Assembly (NCBI GenBank): GCA_910574865.1
Contig: CAJTDN010000019.1
Location: forward strand, 1 to 64,000
Direction: 5' to 3'
Source of the DNA: Lachnospiraceae bacterium
Lineage (GTDB): Bacteria; Bacillota; Clostridia; Lachnospirales; Lachnospiraceae
Length of the DNA: 64,000 nt
The notes below the pieces were generated by a model, which was not told the DNA's origin, did no database searches, and saw only the letters and a list, made by a program, of their open reading frames with translations. A program made the position numbers and the translations under genes. Shown here one piece after another: positions 1 through 64,000 of the stretch (within the stretch, counting starts at the first letter, position 1; each line of letters opens with the position of its first letter).

Positions 1-28
1 TAAATTCGGGAGTGTAGTTTTGTGACAT
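1..28 (-). CDS. IS3-like transposase, N-terminus only
   Basis: The first nine codons of a leftward gene run off the left edge and read MSQNYTPEF. That is the typical start of an IS3-family OrfA-type transposase. A purine-rich AGAGG lies 7-9 bases before the ATG. The sequence to the right (about 29-105) would then be the upstream end of the insertion sequence, with a promoter at 57-86. Only nine residues are visible, so the family is a recognition-based inference; the 64-kb window cannot show whether the element is intact. Confidence 0.55.
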
Positions 29-56
29 AATGTGTACCTCTTTCTTTGTATTTTTG

Positions 57-86
57 ATTATATCCCATTAGCCACTCCCGTTACAA
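57..86 (-). promoter_or_regulatory. promoter of the IS3-like transposase
   Basis: On the minus strand a -35 box TTGTAA (81-86) and a -10 box TATAAT (57-62) are 18 bases apart and lie just upstream of the partial transposase gene. Confidence 0.45.
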
Positions 87-186
87 CTTTAGTATAGCAC
101 TTCAAAGACAACGAACGGATCGCATGCGTGAAAATCATGTGACCGTCGTATTTGCCCCATAACTGCCCCATTTTTCATTTTCGGGC

Positions 187-229
187 AAGAAAAAAGCGCC
201 GGAAACCGTTGATTTTACGGCATCCGGCA
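187..229 (-). terminator. Rho-independent terminator after the AAA-ATPase-like fragment
   Basis: Read leftward, a stem GCCGGA/TCCGGC reinforced by CCGT/ACGG is followed directly by CGCTTTTTTC. It sits 13 bases past the stop codon of the gene at 242-784. Confidence 0.75.
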
Positions 230-241
230 CGTGGGGTAGAA

Positions 242-784
242 TTAATCAATCAACATGATAACTTTTTTGCCATAATGTTTTTGAAGAAGCTCCGATAGTT
301 CTTGTAAACTATAATGAAGCGTATCATCATTCATGTCCCTTTTCATCAATGAGGAAAACGTTTGTTTGTCTTCCGCCGAAAGCAAATCGCTTTCACGAAG
401 GTGCTGATGCCTGCGTGCTTCCCTATTAATCTCTTTCACGACCAGACTGCGTGCCGTTTCGTAATTATCCGCGCCCAAGGCCTTCAGGTTGACGGACACG
501 ACCGGAAATTTTCCCATGTACATGTCACACAATCCCTTCTCCTTTGAGATAGCCAGTCCGTCAAACAAGGCCTTATCGCAACCAATCTCAAAGAAGGCGC
601 GAAGCATACTCATGTTCAGGGACTTGCCAAAACGCCTCGGTCTGGTGAACAAGTTCACTTCCCCCCAATTGTGGAGCAAGTCCCGAATCATCGCGGTCTT
701 GTCCACATAATAAAAACCTTCTGTCCGTATTTTTTCAAAATTTTCAATTCCCACCGGGAGCTTTTTCTTATTTACATCAACCAT
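242..784 (-). pseudogene. truncated AAA-ATPase-like (DUF1703-type) protein
   Basis: The 180 residues match the N-terminal half of the AAA-ATPase-like/DUF1703 family: the opening LPVGIENFEKIR, then YVDKT, then the Walker-like loop RPRRFGKSLNMSML near residues 48-61. Family members are usually about 500-580 residues with a C-terminal PD-(D/E)XK nuclease-like domain. Here the reading frame stops at VIMLID, exactly where the conserved DEYD Walker B motif normally follows, and a terminator comes right after. It is therefore a truncated relic or a stand-alone ATP-binding half. Such genes are common and multicopy in gut Clostridia and Bacteroidetes; their role is unknown. Confidence 0.75.
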
Positions 785-963
785 CTCACATATCCCGCCT
801 TTTCATCATGAATTTTTATTCACAGTTTCTTGCGCCGTTCTATGATTGTCAAAGACAGTATAACACTTTTTTCTTTATCGCAAAAGTCTATTTCGAGCAT
901 ACTTTATGTTTTTCGGAAGATTCGTTACAATTTGCTCCCTAACCGACCATGGATTTTAACGGC

Positions 964-990
964 AAAAGCGCGGCCTAAGCCGCGCTTTTT
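964..990. terminator. bidirectional hairpin terminator downstream of the peptide gene
   Basis: GCGCGGC, a CTAA loop and GCCGCGC (968-985) form a perfect 7-bp stem with four Ts on one side and five on the other. It lies about 15 bases beyond the stop codon of the 46-residue peptide gene and would end the signalling operon. Confidence 0.7.
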
Positions 991-999
991 CGTGTCTCC

Positions 1000-1140
1000 C
1001 TAGCAGCAAAACAATGTCCAAAAAGGACCCTTCCCAACCGTAATCTGGCTCTCTTCCTCCCGCTTTTCGTCCCGCGTCAATGCGTCGGCCTCCAGCACCT
1101 CGAGAAACACGTCCCCTGCCTTTTCTTGTCGTTCGCTCAT
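1000..1140 (-). CDS. 46-residue candidate signalling peptide precursor
   Basis: This small gene encodes a very polar, acidic N-terminal part (about residues 1-33, rich in E, K, R and D) and a hydrophobic aromatic tail, ITVGKGPFWTLFCC, that ends at the stop codon. It starts with ATG in a four-base ATGA overlap with the stop of the sensor kinase, and AAGGGAGGG lies 8 bases upstream, so translation is coupled. A terminator follows the stop. The position after an AgrC-like kinase and a LytTR regulator is where a peptide pheromone gene would sit. However, it has no AgrD-like acidic tail after the cysteines, no signal peptide, and no AgrB protease or lanthipeptide synthetase is nearby. I do not recognise the family. 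The alternative is a small cytoplasmic modulator of the kinase. Confidence 0.75.
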   Translation of the reverse strand: MSERQEKAGDVFLEVLEADALTRDEKREEESQITVGKGPFWTLFCC

Positions 1141-2438
1141 TTTTCGAACCCTCCCTTAAAAATAATTTTTACTTCAAAAGACCGCGCGTCATGCTGGAAT
1201 TCCATCTCCCCGTGATGCTTCTCCACAAAGCCTTTCACGCTCTCCAGCCCCCAGCCGTGTCCGCACTTGTCTTTCTTAGTCGTCAAAAACTTCCCCTTTT
1301 CCACCAAAGGCTCCCGGCTGCTCGTATTCCATAGTGTCATGCCAAACACGTTGTATTTCATCCGGATCAACAACCTGATTTCCCGCCTCCCCTCCTCACA
1401 TTGTGAGGCCGCCTCTATCGCGTTGTCCAGCAATGTACCAAGAATAATAGAGAAGTCCAGCTCGTCTATCGGTATTTCAAAAAAATCGATTTCCAACTGA
1501 AACTTTATCCCCTCTTCCTCCATCTTAAGGTATTTACTGTTAAGGATAAAATCCACATATTCATTTTTCGTCCACACCTTTTTGCCTTGCAGTTCTTCCT
1601 GGTACTCTTTCAGCTTTTCCAATGCTCTGTCGCATTCTTCGTTCTCAATGCATCGCTGCAAAAACAACATCACATGTTTCGCGTCATGCATCCTCCTCTC
1701 ATGTTCTTCATACACTTCCTTTTGTTCCGACTGCTTTGCCACCAAGGAGGCTTGTCGAAGCAAAAGCGTCTCTTTCTCATGCTTTTCACTTTGATACATC
1801 CAGTATATGGCCATGCATCCAATCGCGAGAAACAAACCCACGCTTCCCCATAACAAAAAGTAAAATGCACTCTTGGAAAACCGCTCTTCCCCGCTCACCA
1901 GCCCATAAGACAACAGTTCCCACGCGACAACTGCTAAACATAGAAACATTAATCTGTATTTTTCTAACACTTTTCGTACCAAAGCATCGTGTCTTCTCCA
2001 AAACCAACCGTAAAATATCGCCACAACGGCCAGCAGCAACATCTCATACAAAAACCCGCTCCATGGCTTCGCCCCATAGTTGGCATGAACCAAATCACAT
2101 TCCAATATCATTCCCCGTGCCACCACATACGGCGTTCGTAGCAGCGACATCATGATAAAATAAAATTGCATCCATATGAAAGAGACATGCAATCTGCACC
2201 GATAAAAGCAGAACACATGCAAACAGCACAAAATTCCAACCGCAATCACCGCAAGGTTAGAAATAAAAGCTAGTGTATCATTCACCGTATACAGTCCGCA
2301 TATGATGAAAAAGCTGACCCACTCCGCTACCCGTGCAAACATATTTTTAAACCGCCGCTCCGGATAGCAGCGGATGAACATGCCACATCCCAACGCCACC
2401 TCCAGTACCACCACGATGCCACAAAGCACGATATTCAT
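1137..2438 (-). CDS. AgrC-like GHKL sensor histidine kinase
   Basis: The protein has 433 residues. About six hydrophobic segments fill residues 1-225, as in AgrC-type peptide sensors, followed by a coiled-coil linker (about 225-250). The phospho-acceptor region RRMHDAKHVMLFLQ is near 258. The GHKL ATPase part shows the N box LLDNAIEAA (about 347) and the glycine box HGWGLESVKGF (about 402). AgrC-like kinases respond to extracellular peptides and phosphorylate LytTR regulators, and the LytTR gene lies 91 bases upstream. The stop overlaps the start of the small peptide gene. The start is supported by AAGGAAG about 8 bases before the ATG. The ligand is inferred, not shown. Confidence 0.9.
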   Translation of the reverse strand: MNIVLCGIVVVLEVALGCGMFIRCYPERRFKNMFARVAEWVSFFIICGLYTVNDTLAFISNLAVIAVGILCCLHVFCFYRCRLHVSFIWMQFYFIMMSLLRTPYVVARGMILECDLVHANYGAKPWSGFLYEMLLLAVVAIFYGWFWRRHDALVRKVLEKYRLMFLCLAVVAWELLSYGLVSGEERFSKSAFYFLLWGSVGLFLAIGCMAIYWMYQSEKHEKETLLLRQASLVAKQSEQKEVYEEHERRMHDAKHVMLFLQRCIENEECDRALEKLKEYQEELQGKKVWTKNEYVDFILNSKYLKMEEEGIKFQLEIDFFEIPIDELDFSIILGTLLDNAIEAASQCEEGRREIRLLIRMKYNVFGMTLWNTSSREPLVEKGKFLTTKKDKCGHGWGLESVKGFVEKHHGEMEFQHDARSFEVKIIFKGGFEK

Positions 2439-2529
2439 ACGCTTCTACTTCCTTTTCCCCGTTTTTTATATCCATCCGCTTCGCGAACGACCGTCCCGTC
2501 ATCTGGCAAAACACCGGAATATGCTGACG

Positions 2530-3255
2530 CTATCCATTCCTTTTGATGTTTCCTATCCCCATCATCCTGTCCCTTAACTCCCGGCTCCGCGCCCGGCTGA
2601 TTCCCAGTACCGTGCCGTCACGCATCCTGCAGTCACTGTCTTCCCAGGCCTCCAACTGATTCAGGTTGATAATGCAGCCCTTGTCAATCCACATGAAATC
2701 CTTGTCCCCCAGTTCCCGTTCTATTTCCCCCAACGTACCGCGCACACGCACTTCCCTCTTGTCCTTCATATGGAACACGACATATTTCTTATCCCTTGTC
2801 AGATACATAATCTTATTATAATACAGACGCTCCGTTCCTGAGCTAAGCCTTGCCGCATAAAAACGCTCTTTCCTCTCCACCAATCTGGGGACGATGGCAT
2901 CATACATCTCGGGCAGTTTCTCTTTCAAATCCTTCTTCATGATATAACGAAACGCGTTGACCTCGTATGCCGCGATGGCATACTCCGTATAATTCGTCAC
3001 GCATACAATCGCGCACTCATTATCACGCTGGCGAATCCTTCTCGCGACATCCAGCCCGGAACAATCCCCCAGCTCGACATCCAAAAGAAAAAGGTCGAAG
3101 TCCCGCCCGCTTTCCACATCCTGGAGCAACTGTTTGTAATCTATATAATCATAAAACCCATACGGGGTATCCGTCTTTGCAAAATATTTTTCCGTCTCCT
3201 TGCATATCTGCCTGATATATCCCCGCTCGTCATCCAGCACGGCTATCTTTAGCAT
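2530..3255 (-). CDS. LytTR-family response regulator
   Basis: The protein has 241 residues when started at the ATG at 3253-3255, which follows GGAGGAATTGAG; the upstream in-frame codons lack a ribosome site. The N-terminal receiver domain begins LKIAVLDDE and has the phosphorylated Asp in LFLLDVELGD, with a helical segment DVARRIRQRDNE. The C-terminal LytTR DNA-binding domain (about 135-240) includes YLTRDKKYVVFHMKD and FMWIDKGCIINLNQL. LytTR proteins bind two 9-bp direct repeats one helical face apart, and three such repeat pairs lie within 6 kb (4035-4063, 5174-5202, 8891-8919). It is the first gene of the operon with the GHKL kinase and the peptide, behind a strong promoter. Confidence 0.93.
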   Translation of the reverse strand: MLKIAVLDDERGYIRQICKETEKYFAKTDTPYGFYDYIDYKQLLQDVESGRDFDLFLLDVELGDCSGLDVARRIRQRDNECAIVCVTNYTEYAIAAYEVNAFRYIMKKDLKEKLPEMYDAIVPRLVERKERFYAARLSSGTERLYYNKIMYLTRDKKYVVFHMKDKREVRVRGTLGEIERELGDKDFMWIDKGCIINLNQLEAWEDSDCRMRDGTVLGISRARSRELRDRMMGIGNIKRNG

Positions 3256-3304
3256 CTCAATTCCTCCACAAGTATTACAATCTTGATAATGCACAACTAC
3301 CAAA

Positions 3305-3333
3305 ATTATAACTTACATGTGGGGGTTTTTCAA
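3305..3333 (-). promoter_or_regulatory. sigma-A promoter of the LytTR-kinase-peptide operon
   Basis: On the minus strand TTGAAA (3328-3333), 17 bases and a perfect TATAAT (3305-3310) precede the response regulator gene by about 50 bases. It lacks the AGGGTCAA repeats found at the three putative target promoters, so the operon may be constitutive. Confidence 0.75.
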
Positions 3334-3419
3334 CTATCCGTGTATCAAACATCTTTTTTTGTGCATAATCGGGAAGTTATACCCTACGAAACAGCGACAT
3401 CCGTCTTGCGATAATGCTT

Positions 3420-3965
3420 CTATTCCAAGAATTTTTTCTCCGGGATTTCCTCCCCATCCTCCGTAAGAAAGACAATATCGTCAAATTCATCCTCCATCAC
3501 GACCACGAAAGTTTTTCCCGGCTCCGTGCCAAACCTCTTCTCCTTTCCGTCTGCCGTAGCCTCGATTTCGCTGATGTTTTCCAGATTCAGCGACACATAT
3601 ACCCGGTTCGAATGATAGATACCGCCCGTTTGGAGCTTCACGGAAGGATTGTCCTTCCTTAACATCCCGTCTTGCCGCTTCATCCAACGGTCAAAAAACG
3701 GAACTTTCTCGTAATATGCATAGCATGCACCTTCCCTTTCCCCATAAACTCCCAAGAACACGGCCACATCATCCTGCTTCACCCACAAAATCTCCGTATA
3801 ATTTCCCGGAAATTCTTCCAAAAAATCCGTTTCCAAATCCACGCCCTTATGTAGATAGTGTTGCGCATTATTATAATACCGCGCCAAGAAATAGAATAAA
3901 CTTATGCATAATATAACAATGACAACCATGATAATGACAATCAGGTTCTTATATTTTTTCTTCAC
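3420..3965 (-). CDS. single-pass membrane-anchored exported protein, putative LytTR target
   Basis: The start codon is probably GTG (3963-3965) after AAGGGATGAAACAAC. The 181-residue product opens with MKKKYKN, then one hydrophobic segment (about residues 8-30), so most of it should lie outside the membrane. The outer part is acidic and aromatic, with ILWVKQDDVAVFLGVYGE and a C-terminal FDDIVFLTEDGEEI. I do not recognise a named domain. It is transcribed alone from promoter 1, whose direct repeats match those before the next gene and the ABC operon, so it is probably co-regulated with them by the neighbouring two-component system. Confidence 0.75.
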   Translation of the reverse strand: MKKKYKNLIVIIMVVIVILCISLFYFLARYYNNAQHYLHKGVDLETDFLEEFPGNYTEILWVKQDDVAVFLGVYGEREGACYAYYEKVPFFDRWMKRQDGMLRKDNPSVKLQTGGIYHSNRVYVSLNLENISEIEATADGKEKRFGTEPGKTFVVVMEDEFDDIVFLTEDGEEIPEKKFLE

Positions 3966-4001
3966 GTTGTTTCATCCCTTTTATATTCCGTATCCACCCT
4001 T

Positions 4002-4063
4002 ACCATAGCACATATACGAAACCTTGTCTATAGCTTGACCCTCAACTCAACGATTTTGACCCT
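4002..4063 (-). promoter_or_regulatory. LytTR-type promoter 1 with two direct repeats
   Basis: Read leftward, AGGGTCAA occurs at 4056-4063 and again at 4035-4042 (21-bp period), followed by -35 TAGACA (4025-4030), 17 bases and -10 TATGGT (4002-4007). The repeat spacing is what LytTR regulators such as AgrA use. It is placed 37 bases before the exported-protein gene at 3965. Two further copies with the same spacings are at 5141-5202 and 8858-8919. Confidence 0.8.
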
Positions 4064-4068
4064 ATTCT

Positions 4069-4110
4069 GTTACAATTCAGCTCCGCGCCAGCGCGGAGCC
4101 GAACTGTAAC
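4069..4110. repeat. 42-bp near-perfect palindrome
   Basis: GTTACAATTCAGCTCCGCGC and its near-complement GCGCGGAGCCGAACTGTAAC flank two bases. It could serve as a terminator for the gene ending at 4245 and also sits right behind LytTR promoter 1, insulating it. It has no clear T-run. Confidence 0.6.
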
Positions 4111-4244
4111 CCTATTCTGTCATTATTCAAGGGATTGTGCGCCCTGCCGCATGGCCACCATCCAATCCATCTCATGCCAATCTAAAACCGTCGCCCTTGT
4201 TGCCACTCATACTTAATGTCCATGAAGCCTATCGTGAGTATAAC

Positions 4245-5020
4245 TTATAACGTGACCTTCCGCACCTTTTCCATATATCTTTCCTCGAAATCACTCTTCT
4301 TCACCACGTAATACACGTGTCCCCCTCCGTTCGACCTGCCTATCAGATATTCCGATGTTTCCTCCAGGATTTGGAAACCGTCCACTTCCCATCTGGCCCT
4401 ATCCTCGACAAACAAGTCATGCCGCTCTCCCGTCTTTAAATCAATGTAGTATTGTTGATCCCTTTTTTCATCCAAATATTCACCACCCAGCAATTTATCG
4501 CCGTCATAGACCAAATCAACAGCTTCCCCGTAATATCTGCCCAACAAACGGTTTTCTTTGTCCGTACGCAAAAATTCTTCCAGTTCCCTATTTGAGGGGT
4601 CATACCAGTAATATATGAAACCTATTTCATCATAATTTACTGCCAGCCATTTCCCATCATATACCCCTGACAAATAAAACGGCCTTTGGTGTTCCCCTTC
4701 TCCCATGAAACGCATCGCACCTTCCGATATCACTTCGATTTGCCGTGTTTTTGGATAAAACGTCTTATATTCCATGTACATTGACATGCGTCCCCAGTAT
4801 TCATCATAATACTGCCAGTAATCTCCCGCCGGATTCTGTTCATAATATTGCTCCATTGTCAGTTTTAGTTCGTCTGGATACTCCACGGAAAACACCGGTT
4901 TCTCGACCAACCGCGGGTCGATTCCTTCCTCTGGCCCACCTTTGTCCGACGCCAGTGACGACATGCTCATAGACATTACCATAACGCTTGCTAATAACAT
5001 ACTTAAAATTCGTTTTTCAT
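4245..5020 (-). CDS. secreted protein of unknown function; start frameshifted
   Basis: The open frame from the ATG at 4998-5000 gives 251 residues beginning MLLASVMVMSMSMSSLAS, a signal-peptide core without its basic N-terminus. The best ribosome site (GGAGGA at 5028-5033) belongs to an ATG at 5018-5020, which is out of frame by one base across a run of five A residues (5013-5017). With six A residues the start would read MKKRILSMLLASVMVMS, a textbook signal peptide. The mature part is rich in Tyr, Trp and acidic residues (YYEQNPAGDYWQYYDEYW) and looks beta-rich; no family recognised. It is transcribed alone from LytTR promoter 2. Confidence 0.7.
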
Positions 5021-5054
5021 TTTTGCTTCCTCCGTTTTTCTTTTCGTTATCTTC

Positions 5055-5099
5055 CTAAGTTTTCGTTTCCCACTCACCAACAATACCAACATTCTGCAT
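5055..5099 (-). CDS. possible 14-codon leader peptide in the 5' UTR
   Basis: Between promoter 2 and the secreted-protein gene, GGAGGAG (5105-5112) precedes an ATG by 6-7 bases; the frame reads MQNVGIVGEWETKT and stops. The equivalent place after promoter 3 shows GGGAG and ATGTGGAATAAATAA, a four-codon frame within a similar TCCGATG context. The conserved context suggests either short leaders or just a shared ancestral 5' end. Confidence 0.3.
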   Translation of the reverse strand: MQNVGIVGEWETKT

Positions 5100-5140
5100 C
5101 GGACTGCTCCTCCTTCTATATGTTTTCTTAACTCATCTTT

Positions 5141-5202
5141 ACCATAGCACATACATTAACCCCTGTCTATAACCCGACCCTCAACTCAGCGATTTTGACC
5201 TT
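5141..5202 (-). promoter_or_regulatory. LytTR-type promoter 2 with two direct repeats
   Basis: AAGGTCAA (5195-5202) and AGGGTCGG (5174-5181) with a 21-bp period, -35 TAGACA (5164-5169), 17 bases, -10 TATGGT (5141-5146). It begins directly after the stop codon of the ABC permease gene and drives the secreted protein gene to its left. Confidence 0.8.
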
Positions 5203-5208
5203 ATTCTG

Positions 5209-5820
5209 TTATTTCATGCTTCTTTTCCGCATGACCACCATCACCACTCCCAACAGTAAAACCACCGGAACCATGTCGAGAATCCCATAGTACAATCGCG
5301 CTGTCCCTTCCTGCTCCAGCAACGTCAACGACAGCGGCCACAGTCCCTTGTCCTCCAGAAAAATCAACGCCGGATCCACCAGGTTCCAGTTGAGCAAAAA
5401 GCAAATGGCAAAAGCCGCCGCTATCACCCCGGACAAGTTTGGCAAAAGCACGAAACGGAAATAGGACAGTAGCGAACCAGATTCCAAACAGAACGCATCC
5501 TCGAATTCGCCCGGCACCTGCTTGTTACCCATCCACAGAATCAGAATCGGCAGCGGCGACACCATCCCCGGAATCAAAATCGCCAGGCGCGTGTCAAGCA
5601 AATGTAAAAATTCCAATAATACGTACTCCGGTAGCATCGTCACCTGGAACGGCAAAAACAAAAGAACCACGCAGCACCAGAAAAGCATCTTCATCCACAC
5701 GCTGTCCCAGCGTGCCATCGCGTAACTCGTCGGCACGGCGACCAAGGTGGCAAGCAACGCCGTCCCTAGCGCATAAACCAAGGAATTCCCGTATTGTTGA
5801 AACAATAATGATACATTCAT
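5209..5820 (-). CDS. sugar-type ABC transporter permease (MalG-like)
   Basis: Starting at the ATG at 5818-5820, eight bases after GGGGAGGA, the product has 203 residues, shorter than the usual 270-280 of CUT1 permeases. It has about five or six membrane spans and a recognisable EAA-like cytoplasmic loop (EFEDAFCLESGSLLSYFRFVLLP), with aspartate-phenylalanine where most family members have EAA. It ends the operon binding protein - MalF-like permease - MalG-like permease. No ATPase gene is present, so a shared MsmX/MsmK-type ATPase elsewhere is probably used. The short length suggests loss of the first membrane segment or an atypical subfamily. Confidence 0.85.
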   Translation of the reverse strand: MNVSLLFQQYGNSLVYALGTALLATLVAVPTSYAMARWDSVWMKMLFWCCVVLLFLPFQVTMLPEYVLLEFLHLLDTRLAILIPGMVSPLPILILWMGNKQVPGEFEDAFCLESGSLLSYFRFVLLPNLSGVIAAAFAICFLLNWNLVDPALIFLEDKGLWPLSLTLLEQEGTARLYYGILDMVPVVLLLGVVMVVMRKRSMK

Positions 5821-5905
5821 CACCATTCCTCCCCTCGCAAACCCTATTTGTTTTTCATTTCCAGTTTGCCGGCACAAACCGGCTCGCAAACGCTCCGCTT
5901 TTTGC

Positions 5906-6742
5906 TCATATCACCGCTTGGCCTAGCATCTTGCCCCGTTGATGCCACATGGCCGATTGCAGTAACCGCACGCCCCAAATCGTCCCTGCCAAAAACGCGG
6001 TGAACAAGATTGCGGCAGCCGCCAGATAGGGATAATTTAATCTCAAAAAATGGTTATGCATATAATGTTGCAGCAAATATACTTCGTCCGGCGGGAAACT
6101 GGTTCCGAAGAGCAAATACGCCTCCCTGAAAATGCCGAAAAACTGCATCACCAAAAACACAGCCCCCACACCGATATAAAGCGTCAGCATCGGGAACTGC
6201 ATGTAGACAAAAAGCTGCCATCGGTTGGCACCGTCCAGCCGCGCCGCCTCCAGCATGTCCTTTTCCACCTTCGCCAGTCCCACACTCAAAAATAACAAAA
6301 CCACGCCGGTGTTACGCCACACGAACAAAGTCAACAACTGCCATCTCGGCGGCAAACCACCGCCCACAAGCCGCAAAAGTTCCACCGAAAGTACCGACGG
6401 CATAAACAACGGAACAAGCAGCACGACGGCGACCCCCGTCATCCGCCAGCCAAAAAAGGCATCCGGCAACACCAGCAAAAGTCCCAACAATAAAACCATC
6501 AAAAGTGCCGCCACCAGAAGAAGCACCGTGTTCTTCAAGGCCAGCAAGAAATAGGAATTGCCCAGGATATCAAGCAAGTTGCCCAAACCCACGAACCGCT
6601 TTTGGAACACGTTATTTATCGCCGCATAATAAAACAACGCGCAACCGGGGAGAATGTATAGAAAAATGACCCCCAATATTCCCGGGAGTGCCATCAATTT
6701 CATCTGTTGCCGAAACGTCAGTTTTCCACTTTTTCCTCGCAT
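5906..6742 (-). CDS. sugar-type ABC transporter permease (MalF-like)
   Basis: The 278-residue protein has six hydrophobic spans and the binding-protein-dependent permease loop MLEAARLDGANRWQLFVYMQFPML (EAA motif, about residues 172-195), which couples to the ATPase. It has a short basic N-terminus (MRGKSGKLTFRQQMKLMALPG) before the first span. The start follows AGGAAAC. It lies 47 bases after the binding-protein gene and about 85 bases before the second permease in a leftward operon driven by LytTR promoter 3. Confidence 0.92.
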   Translation of the reverse strand: MRGKSGKLTFRQQMKLMALPGILGVIFLYILPGCALFYYAAINNVFQKRFVGLGNLLDILGNSYFLLALKNTVLLLVAALLMVLLLGLLLVLPDAFFGWRMTGVAVVLLVPLFMPSVLSVELLRLVGGGLPPRWQLLTLFVWRNTGVVLLFLSVGLAKVEKDMLEAARLDGANRWQLFVYMQFPMLTLYIGVGAVFLVMQFFGIFREAYLLFGTSFPPDEVYLLQHYMHNHFLRLNYPYLAAAAILFTAFLAGTIWGVRLLQSAMWHQRGKMLGQAVI

Positions 6743-6789
6743 GTTTCCTGCCCCCCTTCATCACACGTTGCGCGTCATCTAGGAAATCT

Positions 6790-8670
6790 TCACTGATTCA
6801 GTTTTCTCCGCGTCAATTCCGTAATTTCCTGAATTGCCTCGTTTTCCGTCATGGTGCCGTTGACATATCCTTCCAGCGTCCCGCCATAATCCGCATAATT
6901 GCCGAAAACACACTTGGCATGATTTTCAAAAACACTCTCCAACAACGGATATTGCCCTGCGGAATCCTTCATCGTGTACAATCCGCACTCTGCCAGCAAG
7001 GACATGTACTCCATGGCCAGTTCAATCTGGCCGCTGTTCGGATTGACGATGTTGTAAATCAGGCGAACAGGACTGACGGAAGTTTCCCCATTAATAGAGG
7101 GCAGTGGTACAAATTTTACACCTTCACCCACATACGGTTCCATGGTGTCAAACGCAAACAATTCCCCATTTTCAAATATTTCCGGCGCGCCCTCACCTTG
7201 GTAATACCGAATGTCCATATTCTCTATTCGCCGCAACAACTGCAGCACCTTACGAAACGCCTCCGTGTCAAACTGATACTCGCCCTCCAAAGTGTCACAA
7301 TACGTGGCGACATATTGCTCCAAAAGCACACTTTCAAGCCGAATTTTATTGAACTGTACCTCTTTGTCATACTTTTCAATAACATCCAGAAATGAATCCC
7401 ATGTAGAAACGTCCTCTTTAGCAAGTTCGGGATAAGCCGCCTCATTGCAGTAAAGAAGTTCTATCCCGATGCCGCCTGGCACGGCAAATATTTCACCCTC
7501 GTACGTGCACCCTTCCAAAACAGAAGGATACCACTGTTCTAATTTCTTCACGATTTCAGCATTTTCAGACAAGTCGACATAAGCGTGGTTTCTTACGTAG
7601 TTAAATGACGTCACGTCACCACCATTAATTCGATAAATGTCATATTTATCAGAACCGGACATCAGGTTCGTCAGGAACGTCTCTTGGTTCATCCCTATAT
7701 CGGACACGTAATCCACCGTCGCCCCAGATTCCGTCTCCAATTCCGATTTCAAATTTCGATGCGTTCCATCTAACATATCAAAGTCTGTCCCGGTTCCATA
7801 AAGCATCAATGTCCGTTCAAACTCTTGAACATGAGCCGTCTTTGTCGCCAATGTCAATTTTTCAAACCGTTTCAGCAACAACAAGGTATCCCCGCACTCC
7901 GCAATGACATCATAATCCGTGTCCATATCATGCAGATATTCCGTCATTCCATCTTCTTCCTTTACCACCTTCTGATCCACGCAATAATAATATCGTCCAT
8001 GAGTATCCACACAGAAAGATATCAGCCCCGTTCCAAACCCTTGGCCAAGTGAACCGTAGTCTTCCCCATTCTCTTCCGCACGGGCGGAAACCTCGTACCC
8101 TATCACTCGACCATGCTGGTACGTCAGCAGGCTCCCCGAGCCAGCCATCGAAACGCCCTCTTGTAACATTTCTTCCATCCGTTGTCCCCCCCACGGAAGG
8201 ACATAGGTATGCTCCGCATATGCATCATTCTCCTGCACTCCCACGCTCAAATATACGTTGGAATCCACCGCTTCAAAGTCAATCAAATCGGCAATTTCCA
8301 CATCTAATTCATATTCGTCCTCTATTCCGCCGTCTTTGTCCAATTTCAAGATGCTTTGATTCTGCATGTCCAATGCATATAACGCGTCACCGTACGCGAT
8401 TTGGGCAATTACCCTTTCCGGGAAGGCATAAGCCTCCCCGGGATTTCCTTTCGCGTCATAAAGCAGGATTTTATCTGCCGCCGCCACATAATAACCCTTC
8501 CCGTTTGAACATACGTCCATGGCATCAGCCAAATCTTCTTCCGCGATTTCCACTTCCGTCTGGCTTCCATTCCTCGCGCCACAACCGCTTAAAAATGCCA
8601 TTGGTAAAATACCCAGGAACAAAAACCACCGAAACATCCGTTTTAGATCATGCTTTAAATCACGCTTCAT
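6790..8670 (-). CDS. lipoprotein substrate-binding protein with extra N-terminal propeller-like domain
   Basis: The 626-residue protein has a basic N-terminus, a hydrophobic segment and the lipobox FLSGC at about residue 30, so it is a lipid-anchored extracytoplasmic protein. Residues from about 290 on (RTLMLYGTGTDFDML to the end) resemble family 1 solute-binding proteins: FLTNLMSGSDKYDIYRINGG, FAVPGGIGIELLYCNEAAYP, STWDSFLDVIEKYDKE. Residues 40-285 are extra and consist of short repeats such as GKGYYVAAADKILLYDAKG, GDALYALDMQNQSILKLDKDG and DTLLLLKRFEKLTLA, the look of a beta-propeller. Ordinary binding proteins are about 430 residues. The ligand is unknown. First gene of the ABC operon under LytTR promoter 3. 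Confidence 0.85.
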   Translation of the reverse strand: MKRDLKHDLKRMFRWFLFLGILPMAFLSGCGARNGSQTEVEIAEEDLADAMDVCSNGKGYYVAAADKILLYDAKGNPGEAYAFPERVIAQIAYGDALYALDMQNQSILKLDKDGGIEDEYELDVEIADLIDFEAVDSNVYLSVGVQENDAYAEHTYVLPWGGQRMEEMLQEGVSMAGSGSLLTYQHGRVIGYEVSARAEENGEDYGSLGQGFGTGLISFCVDTHGRYYYCVDQKVVKEEDGMTEYLHDMDTDYDVIAECGDTLLLLKRFEKLTLATKTAHVQEFERTLMLYGTGTDFDMLDGTHRNLKSELETESGATVDYVSDIGMNQETFLTNLMSGSDKYDIYRINGGDVTSFNYVRNHAYVDLSENAEIVKKLEQWYPSVLEGCTYEGEIFAVPGGIGIELLYCNEAAYPELAKEDVSTWDSFLDVIEKYDKEVQFNKIRLESVLLEQYVATYCDTLEGEYQFDTEAFRKVLQLLRRIENMDIRYYQGEGAPEIFENGELFAFDTMEPYVGEGVKFVPLPSINGETSVSPVRLIYNIVNPNSGQIELAMEYMSLLAECGLYTMKDSAGQYPLLESVFENHAKCVFGNYADYGGTLEGYVNGTMTENEAIQEITELTRRKLNQ

Positions 8671-8857
8671 CTCGTGATTCCTCGCTTTCTTATAATTCTA
8701 GTCTCTAACTCCGCATCCTACATGTAAACAATATCTGTTTCATGAATTCTTCTATGTCCCGATGATTCCGCACGAATCCTAATCCTGATTAAATTGCTTT
8801 AAATTATTTATTCCACATCGGACTCACTCCCTTCTATATATTTTTGACTGCACAGTT

Positions 8858-8919
8858 ACCATAACACATGTATTTACTCTTGTCTATAACTTGACCCTCA
8901 ACTCAACAATTTTGACCTT
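8858..8919 (-). promoter_or_regulatory. LytTR-type promoter 3 with two direct repeats
   Basis: AAGGTCAA (8912-8919) and AGGGTCAA (8891-8898) at a 21-bp period, then -35 TAGACA (8881-8886), 17 bases and -10 TATGGT (8858-8863). All spacings equal those of promoters 1 and 2. The 5' UTR to the binding-protein gene is about 180 bases. Confidence 0.8.
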
Positions 8920-8978
8920 ATTTCGTCATTTCCCTTGTCATCACGCCGTCACCATGTCTAAGCGAAACGTCTTTTATA

Positions 8979-9038
8979 GTGAAAGAGAACTCGCTTACGG
9001 TTGGGAGAAATCCCTTTTGGACATTGATTTGTTGCTAG
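8979..9038 (+). pseudogene. fragment of a second copy of the small peptide gene
   Basis: On the plus strand the frame ending at TAG 9036-9038 reads KENSLTVGRNPFWTLICC, matching the end of the peptide at 1000-1140 (ESQITVGKGPFWTLFCC). Identical residues are kept through synonymous changes (CCT to CCC, TGC to TGT) and a GC-rich hairpin follows the stop in both. Upstream similarity fades; the only in-frame starter is a GTG at 8979 without a ribosome site. It is a degenerate paralog or a very short variant, lying upstream of LytTR promoter 3 in the opposite orientation. Confidence 0.55.
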
Positions 9039-9125
9039 GAAGAATCGAGTAGTAGGCGGTGGCTAACCGCCGCCCTCTCACGGTGCCGAACATACGGTTC
9101 TCGTATCCGGCGCTTTCAATAGTTG
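9039..9125 (-). mobile_element. possible 3'-end remnant of a group II intron
   Basis: Read leftward the segment carries CCGGATACGAGAACCGTATG, a GTGAGAG stretch, a strong hairpin (GGCGGCGG TTAG CCACCGCC) and a CTACTACTCGATT end. That order resembles the domain V/VI and 3' end of group II introns as I remember them. No reverse transcriptase gene remains. Such introns often insert next to terminator-like hairpins, which fits the position just after the peptide fragment. Identification is from memory of the motif and needs a covariance search. Confidence 0.35.
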
Positions 9126-9170
9126 ACGTGCACGGACTGATAGGCTCTGGCTAAATCACAAGATATAAAA

Positions 9171-9210
9171 CCCCCTCGTCAAATATCTTGTTCCAATATT
9201 TGACAAGGGG
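9171..9210. repeat. stem-loop CCCCTCGTCAAATAT/ATATTTGACAAGGGG
   Basis: A nearly perfect inverted repeat of about 15 bp with an 8-10 base loop, lying between the possible intron remnant and the large nested repeat. Function unknown; it could be an element end or terminator. Confidence 0.5.
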
Positions 9211-9230
9211 ATGTTCAAACCCTAATTTCT

Positions 9231-9507
9231 AGCGTCGGTGTACGGAGGGCAACACGCCTCAGCCCATGTGATTTCAAGGGTTTTCAGCGTCATCTTCAAT
9301 CGGCGTACGTCCTTGTACGCCTCATTCATCTTCCTTGAAAACCCTTGAAATCCCTATGGGTGAGGTCGCAGAGTCGTGAAGAGGCATATTTCCCCCCTTT
9401 CAAGGCACTTGAGCGACGCGTACAAGGACGTACGCGGAGTGAAAGTAACGACGAAAGAGGGGAAATATGCCCTTCATCGACCGTGTTGCCTTCTGTACAC
9501 CGACGCT
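9231..9507. repeat. 277-bp multi-branched palindromic element
   Basis: The ends AGCGTCGGTGTAC (9231) and GTACACCGACGCT (9495-9507) pair over 26 bp; the two mismatches in the arm would be G-U wobbles. Inside are two long arms: 9257-9286 with 9336-9365, and 9383-9400 with 9454-9471. Each arm is capped by a GCGTAC/GTACGC hairpin. A half copy lies at 12009-12061. No coding frame is convincing. It looks like a non-autonomous MITE-like element or a structured RNA. Confidence 0.75.
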
Positions 9508-9569
9508 ACTATTCCTATTTACTATTTCTAAACACAAGTATAGTGCTTTTCACCCATATCTCCATCGCA

Positions 9570-10391
9570 TTACGACACCGGCTTGCGTATCGGGCAGTCC
9601 GACATGGTAATCTTGTCCCTTAACGCGTTCAGCCCGCAATCCACCAGATAATCCTGCAGAATCGGCATGGACTGGGAGGATGTCGGGCCGATGATGATTT
9701 CCCCGATTAATTCCGACATATGAAGCCCCAGCCTTCCGCACGTCCGGTTCAAATCAAGCGGATAATACTTCTTAATCCGCCCCTCCGACACATGGTATCT
9801 CGGTTCCACGGCAAATTCATTCAGGATAAACGGGGAAATGACCAGCCTACGCTCCTTCTCCCGCGCAAACGAAGGATGCTTGAACGCCGCCGACTGTACC
9901 CACGCTTCATCCATAACCTCCCGCAATTCTCGTTGTATTTCCGAGAAATCCGCCTCTTCCAGCATCATCTGGTAAAACGCCTCCACCAGCCGGTGCTCCC
10001 TCATGTCCTTCTGGTAATACACCGTCTGCAGCGATACCGCGCCACCCGTCATTTTCTGCATCAGGTTTTCATGGAAGGCGATGCAGACCCCTTGCCCCTG
10101 GTGCCCGTACCGCTCCCACTGCGCGGCGTCGTCCCTGTATTTGGAAAAGCAGGCCGCGTACGCCGAATAATGGTATTCTTCTTCCAGTTCCTTGCGGAAA
10201 AACTTTTCTATCTCACGGCTCTTTTCCTCCTTGCCGCATGCCTGCAGCCGTTCCATGACGGCCCGGCAAATACCGTTCATGAAAAAACGCATTTCGGAAG
10301 CGTCATTCATATTCAAAATATTGTTCAACCTCAACTCCGCGCAGCGGATAATACCGTCAAAAGCCACAAAATCCGTGTAATGATATAACAT
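9570..10391 (-). CDS. DUF2971 family protein
   Basis: The 273-residue protein begins MLYHYTDFVAFDGIIRCAELRLNN and has YAACFSKYRDDAAQWERYG near the middle, both hallmarks of DUF2971 (YHYT...W...YG). Its enzymatic activity is not established; DUF2971 genes are frequent in mobile and defence regions. It is 45 bases downstream of the HipA-like kinase gene, in the same direction, so it may be part of one operon with the two genes upstream. C-terminal DCPIRKPVS ends 63 bases before the nested repeat. Confidence 0.85.
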   Translation of the reverse strand: MLYHYTDFVAFDGIIRCAELRLNNILNMNDASEMRFFMNGICRAVMERLQACGKEEKSREIEKFFRKELEEEYHYSAYAACFSKYRDDAAQWERYGHQGQGVCIAFHENLMQKMTGGAVSLQTVYYQKDMREHRLVEAFYQMMLEEADFSEIQRELREVMDEAWVQSAAFKHPSFAREKERRLVISPFILNEFAVEPRYHVSEGRIKKYYPLDLNRTCGRLGLHMSELIGEIIIGPTSSQSMPILQDYLVDCGLNALRDKITMSDCPIRKPVS

Positions 10392-10436
10392 GGTCTACCT
10401 CCTTCCAAACACCCGGCGCACTAGCTCGTTCTCTGT

Positions 10437-11312
10437 TTATTTGTCAAAAAACGTCCTATACCTCTCCAGCTGATACCCAAGCACCGCCCGAAGCCTCCGG
10501 TGCCTGATTCTTTCCATTTCCGCATATATCGCGTCAAAATCCAGCCGAATCCCCGTCCCCAAAACCATCGCCTGCTGTTCAAAACTTCCGCTAAACGGCT
10601 TCGCCGACGCATGCATAATCAGTTCTTCCAATTCCTCGTACGGCGGAAACATCCCGTAATTGCCTAAGAAAGCCGCCCCATTGTCAAAAATCGGACACTC
10701 CCGGTATCCTTCTTTCGTCCGAATTAGCGCAAGATTATGGAAATGACGGTCTGTGTTCAGCGTAAGCATGTCAAAACTCAAAACATTACGCAAATAATTC
10801 GTACAGTCCACACCCGTATACTCTTTCACAAAATCAATCACGAATCGGATCCGCCCTTCCACGTCGGGTATCGTATATACCTTGTTTGTCAAGTCGCCCC
10901 CGCACACAACCTCGTACAACCGTTTGAACGTGACCAGTTCTTCCTCTTCCCGCAAGAAATTTTTACTCCGGCAGCCGCTTTTCCCGTTAATCGTGCACTC
11001 TTCGTATTCCACATAACGACGTATTACGCTCCCGTTGTCTTTTTCATTATCTTTCTCATTGTCTTTCCCATTGTCTTTCTCGTTATCTTTGTTCAGCCCG
11101 CGTTCTCCGTCGTTTCCACTCGTGCCAACTGCCCTCTCCCCCAAATTCGAGTGGCGCAATATCATGCTGCAGACTTCCTCTGCCAGTCCTTCATAGCCAC
11201 CGATATCCTGTTTGTACCAGTATCCATCTTTATAATACTTGTTTTCCACGCCCATACTGGAAAAACCGCTGTCATTTCGCCGGTAAGACTCCTCAATCCG
11301 ATAATCAGTCAC
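10437..11312 (-). CDS. HipA-like (CtkA-type) protein kinase
   Basis: The 291-residue protein contains the HipA C-lobe signature LTLNTDRHFHNLALI (about residues 182-196: catalytic Asp in the NTDRH motif) and the metal-binding CPIFDNGAAFL (about 207). These kinases phosphorylate translation factors in toxin-antitoxin systems. The N-lobe region is interrupted by a low-complexity stretch of about 20 residues made of repeated KDNE/KDNG units (DNA 11033-11092, 12-bp repeats), near residues 73-93. It overlaps the small upstream gene by 8 bases. No HipB-like HTH antitoxin is beside it, so whether it acts as a toxin is open. Confidence 0.8.
   Translation of the reverse strand: MTDYRIEESYRRNDSGFSSMGVENKYYKDGYWYKQDIGGYEGLAEEVCSMILRHSNLGERAVGTSGNDGERGLNKDNEKDNGKDNEKDNEKDNGSVIRRYVEYEECTINGKSGCRSKNFLREEEELVTFKRLYEVVCGGDLTNKVYTIPDVEGRIRFVIDFVKEYTGVDCTNYLRNVLSFDMLTLNTDRHFHNLALIRTKEGYRECPIFDNGAAFLGNYGMFPPYEELEELIMHASAKPFSGSFEQQAMVLGTGIRLDFDAIYAEMERIRHRRLRAVLGYQLERYRTFFDK
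11033..11092. repeat. five 12-bp tandem repeats inside the HipA-like gene
   Basis: Units of the type TTGTCTTTCTCA repeat about five times and encode alternating KDNE/KDNG. Copy-number changes would keep the reading frame. Confidence 0.85.
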
Positions 11313-11652
11313 GCAATTTCACATCCTTCCAGACAATCTCCTCCCCCGGAAAGCGAATCCAGTTAAAGTCCTCCCACATCACCCCGTGGGTAATCTTCAC
11401 AATCTCGTAAGGATTATATTCTTCCAGGCCAAGCCCCTCCAGATATGCCAAAAGGCAGGGCCGGTTGCGGTCCATGCAACGGCTTTCCAAAAAACGGTAT
11501 ACCCGCTCGACCGTCACCTCGCCTCCGTAAAACGGGTTTGACGGAAATATATTTTGGTGCTTTTTAATCCTTACTTTTTTACGCCTGTCATAAAGCTCCA
11601 CGTCAACCATTTCCTCGTCTTTCCACATCACCGTGAATTTATAGTCTTCCAT
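11305..11652 (-). CDS. small partner of the HipA-like kinase
   Basis: Starting at the ATG at 11650-11652 (preceded by GGGAGGGTGAG), this encodes 115 residues: MEDYKFTVMWKDEEMVDVEL, then VRIKKHQNIFPSNPF and WEDFNWIRFPGEEIVWKDV. No named domain is recognised. The 8-base overlap with the kinase gene and its size suggest a role like HipS or the HipA N-terminal subdomain that is encoded separately in tripartite HipBST systems; this is an inference from gene order only. Confidence 0.65.
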   Translation of the reverse strand: MEDYKFTVMWKDEEMVDVELYDRRKKVRIKKHQNIFPSNPFYGGEVTVERVYRFLESRCMDRNRPCLLAYLEGLGLEEYNPYEIVKITHGVMWEDFNWIRFPGEEIVWKDVKLRD

Positions 11653-11754
11653 CTCACCCTCCCGCGCCAACCATCTCTTTTTCAAAACTATACCACGAAA
11701 CCGCGTGGTTTGAAACCTTTTTTTCCCACTTTCCAAAGTTTTCTCTAAATCTGA

Positions 11755-11852
11755 GCGCGGCTGCGTCAGCAGCCATTTTCCTTAGGCACGAAGCGCGCAC
11801 CCCCCAGAAGGTTTTGTGTCATAGGGAACGACGCTTCTTAAGACACAAAAAA
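11755..11852. repeat. two-hairpin repeat element, copy 1
   Basis: A GGCTGCGTCAGCAGCC hairpin (11759-11774) is followed about 40 bases later by TTTTGTGTC (11812-11820) pairing with GACACAAAA (11842-11850). A second copy with a different but compensated stem (GCGTC/GACGC) lies at 42046-42178. Confidence 0.65.
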
Positions 11853-12008
11853 GCGTTTCCAAAGCCACGCCCTTTTGTACCCCACAATACACCTCCTTCG
11901 TCTTCCAAAATCTCCCCATCAAAATATTCACATAAGATGAGGTAAATCTCCACGACACCAAGTCTCCATTCATAGTTCAACACTATGTGTTTTTCCACAA
12001 AATCGGTT

Positions 12009-12061
12009 AGCGTCGGTGTACAGAAGGCAACACGGTCGATGAAGGGCATATTTCCCCTTTT
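12009..12061. repeat. half copy of the 277-bp palindromic element
   Basis: These 53 bases are the reverse complement of 9455-9507 (AGCGTCGGTGTACAGAAGG... to TTTCCCCTTTT) with almost no change. The other half is absent, so this copy is truncated. It lies against an AraC gene remnant. Confidence 0.8.
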
Positions 12062-12084
12062 ACGCCCCTGCCTATATGCCTTAT

Positions 12085-12190
12085 TTTGACAAAACCAATT
12101 CAGATTTTTATATTTCCTCCGATACTCTGAAGGTGACATTCCAGTAGCATTTTTAATGCTTTGGACATATGAGAAAGAGAATACATGCCT
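12085..12190 (-). pseudogene. AraC-family regulator, C-terminal HTH remnant
   Basis: The minus-strand frame gives YVQSIKNATGMSPSEYRRKY, the end of the second helix-turn-helix of AraC regulators (typically F..G.SP..YR). Nothing recognisable of the rest of the gene remains; the frame then runs into the repeat at 12009-12061. Clearly a decayed fragment. Confidence 0.7.
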
Positions 12191-12197
12191 TTTTACA

Positions 12198-12659
12198 CTA
12201 ATGAACATCCTTTCTATATTCAAAGGCAATATCGCCCCTGACATATTCATAATTCTCCAGTTTGATTTCTTTAAAACCATACTTCCTATAAATATGAAGC
12301 GCCGGTTTCAGCCTGCTGTTCGATAAAATAAACAACCTCTTCGCCCCATGCTCTAACGCCCAATTCATTGCCGCCTCAAACACCGCGCTTCCCGCTCCTT
12401 TATGTGGAACATGCTTATTTGAACCGAGCTTGCAGATTTCCCATGTTTCCCCTTCCATCGGCATCGCCATGCACGTGGCTAGCGCCTTATCATTTTCAAC
12501 GGCAAAAAAAATCATGGCTCCCGCCTTTAGTTCTTCATCTATTTTTTCAAATGTCTCTTTATCATGCTCCTCCAAAAATCCAAAATTAGAAACAATCCAA
12601 TCCGTGTTAAAGTCGATAAAGTCCTGCCTGTACTTTTCTTCAAACGGAATCACTTTCAT
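12198..12659 (-). CDS. GNAT family N-acetyltransferase
   Basis: The best start is ATG 12657-12659, eight bases after AAGGAG; a GTG at 12668 is in frame. The 153-residue protein shows the GNAT acetyl-CoA pocket HVPHKGAGSAVFEAAMNWAL (R/Q-x-x-G-x-G/A type, about 88-107) and the C-terminal strand-helix HIYRKYGFKEI. The substrate is unknown. Its start overlaps the end of the MarR gene by 20 bases in another frame. Fused MarR-GNAT proteins are common in bacteria, so the pair probably acts together. Confidence 0.85.
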   Translation of the reverse strand: MKVIPFEEKYRQDFIDFNTDWIVSNFGFLEEHDKETFEKIDEELKAGAMIFFAVENDKALATCMAMPMEGETWEICKLGSNKHVPHKGAGSAVFEAAMNWALEHGAKRLFILSNSRLKPALHIYRKYGFKEIKLENYEYVRGDIAFEYRKDVH

Positions 12660-13071
12660 GTCCTTCACTCCTTCCCAAAATAAAAATCACCGTGTCAAGT
12701 GCCGCGCACAGTTCACCGCACTCATCCGCATTCAAGTCTCGAATTTTCGCCCTTATCTGTTGGTTCGTCAACGCAATCAGCCTTTCCGTCTCCGTAACGC
12801 CCTTTTTTGTCAACATAATATAAGCAGCCCTTTTGTCTTCGTCCGATTTGCGTTTCTCAACAAGACCCATTTTGCAAAATCCCTTGATAATCCTGCTCAA
12901 GTAGCTTTTGTCAATATGCAAGGTCTTTACGATGTCGCTCTGAATGCATCTTTTATTCGTCCAAATTTCAAAAAGAATCCGAGTCTCCACCACGGAATAT
13001 GGCGTGTCAAGATAGCCTGAACCCAAAAAACCCATTTTGACCGTGTAAAAACGATTGAATTTTCTTTCCAT
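12640..13071 (-). CDS. MarR family transcriptional regulator
   Basis: The 143-residue protein (from the ATG at 13069-13071; a TTG 15 bases earlier is also in frame) has the winged helix: YSVVETRILFEIWTNKRCIQ, the recognition helix LHIDKSYLSRIIKGFCKMGL, and the wing KRKSDEDKRAAYIMLTKKG. MarR proteins repress or activate nearby genes in response to small molecules; it likely controls itself and the overlapping acetyltransferase gene. Confidence 0.9.
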   Translation of the reverse strand: MERKFNRFYTVKMGFLGSGYLDTPYSVVETRILFEIWTNKRCIQSDIVKTLHIDKSYLSRIIKGFCKMGLVEKRKSDEDKRAAYIMLTKKGVTETERLIALTNQQIRAKIRDLNADECGELCAALDTVIFILGRSEGHESDSV

Positions 13072-13294
13072 TTTCCCGCTTTCCAAAGTTTTCTTAAGAT
13101 TTCTTCCTATTTTTTTCTCTTTTTTTCTAAAACCTTTAAGACGAACCCGCCATGTTTTTTAAATACTTTCGTTTATCCTATTCCTATCGAAAAACAAACC
13201 GTACAAGACATGGCAAAAAGCCGCTTGCTACAGACATAGTCCGGCTTTTGGCTTATTATGACAAGGAAAACAATCATGTAAAGGAGTGTGTGTC

Positions 13295-14644
13295 ATGAAT
13301 ATCGCAATGCTTACCAACAATTACAAACCGTTCGTGGCGGGAGTGCCTATCGCCGTGGAGCGTCTTGCCGAAGGGCTTCGTGCCTGCGGGCATACCGTTT
13401 ATATTTTCGCCCCGGATTACCATATGGAAAATGATGAAGAAGAAAAAGAGAGGGAACACGCGATGGAATCGCTGGAAACTTCCGCCGGATTCAACCCGGG
13501 ATGCACGTTCCGCTTTCCCACGACCAACGTCAAAATGGCCGGCGTGATGCCGCTGCCGCTGCCTATTTTCAGTTACCTGGATTCGATTTTTTCCGAACTG
13601 GACATCGACATCATCCACGTGCACCACCCCGTGCTGACCGGGAACGCCGCCCTGCACCTTGGCCGCAAATACCATGTTCCCGTCGTGTTCACGTATCACA
13701 CGCGCTACGAACAATACATCCATTACGCGCGGCCGTTTCGTGCGCTTGAGAAACGCGCCGCAAATGAGGACGCCATAGATGCCGCCACGGCACAAGCCGT
13801 TGTCACCTTCACCCAGGAGCAAATCGTCCAACGCTATCTGAATTATTTCGTGGAACAATGCGACCTGGTTCTGGCCCCGACCCAGACGATGGCAGATTAC
13901 CTGGAACCATTTGACTTGCAAACCACGATGGAAGTCGTGCCGACCGGGCTCGCCGCCGAAGGCTTCAAGGCACGCCCGCAGGCCGCGGGCATCCGCAAAA
14001 AATATTTGCCAGAGGACAAACGTTATCTTTTCTGTACCGTGTCCCGCATGGCAAAAGAAAAAAATATTGACTTCATGCTGCGCTCGCTCGCCCTGGCCAA
14101 AGAGCAAATCGGAAACATTTTCCGCGTGCTGATGATTGGTGACGGACCGGAACGCGACGCGCTGGAAACCTTGGCCAAAGAACTTGGCCTGGAAGAAAAT
14201 GTCACTTTTATCGGGGCCGTCCCCAACGACGAGATTGCCGCCTACCATCAGGCTTGTGACCTTTTCCTTTTCTCCTCCAGATCCGAGACGCAGGGAATCG
14301 TGCTCCTGGAAGCCTTCGCCTCCTCCCTTCCAGCAATCGCCATCGACGCGACCGGCACCGGCGACCTGGTTGTTTCTGGGGAAAACGGCATGCTGACCTC
14401 TGCGGACGAGCAGGACTGGGCCGACAAGCTGGCCACCATGGTAAAGAACGACATGATGGGGGAGGGGCTTTCCCTGAAAGAAATGGGTGCCGCTGCCAGA
14501 AACACGGCCGAACAATACGAAGAAAGCCGCATCGCCTCCAGGGTGGCCGCTTATTATAAGAGGGCCATCGGTGAAAAACAAAGTTCGATTCAGCGGGAAT
14601 TGAATCGCAAATTCAGACCGCGACTTGGTATAGGAGCGATGTAA
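13295..14644 (+). CDS. family 4 glycosyltransferase (glycolipid type)
   Basis: The ATG at 13295 follows AAGGAG by eight bases and gives 449 residues. The N-terminal Rossmann lobe begins MNIAMLTNNYKPFVAGVPIA and has DIIHVHHPVLTGNAAL and FTYHTRYEQYIHY. The C-terminal GT-B lobe has VSRMAKEKNIDFMLRSLALA, MIGDGPERDALE and the EX7E region SSRSETQGIVLLEAFASSLP. This pattern fits 1,2-diacylglycerol glucosyltransferases that build membrane glycolipids, using UDP-sugar at the inner membrane face. It is a single plus-strand gene with its own hairpin after the stop. Confidence 0.88.
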   Translation: MNIAMLTNNYKPFVAGVPIAVERLAEGLRACGHTVYIFAPDYHMENDEEEKEREHAMESLETSAGFNPGCTFRFPTTNVKMAGVMPLPLPIFSYLDSIFSELDIDIIHVHHPVLTGNAALHLGRKYHVPVVFTYHTRYEQYIHYARPFRALEKRAANEDAIDAATAQAVVTFTQEQIVQRYLNYFVEQCDLVLAPTQTMADYLEPFDLQTTMEVVPTGLAAEGFKARPQAAGIRKKYLPEDKRYLFCTVSRMAKEKNIDFMLRSLALAKEQIGNIFRVLMIGDGPERDALETLAKELGLEENVTFIGAVPNDEIAAYHQACDLFLFSSRSETQGIVLLEAFASSLPAIAIDATGTGDLVVSGENGMLTSADEQDWADKLATMVKNDMMGEGLSLKEMGAAARNTAEQYEESRIASRVAAYYKRAIGEKQSSIQRELNRKFRPRLGIGAM

Positions 14645-14651
14645 AAATGTC

Positions 14652-14675
14652 GGGGCTGCCATTCTGGCAGCCCCC
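14652..14675 (+). terminator. hairpin after the glycosyltransferase
   Basis: GGGGCTGCC ATTCT GGCAGCCCC forms a 9-bp perfect stem ten bases after the stop. The T-run is poor. Confidence 0.55.
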
Positions 14676-14714
14676 GCTTAACAAGCTTGTATTGTTAAAA
14701 ACCAGAATGATGAC

Positions 14715-14896
14715 TCAAATCAACCACACCGGCACATACCAATTTTTCTCGTCAATCGGCAACAAGTCAGCCGCATGCAAATGACGCTCCCCATTCCCAC
14801 TTCCACCTTAAGCGTATCCAAACCGCCAAAGTTTTCCACCTTATCATGGTCAAATGTAACTTCTAATTTTATAACTCCATCTTCTGTAGTGTACAT
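14715..14896 (-). pseudogene. decayed gene remnant (RhuM-like N-terminus)
   Basis: Minus strand: MYTTEDGVIKLEVTFDHDKV is reminiscent of the RhuM start IxxYxTEDGxxKxEV. After VEVG a single-base shift leads into the plausible NGERHLHAADLLPIDEKNWY and VPVWLI before a stop. The mixture of frames shows a broken gene. Between it and the AsnB-like gene lies a GGGGTCAAAA/TTTTGACTCC inverted repeat (about 14943-14971). Confidence 0.45.
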
Positions 14897-14983
14897 GATA
14901 ATATTTGATTACGTCATTATGTCCTCCAAATCTTAAATGGAGCTGGGGTCAAAAACATATTTTGACTCCATGGCACCCACGGA

Positions 14984-16519
14984 TTATTCCCCGAAATATA
15001 TCTCATACCACACGAGGAACGTGTATATCGTCCACACTTTCCGCCAGTTATCCGAGTTCCCTCCCAAATAATCTTCCAATATGGCGTTGATTTCCTCCAG
15101 ATGGAAAAACTTTTCCGCCGCCTTGCTTTGGAATTTTTTATGCACGTCCTGGTTGTACCGTTCATCCGCCATCCAGATGCGAATCGGCACGATGAAACCG
15201 AGCTTTTTACGGAACGCGATTTCTTCGGGCAGCGCCTTGGCCGCCGCCGTGCGAAACGCCACCTTGTTTTGTTCGTCATTCACCTTGAACCTGGCGGGCA
15301 TGCGCGACGCGATGTCAAATATCCGCAAGTCCGTCAGCGGCATGCGAATTTCCAGCCCCACCGCCGTGCTCATTTTGTCCACGTTCAAATAAATGTCGCC
15401 CTCCAGCCAAATCTGGATGTCCACGTCCGACATTTTCGTGAGCGGGTCGAGCCCCTCCGTCTCCTCGTAAATCCTTCGCGCCAGCTCAATCGGCAGCACG
15501 TCCGGGTCATATTTCTTGAGGATTCTCTGCTTCTCGTCCTCTTTCATGATATTGGTATTTCCCACGTAAAACGTCTTCAAATTCTCCCCGTATCGCTCCG
15601 CGTTACGGTACATGTTGTAACCGCCAAAAAATTCATCCGCGCCCTCGCCGGAATAACAAAGTTTCGTGTGCTTCGCCGTCTCCCGGCAGGCGATGGCGAA
15701 CGCGATGGCGGAAGCGTCCCCGAGCGGCTGTTCCATGTTGTACATCACGTACGGCACGATTGCAAAATATTCCTCCGGCGTAATCAGGCAGCGTGAATTT
15801 TCGCGTCCCAAAATTTCCGCCGTCTGCGCCGCCAGCCCCGACTCGTCGAAGCGTGCCTCCTCATAGCCGCATGAATCCGTCATCCGCACGTCGGACATGG
15901 ACAGCACGTAAGAAGAATCCACGCCGCCGGACAAAAAGGATTCCGCCGTCTCGTCCGCCGTCTTCACCTCGGGCATGATTTTCTCAATCGTCGAATGTAT
16001 TTCCTCGGCCCAGTCCTCAAGCGACTTGTCCTCGTCCGCGCAGAATGTCGGCGTCCAGTAGCGTGTAATAGAGAGCCGCCCGTCCTGCCACACCAGGTAA
16101 TGCCCCGGCATCAGCTTTTTCAGTCCCCTGAAAAACGTGTTCTCACCTGCCACGTAGGTCAGGCTCAAGTACAGCTGCAGCATTTCTTCATTTAATTTCT
16201 TTTCAAACCCTTCCTGCTCCATGATGTCACGGATGCTCGTCCCATAAAGCAGCCCGCCGTCCGCCGTCTCATAATAATAAAACGGCTTCGTTCCGAACTG
16301 GTCGCGCAGGCAGAAGAGTTTCCGCTCCTCATCATCCCATAACGCGAACGCGAACATGCCATAAATGTGACTGGCCATGTCATGCCCCCATGTTTCGTAG
16401 GCACGAATCAAAATCGCGCATTCCCGCTCCTTTCTTGCAAGTGTCTCGTCCACTCCCAGTTCCTCGCATAACGCCGCCCAGTTGCGGATGTGCCCCTTGT
16501 ACTCCCGAATCGTAATCAT
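14984..16519 (-). CDS. asnB: asparagine synthetase-like protein lacking the catalytic N-terminus
   Basis: The 511-residue product has the synthetase PP-loop SGGVDSS (about 197-203), the second ATP-site stretch CYSGEGADEFFGGYNMYR, and EIRMPLTDLRIFDIA. The N-terminal Ntn glutaminase domain is only partly present (MFAFALWDDEE, LRDQFGTKPFYYY); the first 70 or so residues with the nucleophile Cys and RGPD segment are missing. The start is real: ATG overlaps the LlaJI-like nuclease stop as ATGA, with AAAGGAG nine bases before. It could use free ammonia, act as an amide-bond former on another acceptor as in lasso cyclases, or be a recombination relic. Coupling to a restriction operon is unusual. Confidence 0.85.
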   Translation of the reverse strand: MITIREYKGHIRNWAALCEELGVDETLARKERECAILIRAYETWGHDMASHIYGMFAFALWDDEERKLFCLRDQFGTKPFYYYETADGGLLYGTSIRDIMEQEGFEKKLNEEMLQLYLSLTYVAGENTFFRGLKKLMPGHYLVWQDGRLSITRYWTPTFCADEDKSLEDWAEEIHSTIEKIMPEVKTADETAESFLSGGVDSSYVLSMSDVRMTDSCGYEEARFDESGLAAQTAEILGRENSRCLITPEEYFAIVPYVMYNMEQPLGDASAIAFAIACRETAKHTKLCYSGEGADEFFGGYNMYRNAERYGENLKTFYVGNTNIMKEDEKQRILKKYDPDVLPIELARRIYEETEGLDPLTKMSDVDIQIWLEGDIYLNVDKMSTAVGLEIRMPLTDLRIFDIASRMPARFKVNDEQNKVAFRTAAAKALPEEIAFRKKLGFIVPIRIWMADERYNQDVHKKFQSKAAEKFFHLEEINAILEDYLGGNSDNWRKVWTIYTFLVWYEIYFGE

Positions 16520-17940
16520 TTGTCTTGTCTCCTTTCCGCTTTTTGTCCTCCCTTAATTATCCCCGCCAGTCTTCCAATTTCCCCCTCGTCCGCCCTCGTG
16601 CCGATTTTCATCAGATATTTCACGTCCACCAGCACGCCGTGCACGGTTTCATAAGTATGCCTACCACTCTTCCAATCCGCGCATGCCTCGCCGATTTTCA
16701 CCACCGGACAGGTTTCATCCGCTGCCGCGAACGGCATCAAAAACGCGTTATAGACCTGGAAATTTTCCCCGTGGATTTCGCGAAACCGCTCCTGGTTCGC
16801 GATATATTCCCCATAGGTAATCTGCTTGTGAATCGAGGCCGTCGAGGGAAGGTCACCGGGCCTCGACGTTGCCCCATACTTATAATATTTAGCGTCCAGC
16901 ACATACACGTCACCCTGGCAGACCATGATGGTATCCGGTTCCAGGCAGGCATTTTCAAATTCCTTTCCCCCAACCTTCCATTTCGTCCTCGGGAAATATT
17001 CCCTTTTGTCCGCGATTCCATATGCCCGGTCAACCAACGCCTCCCAGACATATTCAAACCGCCACGTCCCATAACGGTAATCCTTGTTCCCCTCCTGATT
17101 CCCCTCATATTCCAAAATGGCCAGCATACTACGAAACAGCGCCCGGTTCCTGTCCTGGAACGTGTCCCGCAATTTCTCGCGCACGGCCCGCTTAAAAAGC
17201 TTCCCGTTATATTTGACCTGCGGCCTCGCGGGCATGGCGTCCGTATAAAGCCAGCCCATCTTCTCAAAGCTTTCATACACGCAATATTTGTGAATCTGCG
17301 TCACCAGTTCATTTTCATTTACCGCGCTTTTCCGCGTGACAAAGTCAAGATAAAAGACACTTGCACCTTTTATGCAAGGCGCGCCCGCTTCTCCCGCGTC
17401 TGCCTTTCCGGTGCCCCCCGTGCCTTTGGTTCCGGCATTCCCATCCACATAAGGCTTCCTCGTCTTTATCGTCCGGTTCCAGTCAATCTTCCCCCGCCCG
17501 GCCACCACATGCCTTGTCTCCTGCTCCTTGTAATAGCCCCTGGCATAATAATCCGAAATCACGTGCATGTAAGCCTGGACGGGAAAAGCCGTCTGATCAT
17601 ATACTTGTTCCGCTTTTAAAACCGCGGAATCCTTGCGGGCGGTGGTCGCCCCGATGGTGCGGATTAATAGAAGGATATCCTTGCGCAAGCCCCGTTCGTC
17701 CTCGGAAACGCGGAACCCAAGAGGAAAATTCACGCTGACATCCCCGTTTTCACAGCGGATGCCGACAAAAGAATCCGCGTCCCGGTTCGTGTTCACCCGG
17801 CATTTCTCACGGATATGGAACTTGCGTGCGGACAAATGTCCCGCGCCCGGTTCATGCGGCGTTTTGCCATTCTCCCGCAAGCTGCCCCACGCCATCACGC
17901 CGCCCGCGGCCGGCTTGTCGCTTGCCAACATGTTTCCCAT
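16516..17940 (-). CDS. LlaJI-type (McrC-like) restriction nuclease subunit R2
   Basis: The 474-residue protein matches the RE_LlaJI/McrC-like family. The nuclease core appears as LEPDTIMV (about 333-340) and VYVLDAKYYKYG (about 346-356), a PD-(D/E)XK arrangement; the FYLDFVTRKSAVNENELVTQ segment and the LYTDAMPARPQV stretch precede it. Residues 167-189 are a Gly/Ala-rich insert (GNAGTKGTGGTGKADAGEAG). It follows the McrB-like gene by one base (TGAT then ATG) and overlaps the AsnB-like gene. With the GTP-driven McrB partner it should cut DNA lacking the cognate 5-methylcytosine (LlaJI recognises GACGC; the site here is unknown). Confidence 0.85.
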   Translation of the reverse strand: MGNMLASDKPAAGGVMAWGSLRENGKTPHEPGAGHLSARKFHIREKCRVNTNRDADSFVGIRCENGDVSVNFPLGFRVSEDERGLRKDILLLIRTIGATTARKDSAVLKAEQVYDQTAFPVQAYMHVISDYYARGYYKEQETRHVVAGRGKIDWNRTIKTRKPYVDGNAGTKGTGGTGKADAGEAGAPCIKGASVFYLDFVTRKSAVNENELVTQIHKYCVYESFEKMGWLYTDAMPARPQVKYNGKLFKRAVREKLRDTFQDRNRALFRSMLAILEYEGNQEGNKDYRYGTWRFEYVWEALVDRAYGIADKREYFPRTKWKVGGKEFENACLEPDTIMVCQGDVYVLDAKYYKYGATSRPGDLPSTASIHKQITYGEYIANQERFREIHGENFQVYNAFLMPFAAADETCPVVKIGEACADWKSGRHTYETVHGVLVDVKYLMKIGTRADEGEIGRLAGIIKGGQKAERRQDK

Positions 17941-17941
17941 A

Positions 17942-19504
17942 TCACCTCTTCATCCTTTGGTAGACTTCTGGCCGCAGCACCGCTTCCAGCGCGTCTCTCG
18001 CCGTGTCCGACACGTCCCATACGGCATCCGAGAAGGCCTCAATCACCTGGTCCAACGACTTGATTTTTTCGTCAAACACGGCCTCCCGCTCCATCTTGAA
18101 CGCGTCCTCCCACAAATATTTCAACACCTTTTCCGGGAATTTATCTTCGCCAAGCTCGCTTTTCCTGACGAAATATGCCCCCAGACGCTTGTCCTCGAAG
18201 CCTCCCACGTCGGAGCCCGATTCCAATATCATCCCGTTAATCACCGCCGCGAAATCACCCCAGGTCACCTCGGAGCCTTCGATTTTCTCGCCCGCGTGTC
18301 CGGCCGCGTACACGTCGTTCTTGATGTGGCGCATGTCCCACCTGCGCTGGAACGCCGTATCCATCGCGAACACGTTCTGATCCGCGGTATTCATCGTGGC
18401 CAGAATCCACATGTTGGACGGGATGCGAACCTCCCGCCACTTGTCCCCGTATACTTTCTCCGCCACGTCCTCGTTGGAAATCCCGTACTCGCTCTCACCA
18501 TACTCGGATTCGTCATACTTGCCGCCGTCCGCTGTCTTTCTGTCAAGCAATTGGAATATTTCCCCGAAAATGGCCGGGGCATTCCCCCGGTTGATTTCCT
18601 CGATAACCAGATAGTATTCTTCCGTCGGATGTTCCCACGCCCTTTTCAGCATGCGGGTGAACGGCCCCGGCACGAACTCGTACTTCAACCGTCCGTCATC
18701 CTCCACTTTGGGCAGAATCTGCCCCACGAAGTCCGAATACGTATAATCCGGATGGAACACGACCCGCTCCATCCTGGAAAAATCATCGCAATAATTTTCA
18801 CGAATTTCGTGGCTCTTGCCCGCGCCGGGCACACCGTAAAAAAGGATGTTTTCACCGCCCGTAATCCGCGGCCCGGCACTGGAAGTCCCGTCTTCCGGCG
18901 TTTTGCTTGCTTCTCCCTCCAGACCGTCCGCTGCCGCACGCTCCGGCATACCGTACGTCCGTGTTCCTTCCTCCAGCGTCTCCCAGGCCGTCCCGAACTC
19001 TTCCGACACGAATTTCGCGATTAATTCCCGGCAAATGTTTTCGTACAAATCATCCGAAATTTCCGTCAGAATTTCCTCTTCCAGATTTCCGGCAATTTCT
19101 TTCCATTCCTCGTCTATTCCCCGTTCTTCGGGTTCCCCTGCCATGGAGGCATCCGCACCGGAAGCCGTATTCCCCGCCGTGGTCATGGCGGCCACACCGA
19201 AAGCCGTGTTCCCCGCCGTGACTTCATACCCACGCGCCACTTCCAGCTTCTTCTCGAACTTGATTTGTTTCCCGGTGACACCCACGACCGCCAGCACGAC
19301 ATTGATGCTTGCAAGCGGTTTCCTGCGGTACACAAGCACGCGGTCACCTTCCCAGAGAGCGGAAAAATACGCTTCCCACATGTCCTTTTCCCGCTTTTGC
19401 ATTTCCATCGAAAAACAAATCGTCTTGGACGCGTCCATCAGCGAAAACGTGTCTATGAACGAGTCTACCGACATAATATAGTTTTTTCCCTCATCATTTC
19501 TCAT
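17942..19504 (-). CDS. McrB-like AAA+ GTPase, restriction subunit R1
   Basis: The 520-residue protein carries the Walker A GVPGAGKS (224-231), the Walker B YYLVIEEINRGN (297-308) and the McrB GTPase hallmark MNTAD (371-375) followed by FQRRWD. These mark the GTP-powered translocase of McrBC/LlaJI systems. The N-terminal 90 residues (WEAYFSALWEGDRVLVYRRK) may be a DNA-binding part. Residues 97-127 are a low-complexity Ala/Gly/Thr stretch with a repeated TAGNTA motif. Start overlaps the upstream gene as ATGA. Confidence 0.9.
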   Translation of the reverse strand: MRNDEGKNYIMSVDSFIDTFSLMDASKTICFSMEMQKREKDMWEAYFSALWEGDRVLVYRRKPLASINVVLAVVGVTGKQIKFEKKLEVARGYEVTAGNTAFGVAAMTTAGNTASGADASMAGEPEERGIDEEWKEIAGNLEEEILTEISDDLYENICRELIAKFVSEEFGTAWETLEEGTRTYGMPERAAADGLEGEASKTPEDGTSSAGPRITGGENILFYGVPGAGKSHEIRENYCDDFSRMERVVFHPDYTYSDFVGQILPKVEDDGRLKYEFVPGPFTRMLKRAWEHPTEEYYLVIEEINRGNAPAIFGEIFQLLDRKTADGGKYDESEYGESEYGISNEDVAEKVYGDKWREVRIPSNMWILATMNTADQNVFAMDTAFQRRWDMRHIKNDVYAAGHAGEKIEGSEVTWGDFAAVINGMILESGSDVGGFEDKRLGAYFVRKSELGEDKFPEKVLKYLWEDAFKMEREAVFDEKIKSLDQVIEAFSDAVWDVSDTARDALEAVLRPEVYQRMKR

Positions 19505-20127
19505 CTGTTTTCCTCCGTCTCAAACACGTATTTCTTCCAGCCGTAAAACAAGTTCGCCACGATTTCCCCGTTGCGGATTTCCAACTCGACCAGATTATTT
19601 CCCGAGACCACGTCCATGAGGCTTTTTCCCGAAAAAAACACATCATAATAATCCGTCGAGTCAGGCGAATCATTCCGTTTTTTCTTAGAAACAAGAAATC
19701 GAATCTCCAATGTCAACCCCGCGTCGTTTGCAAGTTTTTGGAACCGTTCTACCCGTTCCGGGGTCAAAATCTCGAACCCGTTTTTCGACTTCTGGAGGGA
19801 CAGCGTGTCTTCTTGTTTTTTGACACAGACAAAATGCTCCGTCCTCTCGCCAGTTTTCCGCCGTTCAAACATGATTTCATCCCCGGCCGACAAGTCATGG
19901 TTCCGATAGTATTGCCCCAAACCGACAATGCGCTTCTCACGTCCATACGTGCTTCTTATCACGACTTCCTCTGCCGTATTTTTATCAACGAAGGACACCG
20001 ACTCGCCCAGTTTGACAAACACGTCGGTGATATCCATCTCGTTCGGAACCAGGACGTAACTGTCGTGCGTGCCGCCCTTACCCAGCTCGGTATTGTTCAG
20101 CTTCTTTATCACTTGTACGACTTTCAT
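19501..20127 (-). CDS. restriction-operon accessory protein, possible B3-like DNA-binding
   Basis: From ATG 20125-20127 (after GGGAGGCGGG) the product has 208 residues. The N-terminal half, NNTELGKGGTHDSYVLVP, GREKRIVGLGQYYR and LSAGDEIMFER, resembles the pseudobarrel of B3/EcoRII-N type DNA recognition domains, where a basic loop and a GD turn are typical; this is my inference. The C-terminal half (FQKLANDAGLTLEIRFLVSK, VVSGNNLVELEIRNGEIVAN) is not recognised. It lies between the methyltransferases and the McrB-like gene and overlaps the latter by ATGA. The classic LlaJI operon has no such gene. Confidence 0.65.
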   Translation of the reverse strand: MKVVQVIKKLNNTELGKGGTHDSYVLVPNEMDITDVFVKLGESVSFVDKNTAEEVVIRSTYGREKRIVGLGQYYRNHDLSAGDEIMFERRKTGERTEHFVCVKKQEDTLSLQKSKNGFEILTPERVERFQKLANDAGLTLEIRFLVSKKKRNDSPDSTDYYDVFFSGKSLMDVVSGNNLVELEIRNGEIVANLFYGWKKYVFETEENR

Positions 20128-20236
20128 ATACGTCCCGCCTCCCCTCAATCTATTACCAAATTCCCTTCCAGACATTCGCGACTCAAGCCACACCGCCCAG
20201 ACCTTCCACAATTCCAAACCGTGCCCCGGGCTTTCC

Positions 20237-21889
20237 TCACTCCAGACATTCCTTTATCACCCGCGCGATTCCCCTGGCCATAACCGTCGGCACCGCGTTT
20301 CCTATCTGCATGTATGTTTTCAGATACGCCCCCCAGAACAAATAATCGTCGGGAAACGATTGCACCCTTGCGGCCTCCCTCGGCGTGAGCGCGCGCACCT
20401 GGTACGGGTGGATGTGCGAATGACAGTCCATTTTCAAGTGCGCCGTAATCGTCCTGCACGGCCTGTCGGCAATCAATTTATAATACTTGTCTTTGAAGCA
20501 ATGATTCCTATGGGCGTACGGCATGATATCCTTGATTTTCTCGTCCGTCGCGTCATCGCCCTGAGAAAGCCGTTTATAAATCTCATAATTCACGTCGCTT
20601 AAGTACCTGGCCTTGTGGTTGAGCACATAGGGAATTTTCCTCCCCCCGTTAATCAGCCTCAGATACTCGTTGTCATTCTCCGCATAGGCGTTAATGTCAA
20701 TCTTCTTTCCCGTCGTGTCACTGTCCACCTCGTTCATGTTCTTGATTCTCGGGGCTTCGAGCGGCTTGATATCGCGCAGCGCGTCCGTCAGGATAAAGTC
20801 CTTGTGTCCCTCACACGACTTTTTTATCCGTTCAAATATGTCCTCCGGCCGTACGCCTTTCTCTTCCGTCACATCATTTCGCACGGCAATGTAAATCAGC
20901 CGCTCACGGCTCTGGGCGACCGAAAAATCCTGCGAGTTCAAAATCTCATATTTTACCTTATAGGAATATACCTTCCCTCCCTTGCGAATCCGCAAACGCT
21001 CATAATCCTCCACCACCTGGCCGGCCACTTTTTGCATCCCCTTCACGTTTTCCATCACGACGATTTTGGGTCCTATGATTTCCACGGCCTTCACGAAATA
21101 TTTATACAATTCATTGCGCGGGTCGTCAATCACCCGCTGCCGGTTCGCTTCGCTGAATCCCTGGCAGGGGGGGCCTCCGGTCACCACGTCGATTTCCTCC
21201 CCGGCATCATTCGCGAAATAATCCCCCAGATGCTTCACGAGTTTCCTTATATCCCCCTGCACCAGCCTGTCCGACGGTAGTTCCGGATGATTGTATTTAT
21301 AAGTCTGGACACAGACGTCCTCGACATCATTGGCCAGCCTGACCTGGAACCCTTCCTGCACGAACCCCAGGCTTAAGCCTCCCGCGCCGCAAAAAAAATC
21401 CACCAGGGTCGGACCGTGCTTTTTGGCGGCCTCCTCCTGGATTTTGCGCCTTCTGGAATTATAAAGCTTCCCAAGCAGGTCGCCGGCTTCACCCGGGCGC
21501 GCCTCCCCCTCGAAAATCTCACGCCTATGGGCAATGACGAACTCCACCGCTTCCGCGAACCTTCCATATTCCTTACCAAGTACCGACTTTAACTCCGGCA
21601 ATTCATCCTCATCCGTGATTATCCCGATTGCCTTTAATTCCGACACGAATTCCGGCGAACCCCCGCTCCCTTGGTTTGGCCGGCCTTCGCCCGCGAAATC
21701 CGCCAACGCCGCCGTCATGCCACCTGCCGACCTGCCATCCACGTCGTCCGATACCATATCATGCCCGCACGGCTTTATCCCATGCCGTTCACAGAATACT
21801 TCCACCAGCCTTCGATACACTTGTATCTGCTCCAGAAAAAATGACTTTTCGGTTTTGCCGTCCAGACTGCCGACTGATTTGAAAATCAT
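20237..21889 (-). CDS. DNA (cytosine-5-)methyltransferase M2
   Basis: From the ATG at 21887-21889 (GGGAGGCGGAAA before it; ATGA overlap with M1) the protein has 550 residues. An N-terminal extension of about 160 residues precedes motif I (VDFFCGAGGLSLGF, 163-176). The catalytic PCQGF is at 241-245, motif VI VMENVKG, motif VIII QSRERLIYIA, motif IX RALTPREAARVQSFPDDY and motif X QIGNAVPTVMA, so all key motifs are present. LlaJI-type systems carry two m5C enzymes because the site is asymmetric; each methylates one strand. Confidence 0.95.
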   Translation of the reverse strand: MIFKSVGSLDGKTEKSFFLEQIQVYRRLVEVFCERHGIKPCGHDMVSDDVDGRSAGGMTAALADFAGEGRPNQGSGGSPEFVSELKAIGIITDEDELPELKSVLGKEYGRFAEAVEFVIAHRREIFEGEARPGEAGDLLGKLYNSRRRKIQEEAAKKHGPTLVDFFCGAGGLSLGFVQEGFQVRLANDVEDVCVQTYKYNHPELPSDRLVQGDIRKLVKHLGDYFANDAGEEIDVVTGGPPCQGFSEANRQRVIDDPRNELYKYFVKAVEIIGPKIVVMENVKGMQKVAGQVVEDYERLRIRKGGKVYSYKVKYEILNSQDFSVAQSRERLIYIAVRNDVTEEKGVRPEDIFERIKKSCEGHKDFILTDALRDIKPLEAPRIKNMNEVDSDTTGKKIDINAYAENDNEYLRLINGGRKIPYVLNHKARYLSDVNYEIYKRLSQGDDATDEKIKDIMPYAHRNHCFKDKYYKLIADRPCRTITAHLKMDCHSHIHPYQVRALTPREAARVQSFPDDYLFWGAYLKTYMQIGNAVPTVMARGIARVIKECLE

Positions 21890-23280
21890 TTTCCGCCTCC
21901 CACACCTCCCGGTTTGCTGTTGCAAACCGGCTCGCAAACGCTTCGCTTGTTGCTCGTATCCCCGCTTGAAATCAAGCGGCTCAATTCCAACTTTTCCTTC
22001 AGGCACTTGGCAATGGCTTCCGCGAACAACGGCGGAACCGCGTTGCCGACCTGCTTGAACTGTTCCGTCCTGGGTCCCTCAAATATAAAATCATCCGGAA
22101 ACGACTGCAGCCTGGCCGCCTCCCTCACCGTGAAGGTCCGTCCCTGCGAACTGTCCGGATGTATGAACTGATTTCCGTCCTTATACAAATGCGCGATAAT
22201 GGTCTTCGATGGCAAGTCCCACCACTGCACCACGTAACTGTTGCCAAACACCCGCTGCTTCTCATGGCGGAGGTCTGGCCGCTTCTCCAAAAGTTCCTGA
22301 AACGTCCAATGATTCGCGCTCATGACCGTATACCGCTCCACGTCAAGCCCGTTATGGTTGCGGGCGACATGGTCCCTTAACACCTTGTCGTCCTCCCGTC
22401 GAATCCTCCGCAAAAATTCATTGTCACGTCTTGACTCAAACGGGACGACTGGTTCGCCCTCCCCCGGACGCAACGCGGGCAATTCCCCGATTGCGTCCCT
22501 CACCGTGACATATCTTTTCAATCCGCCGGTGCCGGCCGGCACGGCTCCGCCCGATGCTCCCACGCCGCAAGCACCGGCTTCACCCGCCTTTCCTGGACTT
22601 TCCACGCCGCCAATACCTGCCGCCACGCTCTCATGAACCGGCTCTTCTTCCGGGCCGTAATGCGTCTTGAGAATACCTGCGTACAACTCCCCGGGTTCCA
22701 GGCAAACATCCTTTCGCACCCCCATGATAATGACCCGCTTGCGAATCTGCGGAACCCCGTAATGAACCGAATTAAGCACCATCATTTGGGGATTGAACTT
22801 CACTTTGTAATTCTCCCCCAACGCCGCCACAATTCGATTTACGATAAGCTCGCCGTTCACCTTCGCGTTCAACATGCCCGTGACGTTCTCAAAGACAAAG
22901 AACTTCGGCTTATAATGGTTGAGCACCCTGACATAACTTTCAAACAAATAATTCCTCGGGTCATCCTGCATGCCATTGTCATCCTTGGCCCTGCCAAGAC
23001 TGGAATAAGCCTGGCAAGGCGGGCCGCCTATAATCAAATCCACCTCGCGTCCCCTCACCACGTCCCCAATCCTGTCAAGGACATCCTCCCGCGTGATGTC
23101 CATCTCAAGCACCGCCGCGTCCGCGTCATCATATCCATAATGTTTCATCCGCGTCCGCAACGTGCGACAGGCAACCGGGTCAATCTCCACATGGGCAAGC
23201 GCATAAAAACCCTGGCGGTAAAAGCCCTCGCTCAAACCGCCGCACCCCGCAAACAAATCTATGAAATTGTATGTGTTCAT
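21886..23280 (-). CDS. DNA (cytosine-5-)methyltransferase M1
   Basis: The start is taken as ATG 23278-23280 (GGGAG nine bases before), which places motif I (FIDLFAGCGGLSEGF) at residues 6-20; the longer open frame only translates the upstream DNA repeat. The 464-residue enzyme has PCQ at 88-90, ENV at 131-133, the IRKRVIIMG segment, FTVREAARLQSFPDDF and VGNAVPPLFA. Residues 221-253 are a Gly/Ala-rich insert similar in style to those in the two restriction subunits. First gene of the LlaJI-like operon; directly upstream lies a 132-bp structured repeat. Confidence 0.95.
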   Translation of the reverse strand: MNTYNFIDLFAGCGGLSEGFYRQGFYALAHVEIDPVACRTLRTRMKHYGYDDADAAVLEMDITREDVLDRIGDVVRGREVDLIIGGPPCQAYSSLGRAKDDNGMQDDPRNYLFESYVRVLNHYKPKFFVFENVTGMLNAKVNGELIVNRIVAALGENYKVKFNPQMMVLNSVHYGVPQIRKRVIIMGVRKDVCLEPGELYAGILKTHYGPEEEPVHESVAAGIGGVESPGKAGEAGACGVGASGGAVPAGTGGLKRYVTVRDAIGELPALRPGEGEPVVPFESRRDNEFLRRIRREDDKVLRDHVARNHNGLDVERYTVMSANHWTFQELLEKRPDLRHEKQRVFGNSYVVQWWDLPSKTIIAHLYKDGNQFIHPDSSQGRTFTVREAARLQSFPDDFIFEGPRTEQFKQVGNAVPPLFAEAIAKCLKEKLELSRLISSGDTSNKRSVCEPVCNSKPGGVGGGK

Positions 23281-23287
23281 CCTATGC

Positions 23288-23419
23288 CACTCCCGCAATC
23301 GTCTCCCGTATTCACAATCCGTGCTTCCGCACTTCTTGTTCATACGGGATTGCCCGGACGATGTCCGTGTCCTTTCGGATGCAAGCATCCTACATGACTC
23401 GGCCGCCGTCCGCGGCTTT
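23288..23419. repeat. 132-bp structured direct repeat, copy A
   Basis: Nearly identical to 23456-23587 (offset 168 bases). It contains several hairpins: CCCGTAT...ATACGGG enclosing GTGC/GCAC, CGGAC...GTCCG, and GGATGCAAGCATCC. Differences between the copies include the loop of the GTGC hairpin (TTCC versus TATC). Confidence 0.9.
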
Positions 23420-23455
23420 GTCACCTTATATAAAAGCCGATTGCTCCGTGCCATG

Positions 23456-23587
23456 CACTCCCGCAATCGGCTCCCGTATTCACAATCCGTGCTATCGCAC
23501 TTCTTGTTCATACGGGATTGCCCGGACGATGTCCGTGTCCTTTCGGATGCAAGCATCCTACATGACTCGGCCGCCGTCCGGGGCTTT
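23456..23587. repeat. 132-bp structured direct repeat, copy B
   Basis: Second copy of the repeat at 23288-23419, ending at the stop codon of the hybrid kinase gene. Together the two copies fill the gap between the kinase and the restriction operon and may act as terminators or be mobile. Confidence 0.9.
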
Positions 23588-25659
23588 TACAGTAAGTATT
23601 CAGTCAGCGTGCCAATCAACACGTCCTTCTCCACCGGCTTCGTCAAATGCTCGTTCATCCCGGCCATCCGGGTCTTCTTCATGTCCGCGTCCAGCGCGTT
23701 GGCCGACAAGGCAATCATCGGCACCGTGTCCGCGTCCTTCCTGTCCAAGTTCCGAATGGTCTTGGCGGCTTCGATTCCATCCATGACCGGCATCAGGATG
23801 TCCATCAAAATAAAATCAATCTCGCCCTCGGAAGAGTCCCTGAACATGTCCACCGCGACTTGTCCATTCTTCGCGCACAAGACGATGATGCCCGCGTCCT
23901 CCAGAATGTATTTCGCGATTTCCATGTTGATTTCATTGTCCTCCGCGAGCAACACCTTTTTACCGGCCAGGCTTTCCCGGTGCCTCGCGGCTTGTCCTTC
24001 CGGATGCCGCCTAAGCTCGGCATCCTGCGCCAATAGGCGCTTGGCGTCCTTCATGTTTTCCGCGCCCGTGTCCTTCACGATTTTCAATGGGAGCGTCAAA
24101 AAGACCTTCGTCCCTTCGCCAAGCCTGCTCTCAATCGAAATGTCCCCGCCAAGCACCTCGACAATCTTTTTCGCGATGGCCATGCCCAGGCCGCTGCCCT
24201 GGTACTCGGTCCTCGCCCCATTGTTCTCCTGCTCGAACGGGTCAAAAATCATTTTCACGAACTCCTCGCTCATGCCAAGTCCCGTGTCCTCGATGACGAA
24301 CTCATAAATACTGACCGCGCGGCCGTTGGAAAGTTCCCGCCCCGTAATTCGGACGTTTCCTTGTTCTTTGTTATAACGAACCGCGTTGGACAAGACGGTG
24401 GCAAAAATTTCCCGAATATACTTCTGGCTGCCCCTAACGAACGGGTGCGCGAACTCCTCCAGTTCCACCCCGTAGGAAACGCCGGCTTCCCGCGCCTGCT
24501 TCCGAATATCCAAAAAACCGCCTTGTATCATGTCCACGAGGCTGAAGTTCTCCTCGGTAAATTCCACCGTGCCGGAAGTCAGGCTCTGCATGTCCAAAAT
24601 GTCGTTAATCAACTCAACCAAGTTCCTACAGGACAACATGATCTTGTCATGGCATTCCCGCACCCTGAAAGCGTTTTCCAAGTTCCCGTTCGCCATCTCG
24701 ACCATGCCGATGATACCGTTTAACGGGGTCCGCATGTCATGGGACATCCTGGACAAAAATTCGTTTTTCAGATTGATGATTTCCTTCGCCTTCTGCAGTG
24801 AATTGGACATAAGCTGGTTCTCGTCCAACTTCTTCCTCGTCTCGTCGTCCACGTCACGGAACGTGATGATGGCATACCCCGTCTCCATGTCGGTATCTCC
24901 GTTAAAAATCACCTGCAGCTCGTTCCAACGGTATCCATCATGTTCCGTCAGCATCTTGTAATTCGCCACGAGCCGTCTCCCGTCTTCTGCCCTTTCCCGT
25001 AACATGGCCCGCACTTTTTCAACGAAATCCGTAAATGCCGCATCATCCGGGTGGACGTAAGTCTCCCGATAGCGCGCCAACGCCTGGAATATTTCTTCAT
25101 AGGATCCGGTCTCATGGGAGTCGCTCATACGCCCGCCCTTTTTAATCCACCGATATCTCTTTTTGTTTTCCTCCAAGTAAAGAATGCTCCGGTATTCCTT
25201 GGACAAAGCTTTCAAAAGCTGGTTCTCCCGCCGCCGGATGTCGTCCACGACTCGGATGGAGGCAATTCTTAGCCTGCGGCCGTCCCCGGATACCGACCTC
25301 TTCCGATGGGAACTCACCCAGACATGATTTCCCTCCTTGCCCGTCACGCGAAACTCACGGTGCTCTGACAACTCGCCGTCACGTTCCTTTTCAAAAGCCT
25401 TCCGATCCTTCTCGTAAATCAAATTAATAAAACGCCCCCGCGTCCTTTCCATCAATTCCTCAAAAGAATACCCCAGGCTTTTCAGCGCAAAATTGGACAT
25501 ACAATAAATGGGATACCCCTCCTCCTCGAACACCCCGCACAAACCAACCGCGTCATTCGCCTCAAGCAATTGAATGAACAGCCTCTGATCGTCACCGGAA
25601 ATCTCCGTGTGCCCGTCATAAAAATGTAATTCCTCGTAATACTTCGCAGTTTCTCCCAT
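23587..25659 (-). CDS. soluble hybrid histidine kinase
   Basis: Starting at ATG 25657-25659 (GGGAGA six bases before; ATG 25665 and TTG 25677 also possible) it has about 690 residues without membrane segments. A PAS-like sensor part (YCMSNFALKSLGYSFEELM, then REFRVTGKEGNHVWVSSHRK) is followed by a second PAS-like part. The HisKA box is FLSRMSHDMRTPLNGIIGMV and the ATPase has VIEDTGLGMSEEF and GSGLGMAIAKKIVE. The C-terminal receiver has KVLLAEDNEINM and the Asp in FILMDILMPVMDG. Signal and output are unknown. No partner regulator is adjacent. Confidence 0.92.
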   Translation of the reverse strand: MGETAKYYEELHFYDGHTEISGDDQRLFIQLLEANDAVGLCGVFEEEGYPIYCMSNFALKSLGYSFEELMERTRGRFINLIYEKDRKAFEKERDGELSEHREFRVTGKEGNHVWVSSHRKRSVSGDGRRLRIASIRVVDDIRRRENQLLKALSKEYRSILYLEENKKRYRWIKKGGRMSDSHETGSYEEIFQALARYRETYVHPDDAAFTDFVEKVRAMLRERAEDGRRLVANYKMLTEHDGYRWNELQVIFNGDTDMETGYAIITFRDVDDETRKKLDENQLMSNSLQKAKEIINLKNEFLSRMSHDMRTPLNGIIGMVEMANGNLENAFRVRECHDKIMLSCRNLVELINDILDMQSLTSGTVEFTEENFSLVDMIQGGFLDIRKQAREAGVSYGVELEEFAHPFVRGSQKYIREIFATVLSNAVRYNKEQGNVRITGRELSNGRAVSIYEFVIEDTGLGMSEEFVKMIFDPFEQENNGARTEYQGSGLGMAIAKKIVEVLGGDISIESRLGEGTKVFLTLPLKIVKDTGAENMKDAKRLLAQDAELRRHPEGQAARHRESLAGKKVLLAEDNEINMEIAKYILEDAGIIVLCAKNGQVAVDMFRDSSEGEIDFILMDILMPVMDGIEAAKTIRNLDRKDADTVPMIALSANALDADMKKTRMAGMNEHLTKPVEKDVLIGTLTEYLL

Positions 25660-25834
25660 ATCCATTCTCCCGTACAAGTCTCAACGTCCATGTATACCTC
25701 TTATCTTATCACGAAATTGGACGCTTGACAATTAAAATTGCCGGTATATCGAAACAAAATACCATGCCAAAGACTTTTGACACGTAATTCCGGGCTTTTC
25801 GCATTACTATTCACGGTTGCCCGCCAAAAAAAAC

Positions 25835-25863
25835 TGGACACGGCATCACATTTCATGTAAAAT
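25835..25863 (+). promoter_or_regulatory. promoter of the ABC exporter operon
   Basis: TGGACA (25835-25840), 17 bases and TAAAAT (25858-25863) lie about 85 bases before the ABC ATPase start. Confidence 0.55.
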
Positions 25864-25948
25864 AACCCGTGTACCGACAAGTCCGCTTTCCGTCAAGCGG
25901 CAAGCGGCATGCGGCAAAACCAAAGCATTCACAAAGGAGTTTAAAATC

Positions 25949-26644
25949 ATGGAACTAGTCATTGAAAACTTGAAAAAAAATTTTGAAAAGAAAGAAGTTT
26001 TAAAGGGCATCGACTTCCGATTTGAAAAAGGGAAAATCTATGGGCTCCTAGGCCGCAACGGAGCCGGCAAGACGACACTGTTCAATTGCCTCAACCAGGA
26101 TTTGGAGCTGGACGGCGGCACGTTCTGCATCCATGACGGAAAGAACCGGCCATTAGAGGCGAACGACATCGGCTACGTGCTGTCCATCCCGAACGTCCCT
26201 GAGTTTTTGACGGGCAGGGAATTTTTAAAATTTTTCCTTGAAATTAACCAAAAACAAGTCAAGGGGCAAAAAACGATTGACGAATATTTTGACTTCATGA
26301 ACATTGACACCGGCGACCGGGACAAACTGCTGAAGGATTATTCACATGGAATGAAAAACAAAATGCAGATGCTCGTCAACATCATCGCCAACCCGAACAT
26401 TTTGTTGCTGGACGAGCCATTGACCTCGTTCGACGTGGTGGTCGCCGAAGAAATGAAGGAGATGTTAAAGAGCATCAAGAACGACCATATCATCATCTTT
26501 TCCACCCACATCATGGAATTGGCCCTTGACTTGTGCGACGAAATCGTCGTCCTTAACAAGGGCGTGCTGGAGGAAATAGAGAATTCCGGCCTGGACGACC
26601 AGGAGTTAAAAGACAAAATCATCGACACCTTGAGGGAGGCATAA
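25949..26644 (+). CDS. ABC transporter ATP-binding protein
   Basis: The ATG at 25949 follows AAGGAG; the product has 231 residues. Walker A is GRNGAGKTT (about 34-42), the signature is DYSHGMKNKMQ in place of LSGGQ, and Walker B is NILLLDEPLTSFD. The His switch is in IIFSTHIME. It lies 3 bases before the membrane partner. The pair should export an unknown substrate or confer resistance. Confidence 0.93.
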   Translation: MELVIENLKKNFEKKEVLKGIDFRFEKGKIYGLLGRNGAGKTTLFNCLNQDLELDGGTFCIHDGKNRPLEANDIGYVLSIPNVPEFLTGREFLKFFLEINQKQVKGQKTIDEYFDFMNIDTGDRDKLLKDYSHGMKNKMQMLVNIIANPNILLLDEPLTSFDVVVAEEMKEMLKSIKNDHIIIFSTHIMELALDLCDEIVVLNKGVLEEIENSGLDDQELKDKIIDTLREA

Positions 26645-26647
26645 GCA

Positions 26648-28225
26648 ATGTTGAACACATTTACCATTTCTTTTCGGTTAAAAAATACATACAAGGCAAA
26701 CAGCATCATTTACTCCATCAAAGGACTGCCCATATTGAACAAAATCCTGCCGGACCGCTTGTATAAAAGCGGCGGGTTGAAGGTCTTTGCCAATATCGTC
26801 AGCGTTTTATGGGAAATCATCGGCACTTTTCTAGGAAAATTTTTGTACGTGCTTTTGATGCTGTTTCTCATGGCCACCCTTTATGACACGAATCAGGCGG
26901 ACACGTTTTTACATATATTCACCCTGTTGACCGTAATCGGCGCCATCTCCAACACCTACATGTTCAATCCCACCAAGGACAAATATTACGCCATCGCGCT
27001 GATGAACATGGATGCCAGAAAATACGCCATCTCCAACTATGCCTATTCCATGCTCAAGGTCATAGTGGGTTTCCTGCCATTTACGGTTCTTTTCGGACTC
27101 GGCGTGGACGTGCCGTTGTGGTTGTGCATCCTGATGCCGTTCTTCGTCGTCTCCATGAAGATGTTCGCCATTTTTTACGATATCTGGAGATATAAAAGCA
27201 CCGGGGTCGTCACCAACGAAAACTCCCTGGATAAATTTCGCTGGATTGCCATCGCCCTTTTATTGGCGCTCGCATATGGCCTCCCGCTCATCCACGTGGT
27301 AATTTCGCGAACCCTTTTCATCATCCTGCTCGCGGCCTGCCTCCCACTTGGCATTTACGGCCTAATCCAGATCCTGGCATTCCAGGATTATAAAAAACTA
27401 TATAAAAAGCTTTTGACGCCGGACAATGTCTACATGGTCAAAAACGCCAGCAGCACGGACGTAATTCGTAAAAACATGGAAAAATCCATCGAATATGATG
27501 GCAGCGCGACCAGCAACAAGGAAGGCTTCGCCTATTTCCACGATCTTTTCGTGAAAAGGCACCGCAAATTATTGACGAAGTCCGCCCAGAAACAGTCGTT
27601 CTTCCTCCTTGTCACGATAGCCGCCGTGCTGGCCGTCCCCCGTTTCATGCCGGAAGCCAAGGAAATATTAAACCAAATCACGCTGACCTTTTTGCCCTAC
27701 TTCGTGTTCATCATGTACATGCTGAACCGGGGCACCACAATCACGCAGGCAATGTTCATGAACTGCGACCATTCCATGTTGACCTACCGCGTTTACCGAA
27801 CCCCGAAGGTCCTGCTGGGGGTCTTCAAGGAACGGTTGAAGACGATGATTTCCATCAACCTGGTGCCCGCGGGCATCATAGGAATCGGGCTCGCGTTGGT
27901 TCTTTTTACGACGGGCGGCACCGACGACCCATTGAATTACCTCGTACTGTTCGTGTCCGTCAACGCCATGAGCATTTTCTTCTCCGTCCATTATCTGGTC
28001 CTGTACTATTTGCTGCAGCCCTATACGATTAGCACGGAACTAAAAAGCGGCACCTACAAGGTGGCGCAGGTGTTGACCTACCTGGTCTGCTATTTCATGA
28101 TAAACTTAAGGTTGCCGACGATACAGTTTGGAATCGCGACCACTTTGTTCTGCGTGGCGTATACCGCCATTTCACTGGTACTGGTGTACCGCTACGCGCC
28201 TAAGACGTTTAAAATTCGTTTATGA
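26648..28225 (+). CDS. ABC exporter membrane protein
   Basis: The 525-residue protein has about ten to twelve hydrophobic segments, for example LYVLLMLFLMATLY, WIAIALLLALAYGLPLIHVV and FFLLVTIAAVLAVP. It resembles the putative ABC exporter permeases (ABC-2-like) paired with stand-alone ATPases in Firmicutes. A hairpin after the stop ends the operon. Substrate not predictable. Confidence 0.85.
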   Translation: MLNTFTISFRLKNTYKANSIIYSIKGLPILNKILPDRLYKSGGLKVFANIVSVLWEIIGTFLGKFLYVLLMLFLMATLYDTNQADTFLHIFTLLTVIGAISNTYMFNPTKDKYYAIALMNMDARKYAISNYAYSMLKVIVGFLPFTVLFGLGVDVPLWLCILMPFFVVSMKMFAIFYDIWRYKSTGVVTNENSLDKFRWIAIALLLALAYGLPLIHVVISRTLFIILLAACLPLGIYGLIQILAFQDYKKLYKKLLTPDNVYMVKNASSTDVIRKNMEKSIEYDGSATSNKEGFAYFHDLFVKRHRKLLTKSAQKQSFFLLVTIAAVLAVPRFMPEAKEILNQITLTFLPYFVFIMYMLNRGTTITQAMFMNCDHSMLTYRVYRTPKVLLGVFKERLKTMISINLVPAGIIGIGLALVLFTTGGTDDPLNYLVLFVSVNAMSIFFSVHYLVLYYLLQPYTISTELKSGTYKVAQVLTYLVCYFMINLRLPTIQFGIATTLFCVAYTAISLVLVYRYAPKTFKIRL

Positions 28226-28243
28226 CCATTGTCATGTATATTT

Positions 28244-28262
28244 ACGGCCCCTTGCGGGCCGT
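28244..28262 (+). terminator. hairpin after the ABC exporter operon
   Basis: ACGGCCC CTTGC GGGCCGT, 7-bp stem about 20 bases past the stop; followed by a moderately T-rich stretch. Confidence 0.6.
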
Positions 28263-28362
28263 AGACGCCTTTATATTAACCATTCGTCAAGAAATCCTTC
28301 CCTTTTCTTAATTACGCCTCTCTTGAAATGCAAACCTTTATCGCCTATACTATTTCCATAAG

Positions 28363-28612
28363 ATGATACCAGGGTCAAAAGGTCATGTGTTCCATGCTTG
28401 CATGGAAAAGCATGACTTTGGAACCCGCAAAACACCGAAAAGTAGCCATTTTCCGTAGGAAAATGAGCGGATTTGAGGTGTTTTAGGGCACTGAACGTCC
28501 AGTGGACGTTCGTTTAGTGCCGACCGTAGCGGAGCGGAGACAACGAGAGCACGTAGTGCGGAGTAATCCGTGGGTATCATGGGGGCAAAACTTGTTTTGA
28601 CCCCAACATCAT
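28363..28612. repeat. 250-bp nested palindromic element
   Basis: The ends ATGATACCAGGGTCAAAA (28363-28380) and TTTTGACCCCAACATCAT (28595-28612) are imperfect inverted repeats. ATGATACC/GGTATCAT pairs 28363-28370 with 28573-28580. Internal hairpins include TTCCATGCTTGCATGGAA, AAACACC...GGTGTTT and GCACTGAACGTCC/GGACGTTCGTTTAGTGC. It is non-coding and MITE-like; a short GGGGTCAAAA/TTTTGACTCC relic lies near 14943-14971. Confidence 0.7.
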
Positions 28613-28726
28613 AAGATATCTTATATCAATAAAGTGGTAGTGCTGCTGGCAACTTATCAACAAAATATTTCCAGCTATCGGATTACAACCCCGCGGTTGG
28701 AAAGATGAACGAAAGGAGTTAAAAAA

Positions 28727-29791
28727 TTGGATTTGAAAATAGGCTCGAAGCTTTTAGGGCTTCGGAAGAAAAAAGGACTGACACAGGACCAACTGGCGGA
28801 AAGGCTGGGCGTGTCCGCCCCGGCCGTCAGCAAATGGGAAACGGACACCTCGTACCCCGACATCACGCTGCTCGGCCCCCTCGCCAGGGCGTTGGACACG
28901 AACGTGGATACCATCCTGCAGTTTGAGGAAACGCTGTCGGACGCGCAAGCCGTGGAAAAAATAAACACCATCGTGGAAACGACCCTAAAAGACGGAGTTG
29001 AATCGAGCGAGCGCATGCTGGACGAACTCCTGCATGAATTTCCCAACTCCGTCGCCTTAAAATTTAACGCTTCCGTGGCGTTGGACGCTTTCCAAATGTT
29101 CTTCCCCACGGCCGACGACGAGGCAAAAAAAAGATGGGCCGCCCGGAAAAAGTACCTGATAACCGAGGTTCACGCCTCAGGAAACGGTGCTTACTGGCAA
29201 CTGGCCACCCTGCAGCTTGCCAATATCGCAATCAAGGAAGAACGGCTTGACGAGGCCGAACAATTACTAAAGACGCTACCCGAACATGGCGCGGATTCCA
29301 CCTTCGCCTGGTCATTGCTTTACCTGAAAAAGGGGGAACCGCTGGAAGCCCTGAAAACGACCCAGAAACGCTTGTACGTCCTCGTACGGCAAGCACAAAG
29401 CTGCCTTACCACGATGCTGAACCCGGAAGTCATTTCCGACAATGGACTACAATTGGAAATATGCGAAACTTACAAGGCCCTGGATCTCTTGTTCGGCCTG
29501 GGCGGCATGTACGATGGAATGTTTTTAGAAGTGTACCTGCGCATGCATCGGCTGGAAGACGCCGCGGATTACCTTGACCGCTATGTTGACGCGCTTTTAA
29601 GCGAAATCACCCTGCCAAAGCGAAACCTCTTCGCCCCGGGACTGGACATCAAGGAATCGCCGGCCTCCTCCAGAAAAGAACTGCGGAAACTGTTGTTAAA
29701 AGGACTGGAGGAAGAACCACAATACGAGGAACTGCTCAACCATCCAAAAGGCCGAAAGGCCGTGGAAAAGCTAAAGGAGAGCCTTTCCTGA
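28727..29791 (+). CDS. XRE-family HTH regulator with long helical C-terminus
   Basis: A TTG start (28727-28729) eight bases after AAAGGAG gives 354 residues. The first 70 are a lambda-repressor-type HTH (LTQDQLAERLGVSAPAVSKWE, then YPDITLLGPLARALD). The rest is alpha-helical with TPR-like pairs, e.g. LQLANIAIKEERLDEAEQLL and FAWSLLYLKKGEPLEALKTT. Such proteins often sense intracellular ligands or partner proteins. It lies between the ABC operon and a fragmentary receiver domain; targets unknown. Confidence 0.88.
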   Translation: MDLKIGSKLLGLRKKKGLTQDQLAERLGVSAPAVSKWETDTSYPDITLLGPLARALDTNVDTILQFEETLSDAQAVEKINTIVETTLKDGVESSERMLDELLHEFPNSVALKFNASVALDAFQMFFPTADDEAKKRWAARKKYLITEVHASGNGAYWQLATLQLANIAIKEERLDEAEQLLKTLPEHGADSTFAWSLLYLKKGEPLEALKTTQKRLYVLVRQAQSCLTTMLNPEVISDNGLQLEICETYKALDLLFGLGGMYDGMFLEVYLRMHRLEDAADYLDRYVDALLSEITLPKRNLFAPGLDIKESPASSRKELRKLLLKGLEEEPQYEELLNHPKGRKAVEKLKESLS

Positions 29792-29956
29792 ATGATGGGG
29801 GCTGTCGGGATTACCATCCGAAAGCCTCCGCAAAACCGCCCCTATATGCTTTTCCAGAACAATCAGCGAGACCGGCTTTACTAAATAATCCTCTGCTCCA
29901 CAATCAAATGCCGTCACGATGTCCTCCTCGTCATCTTTCGCGGCCCCGAAAAATAA
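29771..29956 (-). pseudogene. response-regulator receiver-domain fragment
   Basis: Minus frame: AAKDDEEDIVTAFDCGAEDY followed by LVKPVSLIVLEKHIGAVLRR is the last third of a receiver domain (Lys and Pro of the KP motif visible). The start and the output domain are missing. It overlaps the end of the XRE gene and the last codons of the rhamnosidase, which marks a deletion joint at about 29950. Confidence 0.75.
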
Positions 29957-32574
29957 TGGGAACACGCGTGTTCCCCTCCCGCCAATGTGCGTTCCTCCCC
30001 GTTTGGCAACGTCAAATGCGCCGTCGTCCCTTCAGGAACGATGCAATGATAATGGAACGTCCCGCCCTCGACCTTCCACTCGGAAACAATCACGCCATGC
30101 TTCGTCTTATACCGCGCCTTGGCATGGGTAAGTGTCCCGCCAACCACCGGCTTCAGCTCAAACTCCACAAACCCCGGATGTTCGAAACCCGGACGAATTC
30201 CGGCCACGTACTCGAACAAGAACTGGCAAACCGCCCCAAAGCTATAATGATTAAAGCTGTCACGGAACGTGTCCATGCCATTCCAGTTTTCCAACATGGT
30301 TGTCGCCCCCAACGTAATCGGGTGCAGCCAGCCCGGCGCGCCGGTCTGTTCCAGTACCCGGAACGCCTCGTCCACGAGCCCGTTGTCACAAAGCGTGGGC
30401 AGCAAGTATACCGTGCTCAAGAAGCCCGTGTTCAAATGATAATTTGCCGCCTCCAATTCCTTTTTCAACTGTGCCACGACGAGCGGCTTTTTCGCCTCAC
30501 TTACCATGTCGAGGGCCAACGCCCGCACGTAGGCCGCCTGATGACCCTTTTGAATTTCTCCGTCCTCGGCAATCAGGTATTTGTCATAACACTTCTTGAT
30601 TTTTGCCGAAAGCCCTTGGAAATATTTTGCGTCCTCGGTTTTACCCAAAATCTCCGCCATGTGCGCCATGTTGTCGCAGCTTCGCTTCGTGTAAGCGGTC
30701 GCCACCTCGGGCTTGCCAAACGTCGCCATGTACTCCACGTATTCCGAAGCACTTTTGCCCGACTTGAAAAATTCAACCACCTCGGGACTCGGCGGCAACG
30801 GCTCGTTCCACTCCCCATAATGGAACTTTGTGTCGTAAATATAATCGCCTTCCCCATTTATATACCCAAGGGCACCCCTTAACGCATGCCCCGCCGGGGC
30901 GGGCGGACGCTTTGCGTTCGACATGGTATACCTTGACGGACTCGAAGAGTCCGCTGGCGCGTAGCGCGTTTGATTCGGTATGCCCGGACGGGTATACCAC
31001 GGCTTATCCGCGTACATTGGATTTTTCTCCCGCATGCAGGCAATCGAATACTCCACCCAACGCCGCGCCGTCTCGTACTGATTTTCCAAAACCGTCCTAT
31101 CGCCGTACATCAGGTAAAGCTGATACGGAAGCCACACGGCGGAATCCCCCCAGCCGACACTGTCCTCGCCGATATTGCCATTGCCCGTCGGCCCTGCCAA
31201 CGCCATGTGCGGATCCTTCTCCCTTACCCGCGCAAGTTCCTTCGGATTGTGGACACTGGAAGTCGACGGAAACGTGATTCCCACCTTTCCGCTCTCATAC
31301 TGCTCGATGGTCTGGTCTTTCAGCCATTTCTTGAAAAAGTCAGAAACATCCATGAAATAAGCCGCCGTGCGCACATAAATCTGCGCGTCCCCGGTCCACG
31401 CGTTCCGCTCGCGGGTCGGACAATCCACCGGCACGTCCAGGAAATTCCCCTTCTGGCTCCACCTCGCGTTTTCCACCAACTTGTTAATCAACTCGTTGGA
31501 GCAATGAAAATCTCCCGTCTCCCCCATGTCGGAATAAACTGCGACGGCCTCGAACGCGGCAAGTTTTCCTACTTTTTCTGCAAATGCCTCCGCGTCCGTC
31601 ACTTCGGTGCCAGCCTCATTTTGTGTCGGTAAAGATTCTTTTCCCATGTCGTCACAAGGCACAAATTCATCCACCAGTCCTTCCACTCGCACATAGCGAA
31701 ATCCCGAATACGCAAAATGCGGCGTATATTCTTCCACCTCGGCTCCCTTGCAAATATAGGTAATCTCCTGAAATTCCTCCATTCCCCCATCGCAATTCGC
31801 GGTGGAAAATTTGCCTTCCAAATCCAATGCCTCGCCGTGCTTCAAATGTATTATCCGGCCCGGCCTTGTATGGAAAAGCCGCATCCTCACATACCCGGCA
31901 ATATTTTGTCCAAAGTCCACAATCAGGTTTTGCGCACGGTCCCGCATGACTTTTCCTGGAAAATGCTCCTTCTCCCGCACCGGCACGCCCTCAGTCTTAA
32001 TAAGCCGCGTGACAATCTGTGCCGCGCCTCCCGCCGGCGCGGCATCGGACGTTTCCTCCATCACATATTCCGCATGCTCCGTCTCCGCGACGGCCGCCAC
32101 CCAGTCCGATTCTACAAGCCTCGCGTCATACGTCTCGCCTTTCTGCAAGTCCGTCTTCACTACGGGACCGGTTCCGACCTCGAAACCTTCATCCGTCGCT
32201 ACCACGGTCGTTCCGTCCTCATATGCCAGCTCCAGCCATCCAAGCAGGGCGAGGCGGTAACCATAATTGTTATGCCACCGCCACCATCCGTCGCCCACCG
32301 TGGTCTGCCACGTATTTTCCCCTTCCGCGAGCAAATCCGTCACGTCATATTCCTGCACTTGTATCCGATAATAGTAGCTGGTAAGCCCCGGCGTGAACTT
32401 ATCTTCCGTCACGGCCTTTCCATTTATCCTGGCTTCATAGATTCCATGCGCGGTGACGTGCAATTTCGCCGACACCAGCCCGCCACCAACCTCAAATTTT
32501 TTGCGAAACACCGGCACCAGAGGCGTTTCCCGGCCATCGTTCGGATGGCACATCCATTTCGCGTTTGTTTTCAT
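29914..32574 (-). CDS. alpha-L-rhamnosidase (GH78)
   Basis: From ATG 32572-32574 (GGAGACAAAG before) the product has 886 residues without a signal peptide. The N-terminal beta domains include LHVTAHGIYEARINGKAV and LTSYYYRIQVQEYDVTDLL; the carbohydrate-binding part has FGQNIAGYVRM. The catalytic (alpha/alpha)6 part shows DVPVDCPTRERNAWTGDAQI (general acid region), DSVGWGDSAVWLPYQLY and HYSFGAVCQFLFEYVAGIRP. It removes terminal rhamnose from pectin-type or glycoside substrates, in the cytoplasm. Its last nine residues (SGPRKMTRRTS) come from a joint with a receiver-domain fragment. Operon with GPH symporter, GH43 and two esterases. Confidence 0.92.
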   Translation of the reverse strand: MKTNAKWMCHPNDGRETPLVPVFRKKFEVGGGLVSAKLHVTAHGIYEARINGKAVTEDKFTPGLTSYYYRIQVQEYDVTDLLAEGENTWQTTVGDGWWRWHNNYGYRLALLGWLELAYEDGTTVVATDEGFEVGTGPVVKTDLQKGETYDARLVESDWVAAVAETEHAEYVMEETSDAAPAGGAAQIVTRLIKTEGVPVREKEHFPGKVMRDRAQNLIVDFGQNIAGYVRMRLFHTRPGRIIHLKHGEALDLEGKFSTANCDGGMEEFQEITYICKGAEVEEYTPHFAYSGFRYVRVEGLVDEFVPCDDMGKESLPTQNEAGTEVTDAEAFAEKVGKLAAFEAVAVYSDMGETGDFHCSNELINKLVENARWSQKGNFLDVPVDCPTRERNAWTGDAQIYVRTAAYFMDVSDFFKKWLKDQTIEQYESGKVGITFPSTSSVHNPKELARVREKDPHMALAGPTGNGNIGEDSVGWGDSAVWLPYQLYLMYGDRTVLENQYETARRWVEYSIACMREKNPMYADKPWYTRPGIPNQTRYAPADSSSPSRYTMSNAKRPPAPAGHALRGALGYINGEGDYIYDTKFHYGEWNEPLPPSPEVVEFFKSGKSASEYVEYMATFGKPEVATAYTKRSCDNMAHMAEILGKTEDAKYFQGLSAKIKKCYDKYLIAEDGEIQKGHQAAYVRALALDMVSEAKKPLVVAQLKKELEAANYHLNTGFLSTVYLLPTLCDNGLVDEAFRVLEQTGAPGWLHPITLGATTMLENWNGMDTFRDSFNHYSFGAVCQFLFEYVAGIRPGFEHPGFVEFELKPVVGGTLTHAKARYKTKHGVIVSEWKVEGGTFHYHCIVPEGTTAHLTLPNGEERTLAGGEHACSHYFSGPRKMTRRTS

Positions 32575-32640
32575 CTTTGTCTCCGTTTCCGCGCCGCCGG
32601 GCGCTAACGCTTGCGGCACAACCATTTTTTATCATTTTCC

Positions 32641-32676
32641 ATAAACGGAGCCTATGGATCCATAGACTCCGTTTAT
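32641..32676. terminator. 36-bp palindrome between symporter and rhamnosidase genes
   Basis: ATAAACGGAG C CTATGGATCCATAG A CTCCGTTTAT is a near-perfect palindrome. It may attenuate transcription of the rhamnosidase gene or stabilise the mRNA end. Confidence 0.65.
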
Positions 32677-32704
32677 CCCATTCATTTCACTTGCCTTTTT
32701 CCGC

Positions 32705-34219
32705 TTACGCTTCGCCTCCTGCCGCGCCCTGCTCCTCGTGGCGACGCTCCAGCTCTTTTGTCATCGTCTCCCGAACCTCCGGCGTAATCTTATAGAAAAA
32801 TTTGTAAATCAAGAAGGAAGCCGCCGCCATGATGGCCGGAACCAAGGCCAATACCAACGACAGCCCGCTCACCATGCCCGGCAAGGATGCCAAGTCACCC
32901 GTGTAAGCTCCCGTCGCCTCGTTCACGCTGTATCCGACCGCCACCAGAAGGATTCCCGGCACCGCCGCGCCAATCGCGCTGGCCGCCTTTTGCGTCAGTC
33001 CGTACAACGAGTTCGTGATGGCCGTCATGTTCCGCCCGATGGTATATTCCGCATAGTCCGCGCACTCCACGGTCAGAAGCGTGGAAAATATCGCCGTCAT
33101 GCCGGACGGTATCATCACGATAAAGAACAAGACGAACAACAGTGCCGGAACCGCCCTCATAATGCCGGTCACGTTCAATACATAAATCGCCCCATATCCA
33201 CAAGCCATAATCAACATGCAGCCCGACATGCTGCAATCCACGGTTTTAAAGATTTTCAAAACCAATGTCGTCAGAAACGGACAAAGGAAGTTCGGAATCA
33301 GTGCCACTAAGGAATAAATACCGGATAATGCAGCAAATTTCGCCAGATTCACCTCGCCGGTCGCCATGTCGGCGCAAAAATACCATTTGATGAAGTACAG
33401 CATCACGCCTGCGGCCAGACCATAACTCATGTTTCCAATCAAAAATCCAAGGCTGTGTATCCACAACGGTTTATCCTTCTTCACAAGATTTAAGATGTCC
33501 GATGCGCCAACCGCGCCCTTCTTCTCCTCATTGACCTTCTCCAGATAAGGTTCTTTCAACAACAAGATGCCCAGAATCGTCACCGCGCAGGCCACCAGGC
33601 AGAAAATCACGGCAGTCGTCGTCGCCGTCTTTCCCAAATTACCTCCCTTTCCCAGTGCCGTCACGATGGTCACGAAAAACAAGGACGGAATCGCGGCAAT
33701 TACGGCCGCCATCCGAATGACGGACAAAATTTTCGCGCGAATGCGCGGAACCGTCGTGCTTTTCTGAACCAACGGAGCCGTAATCGCAGACAATGCACTA
33801 CCCATGTCGAACAGTAAATAGCCTAACACGGCCCACACCCACAAAAGAATCGCATTCCCCTTTACTCCCTGCGGCATGGCGAACAACATAATCAGCCCCA
33901 CCGCCAATACAAGCGTTCCAATAATTCCAAACATACGGTATTTTCCAAATTTCCGCTCCTTCGCACTGTCCACGATCCAACCCTGCACCGGGTCGTCAAC
34001 CGCGTCGATGATTCTCGTGACTAACAAAAACAACGTACCAAACCCGGCGGCATATCCCACTTTTCCCATTGCCGTGTCAATGCCGGAATAATCCGTCAAA
34101 AATATCATGAAAATGCCCAACACGGTTGCCGCAAATGCATTTGCAAACATCGTCATAAAGAATCCCGCCAAACTGCGGAAATTTTCTGGATACTGTCTCT
34201 TTCCTTTTGCCTTTCCCAT
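32705..34219 (-). CDS. GPH-family glycoside-cation symporter
   Basis: The 504-residue protein has about twelve membrane spans. The family motif DAVDDPVQGWIVDSAKERKFGKYR is near residues 74-97 (the Asp residues bind cation and sugar). The C-terminal tail ERRHEEQGAAGGEA is hydrophilic. Members take up oligosaccharides or glycosides with H+ or Na+. With intracellular GH78 and GH43 enzymes it should import a rhamnose- or arabinose-containing oligosaccharide. Confidence 0.93.
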   Translation of the reverse strand: MGKAKGKRQYPENFRSLAGFFMTMFANAFAATVLGIFMIFLTDYSGIDTAMGKVGYAAGFGTLFLLVTRIIDAVDDPVQGWIVDSAKERKFGKYRMFGIIGTLVLAVGLIMLFAMPQGVKGNAILLWVWAVLGYLLFDMGSALSAITAPLVQKSTTVPRIRAKILSVIRMAAVIAAIPSLFFVTIVTALGKGGNLGKTATTTAVIFCLVACAVTILGILLLKEPYLEKVNEEKKGAVGASDILNLVKKDKPLWIHSLGFLIGNMSYGLAAGVMLYFIKWYFCADMATGEVNLAKFAALSGIYSLVALIPNFLCPFLTTLVLKIFKTVDCSMSGCMLIMACGYGAIYVLNVTGIMRAVPALLFVLFFIVMIPSGMTAIFSTLLTVECADYAEYTIGRNMTAITNSLYGLTQKAASAIGAAVPGILLVAVGYSVNEATGAYTGDLASLPGMVSGLSLVLALVPAIMAAASFLIYKFFYKITPEVRETMTKELERRHEEQGAAGGEA

Positions 34220-34304
34220 TTTTATCCTTCTCCTTCATTTCATCATATTTGTTCGTCATTGGCCACGAATGGCCATGTTTCCATTTACATCCAAAATAGA
34301 TGTC

Positions 34305-35813
34305 TTATTGCAACCTAAATCCATGGAAATCAATACCGCCACTGCCGCGATACACGAAATACAAGGGCCATTTTCCCTGCAGTTCCACCTCTTCCCCCTC
34401 AAACGTCCGTTTCTTGCCCTCGACTCGCAACGCGATTTTACAAATCGGCTTACGCCTGGCCGCCCCCATTCCGCGCGCCTCCATGCCGTGTACTTCCATC
34501 CCGTGCGTCTCCATGCCGCGCGCCGCGTCCAGATTTGTCCACGCTTCCATCACGCCCTCTCCATGTCCGCTTACCTCGACAACAATCTTCGTCTTGCCCA
34601 CGAACTCAAAATACTTGAATCCGGCTAACGCCCCGTCCCGCATGTCCGCGATATACTGGTCGCCGTTTTCTTCCCGGTCTTCACCCGTCTGTGTCAAATA
34701 CGGATGCCCCCCGGCTTCGGGAGTCCCCGCCACGCCATAATGAAGCGCCCCCGTTTTCGACAACAAGTTACAGGCGATATAGGCCGGATACGAGCCCTTC
34801 CCGGCAAGCGGCCCGCCGTTCAGTCCACAGCTCGTAATCTCCACCTGGGAAATAGACCCGTCTTTGGCAATCGTGACCGCCTCCGCGCACGCCTGCCGGG
34901 AATAATTATGCTTGTTCGTCTGCCGATGGTAAAAGATATACCACTGTCCCTTCACGCACACGAGGCTCCCGTGCGTGTTCCCCGTGTAGCTCAAACGCTC
35001 TTTCCTTCCCTGGTATCCGACGTCTCCAGTACTTACGATGACGCCGCCAAACCGAAATCCTCTGTCCGGGTAATCGCTTGTCGCGTAACATAACTCGTGC
35101 TGCGGGAAAGAAGAATAAATAAAATAATACTTCCCACCGATTTTACGCATCGAACTGGCCTCGAAAAATTCATGCCCCTCAAACTCCGTTCCTTTTGAAT
35201 AACCCGTTTTGGGCAATATCAGACCACCTTCCTCCTTGATGGTAAGCATGTCCTCTTCCAGGCGGAACACGTACGCCCCTTCCATCCGGAATTTTTGGCA
35301 GGCCTCCACCATCGCCCCCTCCTCCGCCGGGCCAAAGCCGCAGTACAGATAACATTCCCCGTCGTCGTCCATGAAAAGTCCCGGGTCGAACATGAACACG
35401 TCCTTTTCACCAAGACCGGCCGCCACCCCGTCTTCCCGACGCACCACGCCGTAATATGCAAACGGCCCGGCAGGTTTTTCCGACACCGCCACGCACACGA
35501 ACGGCATCAGTCCCAGCGCATAGTATAAATAATACCTTCCGTCATATCCTTTTACCACGTCTGGTGCCTGCATGATACTGTCCTCTTTTACATGCGGATC
35601 CTGCTCCTTCTTATAAATCGTCCCTTCCATCTTCCAATCGGACAAGTCGTCAAGCGGGGCGGACCAACACACATAGTCGTTCATGCAAAACTGTGTCCCG
35701 TTAAATTTGTCATGCGAACCGTACACGTACAAACGGTCTTCAAACACATGCGGCTCCCCGTCCGGTACGTACTCCCAACTGGGAAGATAGGGATTATATG
35801 CTTGATTTTTCAT
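34305..35813 (-). CDS. GH43-family glycosidase
   Basis: From ATG 35811-35813 (AAGGAG upstream) it has 502 residues and no signal peptide. The five-bladed propeller shows NPYLPSWEYVPDGEPHVFED (catalytic-base region), VYGSHDKF, IMQAPDVVKGYDGRYYLYYA (second Asp) and EGHEFFEASSMRKIGGKYYF (acid Glu). The C-terminal beta-sandwich region contains a repeated GMETH/GMEVH/GMEAR stretch. Substrates in this family are arabinosides or xylosides. Part of the leftward glycan operon. Confidence 0.88.
   Translation of the reverse strand: MKNQAYNPYLPSWEYVPDGEPHVFEDRLYVYGSHDKFNGTQFCMNDYVCWSAPLDDLSDWKMEGTIYKKEQDPHVKEDSIMQAPDVVKGYDGRYYLYYALGLMPFVCVAVSEKPAGPFAYYGVVRREDGVAAGLGEKDVFMFDPGLFMDDDGECYLYCGFGPAEEGAMVEACQKFRMEGAYVFRLEEDMLTIKEEGGLILPKTGYSKGTEFEGHEFFEASSMRKIGGKYYFIYSSFPQHELCYATSDYPDRGFRFGGVIVSTGDVGYQGRKERLSYTGNTHGSLVCVKGQWYIFYHRQTNKHNYSRQACAEAVTIAKDGSISQVEITSCGLNGGPLAGKGSYPAYIACNLLSKTGALHYGVAGTPEAGGHPYLTQTGEDREENGDQYIADMRDGALAGFKYFEFVGKTKIVVEVSGHGEGVMEAWTNLDAARGMETHGMEVHGMEARGMGAARRKPICKIALRVEGKKRTFEGEEVELQGKWPLYFVYRGSGGIDFHGFRLQ
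34459..34524. repeat. 15-bp tandem repeats inside the GH43 gene
   Basis: Four units encode GMETH, GMEVH, GMEAR and GMGAA inside the accessory domain. Repeat-number change would not shift the frame. Confidence 0.8.
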
Positions 35814-35832
35814 ATCATTTTTATCTCCTTCT

Positions 35833-36834
35833 TTATTCCCGCACTCCCACATGCCGCCTCATGAACGCGAGCGCTTTATCCAGGCATTCTTTGGCGCAGG
35901 CACTGGTTTCGAACTGATTGATGAATCCATGTGAAAGCAGTTCCACTTCGATTCCACGATAATAATGTTCATGGGGCAAGCCAAACCTTGTCAAGGCCGC
36001 GTCCATTGCCGCCGCGTCCGCCTCGAAAAAATCCTCCTCGTTGCTGGCAATCAAAAACGCCGGCGGGTACGCGCCCCTTATGTGAGCCGCCACGTTCACG
36101 AGCCCCGCCTGCCTGCTGCCGAGAAAGTCGTCCGTGCCAAGCCAGTTTTGAATCAGGCATATCATGTTATCGCATGTCTTGCTTGCACTATTTGCGATTG
36201 CCTCCGTAATCAGCGCCGCCTCGTTGATGACCACGCATTTTAATTCCTCCGGCGTGATGGCCGGGACGATTCCGATTTCCTTCGCGTATTCCTCGTCCGC
36301 CACCGCCAACGCATAGATTTGGGTAAGAACGGCCCCCGCGCTTCCTCCCGCCATGATGACCCTGCTCATGTCAAGTCCGTACTCCGCCCCATGCTCTTTC
36401 AAGAAAGCGAATACCTCCTTTACCTGGACAAGCTGCGAGGGAAATCGATATTCCGGGGCAAACGCATAATTCGCCGTCACGAAGTTATAACCTTCGCCCA
36501 ACAACACGCCCGCCATGTCCTTCTTAGAATCCGATTTCACTGCAAGGGGATCCCCAAGCCCCTTGTCCCCAAATAAAAAGCCTCCTCCGTGAAAATGGAC
36601 AATCGTGGGACGTTTCGCCCCATGGTCCTCGTTCGGATACCAAATATCCAAAAAGCCATTTGGCATGGAACTGTTATAAGAAACGTCGCAAATGCCCGTG
36701 GCGCCATCCCCGCGTGTTACCTTCCGCCCTTCTTCCTCCACCTCGTAGGAATTGACCGCTTTCCCCGGATGCACCTTTTCAAACACCATCCTCTGCACGG
36801 CCTTGCACTTTTCTTCCGCTTCTGCCAATCTCAT
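35833..36834 (-). CDS. alpha/beta-hydrolase esterase (HSL type)
   Basis: The 333-residue protein has the oxyanion motif VHFHGGGFLFGD (about 79-90) and the nucleophile VIMAGGSAGAVL (about 158-169). The His is in LLSHGFINQF near 304. This is the hormone-sensitive-lipase-type fold. In a glycan operon it likely removes acetyl groups. Start follows an AAGGAGG-like site; it lies 4 bases after the next gene. Confidence 0.88.
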   Translation of the reverse strand: MRLAEAEEKCKAVQRMVFEKVHPGKAVNSYEVEEEGRKVTRGDGATGICDVSYNSSMPNGFLDIWYPNEDHGAKRPTIVHFHGGGFLFGDKGLGDPLAVKSDSKKDMAGVLLGEGYNFVTANYAFAPEYRFPSQLVQVKEVFAFLKEHGAEYGLDMSRVIMAGGSAGAVLTQIYALAVADEEYAKEIGIVPAITPEELKCVVINEAALITEAIANSASKTCDNMICLIQNWLGTDDFLGSRQAGLVNVAAHIRGAYPPAFLIASNEEDFFEADAAAMDAALTRFGLPHEHYYRGIEVELLSHGFINQFETSACAKECLDKALAFMRRHVGVRE

Positions 36835-36838
36835 ATCC

Positions 36839-37909
36839 TTACCTCCTATTTTGTACGTTCATGATACCGTGCAGCGCCTTGTCTATTTCCACGATGGCAT
36901 CCGCATCCACTTGTACCATTTCCATGATTTCCCGGATGGTACTGTTTCCAATCACGTCCATCAATTTCTCCATGTCAAATCCCCTCGCGTCCGCCACCGT
37001 CCGTATCCCGTCATACATCGGCTTCAATAGTGTCTGTACTTCCTCCGACTGCTTGCGGATATGCCTCAAAGAACAAGAAACCGCCAACACCGGGGCGGTA
37101 TCCCCGTTCTTGCTGACCGCGATGTTCGGCTCCGTAAATCCCTTGCAAGTCAACGCCCCGAACGTCTCCTTCAGCCATCCGATGCTGTCCGGCACCCAAT
37201 CCGGCACGCGCTCCGAAACGCTGTTCGTGACCACCCACTGATCCGCCGTGGAAAACCCGTGTCCGCCGTAGGAATAAATGTGGCTCTCGAACGGCACGCC
37301 TTTTTCCGCCAACGCCAGTTCCATCATCAGGCTGTTTTTGATATCCACCGTGCGGTCATCCCTGGCCGCCACCAAAAAGCAGGGGCAGGTATCCTCTCCC
37401 ACATGCTCGTTCGGATAAGGCATGCCAGGCTGACAAAAATCACAAATTTCTTTTAATATGGCCGGATAGACCAGGATGGCCGCCGCCGGCTTATGCTTTG
37501 CCACAGTCGCCGCACACGCGCAGAGATGCCCTCCCGCCGAAAATCCAACGGCCGCGATTTTATCGCTATCTACATGCCATTTTTCGGCATTTTCTGCAAT
37601 CAACTCCATTGCCTCCTCGTAATCCTCCAACGGTAGGGGCCACTTTCCCTTGGAAGTCACGGTATAACGAAGGACAAACGTCTGATATCCCGCCTTCGAG
37701 TAGGCCAACGCCACCGGATCCGCCTCCCGGTCGGAACACATGGCATAACCGCCACCGGGAAGCACCAGCATGGCCGGTCGCTTTGCAAAGCCAAACTCTC
37801 CCTCCACGTCCTGGATGTATGCCGTCAATGTTACGTTTCTTTCCTCATGTAATACGATTGTTTCCGCTTTCATAACCGCCAGCGCCTCCCTGATTTTGTT
37901 TTCCTTCAA
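36839..37909 (-). CDS. alpha/beta-hydrolase (acetyl-xylan-esterase-like) with C-terminal helical extension
   Basis: The 356-residue protein has LVLPGGGYAMCSDREADPVA (oxyanion loop), the nucleophile VGFSAGGHLCACAAT (about 135), VAARDDRTVDIKNS (Asp) and YSYGGHGFS (His). Residues after about 250 (FTEPNIAVSKNGDTAPVL, LMDVIGNSTIREIMEM) form an extra helical part that I do not recognise. First gene of the glycan operon, divergent from the AraC regulator. Confidence 0.85.
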   Translation of the reverse strand: MKENKIREALAVMKAETIVLHEERNVTLTAYIQDVEGEFGFAKRPAMLVLPGGGYAMCSDREADPVALAYSKAGYQTFVLRYTVTSKGKWPLPLEDYEEAMELIAENAEKWHVDSDKIAAVGFSAGGHLCACAATVAKHKPAAAILVYPAILKEICDFCQPGMPYPNEHVGEDTCPCFLVAARDDRTVDIKNSLMMELALAEKGVPFESHIYSYGGHGFSTADQWVVTNSVSERVPDWVPDSIGWLKETFGALTCKGFTEPNIAVSKNGDTAPVLAVSCSLRHIRKQSEEVQTLLKPMYDGIRTVADARGFDMEKLMDVIGNSTIREIMEMVQVDADAIVEIDKALHGIMNVQNRR

Positions 37910-37913
37910 TTTT

Positions 37914-37963
37914 CATTTCCTTAAGTCTTCGTTTCCTTAAGTTTTCGTTTTCCTCAAGCTTTT
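37914..37963. repeat. 16-bp tandem repeats upstream of the glycan operon
   Basis: Three imperfect units of TTTCCTTAAGTCTTCG lie just before the first gene's start; read leftward they are purine-rich (CTTAAGGAAACG). Role unclear. Confidence 0.5.
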
Positions 37964-38160
37964 CCTCTCCTTGTTTCTGCGGTCATTATACGCAATTCAT
38001 CACCCACTTTCTAACTCATTTTTATGTTTTTTATCCTAAACTTGCTATTTGTTTAAAAACTATGTATAATATACTCACAGTCGATAAAATCAGCCGTGAG
38101 TATTGCGCCAGCCGCAGCCGCCAGGCGGCATGTTTCCCTATCCGGCTGTGCGCATCTTGT

Positions 38161-38196
38161 TATACTGAGTGGCTAATTTATATGGCACTCAGTATA
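38161..38196. promoter_or_regulatory. inverted repeat in the AraC leader
   Basis: TATACTGAGTG and CACTCAGTATA pair perfectly over 11 bp with a 14-base loop, 40 bases before the AraC gene start. It could be an operator or an RNA hairpin. A second IR, TACTCACA...GTGAGTA, is at about 38073-38101 next to a TATAAT. Confidence 0.55.
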
Positions 38197-38235
38197 ATAG
38201 CATCAACATACTAAAAAACAAGAAAGGGGAAATAA

Positions 38236-38976
38236 ATGATAACCGAACAACAATTAGAATCTTTTTTAGACTTAAACAGACTTCAACAAAGTGAAACCCA
38301 GTTCCAGCGAATTCCGCTCGAAGCAGAATCCAATTTATTTAATAAAGTTCGCCAGGGAGATTATAAAAACATTCAACTCTCCGCATTCAGCAAAATGGAA
38401 AACAATCTAGGGCGCATGGCCATAGACAAAAAAACCGGCTACATCTATCTTACGGTGTCCGCCATCGCCCTGTTCTCCCGCACCGTCATCGACCGCGGGG
38501 TTTCGCCGGACGAGGCTTTTGACCTCTCCGACGCGTTGCTTTATGCACTTTCCCGCTGTAACACCATCGAAGAAATCCACAACATTTATCAGCTTTCCGC
38601 CGTCATGTTTGCCAAACGGGTGGCCGGGCTGCATGAAACTCCCCACTCCTATCAGGTGGAACAAGCATGCAACTACATAGGCCGTAATATTTTTCAAAAA
38701 ATCACCCTGAAGGAACTTGCCGACTATACGGAATTGACCGAGACTTACCTATGCCACCTCTTTGCCAAGGAAATGGGAATTTCCATCCATAATTACATTC
38801 AGCGTGAGAAGGTGACCGTCGCTTGCAACCTGCTGGAACACACGACACGCTCCATCAGCGAGATTTCCACCTATCTGGGATTCCAAAGCCAGAGCAATTT
38901 TGCCGTCATCTTCCGCAAATGGAAACAGATGACACCCTCGCAATACCGTAAAAAAATGTATCGGGAGGTTTACTAA
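38236..38976 (+). CDS. AraC-family transcriptional regulator
   Basis: The 246-residue protein has a ligand or dimerisation half and a C-terminal double HTH: IGRNIFQKITLKELADYTEL, ETYLCHLFAKEMGISIHNYI, then ISEISTYLGFQSQSNFAVIF and MTPSQYRKKM. No cupin motif is obvious. It is divergent from the GH78/GH43 operon and is its probable activator. Start preceded by AAAGGGG. Confidence 0.92.
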   Translation: MITEQQLESFLDLNRLQQSETQFQRIPLEAESNLFNKVRQGDYKNIQLSAFSKMENNLGRMAIDKKTGYIYLTVSAIALFSRTVIDRGVSPDEAFDLSDALLYALSRCNTIEEIHNIYQLSAVMFAKRVAGLHETPHSYQVEQACNYIGRNIFQKITLKELADYTELTETYLCHLFAKEMGISIHNYIQREKVTVACNLLEHTTRSISEISTYLGFQSQSNFAVIFRKWKQMTPSQYRKKMYREVY

Positions 38977-39041
38977 AAATCTCCCGATACTTCTCTTAGT
39001 TCCATTTTACATCATAAAAGAAAACATCTACATCTGACAAG

Positions 39042-39413
39042 TCACCGCGTCTTGGTAATCACGGCCTTAAACTCACCTACAAAATCCTTGTACTCCACCT
39101 CCAAAGTATAAGTATCCGCCGTCTCCAACGTAAGATAATCCACCAGTTCCTTCGCCTTGTCAAATTCGTAAACCACGTTTCCCGTAGAATCGTATAACGC
39201 GACGTGCATTCCCCCGGCCCTTATGTCGGATGAAAAGTAAAATCTTATTTTTTGACCCATTTCACACTCAAACGAAATATCAGAAACGCTTGTTTCCGGT
39301 TCCATACAGCTATGACTCATGTTGCCTAATTTCTCGGGACGAGTAATAAACCAAATACATGATAAGGTAAAAAACACAACAAAAATTCCAATTATGAGAC
39401 GTTTCTTTTTCAT
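39042..39413 (-). CDS. small exported protein
   Basis: From ATG 39411-39413 it encodes 123 residues: MKKKRLIIGIFVVFFTLSCI is a signal or anchor segment. The rest (FECEMGQKIRFYFSSDIRAG, ETADTYTLEVEYKDFVGEF) looks like a beta-sandwich. It resembles in layout the exported protein at 3420-3965. No family recognised. Confidence 0.7.
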   Translation of the reverse strand: MKKKRLIIGIFVVFFTLSCIWFITRPEKLGNMSHSCMEPETSVSDISFECEMGQKIRFYFSSDIRAGGMHVALYDSTGNVVYEFDKAKELVDYLTLETADTYTLEVEYKDFVGEFKAVITKTR

Positions 39414-39455
39414 TATCTTTTCTCCCATCGCATTTTTATTACCATGCTATCATAC

Positions 39456-39680
39456 TTAATCCAGTAATCCTTTCTCCGTTTCAAGCAATATCTGAGCTAA
39501 CACTTTATAATCCAAATATTGTATTCCGTCTTTTCCAAGATAAATTTTATCCGACAATTTGCTATTATAGTATAGATCCATTGCTTCCTCATAGGAGAAA
39601 CCACATGTCTTTGCTAAATGTGCCATGAGCCTTTCTTCAAGATTCTCCTGATATACACGTTCTAATATTTCTTCATTCAT
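39456..39680 (-). CDS. small protein next to DUF3990 gene
   Basis: The 74-residue acidic helical protein (MNEEILERVYQENLEERLMA, SYEEAMDLYYNSKLSDKIYL) overlaps the DUF3990 gene by 4 bases (ATGA). It has the look of the small partner genes that accompany DUF3990 proteins; possibly an antitoxin. Confidence 0.65.
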   Translation of the reverse strand: MNEEILERVYQENLEERLMAHLAKTCGFSYEEAMDLYYNSKLSDKIYLGKDGIQYLDYKVLAQILLETEKGLLD

Positions 39681-40165
39681 TTCTTCATTACCTCATAAAA
39701 TGATTCATAGCGTAGCAGATGGTTTATCGCTTTCTGGCTTATAAAGGCAATCTGATCATAATCAGGATACACCTTTATTTCTTCCAAAGCTCTTTTTTTA
39801 TCCCAAATACCAGAATGATACATATCCACAACTCTAAACACCTTATCGTTTGCCACTTTCCCTTTTATCAAATCATACTGCAAATAATCTTTTTCCTCAT
39901 CACGACATCTACATACAAAATCAATCCATTCTGTTAAATCAGATTGAAAGCATTTACAAATCAGCCCGCTAAAATCCTCCATCATGTTATAAACTGTGAC
40001 AATCGCTTTGTCTGTACCACAAATACCCGCCTTTCTCCTTGCCCATCTCTCAGCTTGTTCCTTTATCGTTGTCACATAAAACCCTTTTCCAAAATCCAGT
40101 GCCCGAAAAGAATGTTTTATATCCGGATGATCTACAATCACATTTGAGCCATGATAAACAATCAT
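39677..40165 (-). CDS. DUF3990 domain protein, ADP-ribosyltransferase-like
   Basis: The 162-residue protein begins MIVYHGSNVIVDHPDIKHSF and has LDFGKGFYVTTIKEQAERWA, the usual DUF3990 features (YHGS... and DFGKGFY.T...QA..WA), distantly like ADP-ribosyltransferases. It ends YDQIAFISQKAINHLLRYES. Coupled at both ends (4-base overlaps) to small genes. Toxin role plausible, not proven. Confidence 0.85.
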   Translation of the reverse strand: MIVYHGSNVIVDHPDIKHSFRALDFGKGFYVTTIKEQAERWARRKAGICGTDKAIVTVYNMMEDFSGLICKCFQSDLTEWIDFVCRCRDEEKDYLQYDLIKGKVANDKVFRVVDMYHSGIWDKKRALEEIKVYPDYDQIAFISQKAINHLLRYESFYEVMKK

Positions 40166-40377
40166 ATAGATATCCCCCTAGCACTAAAATATTCCTTGAT
40201 ATCCTCGACAATATACCTCGTGCTTTGCGTGTGAAGGATTTCATAATTAGGCACTAAAAAATCTATAATACAATTTGTGTTTTTCATATTCTTATATACT
40301 TCAGATGGACTCTGTTTCCAATGATTCGCACATGCGTGAATCATATATATCACAAATGAAAATATATCTTTATCCAT
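40162..40377 (-). CDS. DUF3791-like small protein
   Basis: The 71-residue product (FVIYMIHACANHWKQSPSEV, CIIDFLVPNYEILHTQSTRY, IVEDIKEYF) fits DUF3791, a usual partner of DUF3990. Overlap of 4 bases with the DUF3990 gene argues for stoichiometric expression. Confidence 0.78.
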   Translation of the reverse strand: MDKDIFSFVIYMIHACANHWKQSPSEVYKNMKNTNCIIDFLVPNYEILHTQSTRYIVEDIKEYFSARGISI

Positions 40378-40499
40378 AGCTCCATTTCCCTTTCCTCAAA
40401 ATCAACATCGGAAATATTCAGCTTTAATTGTTCCATGATTCTATCCCTTAAAGCTTCATCCAAAGTATCATCCAACGATTTTAGAACTTTAGAATTCAT
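40350..40499 (-). CDS. short ORF upstream of the DUF3791 gene
   Basis: A 49-residue acidic helical frame (MNSKVLKSLDDTLDEALRDR, MEQLKLNISDVDFEEREMEL) overlaps the DUF3791 gene by 28 bases. Ribosome site weak. It may be a third member of the cluster. Confidence 0.4.
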   Translation of the reverse strand: MNSKVLKSLDDTLDEALRDRIMEQLKLNISDVDFEEREMELWIKIYFHL

Positions 40500-40545
40500 G
40501 ACGTGCTTTGTATTTCCGCAATCTCCATTTTTCCCCGATATCACG

Positions 40546-41607
40546 TTATCTAACAGACAACAACCATGCCATGATGTGAATCGCTTGCTGGAACTCTCCC
40601 TTCGCAATCATATCCTCTATCTCTTGTGCCGAAAACTTTTCCACATTCAAAAATTCCGTTTCATCGAGAGACTGTCCGGTCACCTTCCGGCAATTTCCCG
40701 CCACGAAAAGATGCGCGTAATTATCTGCAATCGTGGCATTTGACGGCACCGTGAGCAAGTGTTTCCATTCATCTGAACCGTAGCCGGTCTCCTCCAGCAG
40801 CTCCCGCTTCGCCGCCGCAAGCGCGTCCTCCGCGGACAAGTCACCGTCACCGCCGTATTCTTTTCCGTCCTTCCGCTCTATCCCGCCTGCCGGAAATTCC
40901 GTAGTCACTTTTTTAATTCCTTGCCGGAACTGACGGACGCACAAATAATTCCCATCCGTGTCCGAAGCCACGATTACCACATAATCCCTACGGCTATAGC
41001 TATAATACGGTTCAAACACGCTCCCGTCAGGGAAACGATATACAGATCTTCGAAAGTCTATCCATTTGTCTTGGATAATATGCTCCGTACTGATTTCCTT
41101 CCATGTAAGTTCATCGTCATCTCCTGCCGGTTCTGGCGTTTCCTCTTTTGTGGAAGCAACCTTTCCCTCATCCTCATACGTAAAACCGCGGGCCTCGCAC
41201 CATTCTATCGCGATTCTCCGATATGCCTCTTCCTGGTAGTCATACCAGCTTTGCTCGATTCCATAGCGAATAATGGCATCTTTAAATCTACGAAACGCCC
41301 CCCTCCCCCTGATGGCATTTTCCAAGGAATCCTGCATCCGGCCTTCCGGCAAATCCCATATAAAATGTTCCATGATACTGTACTCATGGATATCAAACTT
41401 GGATGGCAATCCAAAAAAACGAACATTCCACTCTTCCTCAATCAGCTCGGAAAGCTCCCGATCTTCCTCATCATAATCAAAAGAATCCTCCATCAAACTG
41501 ACAACTTCCATCTTCTCTATATCAAGATACTGGTTCCACATATCGTCCGCCATCTCAACGGCATCAACAATCAACTTCAACGGCACTTTCACTTTTGCAC
41601 GTTCCAT
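40546..41607 (-). CDS. UPF0158-Nudix hydrolase fusion
   Basis: The 353-residue protein has an N-terminal UPF0158-like part (VPLKLIVDAVEMADDMWNQY, SLENAIRGRGAFRRFKDAII, WYDYQEEAYRRIAIEW) of about 150 residues. The C-terminal Nudix domain has the box SAEDALAAAKRELLEETGYG preceded by FPAGGIE, as in ADP-ribose/ADP-sugar pyrophosphatases. Each half is well recognised; the fusion may coordinate nucleotide sanitation. Confidence 0.88.
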   Translation of the reverse strand: MERAKVKVPLKLIVDAVEMADDMWNQYLDIEKMEVVSLMEDSFDYDEEDRELSELIEEEWNVRFFGLPSKFDIHEYSIMEHFIWDLPEGRMQDSLENAIRGRGAFRRFKDAIIRYGIEQSWYDYQEEAYRRIAIEWCEARGFTYEDEGKVASTKEETPEPAGDDDELTWKEISTEHIIQDKWIDFRRSVYRFPDGSVFEPYYSYSRRDYVVIVASDTDGNYLCVRQFRQGIKKVTTEFPAGGIERKDGKEYGGDGDLSAEDALAAAKRELLEETGYGSDEWKHLLTVPSNATIADNYAHLFVAGNCRKVTGQSLDETEFLNVEKFSAQEIEDMIAKGEFQQAIHIMAWLLSVR

Positions 41608-41886
41608 AATCCACTCCTATCTCCTTCCAAATTTATGATATCGGAAGCAACACCCGTTCATTCTGACGCTTCCAGCTTATATTATATATGGCATGGAATT
41701 TTGTGTCAATCATTCCACGTGTTAATTTGCAAAACCGCCTTCCGCTCCGTATAAGCACAATAACAGCTCCCAATGGCGCACTTTTCACGCAACCGCCGCA
41801 GCTCTTTCGTTCGACCATTATTCTCGTTCCCGCAATTTGCCATTGACGGCGTAGTTGAATTCTCATAAGTATAGACCCAAAGTGAA

Positions 41887-41945
41887 ATACCCCGCAGCAA
41901 ACTACGGGGCATCATAGCTTGAATGCTCAGCAAGCTGCGGGGTAT
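41887..41945. repeat. inverted repeat ATACCCCGCAGC/GCTGCGGGGTAT
   Basis: A perfect 12-bp IR with a 35-base loop that itself contains CCCCG...CGGGG. It belongs to a 300-base non-coding stretch packed with hairpins up to 42178 (GTCATGCAAGCATGAC, AGTCCGGCTTGCCGGACT, GGCTGCGTCAGCAGCC). Confidence 0.7.
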
Positions 41946-42045
41946 TGCACCCTCGCGGCAGTCGCCAAGGTCATGCAAGCATGACTTTGGCTCGTTGCTC
42001 GCGGGAATAAAAAGTCCGGCTTGCCGGACTCTCGTGTCGGAGCAC

Positions 42046-42178
42046 GGCTGCGTCAGCAGCCATTTTCTTCATGCGCCATGCGCGGTCGCTTTAGTGTCAT
42101 GTTTCATCCCGCGCTTCGGCGCATCCATCCAGATGTTTTTTGCGTCATAAGAAACTTCATTTCCTACGACGCAAAAAA
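42046..42178. repeat. two-hairpin repeat element, copy 2
   Basis: GGCTGCGTCAGCAGCC (42046-42061) and, further on, TTTTTTGCGTC (42136-42146) pairing with GACGCAAAAAA (42168-42178). Compared with copy 1 (11755-11852) the long stem changes GTGTC/GACAC to GCGTC/GACGC on both sides. Confidence 0.65.
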
Positions 42179-42269
42179 CGGGCTTTGAGATTATAAGGGA
42201 AAAGGAGGAAGAATATATCATGGTACATCATCTGTAGACCTCATATATCTTCCTCCGAATACTTGAAAG

Positions 42270-43961
42270 CTACTTTTTTAGCTTGAACCTTTCCACAAGG
42301 CTCTTCATGAGCTGTGACTGTCCGGACAGTTCTTCGCTTGCGGCCGCGCTTTCTTCCGCAGTTGCCGAGTTCGTCTGTACAACGCTGGAAATCTGGTCAA
42401 CTCCCGTAGTAATCTGGGAGATGGAGTCAGCCTGAACGCTGCTGGCCTCTGAAATCTGTCCGATGATTCCCGTCATTTCGTTTACGTCATTTACTGCCTG
42501 AAGCAGGGATTGAGCCGTCTCGTCGGCAATCCGAGCCCCGTTTTCTACTGCCTTTAATGAATTTTCAATCAAGACAGAGGTATTCTTGGCAGCTTCTGCA
42601 CTCTTGCTTGCCAAATTGCGGACTTCATCGGCCACTACGGCAAACCCCTTTCCGGCAGTGCCCGCACGGGCGGCTTCCACGGCGGCGTTAAGTGCAAGAA
42701 TGTTGGTCTGGAAAGCAATGTCTTCAATTGTCTTAATGATTTTACCGATTTCATTGGAGCAGTTACTGATATCACCCATCGCTTGTATCATCTGCCGCAT
42801 TTTTTCATTGCTCACATTCATTTCCGTACTGACGCTGCCCGCCTTTGCATTGGCCTGCCGTGCATTGTCCGCATTCTGCTTCACCTTGTCGGAGATTTCG
42901 TTAATGGTGGCGGCGAGTTCCTGCACGGAACTTGCCTGCTCGGTTGCCCCTTGGGAAAGAGCCTGGGCACCATTAGACACCTGATCCGACCCACTTGCGA
43001 CCTGAGACGAGCTCTGGCTAATTTGCAGCATCGTGTCGTTGAGCTTTTCCGCAATCCCCCGGAAAGAAACAAGCAACGGATGAAAACCTCCCGTATATTC
43101 TCCTTCACAGACAGAATCCACCGTAAAATCCCCGGCCGCCATTTTTGCAAGGAATTTATTCTCATCGTCAATAATAACCTGAAGCTTATGGATTAACCTG
43201 CGTACCTGCGCGGCGAGAACACCCAGTTCATCCTTGGACGTATAGGAAATCTCCACATCCAAATCACCCTCCGCCATTTTTATTGCGGCATTCTCAATTT
43301 CGGAAATAGGGGTCTTAATCAGGCGTATAACCACAAACGAGAAGAAAACTCCCACAAGGATTATGGCAATAATAACTACCGCCATAAGGCAGATGGCAGT
43401 CTTATAGAGGAAACTGCTTTCCTCTGCCGCGGCGTCACCGCCTTCTGTATTATAGGCGACAATATCATTAAAGGCACCGTTTAAGGAATTGTAAAGCTCT
43501 ACACATTCACCTTCCAAGATGGCGCGGGCCTCCGCAGTGCGGCCCTCTTTGGCCAACTCCACCATTTCTTCATCAGCCGCACTGTACTGGGTCCAGAGAT
43601 TCATTGCATTATCATAGAAACCGCTTTCCTCTTCGTCAATTAATTCCTTATATGTGGCCAGGAGGGTGTCCATATCTCCCTTTTCCTTTTGGAGGTACTG
43701 CAGGCTGGATGCTTCTACGTCATCAGAAATTGCGGTAAGATACGCTAATTCATTAAGACGGATATTGGAAAGAGTGGCAGTCAAGTCCCTTGCCGTGTCA
43801 ATACTGGGAAGCCAGCTCGTCGTAATATCACTTGTCATGTCGTTCATCCGACCCATAAGGTAGAATGACATACCGCCGATAATAAGCATGCCAATCAGCG
43901 CGACTCCTATGAGGACATAAAGTTTTAACCTGATTTTCAAATTTCGAATGTAGTTGATCAT
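42270..43961 (-). CDS. methyl-accepting chemotaxis protein
   Basis: From the ATG at 43959-43961 (AAAGGAG upstream) it has 563 residues. Two membrane spans (about 12-30 and 187-210) flank a four-helix-bundle sensor ([20 protein letters not shown]). A HAMP domain follows, then the signalling hairpin with [20 protein letters not shown] and [20 protein letters not shown]. No NWETF-like tether is at the C-terminus. Expressed from a sigma-D-type promoter, so the cell is motile. Confidence 0.95.
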
Positions 43962-44013
43962 GTCTCTAGTCTCCTTTAAAGTTCTTATACTCGCAACTGC
44001 CAATCGTGAAAAA

Positions 44014-44040
44014 TAATCGTCATTTTTCCTATACTACTTA
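44014..44040 (-). promoter_or_regulatory. sigma-D (sigma-28) flagellar-type promoter
   Basis: TAAG (44037-44040), 15 bases, GACGATTA (44014-44021) on the minus strand resembles the TAAA-N15-GCCGATAA consensus and lies 50 bases before the chemoreceptor gene. Confidence 0.6.
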
Positions 44041-44085
44041 TTTTCCGTATGGCGTTTCCACAAATATATCGACATGTTTTCCTTT

Positions 44086-44240
44086 TTTATAAATAATCAT
44101 AAAAAAAAATAGCAAAAAAATAATGGCGGAAGATTCCCATCAGCAATGAATGGAATTCTTTGAACCTGGTTTCAACTTTCTCGACGGCAGGATAAAGGCT
44201 TTTTATCCTGCCGATATATTCTCCGATTACGGAATCACGT
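44086..44240 (-). pseudogene. transposase-like remnant
   Basis: Minus frame gives RDSVIGEYIGRIKSLYPAVE followed by KVETRFKEFHSLLMG, then a stop. It resembles parts of ISL3-type transposases, by recollection. CGGCAGGATAAA/TTTATCCTGCCG inside it (about 44176-44204) forms a hairpin. No intact element. Confidence 0.35.
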
Positions 44241-44457
44241 TTTGTTTTGGGATTGCAGGTTAATATATTTGAGCAGATCCATTCTGCCGATCACGGTCAC
44301 TCTTGGTGGCAGCACCCATTCCATTGTTGTTTTGGCATTAAACGGGGTTCTGTCCCGGGGTTTCCCTGCCCGTTCCAATAATCCTATATATCTCCTTATT
44401 TTTGAGATGAAATCAGTTGCCAGAAAAAATGGGGAAACTCAAAACAACGGAAAGAAC

Positions 44458-46149
44458 CTATCTACCGTTTACGCTACAACGATAAAGTTTTGCGAAATAT
44501 TCATTATTTTTCATTAGCTCAGCAAATGTACCTTGTCCTACAATTTCCCCGTCTCTGAATACCAAAATACGGTCAAAATTTTGTATATTTGTAAAGCGAT
44601 GAACTATCGCCAGGACTGTTATATCCGACAGGTAATCCAATATTCGCTTCATAACAACACCCTCTGTCAAATTATCCAACGCAGAAGTTGCTTCATCAAA
44701 AATGACAATATCCGAATCCTTAAACCAAATACGCGACAATGCAAGGCGCTGCCGTTCTCCACCAGAAAGTAAAGATGCTTTTTCCCCAATTTGCGTATCT
44801 ATTCCATTCGGCAACTCATCAACTAAAGATAAAAGTTCTACTTGTTCCAATACGTCTTTAACTTCCGCATCTGGAATATTCCTATCAAATACAATATTTT
44901 CTTTTACCGTACCATCAAAAACTGGAGCTTCCTGTGATAAATAAGTCATTCTTCCGTACAAAGCCTCTAATGATATGTTGGCAAGGTTCTCTCCATCTAA
45001 CAAAATCTCGCCCTCATCATACTTTAATAAACCTGTAAGTAGCTTTATCATTGTTGATTTACCAGAACCCGTTTCACCCACCAGAGCTATTTTATCACCC
45101 GAGTGTATCTCAAATGAGATATTATTCAATACCCGCCTTTCTCCATATCGGAACGACAATTTTCTAACTGATATTTTCCCCGAAAAAGTTTGAGGAATAA
45201 TCCCATTGGCAAGTTGCTCATCATCTTGCATATCCAAAAATTCTTTATACCTAGAGAAAGCAGCCCTATTCAATTTATACTGTACATAAATTACATTAAA
45301 AATCGCAATCGGCGTATAGGCATTATCAATCAATGTTATTAAAGCAACAACCGAGCCTACAGATAAACTTTTTGTCTGCCAAGCGTACACTAAAACCGCA
45401 ATATCCAGACACGCAACAAGAAGTGCAAAAATCGTAAAAAAGGCTTCATGAATCATATTCATTTTAACCTTTGTATCAACAATTTCTTTTTTTGCTCCTT
45501 GTGCCTTTCGTAGTTCATTTGGAAACTGATGCGCCATTCGGAATGCCACCATTTCCATAAAGCCACGCACTAAAAAACGGTTTAACTCCTCCTCATTATT
45601 CAAAATTCGTTCTTTCATCTGGTATAAAAATCTTAAAAGCATATTGGATACAAAGAAAATGATAATATAGCCCAATAGTAAAACAATAGTTATTCTTTTA
45701 TCAATCTTCCAAATGAATAAAATACTAAACAAAACTGTTGGAACTAAATTCCTAATCACTGCAAACCCAAAATCGAATACAACACCTTTTCCTGCGTTTG
45801 CTCCGTTTTCAATCCGTTGCACCAGCTTTCCCGTTCCAAGTTTCTGATATTCCTGATAACTTATCCTGCTAATTTTCTCAAGTCCCAGCAATTTGAAATC
45901 AAGAAAAATACCATGTTCTAATTTTTTCGCAGGATACTCATCTACATAGTCCATGAGATAACCGATAAAAAGGACACTCCCGTAAATTATAACTCTATAA
46001 GGTAAAAGTGTATGTTCTGCCAGTGCATCAATGACTTTCTGGAAATAATCCGCTTTGAAATTTACCATAAAAGCATTAAACAAGCCGATTATAAGGTATG
46101 CAAATACCAGTTTTTTGTTTCTATTGACAATTTGTTTTATGTAGCGCAT
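44458..46149 (-). CDS. ABC transporter, fused membrane and ATPase domains
   Basis: From ATG 46147-46149 (AAAGGAG nine bases before) the product has 563 residues. Five or six spans (e.g. FAYLIIGLFNAFMVNFKADY, VIIYGSVLFIGYLMDYV) are followed by the ATPase: GETGSGKST, QAPVFDGTVKENIVF, LLSGGERQRLALSR, IVIFDEATSALD, LAIVHRF. It is a type I exporter (MdlB/LmrA-like), acting as a homodimer or heterodimer. Substrate unknown; peptide export is possible. Base composition is AT-rich compared with genes to the left. Confidence 0.93.
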   Translation of the reverse strand: MRYIKQIVNRNKKLVFAYLIIGLFNAFMVNFKADYFQKVIDALAEHTLLPYRVIIYGSVLFIGYLMDYVDEYPAKKLEHGIFLDFKLLGLEKISRISYQEYQKLGTGKLVQRIENGANAGKGVVFDFGFAVIRNLVPTVLFSILFIWKIDKRITIVLLLGYIIIFFVSNMLLRFLYQMKERILNNEEELNRFLVRGFMEMVAFRMAHQFPNELRKAQGAKKEIVDTKVKMNMIHEAFFTIFALLVACLDIAVLVYAWQTKSLSVGSVVALITLIDNAYTPIAIFNVIYVQYKLNRAAFSRYKEFLDMQDDEQLANGIIPQTFSGKISVRKLSFRYGERRVLNNISFEIHSGDKIALVGETGSGKSTMIKLLTGLLKYDEGEILLDGENLANISLEALYGRMTYLSQEAPVFDGTVKENIVFDRNIPDAEVKDVLEQVELLSLVDELPNGIDTQIGEKASLLSGGERQRLALSRIWFKDSDIVIFDEATSALDNLTEGVVMKRILDYLSDITVLAIVHRFTNIQNFDRILVFRDGEIVGQGTFAELMKNNEYFAKLYRCSVNGR

Positions 46150-46432
46150 AACTGTACTCCTTTTCTTATTATCTTTAATTTTATTCATAATAGATAATCA
46201 GTACAGTTAAGACTGCTAGCAAGTTATTTTTCCTCAGCACAATCTGCTAACAGTTTATCTCAACCGTACTGAGTAGTTAATTCGTTTTTTCATCTTCAAA
46301 CCTCCACAAATTTGCAATTTGTTTCATCTTATGTACTTCAACAAACTGCTTTTATTTACGATACATTATACCACTTCCCAACTTCATTTACCACTAAAAT
46401 ATAGAGCATAGCAACCGCCACGCCCACATTTC

Positions 46433-46813
46433 TTATTGTTCCAACAATTTTTCTATTTTGTATTTCTGCCCTTTCAAGTCATTCTGCTTCTCATACAGAT
46501 TATTCCGCTCTTTGCAGGGTTCTTTCATGCGCTCCAACTGCGCCCGTACTCCCTCCCGGCAATCCGGTTCTATCTTTTTATATTCCCCGGTAAGATTGCG
46601 GATTGTATTGTTGTTTTCCTTTATCCGCTCCGACAGACATACCCAGTCTATCAGATTTTTTACAACCTCTTTCAATTTCTCCATAAGCGGGAGTACCTTT
46701 TTATCCCGATAATTCTTTGCGCTCATCAATGCGCCCGGTTCTGCCAACTGCCATTTCACGTCTTCATCATAGGCGTGAATATTACGCTCCATAACTTCCT
46801 TTGACTGAACCAT
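46433..46813 (-). CDS. coiled-coil protein, mobile-element relic
   Basis: The 126-residue protein is highly charged and helical (RDKKVLPLMEKLKEVVKNLI, CKERNNLYEKQNDLKGQKYK). It resembles the C-terminal coiled-coil of mobilization proteins but no relaxase motif is present. Probable remnant. Confidence 0.45.
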   Translation of the reverse strand: MVQSKEVMERNIHAYDEDVKWQLAEPGALMSAKNYRDKKVLPLMEKLKEVVKNLIDWVCLSERIKENNNTIRNLTGEYKKIEPDCREGVRAQLERMKEPCKERNNLYEKQNDLKGQKYKIEKLLEQ

Positions 46814-47036
46814 TTTGTTATTTTCCCTCTAACCGCTGATAAGATTTTGTTATCATTGTTGATAACACTCGCCCGGTAACTGTGGATAATAGCTATATGC
46901 TATGTTTTAAATCATAAGCGATTTTGCTTAAAAATTCAATATGCTTTTCTTGTCATCTCTTCAAAATCTCTTCAAAAAAATTGTTTTAACACCTTACTAT
47001 TTTACTTTCTCTTGAACCAAATATAATTTAGAAAAT

Positions 47037-47055
47037 GGGCTACCAAACGTAGCCC
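47037..47055 (-). terminator. terminator after the tRNA-end scar
   Basis: GGGCTAC GTTTG GTAGCCC then ATTTTC on the minus strand; the hairpin immediately follows the tRNA 3' end, as in complete tRNA genes. Confidence 0.7.
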
Positions 47056-47058
47056 AAT

Positions 47059-47084
47059 GGGAATTGCAGGATTCGAACCTACGG
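47059..47084 (-). other. tRNA 3'-end fragment (integration scar)
   Basis: Minus strand CCGTAGGTTCGAATCCTGCA followed by ATTCCC carries the T-arm/loop (GGTTCGAATCC) and the acceptor strand of a tRNA. The rest of the tRNA (matching 5' GGGAATT) is absent for the expected 70 bases. This is typical of an att site left by an integrative element that used the tRNA 3' end. Confidence 0.65.
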
Positions 47085-47319
47085 CATCTTCATGTCATAT
47101 TAATTTTTACTTTCTCACATGCTCCTGCATACTTTTGTACAAATTCCCAGAACTGCCTGTACCCACCATAATGCTTTTTACAGTTGTTATTATTGTCATA
47201 ATCGTACCTCCTGATATTATGAATCTATACTGCCATCCATTTTTTAACTTATGAGAATACATGACAGAGCAACATGAGAAAGCGCAAATTAATACTCCTA
47301 GCCATGACTATGTAATTAT

Positions 47320-47832
47320 CTAAATTTTGATTCCTAACTGTCTCATCATATAATATAAGTTATTCGTCCTAACTCCAAATTTCTTCGCCACATCTGGTAT
47401 TTTAGCATTTCTATTTGGATTCTTTACACTTAATCCACCTGATGGTGCTTCTGCTGTAATAATTGTATAATCATTTACTGCTGCCACCGCAATCAGCCAA
47501 GGGTCTGCAACATCCCCATTAGCCCATGTTTGTAGTGCTTGTTCTTTGTATAAGCCACACATTTGTATATACTGTAAAACCTCTTGATACTTACCAATAA
47601 TTTCTGGTGATATATGATTACAGATAACAAATCCTGCTTGTCTGCTTATCCAATCAGCCAAATCATCCTCGCCTTTATCAATTTCTGCTTTGACTATATC
47701 AAGCAGTACCAATCTTCCCGAACTCGTACACCTTGATACTTCTTCCCAATAGGTCGGAACTAAATCAAAAGCATAATACTGTCTATATGGTGTCATAAAT
47801 GAATTGGAGTCGATTAAAAATTTTTCTACCAT
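47320..47832 (-). CDS. DUF4411 PIN-like domain protein
   Basis: The 170-residue protein starts FLIDSNSFMTPYRQYY (first acidic Asp of PIN-like fold) and has GDVADPWLIAVAAVNDYTII with later acidic residues, as in DUF4411. Such proteins are predicted RNases of toxin-antitoxin-like pairs. It overlaps the IrrE-type gene by 7 bases, in operon order regulator then PIN. Confidence 0.85.
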   Translation of the reverse strand: MVEKFLIDSNSFMTPYRQYYAFDLVPTYWEEVSRCTSSGRLVLLDIVKAEIDKGEDDLADWISRQAGFVICNHISPEIIGKYQEVLQYIQMCGLYKEQALQTWANGDVADPWLIAVAAVNDYTIITAEAPSGGLSVKNPNRNAKIPDVAKKFGVRTNNLYYMMRQLGIKI

Positions 47833-48989
47833 TCCACACCTCCAAGACGCTGTGCCACCTCGGAAAATGTCTTGCGGCTAGTATTAGTCAAACGATAGGC
47901 TTCTGTATAAGTAGTCCTTCCCATATTAATACTTTCACACAACGCCCTTATCAGACATCCATCCAAGCGAGATCCCATTGTATTATAGTAATTACCACCA
48001 TCGGTTTGTTTATTTTCTTTCATCTGTTTGTAATTTTTGATTGCGGTGTTTGCTACCTCATCGTATATGTTTTGCTCTATCTTCTTACAATCAATGGCTT
48101 TTCTTGCTATAACAGTCTCTCCACATCGAAAATATTTTGCCAATTCTGTAATCTTTTCAAATATTTCCATATCATACATATCCCATTTGTTTAAAAATGC
48201 ATTCTTGGGCACTATTAATTCTCCTGCCACAGCATTACATATCACCTCTATATCACTTACACCAGATATTCGACTTTGTCTATCATTAAATAAATCATCT
48301 CTACCTAACCAGATATGGACAATTTCATGCAATATAGAAAATAATCTGGCGCCATTAGAATCTGCTGTATTGATGAATATAAGCGGAGCCCAATCATCCA
48401 CCATTGCAAATGCTCTAAATTCATCTACGTCCAATGCACGGTGAGTATTTTTGCCAACAATACCACTCATCATTACAACAACACCACATATCTCCAGTTG
48501 TCTTCTAATATAATTGAAAGCCTCTCTAGCATCTTTACTTTTCTCATACCAAGCATCATCAAACTCTAAGTCCCTGCGTATTCTATTTACAATAACATCA
48601 ACCTCATGAATTCCTCTCATACAACCGACAATCGATAACTTATCAAATCCTAAATCCTGTCTATATGTTTTCATCCAATCTTGAATATTCTCCATCTCAT
48701 GAATGGTATCAACTAAATTACGACTAGGATTTACTAGTTGAGCACTATCAACCGTTCGATACTCTAATAAATCAATCTGCTCCACAGGCGGAGTTTGCAG
48801 GAAAAAATATCCTAACGGAATATTGGCTTTCTTACTAAAATCCTCTATCTGACTGAAAGTCGGCTTTTTTGTACCATCAAGCCACTTTGTTATATTATTC
48901 ATCAGTTTGTCATCCAATTTATCTTCTTGTGTCTGGCTTAAAGCCCAGTTAATTATTTCAGGGCAAATATTCACATTCACTGTTGGCAT
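47826..48989 (-). CDS. HTH/ImmA-IrrE-type metallopeptidase
   Basis: From ATG 48987-48989 (GGAAGGAGG before) it has 387 residues. An HTH-like N-terminus (LMNNITKWLDGTKKPTFSQI, KANIPLGYFFL) precedes the zinc peptidase motif LFSILHEIVHIWLG (HEXXH, about 235). IrrE/ImmA proteases cleave repressors of mobile elements on stress. Paired with the PIN-like gene it probably forms a toxin-antitoxin-like unit in which this protein is the regulator or antitoxin. Confidence 0.9.
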   Translation of the reverse strand: MPTVNVNICPEIINWALSQTQEDKLDDKLMNNITKWLDGTKKPTFSQIEDFSKKANIPLGYFFLQTPPVEQIDLLEYRTVDSAQLVNPSRNLVDTIHEMENIQDWMKTYRQDLGFDKLSIVGCMRGIHEVDVIVNRIRRDLEFDDAWYEKSKDAREAFNYIRRQLEICGVVVMMSGIVGKNTHRALDVDEFRAFAMVDDWAPLIFINTADSNGARLFSILHEIVHIWLGRDDLFNDRQSRISGVSDIEVICNAVAGELIVPKNAFLNKWDMYDMEIFEKITELAKYFRCGETVIARKAIDCKKIEQNIYDEVANTAIKNYKQMKENKQTDGGNYYNTMGSRLDGCLIRALCESINMGRTTYTEAYRLTNTSRKTFSEVAQRLGGVEW

Positions 48990-49074
48990 AGTACAACCTC
49001 CTTCCATCAAACCTTCTTACTTAGTAATTGTATCAAATATATACTAAATGCGCACCATATTTTGATAAAAATTT

Positions 49075-49278
49075 TCATTTGTTTAGTAATACTAATGCTC
49101 TTTTATAGAGTGGGTCTAACTCACACCCACAACTGCCACATTCTCTATCTGCTTGTTTGATAGAAGCAATGAGTGTATCTTTATTACTTTCTCCCTTTAA
49201 CCATGCATGTGCAGGAATAGAAATCAAGTCCCATCCAGATGCTGCAAATTTTTCTATAATATTTCTCAATTCTTCCAT
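49075..49278 (-). CDS. small uncharacterised protein
   Basis: The 67-residue product (MEELRNIIEKFAASGWDLIS, then CGSCGCELDPLYKRALVLLN) has a CxxCxC cluster. It starts after AAAGGATG. No function recognised. Confidence 0.65.
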   Translation of the reverse strand: MEELRNIIEKFAASGWDLISIPAHAWLKGESNKDTLIASIKQADRECGSCGCELDPLYKRALVLLNK

Positions 49279-49353
49279 AATGTTTCATCCTTTCTTATTT
49301 TGACAATCTTTTATGACCCTTACAACCAAACCTTTCACATCAACTAGACTTTC

Positions 49354-49464
49354 CTATCTGCACTTAGGACAATACAGCGGAAAATGCTTTAATTCTGTAT
49401 CCTCTCTAATTCTGTTTCGTGTTTTATTACCACAAATAGGACAAAGTATCCATTCTGTTTCCAT
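49354..49464 (-). CDS. truncated cysteine-rich KTR protein
   Basis: A 36-residue frame reads METEWILCPICGNKTRNRIR, then DTELKHFPLYCPKC: two CPxC knuckles and the KTR motif of Cys_rich_KTR proteins, which are common on Clostridial mobile elements. It stops right after the second knuckle, whereas the family usually has some 15-20 further residues. ATG overlaps the preceding stop (TAATG). Confidence 0.8.
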   Translation of the reverse strand: METEWILCPICGNKTRNRIREDTELKHFPLYCPKCR

Positions 49465-49805
49465 TACTCTAAGTCCCCAATATTAAAACTCTCTGTTTGC
49501 AAATCACAATAATGCCTGCCTTTTATTGCTGTAAATTTCAGTACGCAATAGTCTGGGTCATTTACCCCCTGCTTATAATATATAGTATCTCCAGTACGCC
49601 ATATTTCCTGCTTTATACCATCATCATGCAAAACTTCCATTGTCCCTATCAGCATAATGCCTTCGTACTTAAAACGCCCTCTATGATAAACATAGATACT
49701 TGCCTTTGGATTCTTCATAAACTGTTGTGCCCGCATGGAAAATGTATTCGTGCTAAAATAAAAACAATTCTCCTCTATCTTACGTGGCGTAAACATGGCT
49801 TCCAT
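49464..49805 (-). CDS. pyridoxamine-phosphate-oxidase-like protein, shortened
   Basis: The 113-residue protein (NCFYFSTNTFSMRAQQFMKN, IYVYHRGRFKYEGIMLIGTM, YCVLKFTAIKGRHYCDLQTE) has the split-barrel flavin-binding pattern of the PNPOx-like family. Its first strands are missing (family members usually run about 130-140 residues). Translationally linked to the KTR gene. Confidence 0.7.
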   Translation of the reverse strand: MEAMFTPRKIEENCFYFSTNTFSMRAQQFMKNPKASIYVYHRGRFKYEGIMLIGTMEVLHDDGIKQEIWRTGDTIYYKQGVNDPDYCVLKFTAIKGRHYCDLQTESFNIGDLE

Positions 49806-49950
49806 ATCTGAAAATCAGCAAGGTTTTCTTTATGCCATTGATGTAATTATTTAGTGCGTGATGTGAAAAATGTTGCAAAATCGTTGCCAAAAGACCTTTC
49901 CAAAGTCCGCAAACCCGCATAAACGCTGGATTCACTAAGCATTTTTGTTT

Positions 49951-49960
49951 ATTCGAACTC
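49951..49960. other. ATTCGAACTC att-like core, copy 1
   Basis: First of three identical 10-mers (others 57340-57349 and 58220-58229). Roughly 100 bases to its right GAGCCAAAATAGAGCCAATT (50056-50077) carries a doubled GAGCCAA arm-like repeat. Confidence 0.5.
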
Positions 49961-50084
49961 CTCAGCGGATAGCTTGAACTGACTACTTTTTCCTCATTTT
50001 TCAAGTATTTATTCGCCATATTATTCAAAATCGCTCTCGTATTTGTGCCAGTCAAAATTTTTAGAGCCAAAATAGAGCCAATTT

Positions 50085-52070
50085 TTATCCGAGAAATTCT
50101 AATCCTAAAAACTTTATTTTATCTTCTTTTTTTCCATTTCCTATTTTTATTCCCCATCTTTCATTTAAAAATGCTACTAATCTTAATCCTCTATTTAATA
50201 TTGCTTTAGAATCCCAATCTTCATATTCAGATATTTCAATCTCAGCATATGTACCATATTTATAACCAACAGTATTCTGTTTATTAGATTTCTTTTCAGG
50301 AAACGGTTTATTTCCTAATTTTCCGTTTTTTTCAGATGAGATTACAACAAAATTCCCCAACGAATTTTTTAAAGCATTTTTTTGTTTAGAATTATATTCT
50401 TTAAATAAATCAATCCAGTACCTACAATGTGAGTTCTCTGGATATATATGTTCTATTGAATTATAACCCTTTTCATATATCTCCCACCGATTCAATTTAT
50501 CAATATTGGATTTACTTTTTTTCATTAACGCAAATTCATACTCACATAAGTAATAACGAATCCAACTTGTTCTATAAAATCCATTCTTTGAATAATATAA
50601 TATCGTTTTTCTATTTAATTCTGCTGAACTAATGAGAGATTCATATAACTTATTCAATTTTTCAATTACTCCCTGAATAACCAATTCTCCTTTATTCAAC
50701 TTTATAACTGTTTCTGGAAAACTCAATAATTTAATATCAATTTCTTCTATCGCATCTGCATCATAAAACTCTAGCAAAAATAAATACTTTTCCAATATTT
50801 TCAAAAAATTTAATAGTATCTTTGAATTATTTTTGCATGACCTAAAACATGCCAAAAGAAAAACATTAAGGTATGAAAGATCTATCATATATCCGCTTCT
50901 AAAGTACCTGCGCCTATTAATTGAAAAGAAGTTGATTTTATCAATATATTCCTTAATCTCATCAGAATACTTAGAAGATAAAGGGTTCTTTATATCTCCC
51001 CAAAAATCAATAGATTCACTAAGGCTTTGAATGTAATTGAAACAGTCTTCTGTCGATAATGAATTGTCAAAAATTTTTTGAACAACAAAATAGTCATTTA
51101 GCAAATAATTACTCTGCCATTCCCCAAATCCATCGTATCTTCTTTTATATCTCTCTTTTTCTAATTCCTCCATATTTTTTGCAAAGTAAAGCATAAAATG
51201 AGTAACTAAAAATTCGTCATCCAACAACACTCGTTCCTTACTTTTACCCAAAATATGATATATTTTTTTCCAACACTCATTAATATCACGTCGCAGTCTT
51301 CTTTTATCTGCCTCATCAACTCTAAATAATGTAGACACATAAATTAACCTATTTTTCAAAAGTTCCAAATTAGATAATGGTTTACCTCTATTATTCATTG
51401 TTTCAAAAGTCACATATACATCTATATCATCTGTTATAATATACATATTAAACAGAAAATGTTGCGTGATTTTCGTATAAATATCTTCCAATTGACTTAC
51501 ATCCATAGACACTAATTTTTCATAAAAAAATCGCTTTGCCTTCCCTAGATTATTAGTATAAATGGTTTCATCTTCATTCAAAGAAGATATTATTTTTTCA
51601 TCATATACTTGAGAAATCAAATAAGCATAACTAGGATTATCACATTCATAGCTATACATATATGTTCGATTTTTATTTTTATCTTGATATTCAAAAACAA
51701 ATTTTCTTGATATTTCTTCATTTGTGGTATAATTCAATTTTTCTATATTTTTTTCTTTCATTATCTGGCAAATAACATATATAAGAATTATAGATGTTGT
51801 CAAACGTTGTTGACCATCAACAACATAATATGGTACATATCGTTTTGCATCAATAATCCACAAATCATCAATCCATTTCTTATAATCTGCTTCTTTAACT
51901 GGTTCCAGTGTTAAAACCCCCACATAATGATTCTTCTTATTTTCTAATCTACATAAATCTCCCCAAAAATCTTTCACTTCTTTTAACGTCCATGCATACC
52001 CCCTTTGAAAATCAGGAATACGAAATATTTTTTCGGAAAATATTTTAGACATTGACAACAATTGTTCCAT
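50085..52070 (-). CDS. GmrSD-type restriction enzyme (DUF262-DUF1524)
   Basis: The 661-residue protein opens with a DUF262/ParB-like NTPase: IPDFQRGYAWTLKEV, VVDGQQRLTTSIILIYV, TFETMNNRGKPLSNLELLKN. The C-terminal DUF1524 HNH nuclease has YNSIEHIYPENSH and LGNFVVISSEKNGKLGNKPF. These are the joined halves of GmrS/GmrD and BrxU-type enzymes, which cut modified phage DNA. It sits just inside the first att-like site. AT-rich, single gene. Confidence 0.92.
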   Translation of the reverse strand: MEQLLSMSKIFSEKIFRIPDFQRGYAWTLKEVKDFWGDLCRLENKKNHYVGVLTLEPVKEADYKKWIDDLWIIDAKRYVPYYVVDGQQRLTTSIILIYVICQIMKEKNIEKLNYTTNEEISRKFVFEYQDKNKNRTYMYSYECDNPSYAYLISQVYDEKIISSLNEDETIYTNNLGKAKRFFYEKLVSMDVSQLEDIYTKITQHFLFNMYIITDDIDVYVTFETMNNRGKPLSNLELLKNRLIYVSTLFRVDEADKRRLRRDINECWKKIYHILGKSKERVLLDDEFLVTHFMLYFAKNMEELEKERYKRRYDGFGEWQSNYLLNDYFVVQKIFDNSLSTEDCFNYIQSLSESIDFWGDIKNPLSSKYSDEIKEYIDKINFFSINRRRYFRSGYMIDLSYLNVFLLACFRSCKNNSKILLNFLKILEKYLFLLEFYDADAIEEIDIKLLSFPETVIKLNKGELVIQGVIEKLNKLYESLISSAELNRKTILYYSKNGFYRTSWIRYYLCEYEFALMKKSKSNIDKLNRWEIYEKGYNSIEHIYPENSHCRYWIDLFKEYNSKQKNALKNSLGNFVVISSEKNGKLGNKPFPEKKSNKQNTVGYKYGTYAEIEISEYEDWDSKAILNRGLRLVAFLNERWGIKIGNGKKEDKIKFLGLEFLG

Positions 52071-52144
52071 ATAATTTTCTCCTCTGTCTCTTTATATTTA
52101 CATGACGCTAGTACCATCTAAATACCGCAATCTTAGTACAAGGG

Positions 52145-52561
52145 TTACCTACCCCTATGTTTTTCTTTCCTTTTCTGCTGTTTCAGTTCAAACTGCCGAT
52201 GTTTCTCTGCTTCCCGCTGTTCCCGGCTCATAGTCTTACGTTCAGTTTTCAACTGCTCCTGCTGTACTTTTAAAGCCCGTTGCGATTTTGTTCCAATCCC
52301 GGTATTCTGTACCTGTTTCCGTACTTCACGCTGTATCCGTTTAGGATTGCGACCCGCTTCTTTCACATCAGTTGCTACAGCCGAACTAAATCGTAGCCGA
52401 TAATAATTTTTCAGAACAAACTCATAAACCTCATAGTCTTTGGGTTCTGCACCAAACGTGACCTTACATACAGATAGCTTTCCATCTGATACACGTTCAA
52501 ACACTCCCACCCAAAAGGGTTCTTCAAAAAATACTGTCAATTTTCCCGATACTTTGTCCAT
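52145..52561 (-). CDS. yjdF: YjdF family protein
   Basis: The 138-residue protein (KLTVFFEEPFWVGVFERVSD, CKVTFGAEPKDYEVYEFVLK) matches YjdF (DUF2992), with a C-terminal basic Gln/Lys-rich tail ending RKEKHRGR. YjdF genes are the usual target of the azaaromatic-sensing yjdF riboswitch. Function of the protein is unknown, probably detoxification. AAGGAGG precedes the ATG. Confidence 0.9.
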   Translation of the reverse strand: MDKVSGKLTVFFEEPFWVGVFERVSDGKLSVCKVTFGAEPKDYEVYEFVLKNYYRLRFSSAVATDVKEAGRNPKRIQREVRKQVQNTGIGTKSQRALKVQQEQLKTERKTMSREQREAEKHRQFELKQQKRKEKHRGR

Positions 52562-52574
52562 GACAAATCCTCCT

Positions 52575-52715
52575 TAATATGATTGTAATGAACAAAGAAC
52601 GGACGACCCTAAGGAGGGAGGGCTACTTACACCAAATCGGTGCGACTGGACTACCTACCAGTTCTGCAAGATTGTCTTGCGTTGTGTTTTTATCTTTGCT
52701 TCTATATATTACCAC
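52575..52715 (-). promoter_or_regulatory. probable yjdF (azaaromatic) riboswitch
   Basis: The leader of yjdF has successive hairpins: ACTGG...CCAGT, CACCGATTTGGTG and CCCTCCCTCCTTAGGG. The loop CCTCCTT of the last is complementary to the AAGGAGG ribosome site just before yjdF, so the leader can hide the site. The order and the strongly conserved-looking GTAAGTAGCCCTC fit my memory of the yjdF motif. A covariance model would settle it. Confidence 0.65.
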
Positions 52716-52804
52716 ATAACCGCTTATTTTGCTATAAAAGTGTGGCAATTTGCTTAATAGTGTGAACTGCCACATTATCACATTTTCATTATCCGAATTA
52801 ACTT

Positions 52805-52824
52805 ACATGGTGCTAGCACCATGT
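52805..52824. repeat. 20-bp perfect palindrome
   Basis: ACATGGTGCTAGCACCATGT, downstream of the SAM methyltransferase gene and upstream of the yjdF leader. Likely terminator-like or a protein site. Confidence 0.6.
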
Positions 52825-52880
52825 TCAAATCATTACTAAGGAAAAATATTCTGCCTTTCTTACAGACGAAAATTTGATGC

Positions 52881-53486
52881 TCATTTTTCAGCCTTAAGAA
52901 ACACCCCTTCCCCTTTTCTATAAACCTGCACTGTTTTAAATCCACAATTAAAAAATATTTCCTCTAACTCTTTTTTGCTGTATATTCTTACATCTCCACT
53001 TTTTGAAAAGGGAAACCAAAATTTATTTGCTATAAATCTGACTACTGCTCCAAAATTAGGATCAGCTATATACACTGTACCGTTTTTCTTCAAAACTCTT
53101 TTACATTCACTTACGAAACCTTGCGGATTGTCAAAATGATGAAACGCACAACATACAGTTATAATATCAATACTTTCATTACTCCATTCAAGCGGATAGC
53201 ATGGTTTGACCTCAAAACTCATATTAGGGTATCTCATCTTTGCAGAACAAATCATGTTCTCAGATATATCTATTCCATTTGCTTGGATTTTTGCTTTTTT
53301 CCATAATTCTCGCAGCAGAGTTCCATTTCCACATGCAACATCAAGGACAACATTACCCTCATGCAAATCTATAGTGTTAGATAGTTCCATAATATGAAAT
53401 CTTGTATATTGTCCTTCCCTTGACGCATCATATTCAAATGCTATTTTATTGTATGCAATTCTTGATTCTTCTGTTTTCTTATTCAC
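52881..53486 (-). CDS. class I SAM-dependent methyltransferase
   Basis: The 201-residue protein has motif I VVLDVACGNGTLLREL (about 46-61), the acidic loop ANGIDISENM, and CCAFHHFDNPQGFVSECKRV with a UbiE-like arrangement. Small-molecule substrate unknown. Inside the att-bounded module; single gene. Confidence 0.9.
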   Translation of the reverse strand: MNKKTEESRIAYNKIAFEYDASREGQYTRFHIMELSNTIDLHEGNVVLDVACGNGTLLRELWKKAKIQANGIDISENMICSAKMRYPNMSFEVKPCYPLEWSNESIDIITVCCAFHHFDNPQGFVSECKRVLKKNGTVYIADPNFGAVVRFIANKFWFPFSKSGDVRIYSKKELEEIFFNCGFKTVQVYRKGEGVFLKAEK

Positions 53487-53563
53487 ATTATTCCCTCACT
53501 CCTGATTTCTCCATTTGATTATACTACTTCCACTCTCTGTTTGCCATTATAAAATATGGGGCA

Positions 53564-53617
53564 GTTTGTGTCAAGTAATCGTTGGCACTTGTTTGTGTCA
53601 AGTAATCGTTGGCACTT
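53564..53617. repeat. tandem duplication of the IS left end
   Basis: Two identical 27-bp copies of GTTTGTGTCAAGTAATCGTT plus GGCACTT. The outer copy either marks an earlier end of the same element or a slipped duplication. Confidence 0.85.
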
Positions 53618-53702
53618 TTTCTTTTCTTTTTGATGTTTGACTATTCCCTTAATTTTCTGACAATTCAAGAGCTACTATTTCACATTTTATCTGTTTTGTT
53701 TT

Positions 53703-55142
53703 TTAATGGCAAAAGGCGGCTCTGAATGCTTTCCTCGATGCCGTCTGCATCGCATCCAGCAGCGGCATGTGGCGGCTGATCTTATCCACATATGGATTTC
53801 CCTTCCCATCTTTTTTGGGGGCTTTCGCCGCACTCAACGTCTGGATGATTTCCTCCATCTGCATTGGAAAGATTAGCCCGTCTGTATACCTCTCTATTGT
53901 ATCTATGAGCTCCCGGTTTTCCTTTCGGTACAGTGCCTTCGCCATGTTGTTCGCCCCGTTCACCGACCAGCGCATCCTCCGGTGCTTCATCCGCAGTGTC
54001 ACCACGGTACAGTTCTGGTTCTCTTGTACCCCCATGTTTTTATATTCGATTCCTTCTGGCGCTTCCGGTATCTTTACTCCTCGCTTTTGATAGGGGAGCA
54101 GCCCCTCCTTGTTGTTGCTTGGATAGGCGTGGAGTTCAAGCGCCCTCTTGCTTCGCTTGTCCGTTTCATCACCGCTTGCAACACTGTCCGCATAAATCCG
54201 TATATAGTCCAGCATCTCATCTATTTTTTCCGCGTCAAACAGCTCCCTTATTTCCTTCTGCGCCCCCTTGTCCCTGATCTTGCGCAGGATTTCCTGATAA
54301 ATGTGGTAACGGTCCAGTTGGAAGATGGCTTCCGGGTCGTACTGTTCTTTGATCCAGCTCCCCCCGTCTCCATTCAGTATCCTCTGCCCAATCTCATCCG
54401 CCGCATATTTTTTCTCTATCACCGCCTCCCTCTTTGCGTGGAATTCACTGCTTTTCTCCATGCCGGCAAGCATCGTCTTGTTCACCAGCCTGCCCCGGCT
54501 CTTGCTCCCGGCCTCCCATCCTTCATACATCGTGAATACCTTCATTTCCTGTTTCTTCATCTTCCCATGCTTCTTGTCCTGCATGGACAGCCATACCCCG
54601 TCCATCTCCTCGAAGAGTACGGGCAGGGTTTCCTTTCCTTGTGCTTGTCCGGCTTTCATCTGCTTTACGGCAAGCTCCTCTTCTTTGTTGATCCGCTCCC
54701 CCAGTTTCTGCACCAGATTCCATGCCCCGCCATGGCTGATGCTCTGTCCACAAGTGCCGCTTATGGTCTCCGCTGTCACCCGGTAGGGCGCTTCCGTGAC
54801 GGTCATGGCTATCTTTTCCGCAAGGTTCGTTGAAACCATCCCGATCTTATCCATGTACATTGCTTCATCCAGCAGATAAACATATGCGTTCTTTCCGTCT
54901 GGGAGCTTTGTCTGATATACTTTGCGGGAGTAGGCCACTTCCCCGTAGACCGCCTTGATCGTAGTGTTGCGCCTTCCCTTGTCCCTATATAGGGTTTTGT
55001 CCCTTTCCTCCGCCAGTTCTGCATCATAACCCTCCAGCATGATCCGGGTGATCTCCCTCCCCAGTTCACACACATATGAAAAAATTTTCTGCTCCAGAGT
55101 CTTGAAAGATATCGGTTTTTCCTCTACAATAGTTTTCATCAT
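53703..55142 (-). CDS. ISLre2 family (UPF0236) transposase
   Basis: From the ATG at 55140-55142 (AAAGGAG before) about 479 residues, normal for the family. Segments such as YRDKGRRNTTIKAVYGEVAY, DGVWLSMQDKKHGKMKKQEM, AIFQLDRYHIYQEILRKI and MRWSVNGANNMAKALYRKEN are typical. Frame is intact, so the element may be active. Confidence 0.92.
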   Translation of the reverse strand: MMKTIVEEKPISFKTLEQKIFSYVCELGREITRIMLEGYDAELAEERDKTLYRDKGRRNTTIKAVYGEVAYSRKVYQTKLPDGKNAYVYLLDEAMYMDKIGMVSTNLAEKIAMTVTEAPYRVTAETISGTCGQSISHGGAWNLVQKLGERINKEEELAVKQMKAGQAQGKETLPVLFEEMDGVWLSMQDKKHGKMKKQEMKVFTMYEGWEAGSKSRGRLVNKTMLAGMEKSSEFHAKREAVIEKKYAADEIGQRILNGDGGSWIKEQYDPEAIFQLDRYHIYQEILRKIRDKGAQKEIRELFDAEKIDEMLDYIRIYADSVASGDETDKRSKRALELHAYPSNNKEGLLPYQKRGVKIPEAPEGIEYKNMGVQENQNCTVVTLRMKHRRMRWSVNGANNMAKALYRKENRELIDTIERYTDGLIFPMQMEEIIQTLSAAKAPKKDGKGNPYVDKISRHMPLLDAMQTASRKAFRAAFCH

Positions 55143-55288
55143 ATAGTCTCCTTTGTGTGTTTTCTTCGTCGTTAACATCATAAAGGAAAACTGTATGGTT
55201 GGGAAGTGGGGATTTTCTCTGCTTCCTTTTTATTTCAGTAATAATTCCTGTTTCTGCCAATAATAATTATACACTAACGGGGTGTTTC

Positions 55289-55465
55289 CTACATGGCTAC
55301 GGTCAGACCGTAAAATTTTTCTTCAAAGTATTTTGTCGGGACTTTGCCGCAGATTGTCCGATAGCCCTTTGTTTTCAATTCCTCATTCAGCCCCCGGATA
55401 ATCTTGTAGGCATAACCCGTTGATACACCAAGCATTTCAGCAGCTTCCTCTGCCGTTACATACAT
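55289..55465 (-). CDS. small HTH protein, excisionase-like
   Basis: A 58-residue frame after GGAG reads MYVTAEEAAEMLGVSTGYAY, then KIIRGLNEELKTKGYRTICG and KVPTKYFEEKFYG: a MerR/Xis-type HTH and short wing. Such proteins direct excision or transcription in integrative elements. The IS ends 11 bases after its stop. It is the only recombination-linked gene kept in this module. Confidence 0.75.
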   Translation of the reverse strand: MYVTAEEAAEMLGVSTGYAYKIIRGLNEELKTKGYRTICGKVPTKYFEEKFYGLTVAM

Positions 55466-55661
55466 TTTTTTCCATTCTCCATATAGTCTTGTCCTTTCCT
55501 TTTTTATTTTAGGTACACATATGCGACCTTTGTATTTTTATTATACGGTACACTTTTGTGAACGTCGAATATTTATTTTAAATTATTATACACAAATGTG
55601 TCCTGATGTAATAAAATTGAACTAAACAATAACGAAAATCATAAAAATCGGAGGTAGTGGC

Positions 55662-56207
55662 ATGACTACCGGGGAAAAGATTAAACACTTTCGCAATTTG
55701 CGTGGCATATCACAGGAAACGCTCGGTCAGCTTTCCGGCATCAATTCCGCCACAATAAAAAAATATGAGTATGGCATCCGCAATCCCAAGCCCGACCAAC
55801 TGCTGAAAATTGCAAATGCTTTGGGTATCAGCATCAATGTTTTCATGGATTTTGATATAGAAACAGTGTCAGATGTATTGTCTTTGATTTTGAAAATGGA
55901 CGAGCAATTAGATATGAACTTTGAAGCAGAGAGGTACGAGGACGGAAGTTTCAATCCCGCTACAATCAAAATATCCTTTCAGAACTCCCTTCTCAATCAT
56001 AAGTTGGGCGTATACATGAAAGCAAGGGAATTGCAGGAGAGCCTTTTGAATGATACGGTACGCTTTTCATCAGAGGAAGAACACCAGCGGGCGATTGAAG
56101 CACTCTCAAAGGATTTAGACGCTGTTAAACAGAGTATTCTTGATGATAGTAAGATTGTTAAAAAGAGAGTTAGAGGTATATCTGTAAAAATTTATCCCGA
56201 AAATTAG
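55662..56207 (+). CDS. XRE-family regulator of the mobile module
   Basis: The 181-residue protein starts after GGAGG. HTH: GISQETLGQLSGINSATIKK, YEYGIRNPKPDQLLKIANAL. The C-terminal helical part (HQRAIEALSKDLDAVKQSIL) is unassigned. The upstream 120 bases hold palindrome-like sites GGTACACATATGCGACC, GTACACTTTTGTGAAC and ACACAAATGTGT that suggest an autoregulated divergent control region with the Xis-like gene. Confidence 0.88.
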   Translation: MTTGEKIKHFRNLRGISQETLGQLSGINSATIKKYEYGIRNPKPDQLLKIANALGISINVFMDFDIETVSDVLSLILKMDEQLDMNFEAERYEDGSFNPATIKISFQNSLLNHKLGVYMKARELQESLLNDTVRFSSEEEHQRAIEALSKDLDAVKQSILDDSKIVKKRVRGISVKIYPEN

Positions 56208-56319
56208 CCATTCTCACTATACCGAAAAATATTTGCCACACTTTAGAGAGCCTTAGTGACATTTGAATTTTCTTGTGGTATAGTGGACTTCCACTTTTAA
56301 GAAAAGGAGTTGATGACAT

Positions 56320-56787
56320 ATGCCACAGATGAATAAAGGCGGTAAATTTATTTTCGGAAAATCGCTGATACGAGATGACTTGACAATCCATCTCCCAACA
56401 CAGGCTCTTACAGAGTACAACGCCACAGCAGAGAGAAAAGTCTATCTTTTTACTGGAAGCAAGGTCACTGGCGGCTTTTGTGTGACAAGAAAAGGGTTGT
56501 TAGAACCTTCAAAACTAGGGCACATTCTTACTGATAATCCGGCTTTACTGAATTATCAGACCGCAGAGGGCGAATTTGTCAAATACAAAGGACGGGCATA
56601 CTGTTGGATAAATATTTCAGAGAATGGTGTTATTCAGCTTAATCAACAGATATTAGATTTTCTTAATCTGAAGATTGAAATGGAACTATTGTCTATCCGA
56701 AGCAGTGATATAGCTTTTACAATGGGCGCAACCGGTCCTTTGTTGGAAAGAGCCGACAATTATGAGGGCGAAATCAAAATTTACTGA
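56320..56787 (+). CDS. uncharacterised protein of the mobile module
   Basis: The 155-residue protein (MPQMNKGGKFIFGKSLIRDD, VYLFTGSKVTGGFCVTRKGL, IQLNQQILDFLNLKIEMELL) follows AAAGGAG. It looks like a beta-rich sandwich with an AbrB-like C-terminal strand; no family recognised. Same direction as the XRE gene, 112 bases downstream. Confidence 0.75.
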   Translation: MPQMNKGGKFIFGKSLIRDDLTIHLPTQALTEYNATAERKVYLFTGSKVTGGFCVTRKGLLEPSKLGHILTDNPALLNYQTAEGEFVKYKGRAYCWINISENGVIQLNQQILDFLNLKIEMELLSIRSSDIAFTMGATGPLLERADNYEGEIKIY

Positions 56788-56817
56788 ACAATATCTACAG
56801 ATTTTAGCAGAAATCTC

Positions 56818-56846
56818 TTGAAACATTTCACATTCAATGGTATTAT
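56818..56846 (+). promoter_or_regulatory. promoter of the antitoxin RNA
   Basis: TTGAAA (56818-56823), exactly 17 bases, TATTAT (56841-56846) on the plus strand. Confidence 0.65.
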
Positions 56847-56852
56847 AACAAT

Positions 56853-56962
56853 ACAAAGGGAAAGCACCCACTCCAAAGTGGATGCTCCGAGTTTAGGTTG
56901 ATGATTGTCCTTATGGACACCGCCTATCCTGTGGATCAGACAGGATAGGCATTTTTATTTTC
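56853..56962 (+). ncRNA. type I antitoxin RNA (RatA/RNAII-like)
   Basis: From the promoter at 56818-56846 a 105-110 base RNA would run through hairpins (AAGCACCCACTCCAAAGTGG and others) to a terminator GCCTATCCTG...CAGGATAGGC followed by ATTTTTATTTT. It overlaps the end of the oppositely oriented toxin gene, as in txpA/RatA and par systems. Confidence 0.65.
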
Positions 56963-57074
56963 GCTTGTTGTTTCTCTTATCGAGAAAGGCAAGCAACGCA
57001 ACAATTAAGCTACCAAAGGACATCAGCAATGCTAATATTCCAATGAAAATCGAAATGATTTCAAAAGCTGTCAT
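56955..57074 (-). CDS. holin-like type I toxin
   Basis: A 39-residue peptide, MTAFEIISIFIGILALLMSF then GSLIVALLAFLDKRNNKRK: one long membrane segment and a basic tail, as in the holin-like toxin family (TxpA/BsrG/Fst-like). Ribosome site GGGAGGTGG lies upstream. The mRNA leader has repeated hairpins (GGTGGTAGCCTCCC, CCGGCGTGCCGG) that may hide the site. It meets the antitoxin RNA tail-to-tail. Confidence 0.82.
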   Translation of the reverse strand: MTAFEIISIFIGILALLMSFGSLIVALLAFLDKRNNKRK

Positions 57075-57339
57075 CGGCGCCACCTCCCTTCCTATGTATT
57101 CCGGCACGCCGGTTTTCATAAACTCGGGAGGCTACCACCCTGTCATGGGTACTTTCCGTAGATGTATTGTAACACGAAGATATATGAATGGCAATTAGTT
57201 CTTTAGATTTCTTGCAGGTGTCACGATACCCACCCCAAATCCAGTATTCATCAAATAAATAGAGCCATTTTTGAGCCAACAGGCATAAAGCAATCCCGAA
57301 AACGCCCATTTTACCAGCATTTCCGGGATTTTATCCGTT

Positions 57340-57349
57340 ATTCGAACTC
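57340..57349. other. ATTCGAACTC att-like core, copy 2
   Basis: To its left GAGCCATTTTTGAGCCAAC (57258-57276) repeats the arm-like motif found near copy 1 in the same orientation. To its right TTGCCAAAATGTTGCCAATT (57453-57472) is a different doubled repeat. The 57075-57474 stretch has no other gene. Confidence 0.5.
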
Positions 57350-57473
57350 GGCGTGTTCTTCGTTGCTCTTAACTGTATCTGTTTAAGTTTTGTGCAAATA
57401 CACGCCTTTTTTTACTTCAATTACACCATTTATTCTGGCTTGCTGATTTTCTGTTGCCAAAATGTTGCCAATT

Positions 57474-57740
57474 TTACTTATCTCTATAATGAGAACCACA
57501 TTGAACAATCTTTATCATATTATCTTCTATCCGATAAACGATACGATTTGCATCATCTATTCGTCGGCTCCAATAAGATGCCAAGTCACCACTTAGTCTT
57601 TCTGGCTTTCCTATTCCCTCGTATCCATTTCGGTCAATATCCTTCAATAGCTGAAGGATACGCCTCAACGTCTTTTTATCCTGCTTTGTCCAGTATTCAA
57701 AATCTTCCCACGCCGCATCTGACCATGACTTAATCATCAA
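57474..57740 (-). CDS. yoeB: YoeB/Txe-family toxin
   Basis: The 88-residue protein MMIKSWSDAAWEDFEYWTKQ ... GKPERLSGDLASYWSRRIDD ... NRIVYRIEDNMIKIVQCGSH has the complete YoeB pattern with the catalytic C-terminal H-Y (SHYRDK). It is a ribosome-dependent mRNA interferase. Overlaps its antitoxin by 11 bases. Confidence 0.95.
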   Translation of the reverse strand: MMIKSWSDAAWEDFEYWTKQDKKTLRRILQLLKDIDRNGYEGIGKPERLSGDLASYWSRRIDDANRIVYRIEDNMIKIVQCGSHYRDK

Positions 57741-57981
57741 AATTCACCTCATGTATCGTACCACCTGTCGCTTCCATTTGCGCTACAGATTCCCTAAGTC
57801 TGGTCATATTCTCCTGCGAATAAAACGGATCAACAGATACTTCAAACGGTATCCGTTTCTCTCGTCCAAGTTTTTTAAGATAAATATTTATAGCCGTAGA
57901 TAAAGACATGCCAATATCGGCACATGCCTGCTCTGCCTTTTTCTTTACATCATCCTCTATGCGCAAACTAATTTGAGCCAT
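57730..57981 (-). CDS. RelB/DinJ-family antitoxin
   Basis: The 83-residue protein (MAQISLRIEDDVKKKAEQAC, LSTAINIYLKKLGREKRIPF) is a ribbon-helix-helix antitoxin with a toxin-binding tail (ENMTRLRESVAQMEATGGTI). It is upstream of YoeB in one operon and should repress it. Confidence 0.93.
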   Translation of the reverse strand: MAQISLRIEDDVKKKAEQACADIGMSLSTAINIYLKKLGREKRIPFEVSVDPFYSQENMTRLRESVAQMEATGGTIHEVNFDD

Positions 57982-58219
57982 TATATATCACCTCTTCCTT
58001 TTTGATATTACAAGCATATCACACGTCACAGCATTTGTAAAGCATTTTGCTATATATTTGCTTGTTTTTTATTATCTTTTCTATAATCATCCATAAAAAT
58101 ACATAGTTACACTGGCAACAATTCACTACGTTAATTTCTCTAAACATAATATAATGTAAATATAGCAGGCAATCTCATAGACTACCTGCCATATAAAATA
58201 AATAATATACTCTTGTACT

Positions 58220-58229
58220 ATTCGAACTC
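58220..58229. other. ATTCGAACTC att-like core, copy 3
   Basis: To its right AGTAGCAAAGTAGTAGCA (58335-58352) is a third doubled repeat at a similar distance. The 57982-58485 stretch is otherwise non-coding and AT-rich. Confidence 0.45.
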
Positions 58230-58484
58230 TTCCCGAAGTTTTTATCTGCAACTCACAAATGCTGATATTTCCTACATTTCGGGTGCTTCTATTTCACAAA
58301 ATATCGCTCTTTTCGCACCGTTTTAAAAATTTTTAGTAGCAAAGTAGTAGCAGTAATTAAAACCTATCATAATCCATCGGTTTGATATAATCTACTTTTA
58401 CATTACTGAAACAAATAATTTCCTGTGGCTGTCTGGTTGCCATATAACACCTGCTACCACACCCAAAATGAAAGGAGCATTACC

Positions 58485-58856
58485 ATGAGCAACAAACATA
58501 AAAATCCAACCATCAGCTTCAGAATCACTGATGCCGAACGTAAACAAATCGAGGCACGCATTCTTGCCAGTGGAATGATGAAAAAAGATTACTTTGTCCG
58601 TTCCTGCATTTACAACCGCATCTGCGTTGTTGGCAAGAAAGAAACCATATATCCATTGCTACAGACTGTCAATGCGTTGTATCTGCAATTACTTAAAATG
58701 CAAAGAGAATTTACCGCAAACGATGTTACTCCTGATACGCTTCCTTCTTTGGAATCCATTAAGGAATTACAGACTGAATACACCAATATGCTGACAGCTA
58801 TTATTGACCTGCTGGATGGTGCAAAGTATCTGTGGGAAGGAGACCAGCATGAATAA
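58485..58856 (+). CDS. MobC-like mobilization protein
   Basis: From the ATG at 58485 (AAAGGAG before) it encodes 123 residues: NPTISFRITDAERKQIEARI, ASGMMKKDYFVRSCIYNRIC (ribbon-helix-helix), then a helical tail. MobC-type proteins nick-assist at oriT. No relaxase is nearby. Confidence 0.8.
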   Translation: MSNKHKNPTISFRITDAERKQIEARILASGMMKKDYFVRSCIYNRICVVGKKETIYPLLQTVNALYLQLLKMQREFTANDVTPDTLPSLESIKELQTEYTNMLTAIIDLLDGAKYLWEGDQHE

Positions 58857-59100
58857 CAATCTTACTTTTCAGTTTGGTATGTACGAACCTGCAACCGATT
58901 CCATCATTGTGAACACTGGCGAAAATTCCATTCTTGTTATCCGTTGTAAAGAATGTAATTCCTCTGTTATCTTCGATGATCCCAGTGATGTAGTCTATCT
59001 GTACCATTTAGCAGAAGAAACACCGCTTTTATACGCAAAGCTTGCATTGAAAGCAAATGGCTTACAAGATTATGTGAATGCCATGAATGAATTTAATTAA
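58849..59100 (+). CDS. DUF6061-like small protein
   Basis: The 83-residue acidic protein (MNNNLTFQFGMYEPATDSII, VFDDPSDVVYLYHLAEETPL-like centre, LKANGLQDYVNAMNEFN) overlaps the MobC gene by 8 bases, with AAGGAG before its ATG. It is a frequent companion of mobilization genes in gut Firmicutes. Confidence 0.65.
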   Translation: MNNNLTFQFGMYEPATDSIIVNTGENSILVIRCKECNSSVIFDDPSDVVYLYHLAEETPLLYAKLALKANGLQDYVNAMNEFN

Positions 59101-59110
59101 CAGCCTGTTT

Positions 59111-59145
59111 CCTATCTCCATCATTTTTCTTATGATGGAGATAGG
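59111..59145. terminator. bidirectional hairpin terminator
   Basis: CCTATCTCCATCAT TTTTCTT ATGATGGAGATAGG, 14-bp perfect stem, between convergent genes ending at 59100 and 59179. Confidence 0.8.
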
Positions 59146-59178
59146 CTTCTTAATCCATTCTTATGACATTCATTTGCA

Positions 59179-60699
59179 TTATTCTCTAAAATAAACCTTA
59201 TTTTTTGTTTTTCCTGTGCCTTTAAGGATATTCAGCTTTTCAGCCTTCAACAGCAAACGGCTTGCCGTCTTTATTTCAACTTCCAGCAATTTTGCCGCAG
59301 CAGCACTATTTATTTCTTTATTTGTTTCCAGATAAATCAAAATAATCTGCATTCTTGCTCTTTCCAATTCGGACATTGATTCGGACATTGATTCGGACAT
59401 TGATTCGGACATTTTCTCTTTTCTTTCAAAACCGTCTCTTATGCGAATAATCGCATTTAAATAAGTTCTTTCCTCATCCATATCAAACACAGGCTCCGGT
59501 GAACCATTTTGTTTCAGTTCTCTTAATATTTTAGGAATACCTGTTCCCTTTTTTTCAGATAAATCAATCTCCTTAAATAATTCCCCGATTCTTCTGTTAC
59601 GATATTTCCTTCCTTTCACTTTGCCTGATACAAAACGTTCAAGATTAATCCATTTCGCAAGTCCGGGATAATTAAGTATCTGAATGCTATCCACATATAT
59701 ACGAATTTCCACTGGCTCCGGCTCGCGATACGACTTGTGAAATACTGCATTTACCAATGTTTCTTCCAATGCATTATATGGATAATTAAAATATCGTTCT
59801 GCTTCCGCCTGACCCTGAACCTTTACAACTTTTTGCTCAATCACAGTTGTCTTTATATAATTCAAAGCATCCTGAACTTGTCTCCATATTGGTCCTGTAA
59901 ATATTTTTTCCGTAAAATCATCCGATGCCTCGGCTTCTTCTGAATGAAATCGAATCAGCTCAATATATGCCCCCGGAATCAGCTTCTCTGGATGTTCCGC
60001 AAACATCAATACACCGATATTTCTGATATCTAATTCCGTATCTGTCTCATTTGCAACTTCCTGTGCAAGCAGCAGTTCCTCTAATGAACTGCTATTCAAT
60101 TCCATCACCAGACTACTGTTGCTCTTCCTAATAAAATCTTCAAGATAGCCTCTCATGATATCATCAATTTTTGCCTTTCTATTGACACGGTCATCAAATG
60201 GCACGGAATTAAATTTATCAAACAATTCAGATATTTCATCCTGTTTCGCATCTGTAGTAAGCGATGCCGGTCTAATCCAATATTTCAAACTTTTGTCAGC
60301 TTTTTCGCCATTTTCAACATACACTGATTTCGGCGCCTGATAAGGACCGCTATCGCCTGCTGAACACCATAGATATATCAAATAAATTCCTTCATTCTTA
60401 TAATCAACCACTTCCATTCTTGGAATGTACCTTGGAATAATCTGATTACAGTACTGAAATATTTCCTGCTGTATGGAATCTAACTTTTCCTTCGGAACAC
60501 CTTCTAACGGAAATACAGGCATACCATTGCTCTCTTTTACCCCTATGACAATATATCCGCCATTCGTGTTATCATAGTCATTTGCAAAAGCACAAATAGA
60601 ATGAATAATATCATTAGGATTCCAGCCTGTTTTATACTCTACACGGTCATGTTCAACAACACGTCCTTCTAACAAAGTTTCTATCTTTAATGGTATCAT
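59179..60699 (-). CDS. AlbA_2/Schlafen-type ATP-binding protein
   Basis: The 506-residue protein begins with the AlbA_2 domain (EHDRVEYKTGWNPNDIIHSI, ANDYDNTNGGYIVIGVKESN). The middle has the GHKL-like C-terminal ATPase part (NYPYNALEETLVNAVFHKSY, RRIGELFKEIDLSEKKGTGI). A stretch MSES repeated four times then leads to a winged-helix tail. Such proteins act as regulators or in defence. It lies downstream of dndE but 143 bases apart. Confidence 0.85.
   Translation of the reverse strand: MIPLKIETLLEGRVVEHDRVEYKTGWNPNDIIHSICAFANDYDNTNGGYIVIGVKESNGMPVFPLEGVPKEKLDSIQQEIFQYCNQIIPRYIPRMEVVDYKNEGIYLIYLWCSAGDSGPYQAPKSVYVENGEKADKSLKYWIRPASLTTDAKQDEISELFDKFNSVPFDDRVNRKAKIDDIMRGYLEDFIRKSNSSLVMELNSSSLEELLLAQEVANETDTELDIRNIGVLMFAEHPEKLIPGAYIELIRFHSEEAEASDDFTEKIFTGPIWRQVQDALNYIKTTVIEQKVVKVQGQAEAERYFNYPYNALEETLVNAVFHKSYREPEPVEIRIYVDSIQILNYPGLAKWINLERFVSGKVKGRKYRNRRIGELFKEIDLSEKKGTGIPKILRELKQNGSPEPVFDMDEERTYLNAIIRIRDGFERKEKMSESMSESMSESMSELERARMQIILIYLETNKEINSAAAAKLLEVEIKTASRLLLKAEKLNILKGTGKTKNKVYFRE
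59367..59414. repeat. 12-bp tandem repeat inside the AlbA_2 gene
   Basis: ATTCGGACATTG repeats four times and encodes the MSES units. It is a simple sequence repeat that can change length in frame. Confidence 0.9.
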
Positions 60700-60841
60700 T
60701 CAGATGCCTCTCTTTCTTCTATGAATTATTCACAGTAATCTTGTTTCTTAATAATATTCTGTCAAAAACAGCATCCCATATTCTTTATTTCCCTGAATAT
60801 ATGAAAGAAGCTTCTAATCAACATTCCTCCCTCAAAAAACA

Positions 60842-61216
60842 TCAGATACCCTTCTCTAAGCTAACGAGATGTGCATAAAAATCATGTCCATATCTATACT
60901 CCTGTTCCAGCAAAACTGCTCCGTAATCTATGTACTGCTTCACTACATTTGGAAAATATTCCTCTTCATAAATATGTCTTTGTTCATTCAATTCTATCAA
61001 TGCTTTAAATAATGCATCATTTTCACCAGTTATTGTTTGTCTATTCAAATCAAGACCATTTGAATCGTCATCAGTATTCTCCTTCGAGCAAAATCCCTCT
61101 TTCAATGCTAATGCAATCGAAATTTTAGCCAAAGCAAACGGTTGTAAATGTTCCCTCACATATATACCCTCATATATTTCCTGTGTCTTTTTTGATGTTT
61201 TCAATCCAAACTGCAT
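60842..61216 (-). CDS. dndE: DNA phosphorothioation protein DndE
   Basis: The 124-residue protein (MQFGLKTSKKTQEIYEGIYV, LNRQTITGENDALFKALIEL, NVVKQYIDYGAVLLEQEY) matches DndE, a nicked-DNA-binding subunit of the phosphorothioation complex. It is 2 bases downstream of dndD. Confidence 0.92.
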   Translation of the reverse strand: MQFGLKTSKKTQEIYEGIYVREHLQPFALAKISIALALKEGFCSKENTDDDSNGLDLNRQTITGENDALFKALIELNEQRHIYEEEYFPNVVKQYIDYGAVLLEQEYRYGHDFYAHLVSLEKGI

Positions 61217-61218
61217 AC

Positions 61219-63357
61219 TTAACCTCCAAAATATTCATTTGCATATACGATTGTTTGAAGGTTATCGCTATTTTCCAGCAAAAATTCAGCCTGAATACGA
61301 TTCTTCATTTTTTCATAGTTCTCACCCACAATCTCTTCATTTGTAGAAAATATAAATACCTGTCCTGACAAATCCATAAAAAATCTTTTTGTAATATTAG
61401 CTCTATGCTCTGTATCAATTCTTGCAAATGGTGTGTCTATTACAAACGGCACTTCTTGTTTATTAAGTTTCATGAAAGACCAATATAAGGCCATAATAAA
61501 TACCTGTTTTTCACCTTTTGATAATCTTGATTTCTCAATCTCTTGCAAAATGCTTATTTTTTCATTTTTCATATCATAAAAACTTACAAATTCATTCAAG
61601 TCTTTAACATTCGCACTTGTTAATAACCCCTGACAATGAACCGTTCCATATTCTGTCCAGTATGACTCTACACCAAGTTTTTTTATCCTGTTACATACAC
61701 GCTTTGTATCAAAAGTTATATTCTTATATATATGGACATTAAAATTAGTATCAATCATAATACTATCAATAAAATTATTCTTTCTGGCTAACTCCTTAAT
61801 TTTTACCATAAAGAATTCTTCAACCTTTTTAATTTCATTGCTATATAATCGGTTTTGGAGCACATCCAAAAATGCAACTGATTTTTCGGACAACTCAGTT
61901 ATCGAAATGTTCTTTGACACCTCATCAAACTTCTTTTCTTCGCGCTTAAGAATAATCTTTTTTTCTTCTAATGCCATTTTATATAATTGTATTTTTTCTA
62001 TACAATCTTGCATTTTTTGGTTTAGTTCATTTATTTTTTCAACTAATTTTGTCTTGTTTTGCAGGTATTCATGAGCCCCTTCCACATTGCAGCTTTCAAT
62101 CTCTTGTCGCAGCTTCTGAGTTCTTTCGATTGAATCCTTTACTTCCCTTTCTGCTGCAATAACACATTCTTTATCCATTGCCATATATCTTACAATAGCA
62201 TTTTGCACAACAATATACTCCTCACCAGATAGACCAATAATATCAGGAACTTCAGACACTTCTTCTAACTCCATCTCATTATTAATTTCCTCTATTATAA
62301 GATCTGTAAGTTCTATATTGTCCTGCCAGTTTAACCTGCTGCATACCTTATGCATAACCCCCGGTAAAATACTCTTTAGGGACTCCTGCAATAATTCATG
62401 CTGTTGCTTATCATGTTCCTTTAATAATTGAACAGATAATTTCTCCAGCAACTCTTTTACTATAATATACGGAACAACTTCATTAGCCATCTTCTTTAAT
62501 TGTAAATTCTTCTCTTCTCTAATTCTTTCTTCCTCCTTTATCTGCAATAATTTCTCACTCCATTCGTCATAAGTCACGCCACCAGATAGTTTATACTTTT
62601 TATCCAAATCCTTAATTTCTCCACTAGCGTAGTCTATTTCATCTTTGATATTCTTTAGTTCAATTATGCTGTCATCATACTCTTTTTCAGCCTGTTCCAC
62701 CTGCTGTTTTACTTCAATGTAGTTGATATCATATCCCTCAGTAACTTTTTTCCCAAAAGCAAGTCGCTTAAAATTTTTCTGCATTATATCAAATGTGTCA
62801 TATCCACATAGTATCATAAATGCATTTTTAACTCTTTCGTTTCCATTTTCACCCAAAAAATAATCTGCAATTTGCTCTCCATCAAAGAAAAACAACTCAA
62901 ATAACTCTGGTGGAATAATATTCATAACATAGTTATCAAAATCCGCCAGTTCTTCACTGTTAAGCAATGTTCCATTTTTTTCCACTATAAGTTCTTCAAA
63001 CTCATCCAAAGAATCAGAACTATTGTTCCACCCCCTAGTTATCACATAAACATCATCTTCTTGACCATTAGAAAAAAGCATATCCAATTTGACATAGCAT
63101 TTTGAAGATATATCAAACCTCGAAACATCATTTATATATTTTTTAACTTCTTTGCGGTAATGTGCATTTATATTTTCAAAACCAGCCGCTTTATTGCCAT
63201 ACAGACAAAGCTTAATTCCTGAAAACAACGTTGTTTTGCCCGCTCCGTTTTTCCCACCAATAAGCACAATATTTCCTTTTTTATTTGCTTGCAAATCAAA
63301 TTCACATACTCCGGCATATGAACCAAAATTGCAAAGTTCAATTTTCTTAATCCTCAT
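61219..63357 (-). CDS. dndD: DNA phosphorothioation ATPase DndD
   Basis: The 712-residue protein is an SMC/Rad50-like ATPase. The Walker A GGKNGAGKTTLF is at 34-45, a long coiled-coil runs over about 190-530, the signature is SRLSKGEKQVFIMAL, and the Walker B VPFVIDTPFARID is near 645. DndD is thought to drive DNA structure change for sulfur insertion. It overlaps dndC by 11 bases. Confidence 0.93.
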   Translation of the reverse strand: MRIKKIELCNFGSYAGVCEFDLQANKKGNIVLIGGKNGAGKTTLFSGIKLCLYGNKAAGFENINAHYRKEVKKYINDVSRFDISSKCYVKLDMLFSNGQEDDVYVITRGWNNSSDSLDEFEELIVEKNGTLLNSEELADFDNYVMNIIPPELFELFFFDGEQIADYFLGENGNERVKNAFMILCGYDTFDIMQKNFKRLAFGKKVTEGYDINYIEVKQQVEQAEKEYDDSIIELKNIKDEIDYASGEIKDLDKKYKLSGGVTYDEWSEKLLQIKEEERIREEKNLQLKKMANEVVPYIIVKELLEKLSVQLLKEHDKQQHELLQESLKSILPGVMHKVCSRLNWQDNIELTDLIIEEINNEMELEEVSEVPDIIGLSGEEYIVVQNAIVRYMAMDKECVIAAEREVKDSIERTQKLRQEIESCNVEGAHEYLQNKTKLVEKINELNQKMQDCIEKIQLYKMALEEKKIILKREEKKFDEVSKNISITELSEKSVAFLDVLQNRLYSNEIKKVEEFFMVKIKELARKNNFIDSIMIDTNFNVHIYKNITFDTKRVCNRIKKLGVESYWTEYGTVHCQGLLTSANVKDLNEFVSFYDMKNEKISILQEIEKSRLSKGEKQVFIMALYWSFMKLNKQEVPFVIDTPFARIDTEHRANITKRFFMDLSGQVFIFSTNEEIVGENYEKMKNRIQAEFLLENSDNLQTIVYANEYFGG

Positions 63358-64000
63358 TATTTATATCTTCTTTCGCCTTCTTGATATTTTCATAGTGCAG
63401 CCAACCTTCATTAACCACTTTATCAAACGCCTTATTAACCTTTTGACCTCTTGTATAGTGCTTATTATTTTCAATGGCAACTACTAATTTTGCTAACATA
63501 TCATATTCTATATCAAATTCTTCACATGTTTGTTTTACAATATCTAATGCGTCTGCTGAAAATAATGGTACTCTATACTCATCCCATGGCAGTCTTTTCC
63601 CTTTTATATTAAAATATAAATCTACAAGCGTTCTTTTATTCAAATCCCCTTCCTTTTCCCACATTCTATCAATTGTTCTTAATTCGTCAATTGTTATTAA
63701 CTCTAAGTGTGTTCTTTCTTCCAAAACAAGCAGTTCTTCAAGTATCCTTTTTCTACCATTCATATTAAAGGAACCAAAGCCTAATTGACCATTTTCTTTT
63801 TCATAAACGGAACCATTCCGTCTTCTTTTTTCTCTATATTCCGGATTTTCTCTTATAGACAATAACCAATCTCTATATTCTCGTAATGGCTCTAACCATT
63901 TTTCTCCTTTTTCAATAAATGCTTTTAATGATTTATCCTCTTTTACCATTGTGCAAATCCAACATCCAAAACGTGAATTGCCTGTTACTGCTACTTTGTT
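63347..64000 (-). CDS. dndC: DndC sulfurtransferase, C-terminal part
   Basis: The open frame continues past 63949 to the right edge; the last residues seen are VTGNSRFGCWICTMVKEDKS, the conserved DndC segment with the cysteine pair (GCWxCT). The PP-loop domain that activates the sulfur acceptor is beyond the edge. About 217 residues are visible of an expected 450-500. It is the first of dndC-D-E. Confidence 0.92.
   Translation of the reverse strand, partial: NKVAVTGNSRFGCWICTMVKEDKSLKAFIEKGEKWLEPLREYRDWLLSIRENPEYREKRRRNGSVYEKENGQLGFGSFNMNGRKRILEELLVLEERTHLELITIDELRTIDRMWEKEGDLNKRTLVDLYFNIKGKRLPWDEYRVPLFSADALDIVKQTCEEFDIEYDMLAKLVVAIENNKHYTRGQKVNKAFDKVVNEGWLHYENIKKAKEDINNED

Follow-up and report, generated by a model that had tools for sequence, protein, structure and literature searches.

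Three co-oriented direct-repeat promoters beside a LytTR gene in a Lachnospiraceae genome suggest a regulon linked to a putative lanthipeptide circuit

Background

Three promoters of identical core architecture, each preceded by a pair of direct repeats, lie near a LytTR response regulator gene in the window, a stretch of 64,000 nucleotides of a Lachnospiraceae genome (contig CAJTDN010000019.1) that probably belongs to a gut bacterium. From comparison with related genomes, we consider it likely that these promoters are switched on by the LytTR protein as part of a circuit for lanthipeptide autoinduction or quorum sensing. Many relatives have similar sites and control genes beside peptide-making genes, a recurrence suggestive of a signalling or peptide-production system that is little known so far; the small peptide made by the relatives' cassettes probably contains rings.

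Results

The three operator/promoter sites are located on the minus strand at 4002..4063 (site 1, upstream of a gene for a 181-aa membrane protein), 5141..5202 (site 2, upstream of a 251-aa exported-protein ORF) and 8858..8919 (site 3, upstream of an ABC operon), and all match both the repeat pair and the composite motif. Read on that strand, site 1 is AGGGTCAA-N13-AGGGTCAA-N4-TAGACA-N17-TATGGT; the repeats of site 2 are AAGGTCAA and then AGGGTCGG, and those of site 3 are AAGGTCAA and then AGGGTCAA. Common to the three are two RGGGTCAA-type repeats with a 21-bp period, and the -35 TAGACA, the 17-bp spacer and the -10 TATGGT show no variation, which confirms an earlier note on this DNA that described three co-oriented promoters of the same architecture. 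The second octamer is 4 bp from TAGACA in these sites and in a fourth one described below, so the repeats stand directly 5' of the -35. With up to three mismatches allowed, the window has 3 copies of the repeat pair alone; the mean in shuffled sequences is 0.37, and none of 100 shuffles reached three. Paired direct repeats of 8-9 bp fit the spacing of LytTR-type operators (11-13 bp between repeats). The period had been equated with that of known LytTR sites; it fits the rule found in the consulted part of PMC6193735, where the 9-bp repeats of Streptococcus mutans are mostly 12 bp apart and 4-11 bp before the -35, some promoters having an extended -10. Nevertheless, 21 bp is typical rather than universal, since the sections used of PMC8515946 describe direct repeats with a 24-nt spacer and those of PMC2838878 define VirR repeats with 7-8 nt between them, both unlike the spacing found here.

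The protein encoded behind site 1 (3420..3965, minus strand) has one N-terminal membrane segment, and a homologue that is 61% identical precedes the LytTR gene in the related genome G001. Behind site 2, the 251-aa ORF occupies 4245..5000 (minus strand); the ATG linked to a Shine-Dalgarno sequence before it is out of frame with this ORF and yields a 5-codon ORF. A leader with a mini-ORF is common to several of the sites. Of the two genes announced earlier as coding for exported proteins, the one behind site 1 has a product that appears anchored and not clearly secreted. The operon behind site 3 is, as had been claimed, of the ABC type: on the minus strand it comprises a 626-aa solute-binding protein (6790..8670; SBP_bac_8 match at residues 314-506), permease 1 (5906..6742; Pfam match to BPD_transp_1) and permease 2 (5209..5820; the same family at 25.9 bits, just below the Pfam cut-off of 26.4), but no ATPase gene is among these genes. 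Among 41 genomes, the solute-binding protein was found at E≤1e-15 only in G000 and G001; upstream of its closest orthologue (82%, contig C167 of G001) no operator was seen within the stretch read.

The LytTR gene reported to lie alongside the sites is indeed present at 2530..3255 (minus strand), and its product has a receiver domain (PF00072, Response_reg, 9.8e-13) and a LytTR domain (PF04397, 1.3e-12). On the same strand follow a GHKL sensor histidine kinase (1137..2438; PF14501, 2.5e-20; HDxKH box), whose N-terminal half is hydrophobic with 5 segments over the threshold, and a gene for a 46-aa putative lanthipeptide precursor ending in WTLFCC (1000..1140), whose ATG overlaps the kinase stop codon. 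Coding selection acts on the peptide gene (dN 0.05, dS 1.05 and dN/dS of about 0.05 against the nearest relative). Directly 3' of it, a G+C-rich inverted repeat with a short T run (963..992, minus strand), read from the sequence and absent from the list of the computed scan, is a probable terminator. The LytTR gene is preceded by its own promoter-like site, TTGAAA-N17-TATAAT (3305..3333, minus strand), beside which the repeat-like match is weak (a position weight matrix score of 8.2 against a control maximum of 12.9); therefore, autoregulation would need read-through from site 1, which could possibly feed the LytTR operon.

The window contains the GHKL kinase and LytTR response regulator expected of Agr systems; an Agr-type locus with AgrB beside the pair was rejected, given that the only AgrB match of the genome is on contig C8. 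An AgrD-type precursor was also rejected, no AgrD being among the four Pfam families matched by 16 peptides (E≤1). Membership of the LRS, in which a LytTR protein is paired with a membrane inhibitor, was discarded on account of the Response_reg domain and the adjoining GHKL kinase.

When the whole 5.3-Mb genome was searched with the composite motif allowing up to 3 mismatches, four matches were obtained, three of them being the sites from which the pattern was drawn; all four have 0 mismatches, none was found with 1-3 mismatches, and the reversed-pattern control gave 0 matches. The fourth exact site, on another contig, C34, adjoins a LanM lanthipeptide synthetase gene and is divergent from it; in this genome LanM and the peptide gene are therefore not neighbours. 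A sequence-only model, applied to the 150 best of the 1932 candidates from a first look, gave five sites in this genome, the fifth weaker and on a third contig. The motif is therefore confined to five sites, four exact and one weaker, rather than scattered before unrelated genes, and the regulon that had been called local includes the three sites of the window and extends beyond it.

In related Lachnospiraceae the gene order is LytTR-kinase-CC-peptide-LanM. Twelve genomes of the genus contain 10 LanM loci (E≤1e-30), nine of which have LytTR and kinase genes upstream on the same strand, the sole exception being the genome of the window itself. From 336 LanM relatives the best 80 were retained, corresponding to 78 loci of named genomes, a sample biased toward near relatives; LytTR is present in 37 of these loci and LytTR and/or the kinase in 38. 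In 38/38 of the latter there is a short ORF whose last four residues include a Cys, a requirement of the search itself. A fixed peptide motif, defined after the peptides were seen, occurs in 33/38 of the LytTR/kinase loci versus 3/40 of the other LanM loci, in 0/38 opposite strands and in none of 20 block shuffles, which permute two-base blocks. The three motif-bearing loci that lack LytTR and kinase are all on short contigs or at contig ends. The motif misses loci L059, L069, L070, L089 and L102, each of which still has a Cys-terminal ORF listed. The C-terminus is precursor-like: CC falls within the last 4 residues of 39/41 peptides, and Thr or Ser is fifth from the last Cys in 40/41. No NCBIfam match was obtained for four precursors, nor a convincing Pfam match for 16, the best being DUF6229 at E 0.005 in 2/16. 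The LanM proteins have DUF4135 and LANC_like domains, and the three compared with TIGR03897 exceed its cut-off of 304 with 565.7 (the full-length LanM beside the fourth site, with the usual motifs), 635.7 and 597.8 bits. Cassette carriers include Schaedlerella arabinosiphila DSM 106076, Blautia caecimuris DSM 29492, Faecalicatena contorta and Diplocloster agilis.

Upstream of these LytTR-kinase-peptide-LanM operons there are operators that share the geometry of those in the window. The strict composite pattern, defined after examples were seen, has 9 matches in 13 loci versus 0 in 100 shuffles, and 13/38 loci have strict repeats in the 2 kb before LytTR. Scored with a position weight matrix derived from 10 training sites, 19/28 LytTR-LanM loci kept out of the training exceed the maximum of the reverse control (12.9), three of them marginally (13.6-15.3), versus 2/41 loci without LytTR. 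The 28 leave out nine loci from genomes related to the training set, of which five score over the control and L056, L059, L092 and L095 do not; altogether, the control maximum is not exceeded in 13/37 LytTR-LanM loci. All 35 sites scoring over 13 across the 78 loci are placed on the LanM strand. Conservation of the -35 TAGACA does not extend beyond the window's genome. In the nearest relative, a diverged operator precedes both its LytTR operon and the homologous ABC operon. G001 has three operators related to those of the window: the first precedes the genes exported-TM-LytTR-kinase-peptide-LanM, the second exported-TM-SBP-permease-permease, and the third is near a contig end; their second half-site has diverged and they score 7.4-9.8, below the control maximum. 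The sequence-only model found no sites in G001 or G002, and marginal matches (E 0.002-0.009) in G009, G006, G007 and G003. This comparative evidence across species supports the proposal that the sites are LytTR operators.

Discussion

We propose that the adjacent LytTR response regulator binds the three sites, where it would probably form a head-to-tail dimer on one helix face. From this position, immediately before a weak -35 and an extended -10, it would activate transcription. The LytTR, kinase and CC-ending peptide genes would form one signalling/peptide operon, and the LanM beside the fourth operator, on its separate contig, would dehydrate and cyclise the peptide. Once exported, the (methyl)lanthionine peptide may activate the kinase directly or indirectly; the kinase would then switch the operators on, with positive feedback through site 1, and the output would be an ABC importer together with small proteins that are exported or inserted in the membrane. 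Lanthipeptides able to stimulate their own production are mentioned in the part of PMC10301443 that we used, and sensing of nisin by NisK in that of PMC5266694. A broader proposal, to which we give a little less than an even chance, is that of a widespread minimal Lachnospiraceae cassette in which LanM makes a (methyl)lanthionine autoinducer from a CC-terminal peptide of 42-57 aa, an AgrC-like kinase senses it, and LytTR activates a conserved RVGGWCAA direct-repeat operator before its own operon and exported proteins. This would be Agr-like quorum sensing with a lanthipeptide signal and without AgrB; in the window's own genome the operator would have spread to at least five promoters of a regulon, with LanM separated from its substrate gene.

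A serious competitor, although we lean against it, is an ordinary class II lantibiotic cluster in which LytTR and the kinase act as LanR/LanK, the CC peptide is antimicrobial, the operators serve only production and immunity, and the exporter is encoded elsewhere. The full-length LanM with its usual motifs agrees with it, as do an ABC-ATPase cluster near 16/38 cassettes, ABC-ATPase-like ORFs of immunity-type size near part of them, and one C39-peptidase ABC exporter elsewhere in the genome. This C39 match, on contig C16, is the only one in the genome, and neither a linked LanT exporter with a C39 peptidase nor another linked exporter or leader protease was found. In the relatives, C39 was absent from the 8 ABC proteins tested near cassettes, and the families displayed (25 of 97) for 91 cassette neighbours include neither C39 nor AgrB; these neighbours were hand-chosen from 173 ORFs with short ones left out, so that single cases could be missed. 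The most frequent families match only 3/91, and no recurring LanT-type exporter or AgrB was seen near cassettes among the neighbours scanned. In addition, GG or GA appears in the tested region before the core of only 1/41 peptides, and none of the target genes in the window is a recognised immunity gene; their products are an importer and proteins that are exported or located in the membrane.

An Agr-like system in which the LanM-type protein serves as effector rather than as signal maker, as described for Clostridium acetobutylicum CA_C0082, is unlikely. The sections of PMC10301443 that we drew on report a LanM-like gene directly 3' of agrBD-agrCA that is Agr-controlled and dispensable for AIP; however, the CA_C0082 homologues described there have 670-728 aa and lack the zinc ligands and dehydratase residues. 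In contrast, the 12 LanMs aligned here have 995-1260 aa with invariant C/C/H, D-x-H-x-x-N and D-x-E motifs, a conserved Ser/Thr/Cys-rich peptide lies between kinase and LanM, and the genome's single AgrB match is the one on C8. LicM2 and CylM were the comparison structures; with LicM2 in the alignment, we presume that C, C and H are the zinc ligands and that the other motifs are those of the dehydratase.

That a different regulator, for instance another LytTR paralogue, binds the sites seems still less probable. The genome has 24 LytTR-type matches, the window protein included, but the next best is only 30% identical to it, whereas orthologues in other genomes are 63%, 44% and 38% identical, and across species the sites track the LanM-linked relatives of the window LytTR. 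The likeness of sites 1-3 extends outside the motif, so part of it may come from promoter duplication, but that one duplicated promoter explains the likeness, with repeats that are not functional operators, is very improbable even considering the shared mini-ORF leader, given that diverged sites of other species retain both half-sites and the 34/35-bp distance to the -10 while the intervening sequence varies.

If LytTR activation through these repeats is correct, it would supply an operator by which to predict a family of Lachnospiraceae LytTR regulons, link these regulons to short putative lanthipeptide precursors that have no Pfam or NCBIfam name in the searches made, and provide a peptide-signalling circuit that could be tested in cultured strains. 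A further question that it touches is the origin, in Clostridia, of the tie between LanM-like proteins and Agr-like regulators.

That LanM occurs together with an agr-type pair has been described before: the Discussion of PMC10301443 states that full-length LanM is often found in larger lanthipeptide clusters with agr genes, with examples in C. saccharobutylicum and some B. paralicheniformis. In a full-text literature search this was the only paper found, from the portions retrieved, to tie LanM-type proteins to a LytTR/Agr pair; PMC9503237 contains both 'LanM' and 'LytTR'. The agr-LanM loci of Clostridium resemble the cassettes in having a LanM-type gene directly after the GHKL/LytTR pair; in the account given in part of PMC10301443, CA_C0082-type loci combine agrB/agrD with a shortened LanM without catalytic residues, whereas here LanM is complete, a CC-ending peptide lies between kinase and LanM, and no linked AgrB was seen.

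Class II lantibiotic clusters, of which we take lacticin 481 and LctM as the type, share with the cassettes a LanM with DUF4135 and LANC_like domains and a short Ser/Thr/Cys precursor. Unlike them, the cassettes have a LytTR/GHKL regulator and precursors that, among those tested, gave no convincing match in Pfam or NCBIfam, and the searches made found no C39 exporter linked to them.

The LytTR-family operators of AgrA, HdrR/BrsR and VirR are, as in the window, paired direct repeats before the promoter on one helix face; the half-site here, RVGGWCAA, differs from the S. mutans repeats in the part of PMC6193735 compared, and the operator set is tied to a LanM-peptide cassette. The LRS, as presented in that part of PMC6193735, resembles the proposed circuit in its LytTR protein and positive feedback via direct repeats; it employs a membrane inhibitor protein, whereas the window encodes a receiver-domain response regulator and a histidine kinase.

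Proposed operators in the window and its genome

Three minus-strand sites at 4002-4063, 5141-5202 and 8858-8919 (sites 1, 2 and 3), which the earlier note had presented as LytTR-type operators of a local regulon, are present at these coordinates and share one layout, in which two octamers 13 bp apart are followed after 4 bp by TAGACA and after a further 17 bp by TATGGT; the window holds the repeat pair three times, compared with an average of 0.37 in shuffled sequence, where none of 100 shuffles reached three. On the minus strand, site 3 precedes the genes for a solute-binding protein (SBP) and two permeases, site 2 precedes a 251-aa exported ORF, and site 1 precedes the genes for a 181-aa membrane-anchored protein, a LytTR response regulator and a GHKL kinase, followed by a 46-aa ORF. 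The exported protein, the ABC operon and the nearby LytTR gene were confirmed, and the product of the gene at site 1, formerly read as a second exported protein, was reassigned as membrane-anchored.

At 5000-5020 the ATG linked to a Shine-Dalgarno (SD) sequence before the 251-aa ORF is out of frame and yields a 5-codon ORF, so that the start of this gene may be disrupted. The leader of site 2 (5055-5099) also carries, after the promoter, a mini-ORF of 14 codons with a strong SD (MQNVGIVGEWETKT; MQNVGIVGKWGAKT in the nearest relative, G001, locus L163, 2760-2804); shorter or different mini-ORFs occupy a similar place at other sites, and the 14-codon one could be a leader peptide.

The genome-wide search for the composite motif that the earlier note proposed, run over 5,334,347 bases in 82 contigs, gave four matches, all exact; nothing matched at one to three mismatches, and the reversed pattern had no match. 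Three are the sites from which the pattern was derived, and the fourth (operator 4, on contig C34) is an independent one. A sequence-only model whose ten input sites include four of this genome identified a fifth site on contig C8 (E 3.6e-8, among the best 150 of 1932 first-look candidates, which were scored), preceding a 95-aa ORF rich in hydrophobic residues. This model gave marginal matches (E 0.002-0.009) in G009, G006, G007 and G003, and none in G001 or G002.

Operators 1 and 5 are each immediately preceded by a palindromic element with GTTAC...GTAAC ends (window 4064-4107; locus L146, ~1562-1775), on whose flanks, by eye, sequence adjoining the operator is repeated as short direct duplications. 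A stretch spanning the copy at site 5 has 55 matches in the genome, a MITE-like family. A second element, with TAGCGTCGGTGTAC / GTACACCGACGCTA-like ends (window 9228-9510; locus L037, 9391-9667), is found upstream of site 3 and also interrupts the gene region downstream of operator 4.

The LanM cassette and its peptide

Operator 4 lies beside, and divergent from, the gene of a class II lanthipeptide synthetase, LanM. Ten LanM loci were found in 12 genomes of the genus (E<=1e-30), and in nine the LytTR and kinase genes lie upstream on the same strand, the exception being the window's own genome; in one of the nine (L045, contig C212 of G003) the kinase frame is split into two ORFs (8016-9339) and LytTR is cut by the contig end. 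The LytTR orthologues of G001, G014 and G007 are 63%, 44% and 38% identical to that of the window, and in all three the kinase gene is followed by a CC-ending peptide gene and LanM, with two further ORFs between peptide and LanM in G007. At 1e-60, LanM was detected in 3 of 397 family-sample genomes, namely this one, G014 and G042, and the latter two carry the cassette. Pfam DUF4135 and LANC_like were found in the four LanMs tested and TIGR03897 in the three tested (565.7-635.7 bits; cut-off 304); the residues that we take to be the Zn ligands and the dehydratase motifs are invariant across 12 LanM copies, with a separate alignment to LicM2 for reference.

In the window, the ATG of the 46-aa ORF overlaps the kinase stop, and its product ends in ITVGKGPFWTLFCC. 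Comparison with the G001 copy revealed 16 synonymous substitutions and 6 that fall in residue-changing codons (dN 0.052, dS 1.05), which speaks for a real gene under constraint. A profile search of named-genome contigs with the LanM alignment yielded 336 relatives, of which the best 80 (78 loci) were kept; LytTR lies upstream in 37 of these loci, and LytTR and/or a kinase in 38. All 38 have before LanM a short ORF whose last four residues include Cys, as the search required. A fixed motif, calling for an ORF of 38-60 codons within 2.5 kb that has an SD-like sequence and, close to its end, [ST] separated from CC by one or two residues, was found in 33 of the 38, in none on the opposite strand and in none of 20 block-shuffled sets. 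It also occurs in 3 of the 40 loci without these regulators, each at a contig end or on a short contig, beyond which LytTR and the kinase may lie. Among 41 peptides (the 38, that of the window and two further copies from compared genomes), CC falls within the last four residues in 39, Thr/Ser five from the last Cys in 40, Thr/Ser at -13 in 36, and a third Cys at -10 in 24.

Other genes recur in these loci. A family of ~190-200 aa proteins (L039, 8265-8870, and relatives; a cluster of 19 loci), with no Pfam match for the two members tested, is encoded upstream in 18 of the 38 named cassettes and was not seen ahead of LytTR in either the window or G001. Small exported proteins follow the peptide gene in G007 (L040, 6937-7347, a DUF2712 protein) and G003 (L045, 4967-5377 and 7126-7536, similar by BLAST); by eye, a half-site AAGGTCWG missed by the position weight matrix (PWM) lies at the usual distance from a -10.

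The proposed operator in relatives

RVGGWCAA octamers with a 21-bp period lie upstream of the LytTR operons of G014, G007, G008, G003, G004 and G042, and 34 or 35 bp on from where the second octamer begins there is a TAnnnT hexamer; the octamer exceptions are one octamer in G003 (ACGGGCAA) and one second octamer of G008/G003 (GCGGACAA). A strict composite operator, drawn up after the sites were seen, gave 9 matches in 13 loci against none in 100 dinucleotide shuffles. The ten-site PWM exceeded 12.9, the highest score in reversed sequences of all 78 loci, in 19 of 28 LytTR-LanM loci held out from its construction (three marginal, 13.6-15.3). Of the 41 loci that have no LytTR, 2 exceeded it, and in both of these LanM sits at the end of a contig. 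Over all LytTR loci, 24 of 37 have a site above this maximum and 13 do not. The 35 sites scoring above 13 in the 78 loci are all on the LanM/LytTR strand; by reading, about 20 precede the LytTR operon or kinase and about 8 precede ORFs with signal-like N-termini. Among the exported-type targets tested, L063 matches a carboxylesterase and L068 a BspA-type LRR protein, and L099 and L108 had no match above the cut-off. Outside the window's genome TAGACA is not kept, but conservation mostly extends to the half-sites and to a TG-x-TAnnnT-like -10, as would be expected of activator-dependent promoters.

In G001 a diverged operator (first octamer GAGGTCAA, second GAGYCACT) occurs three times; these sites score 7.4-9.8, under the control maximum, and were recognised by eye and alignment, not by the PWM. 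One precedes genes for an exported, a TM, a LytTR, a kinase, the peptide and LanM; another precedes exported, TM, SBP and two permease genes; the last, near a contig end, overlaps the end of the last permease ORF. The regulon therefore takes in an ABC operon in G001 as well, with an operator-linked SBP that is a paralogue, 33% identical to that of the window. Against this, the closest SBP orthologue (82%, on another G001 contig) shares the leader but has no operator in the stretch read; at E<=1e-15 the window's SBP is found in only 2 of 41 genomes, the window's own counted.

Proposed mechanism and comparison with known systems

Most likely, the LytTR protein would bind both octamers side by side and recruit RNA polymerase. 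In many relatives one target would be its own operon, giving positive feedback; the corresponding loop in the window would lead from site 1 through the 181-aa gene into LytTR, and no terminator-like site was found between these genes on the same strand. The window's LytTR gene also has a plain promoter of its own, with a weak repeat-like match (PWM 8.2). LanM would then cyclise the peptide. The product may be the ligand of the kinase, an antimicrobial, or both. None of 8 ABC proteins tested has a C39 match, no recurring exporter or AgrB is among the 25 of 97 families listed (91 of 173 cassette neighbours), and this, with the lean gene set, points, short of proof, to a signal.

In the open-licence full text searched, as far as it was available, no description was found of a Lachnospiraceae LytTR-kinase-CC-peptide-LanM cassette or of its operator. 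LytTR operators are known with 9-bp repeats 12 bp apart upstream of the -35 (PMC6193735). For Clostridium, another report describes LanM-like genes beside agr whose protein is shortened, devoid of catalytic residues and an effector, and full-length LanM genes that are often found in larger clusters with agr genes (PMC10301443).
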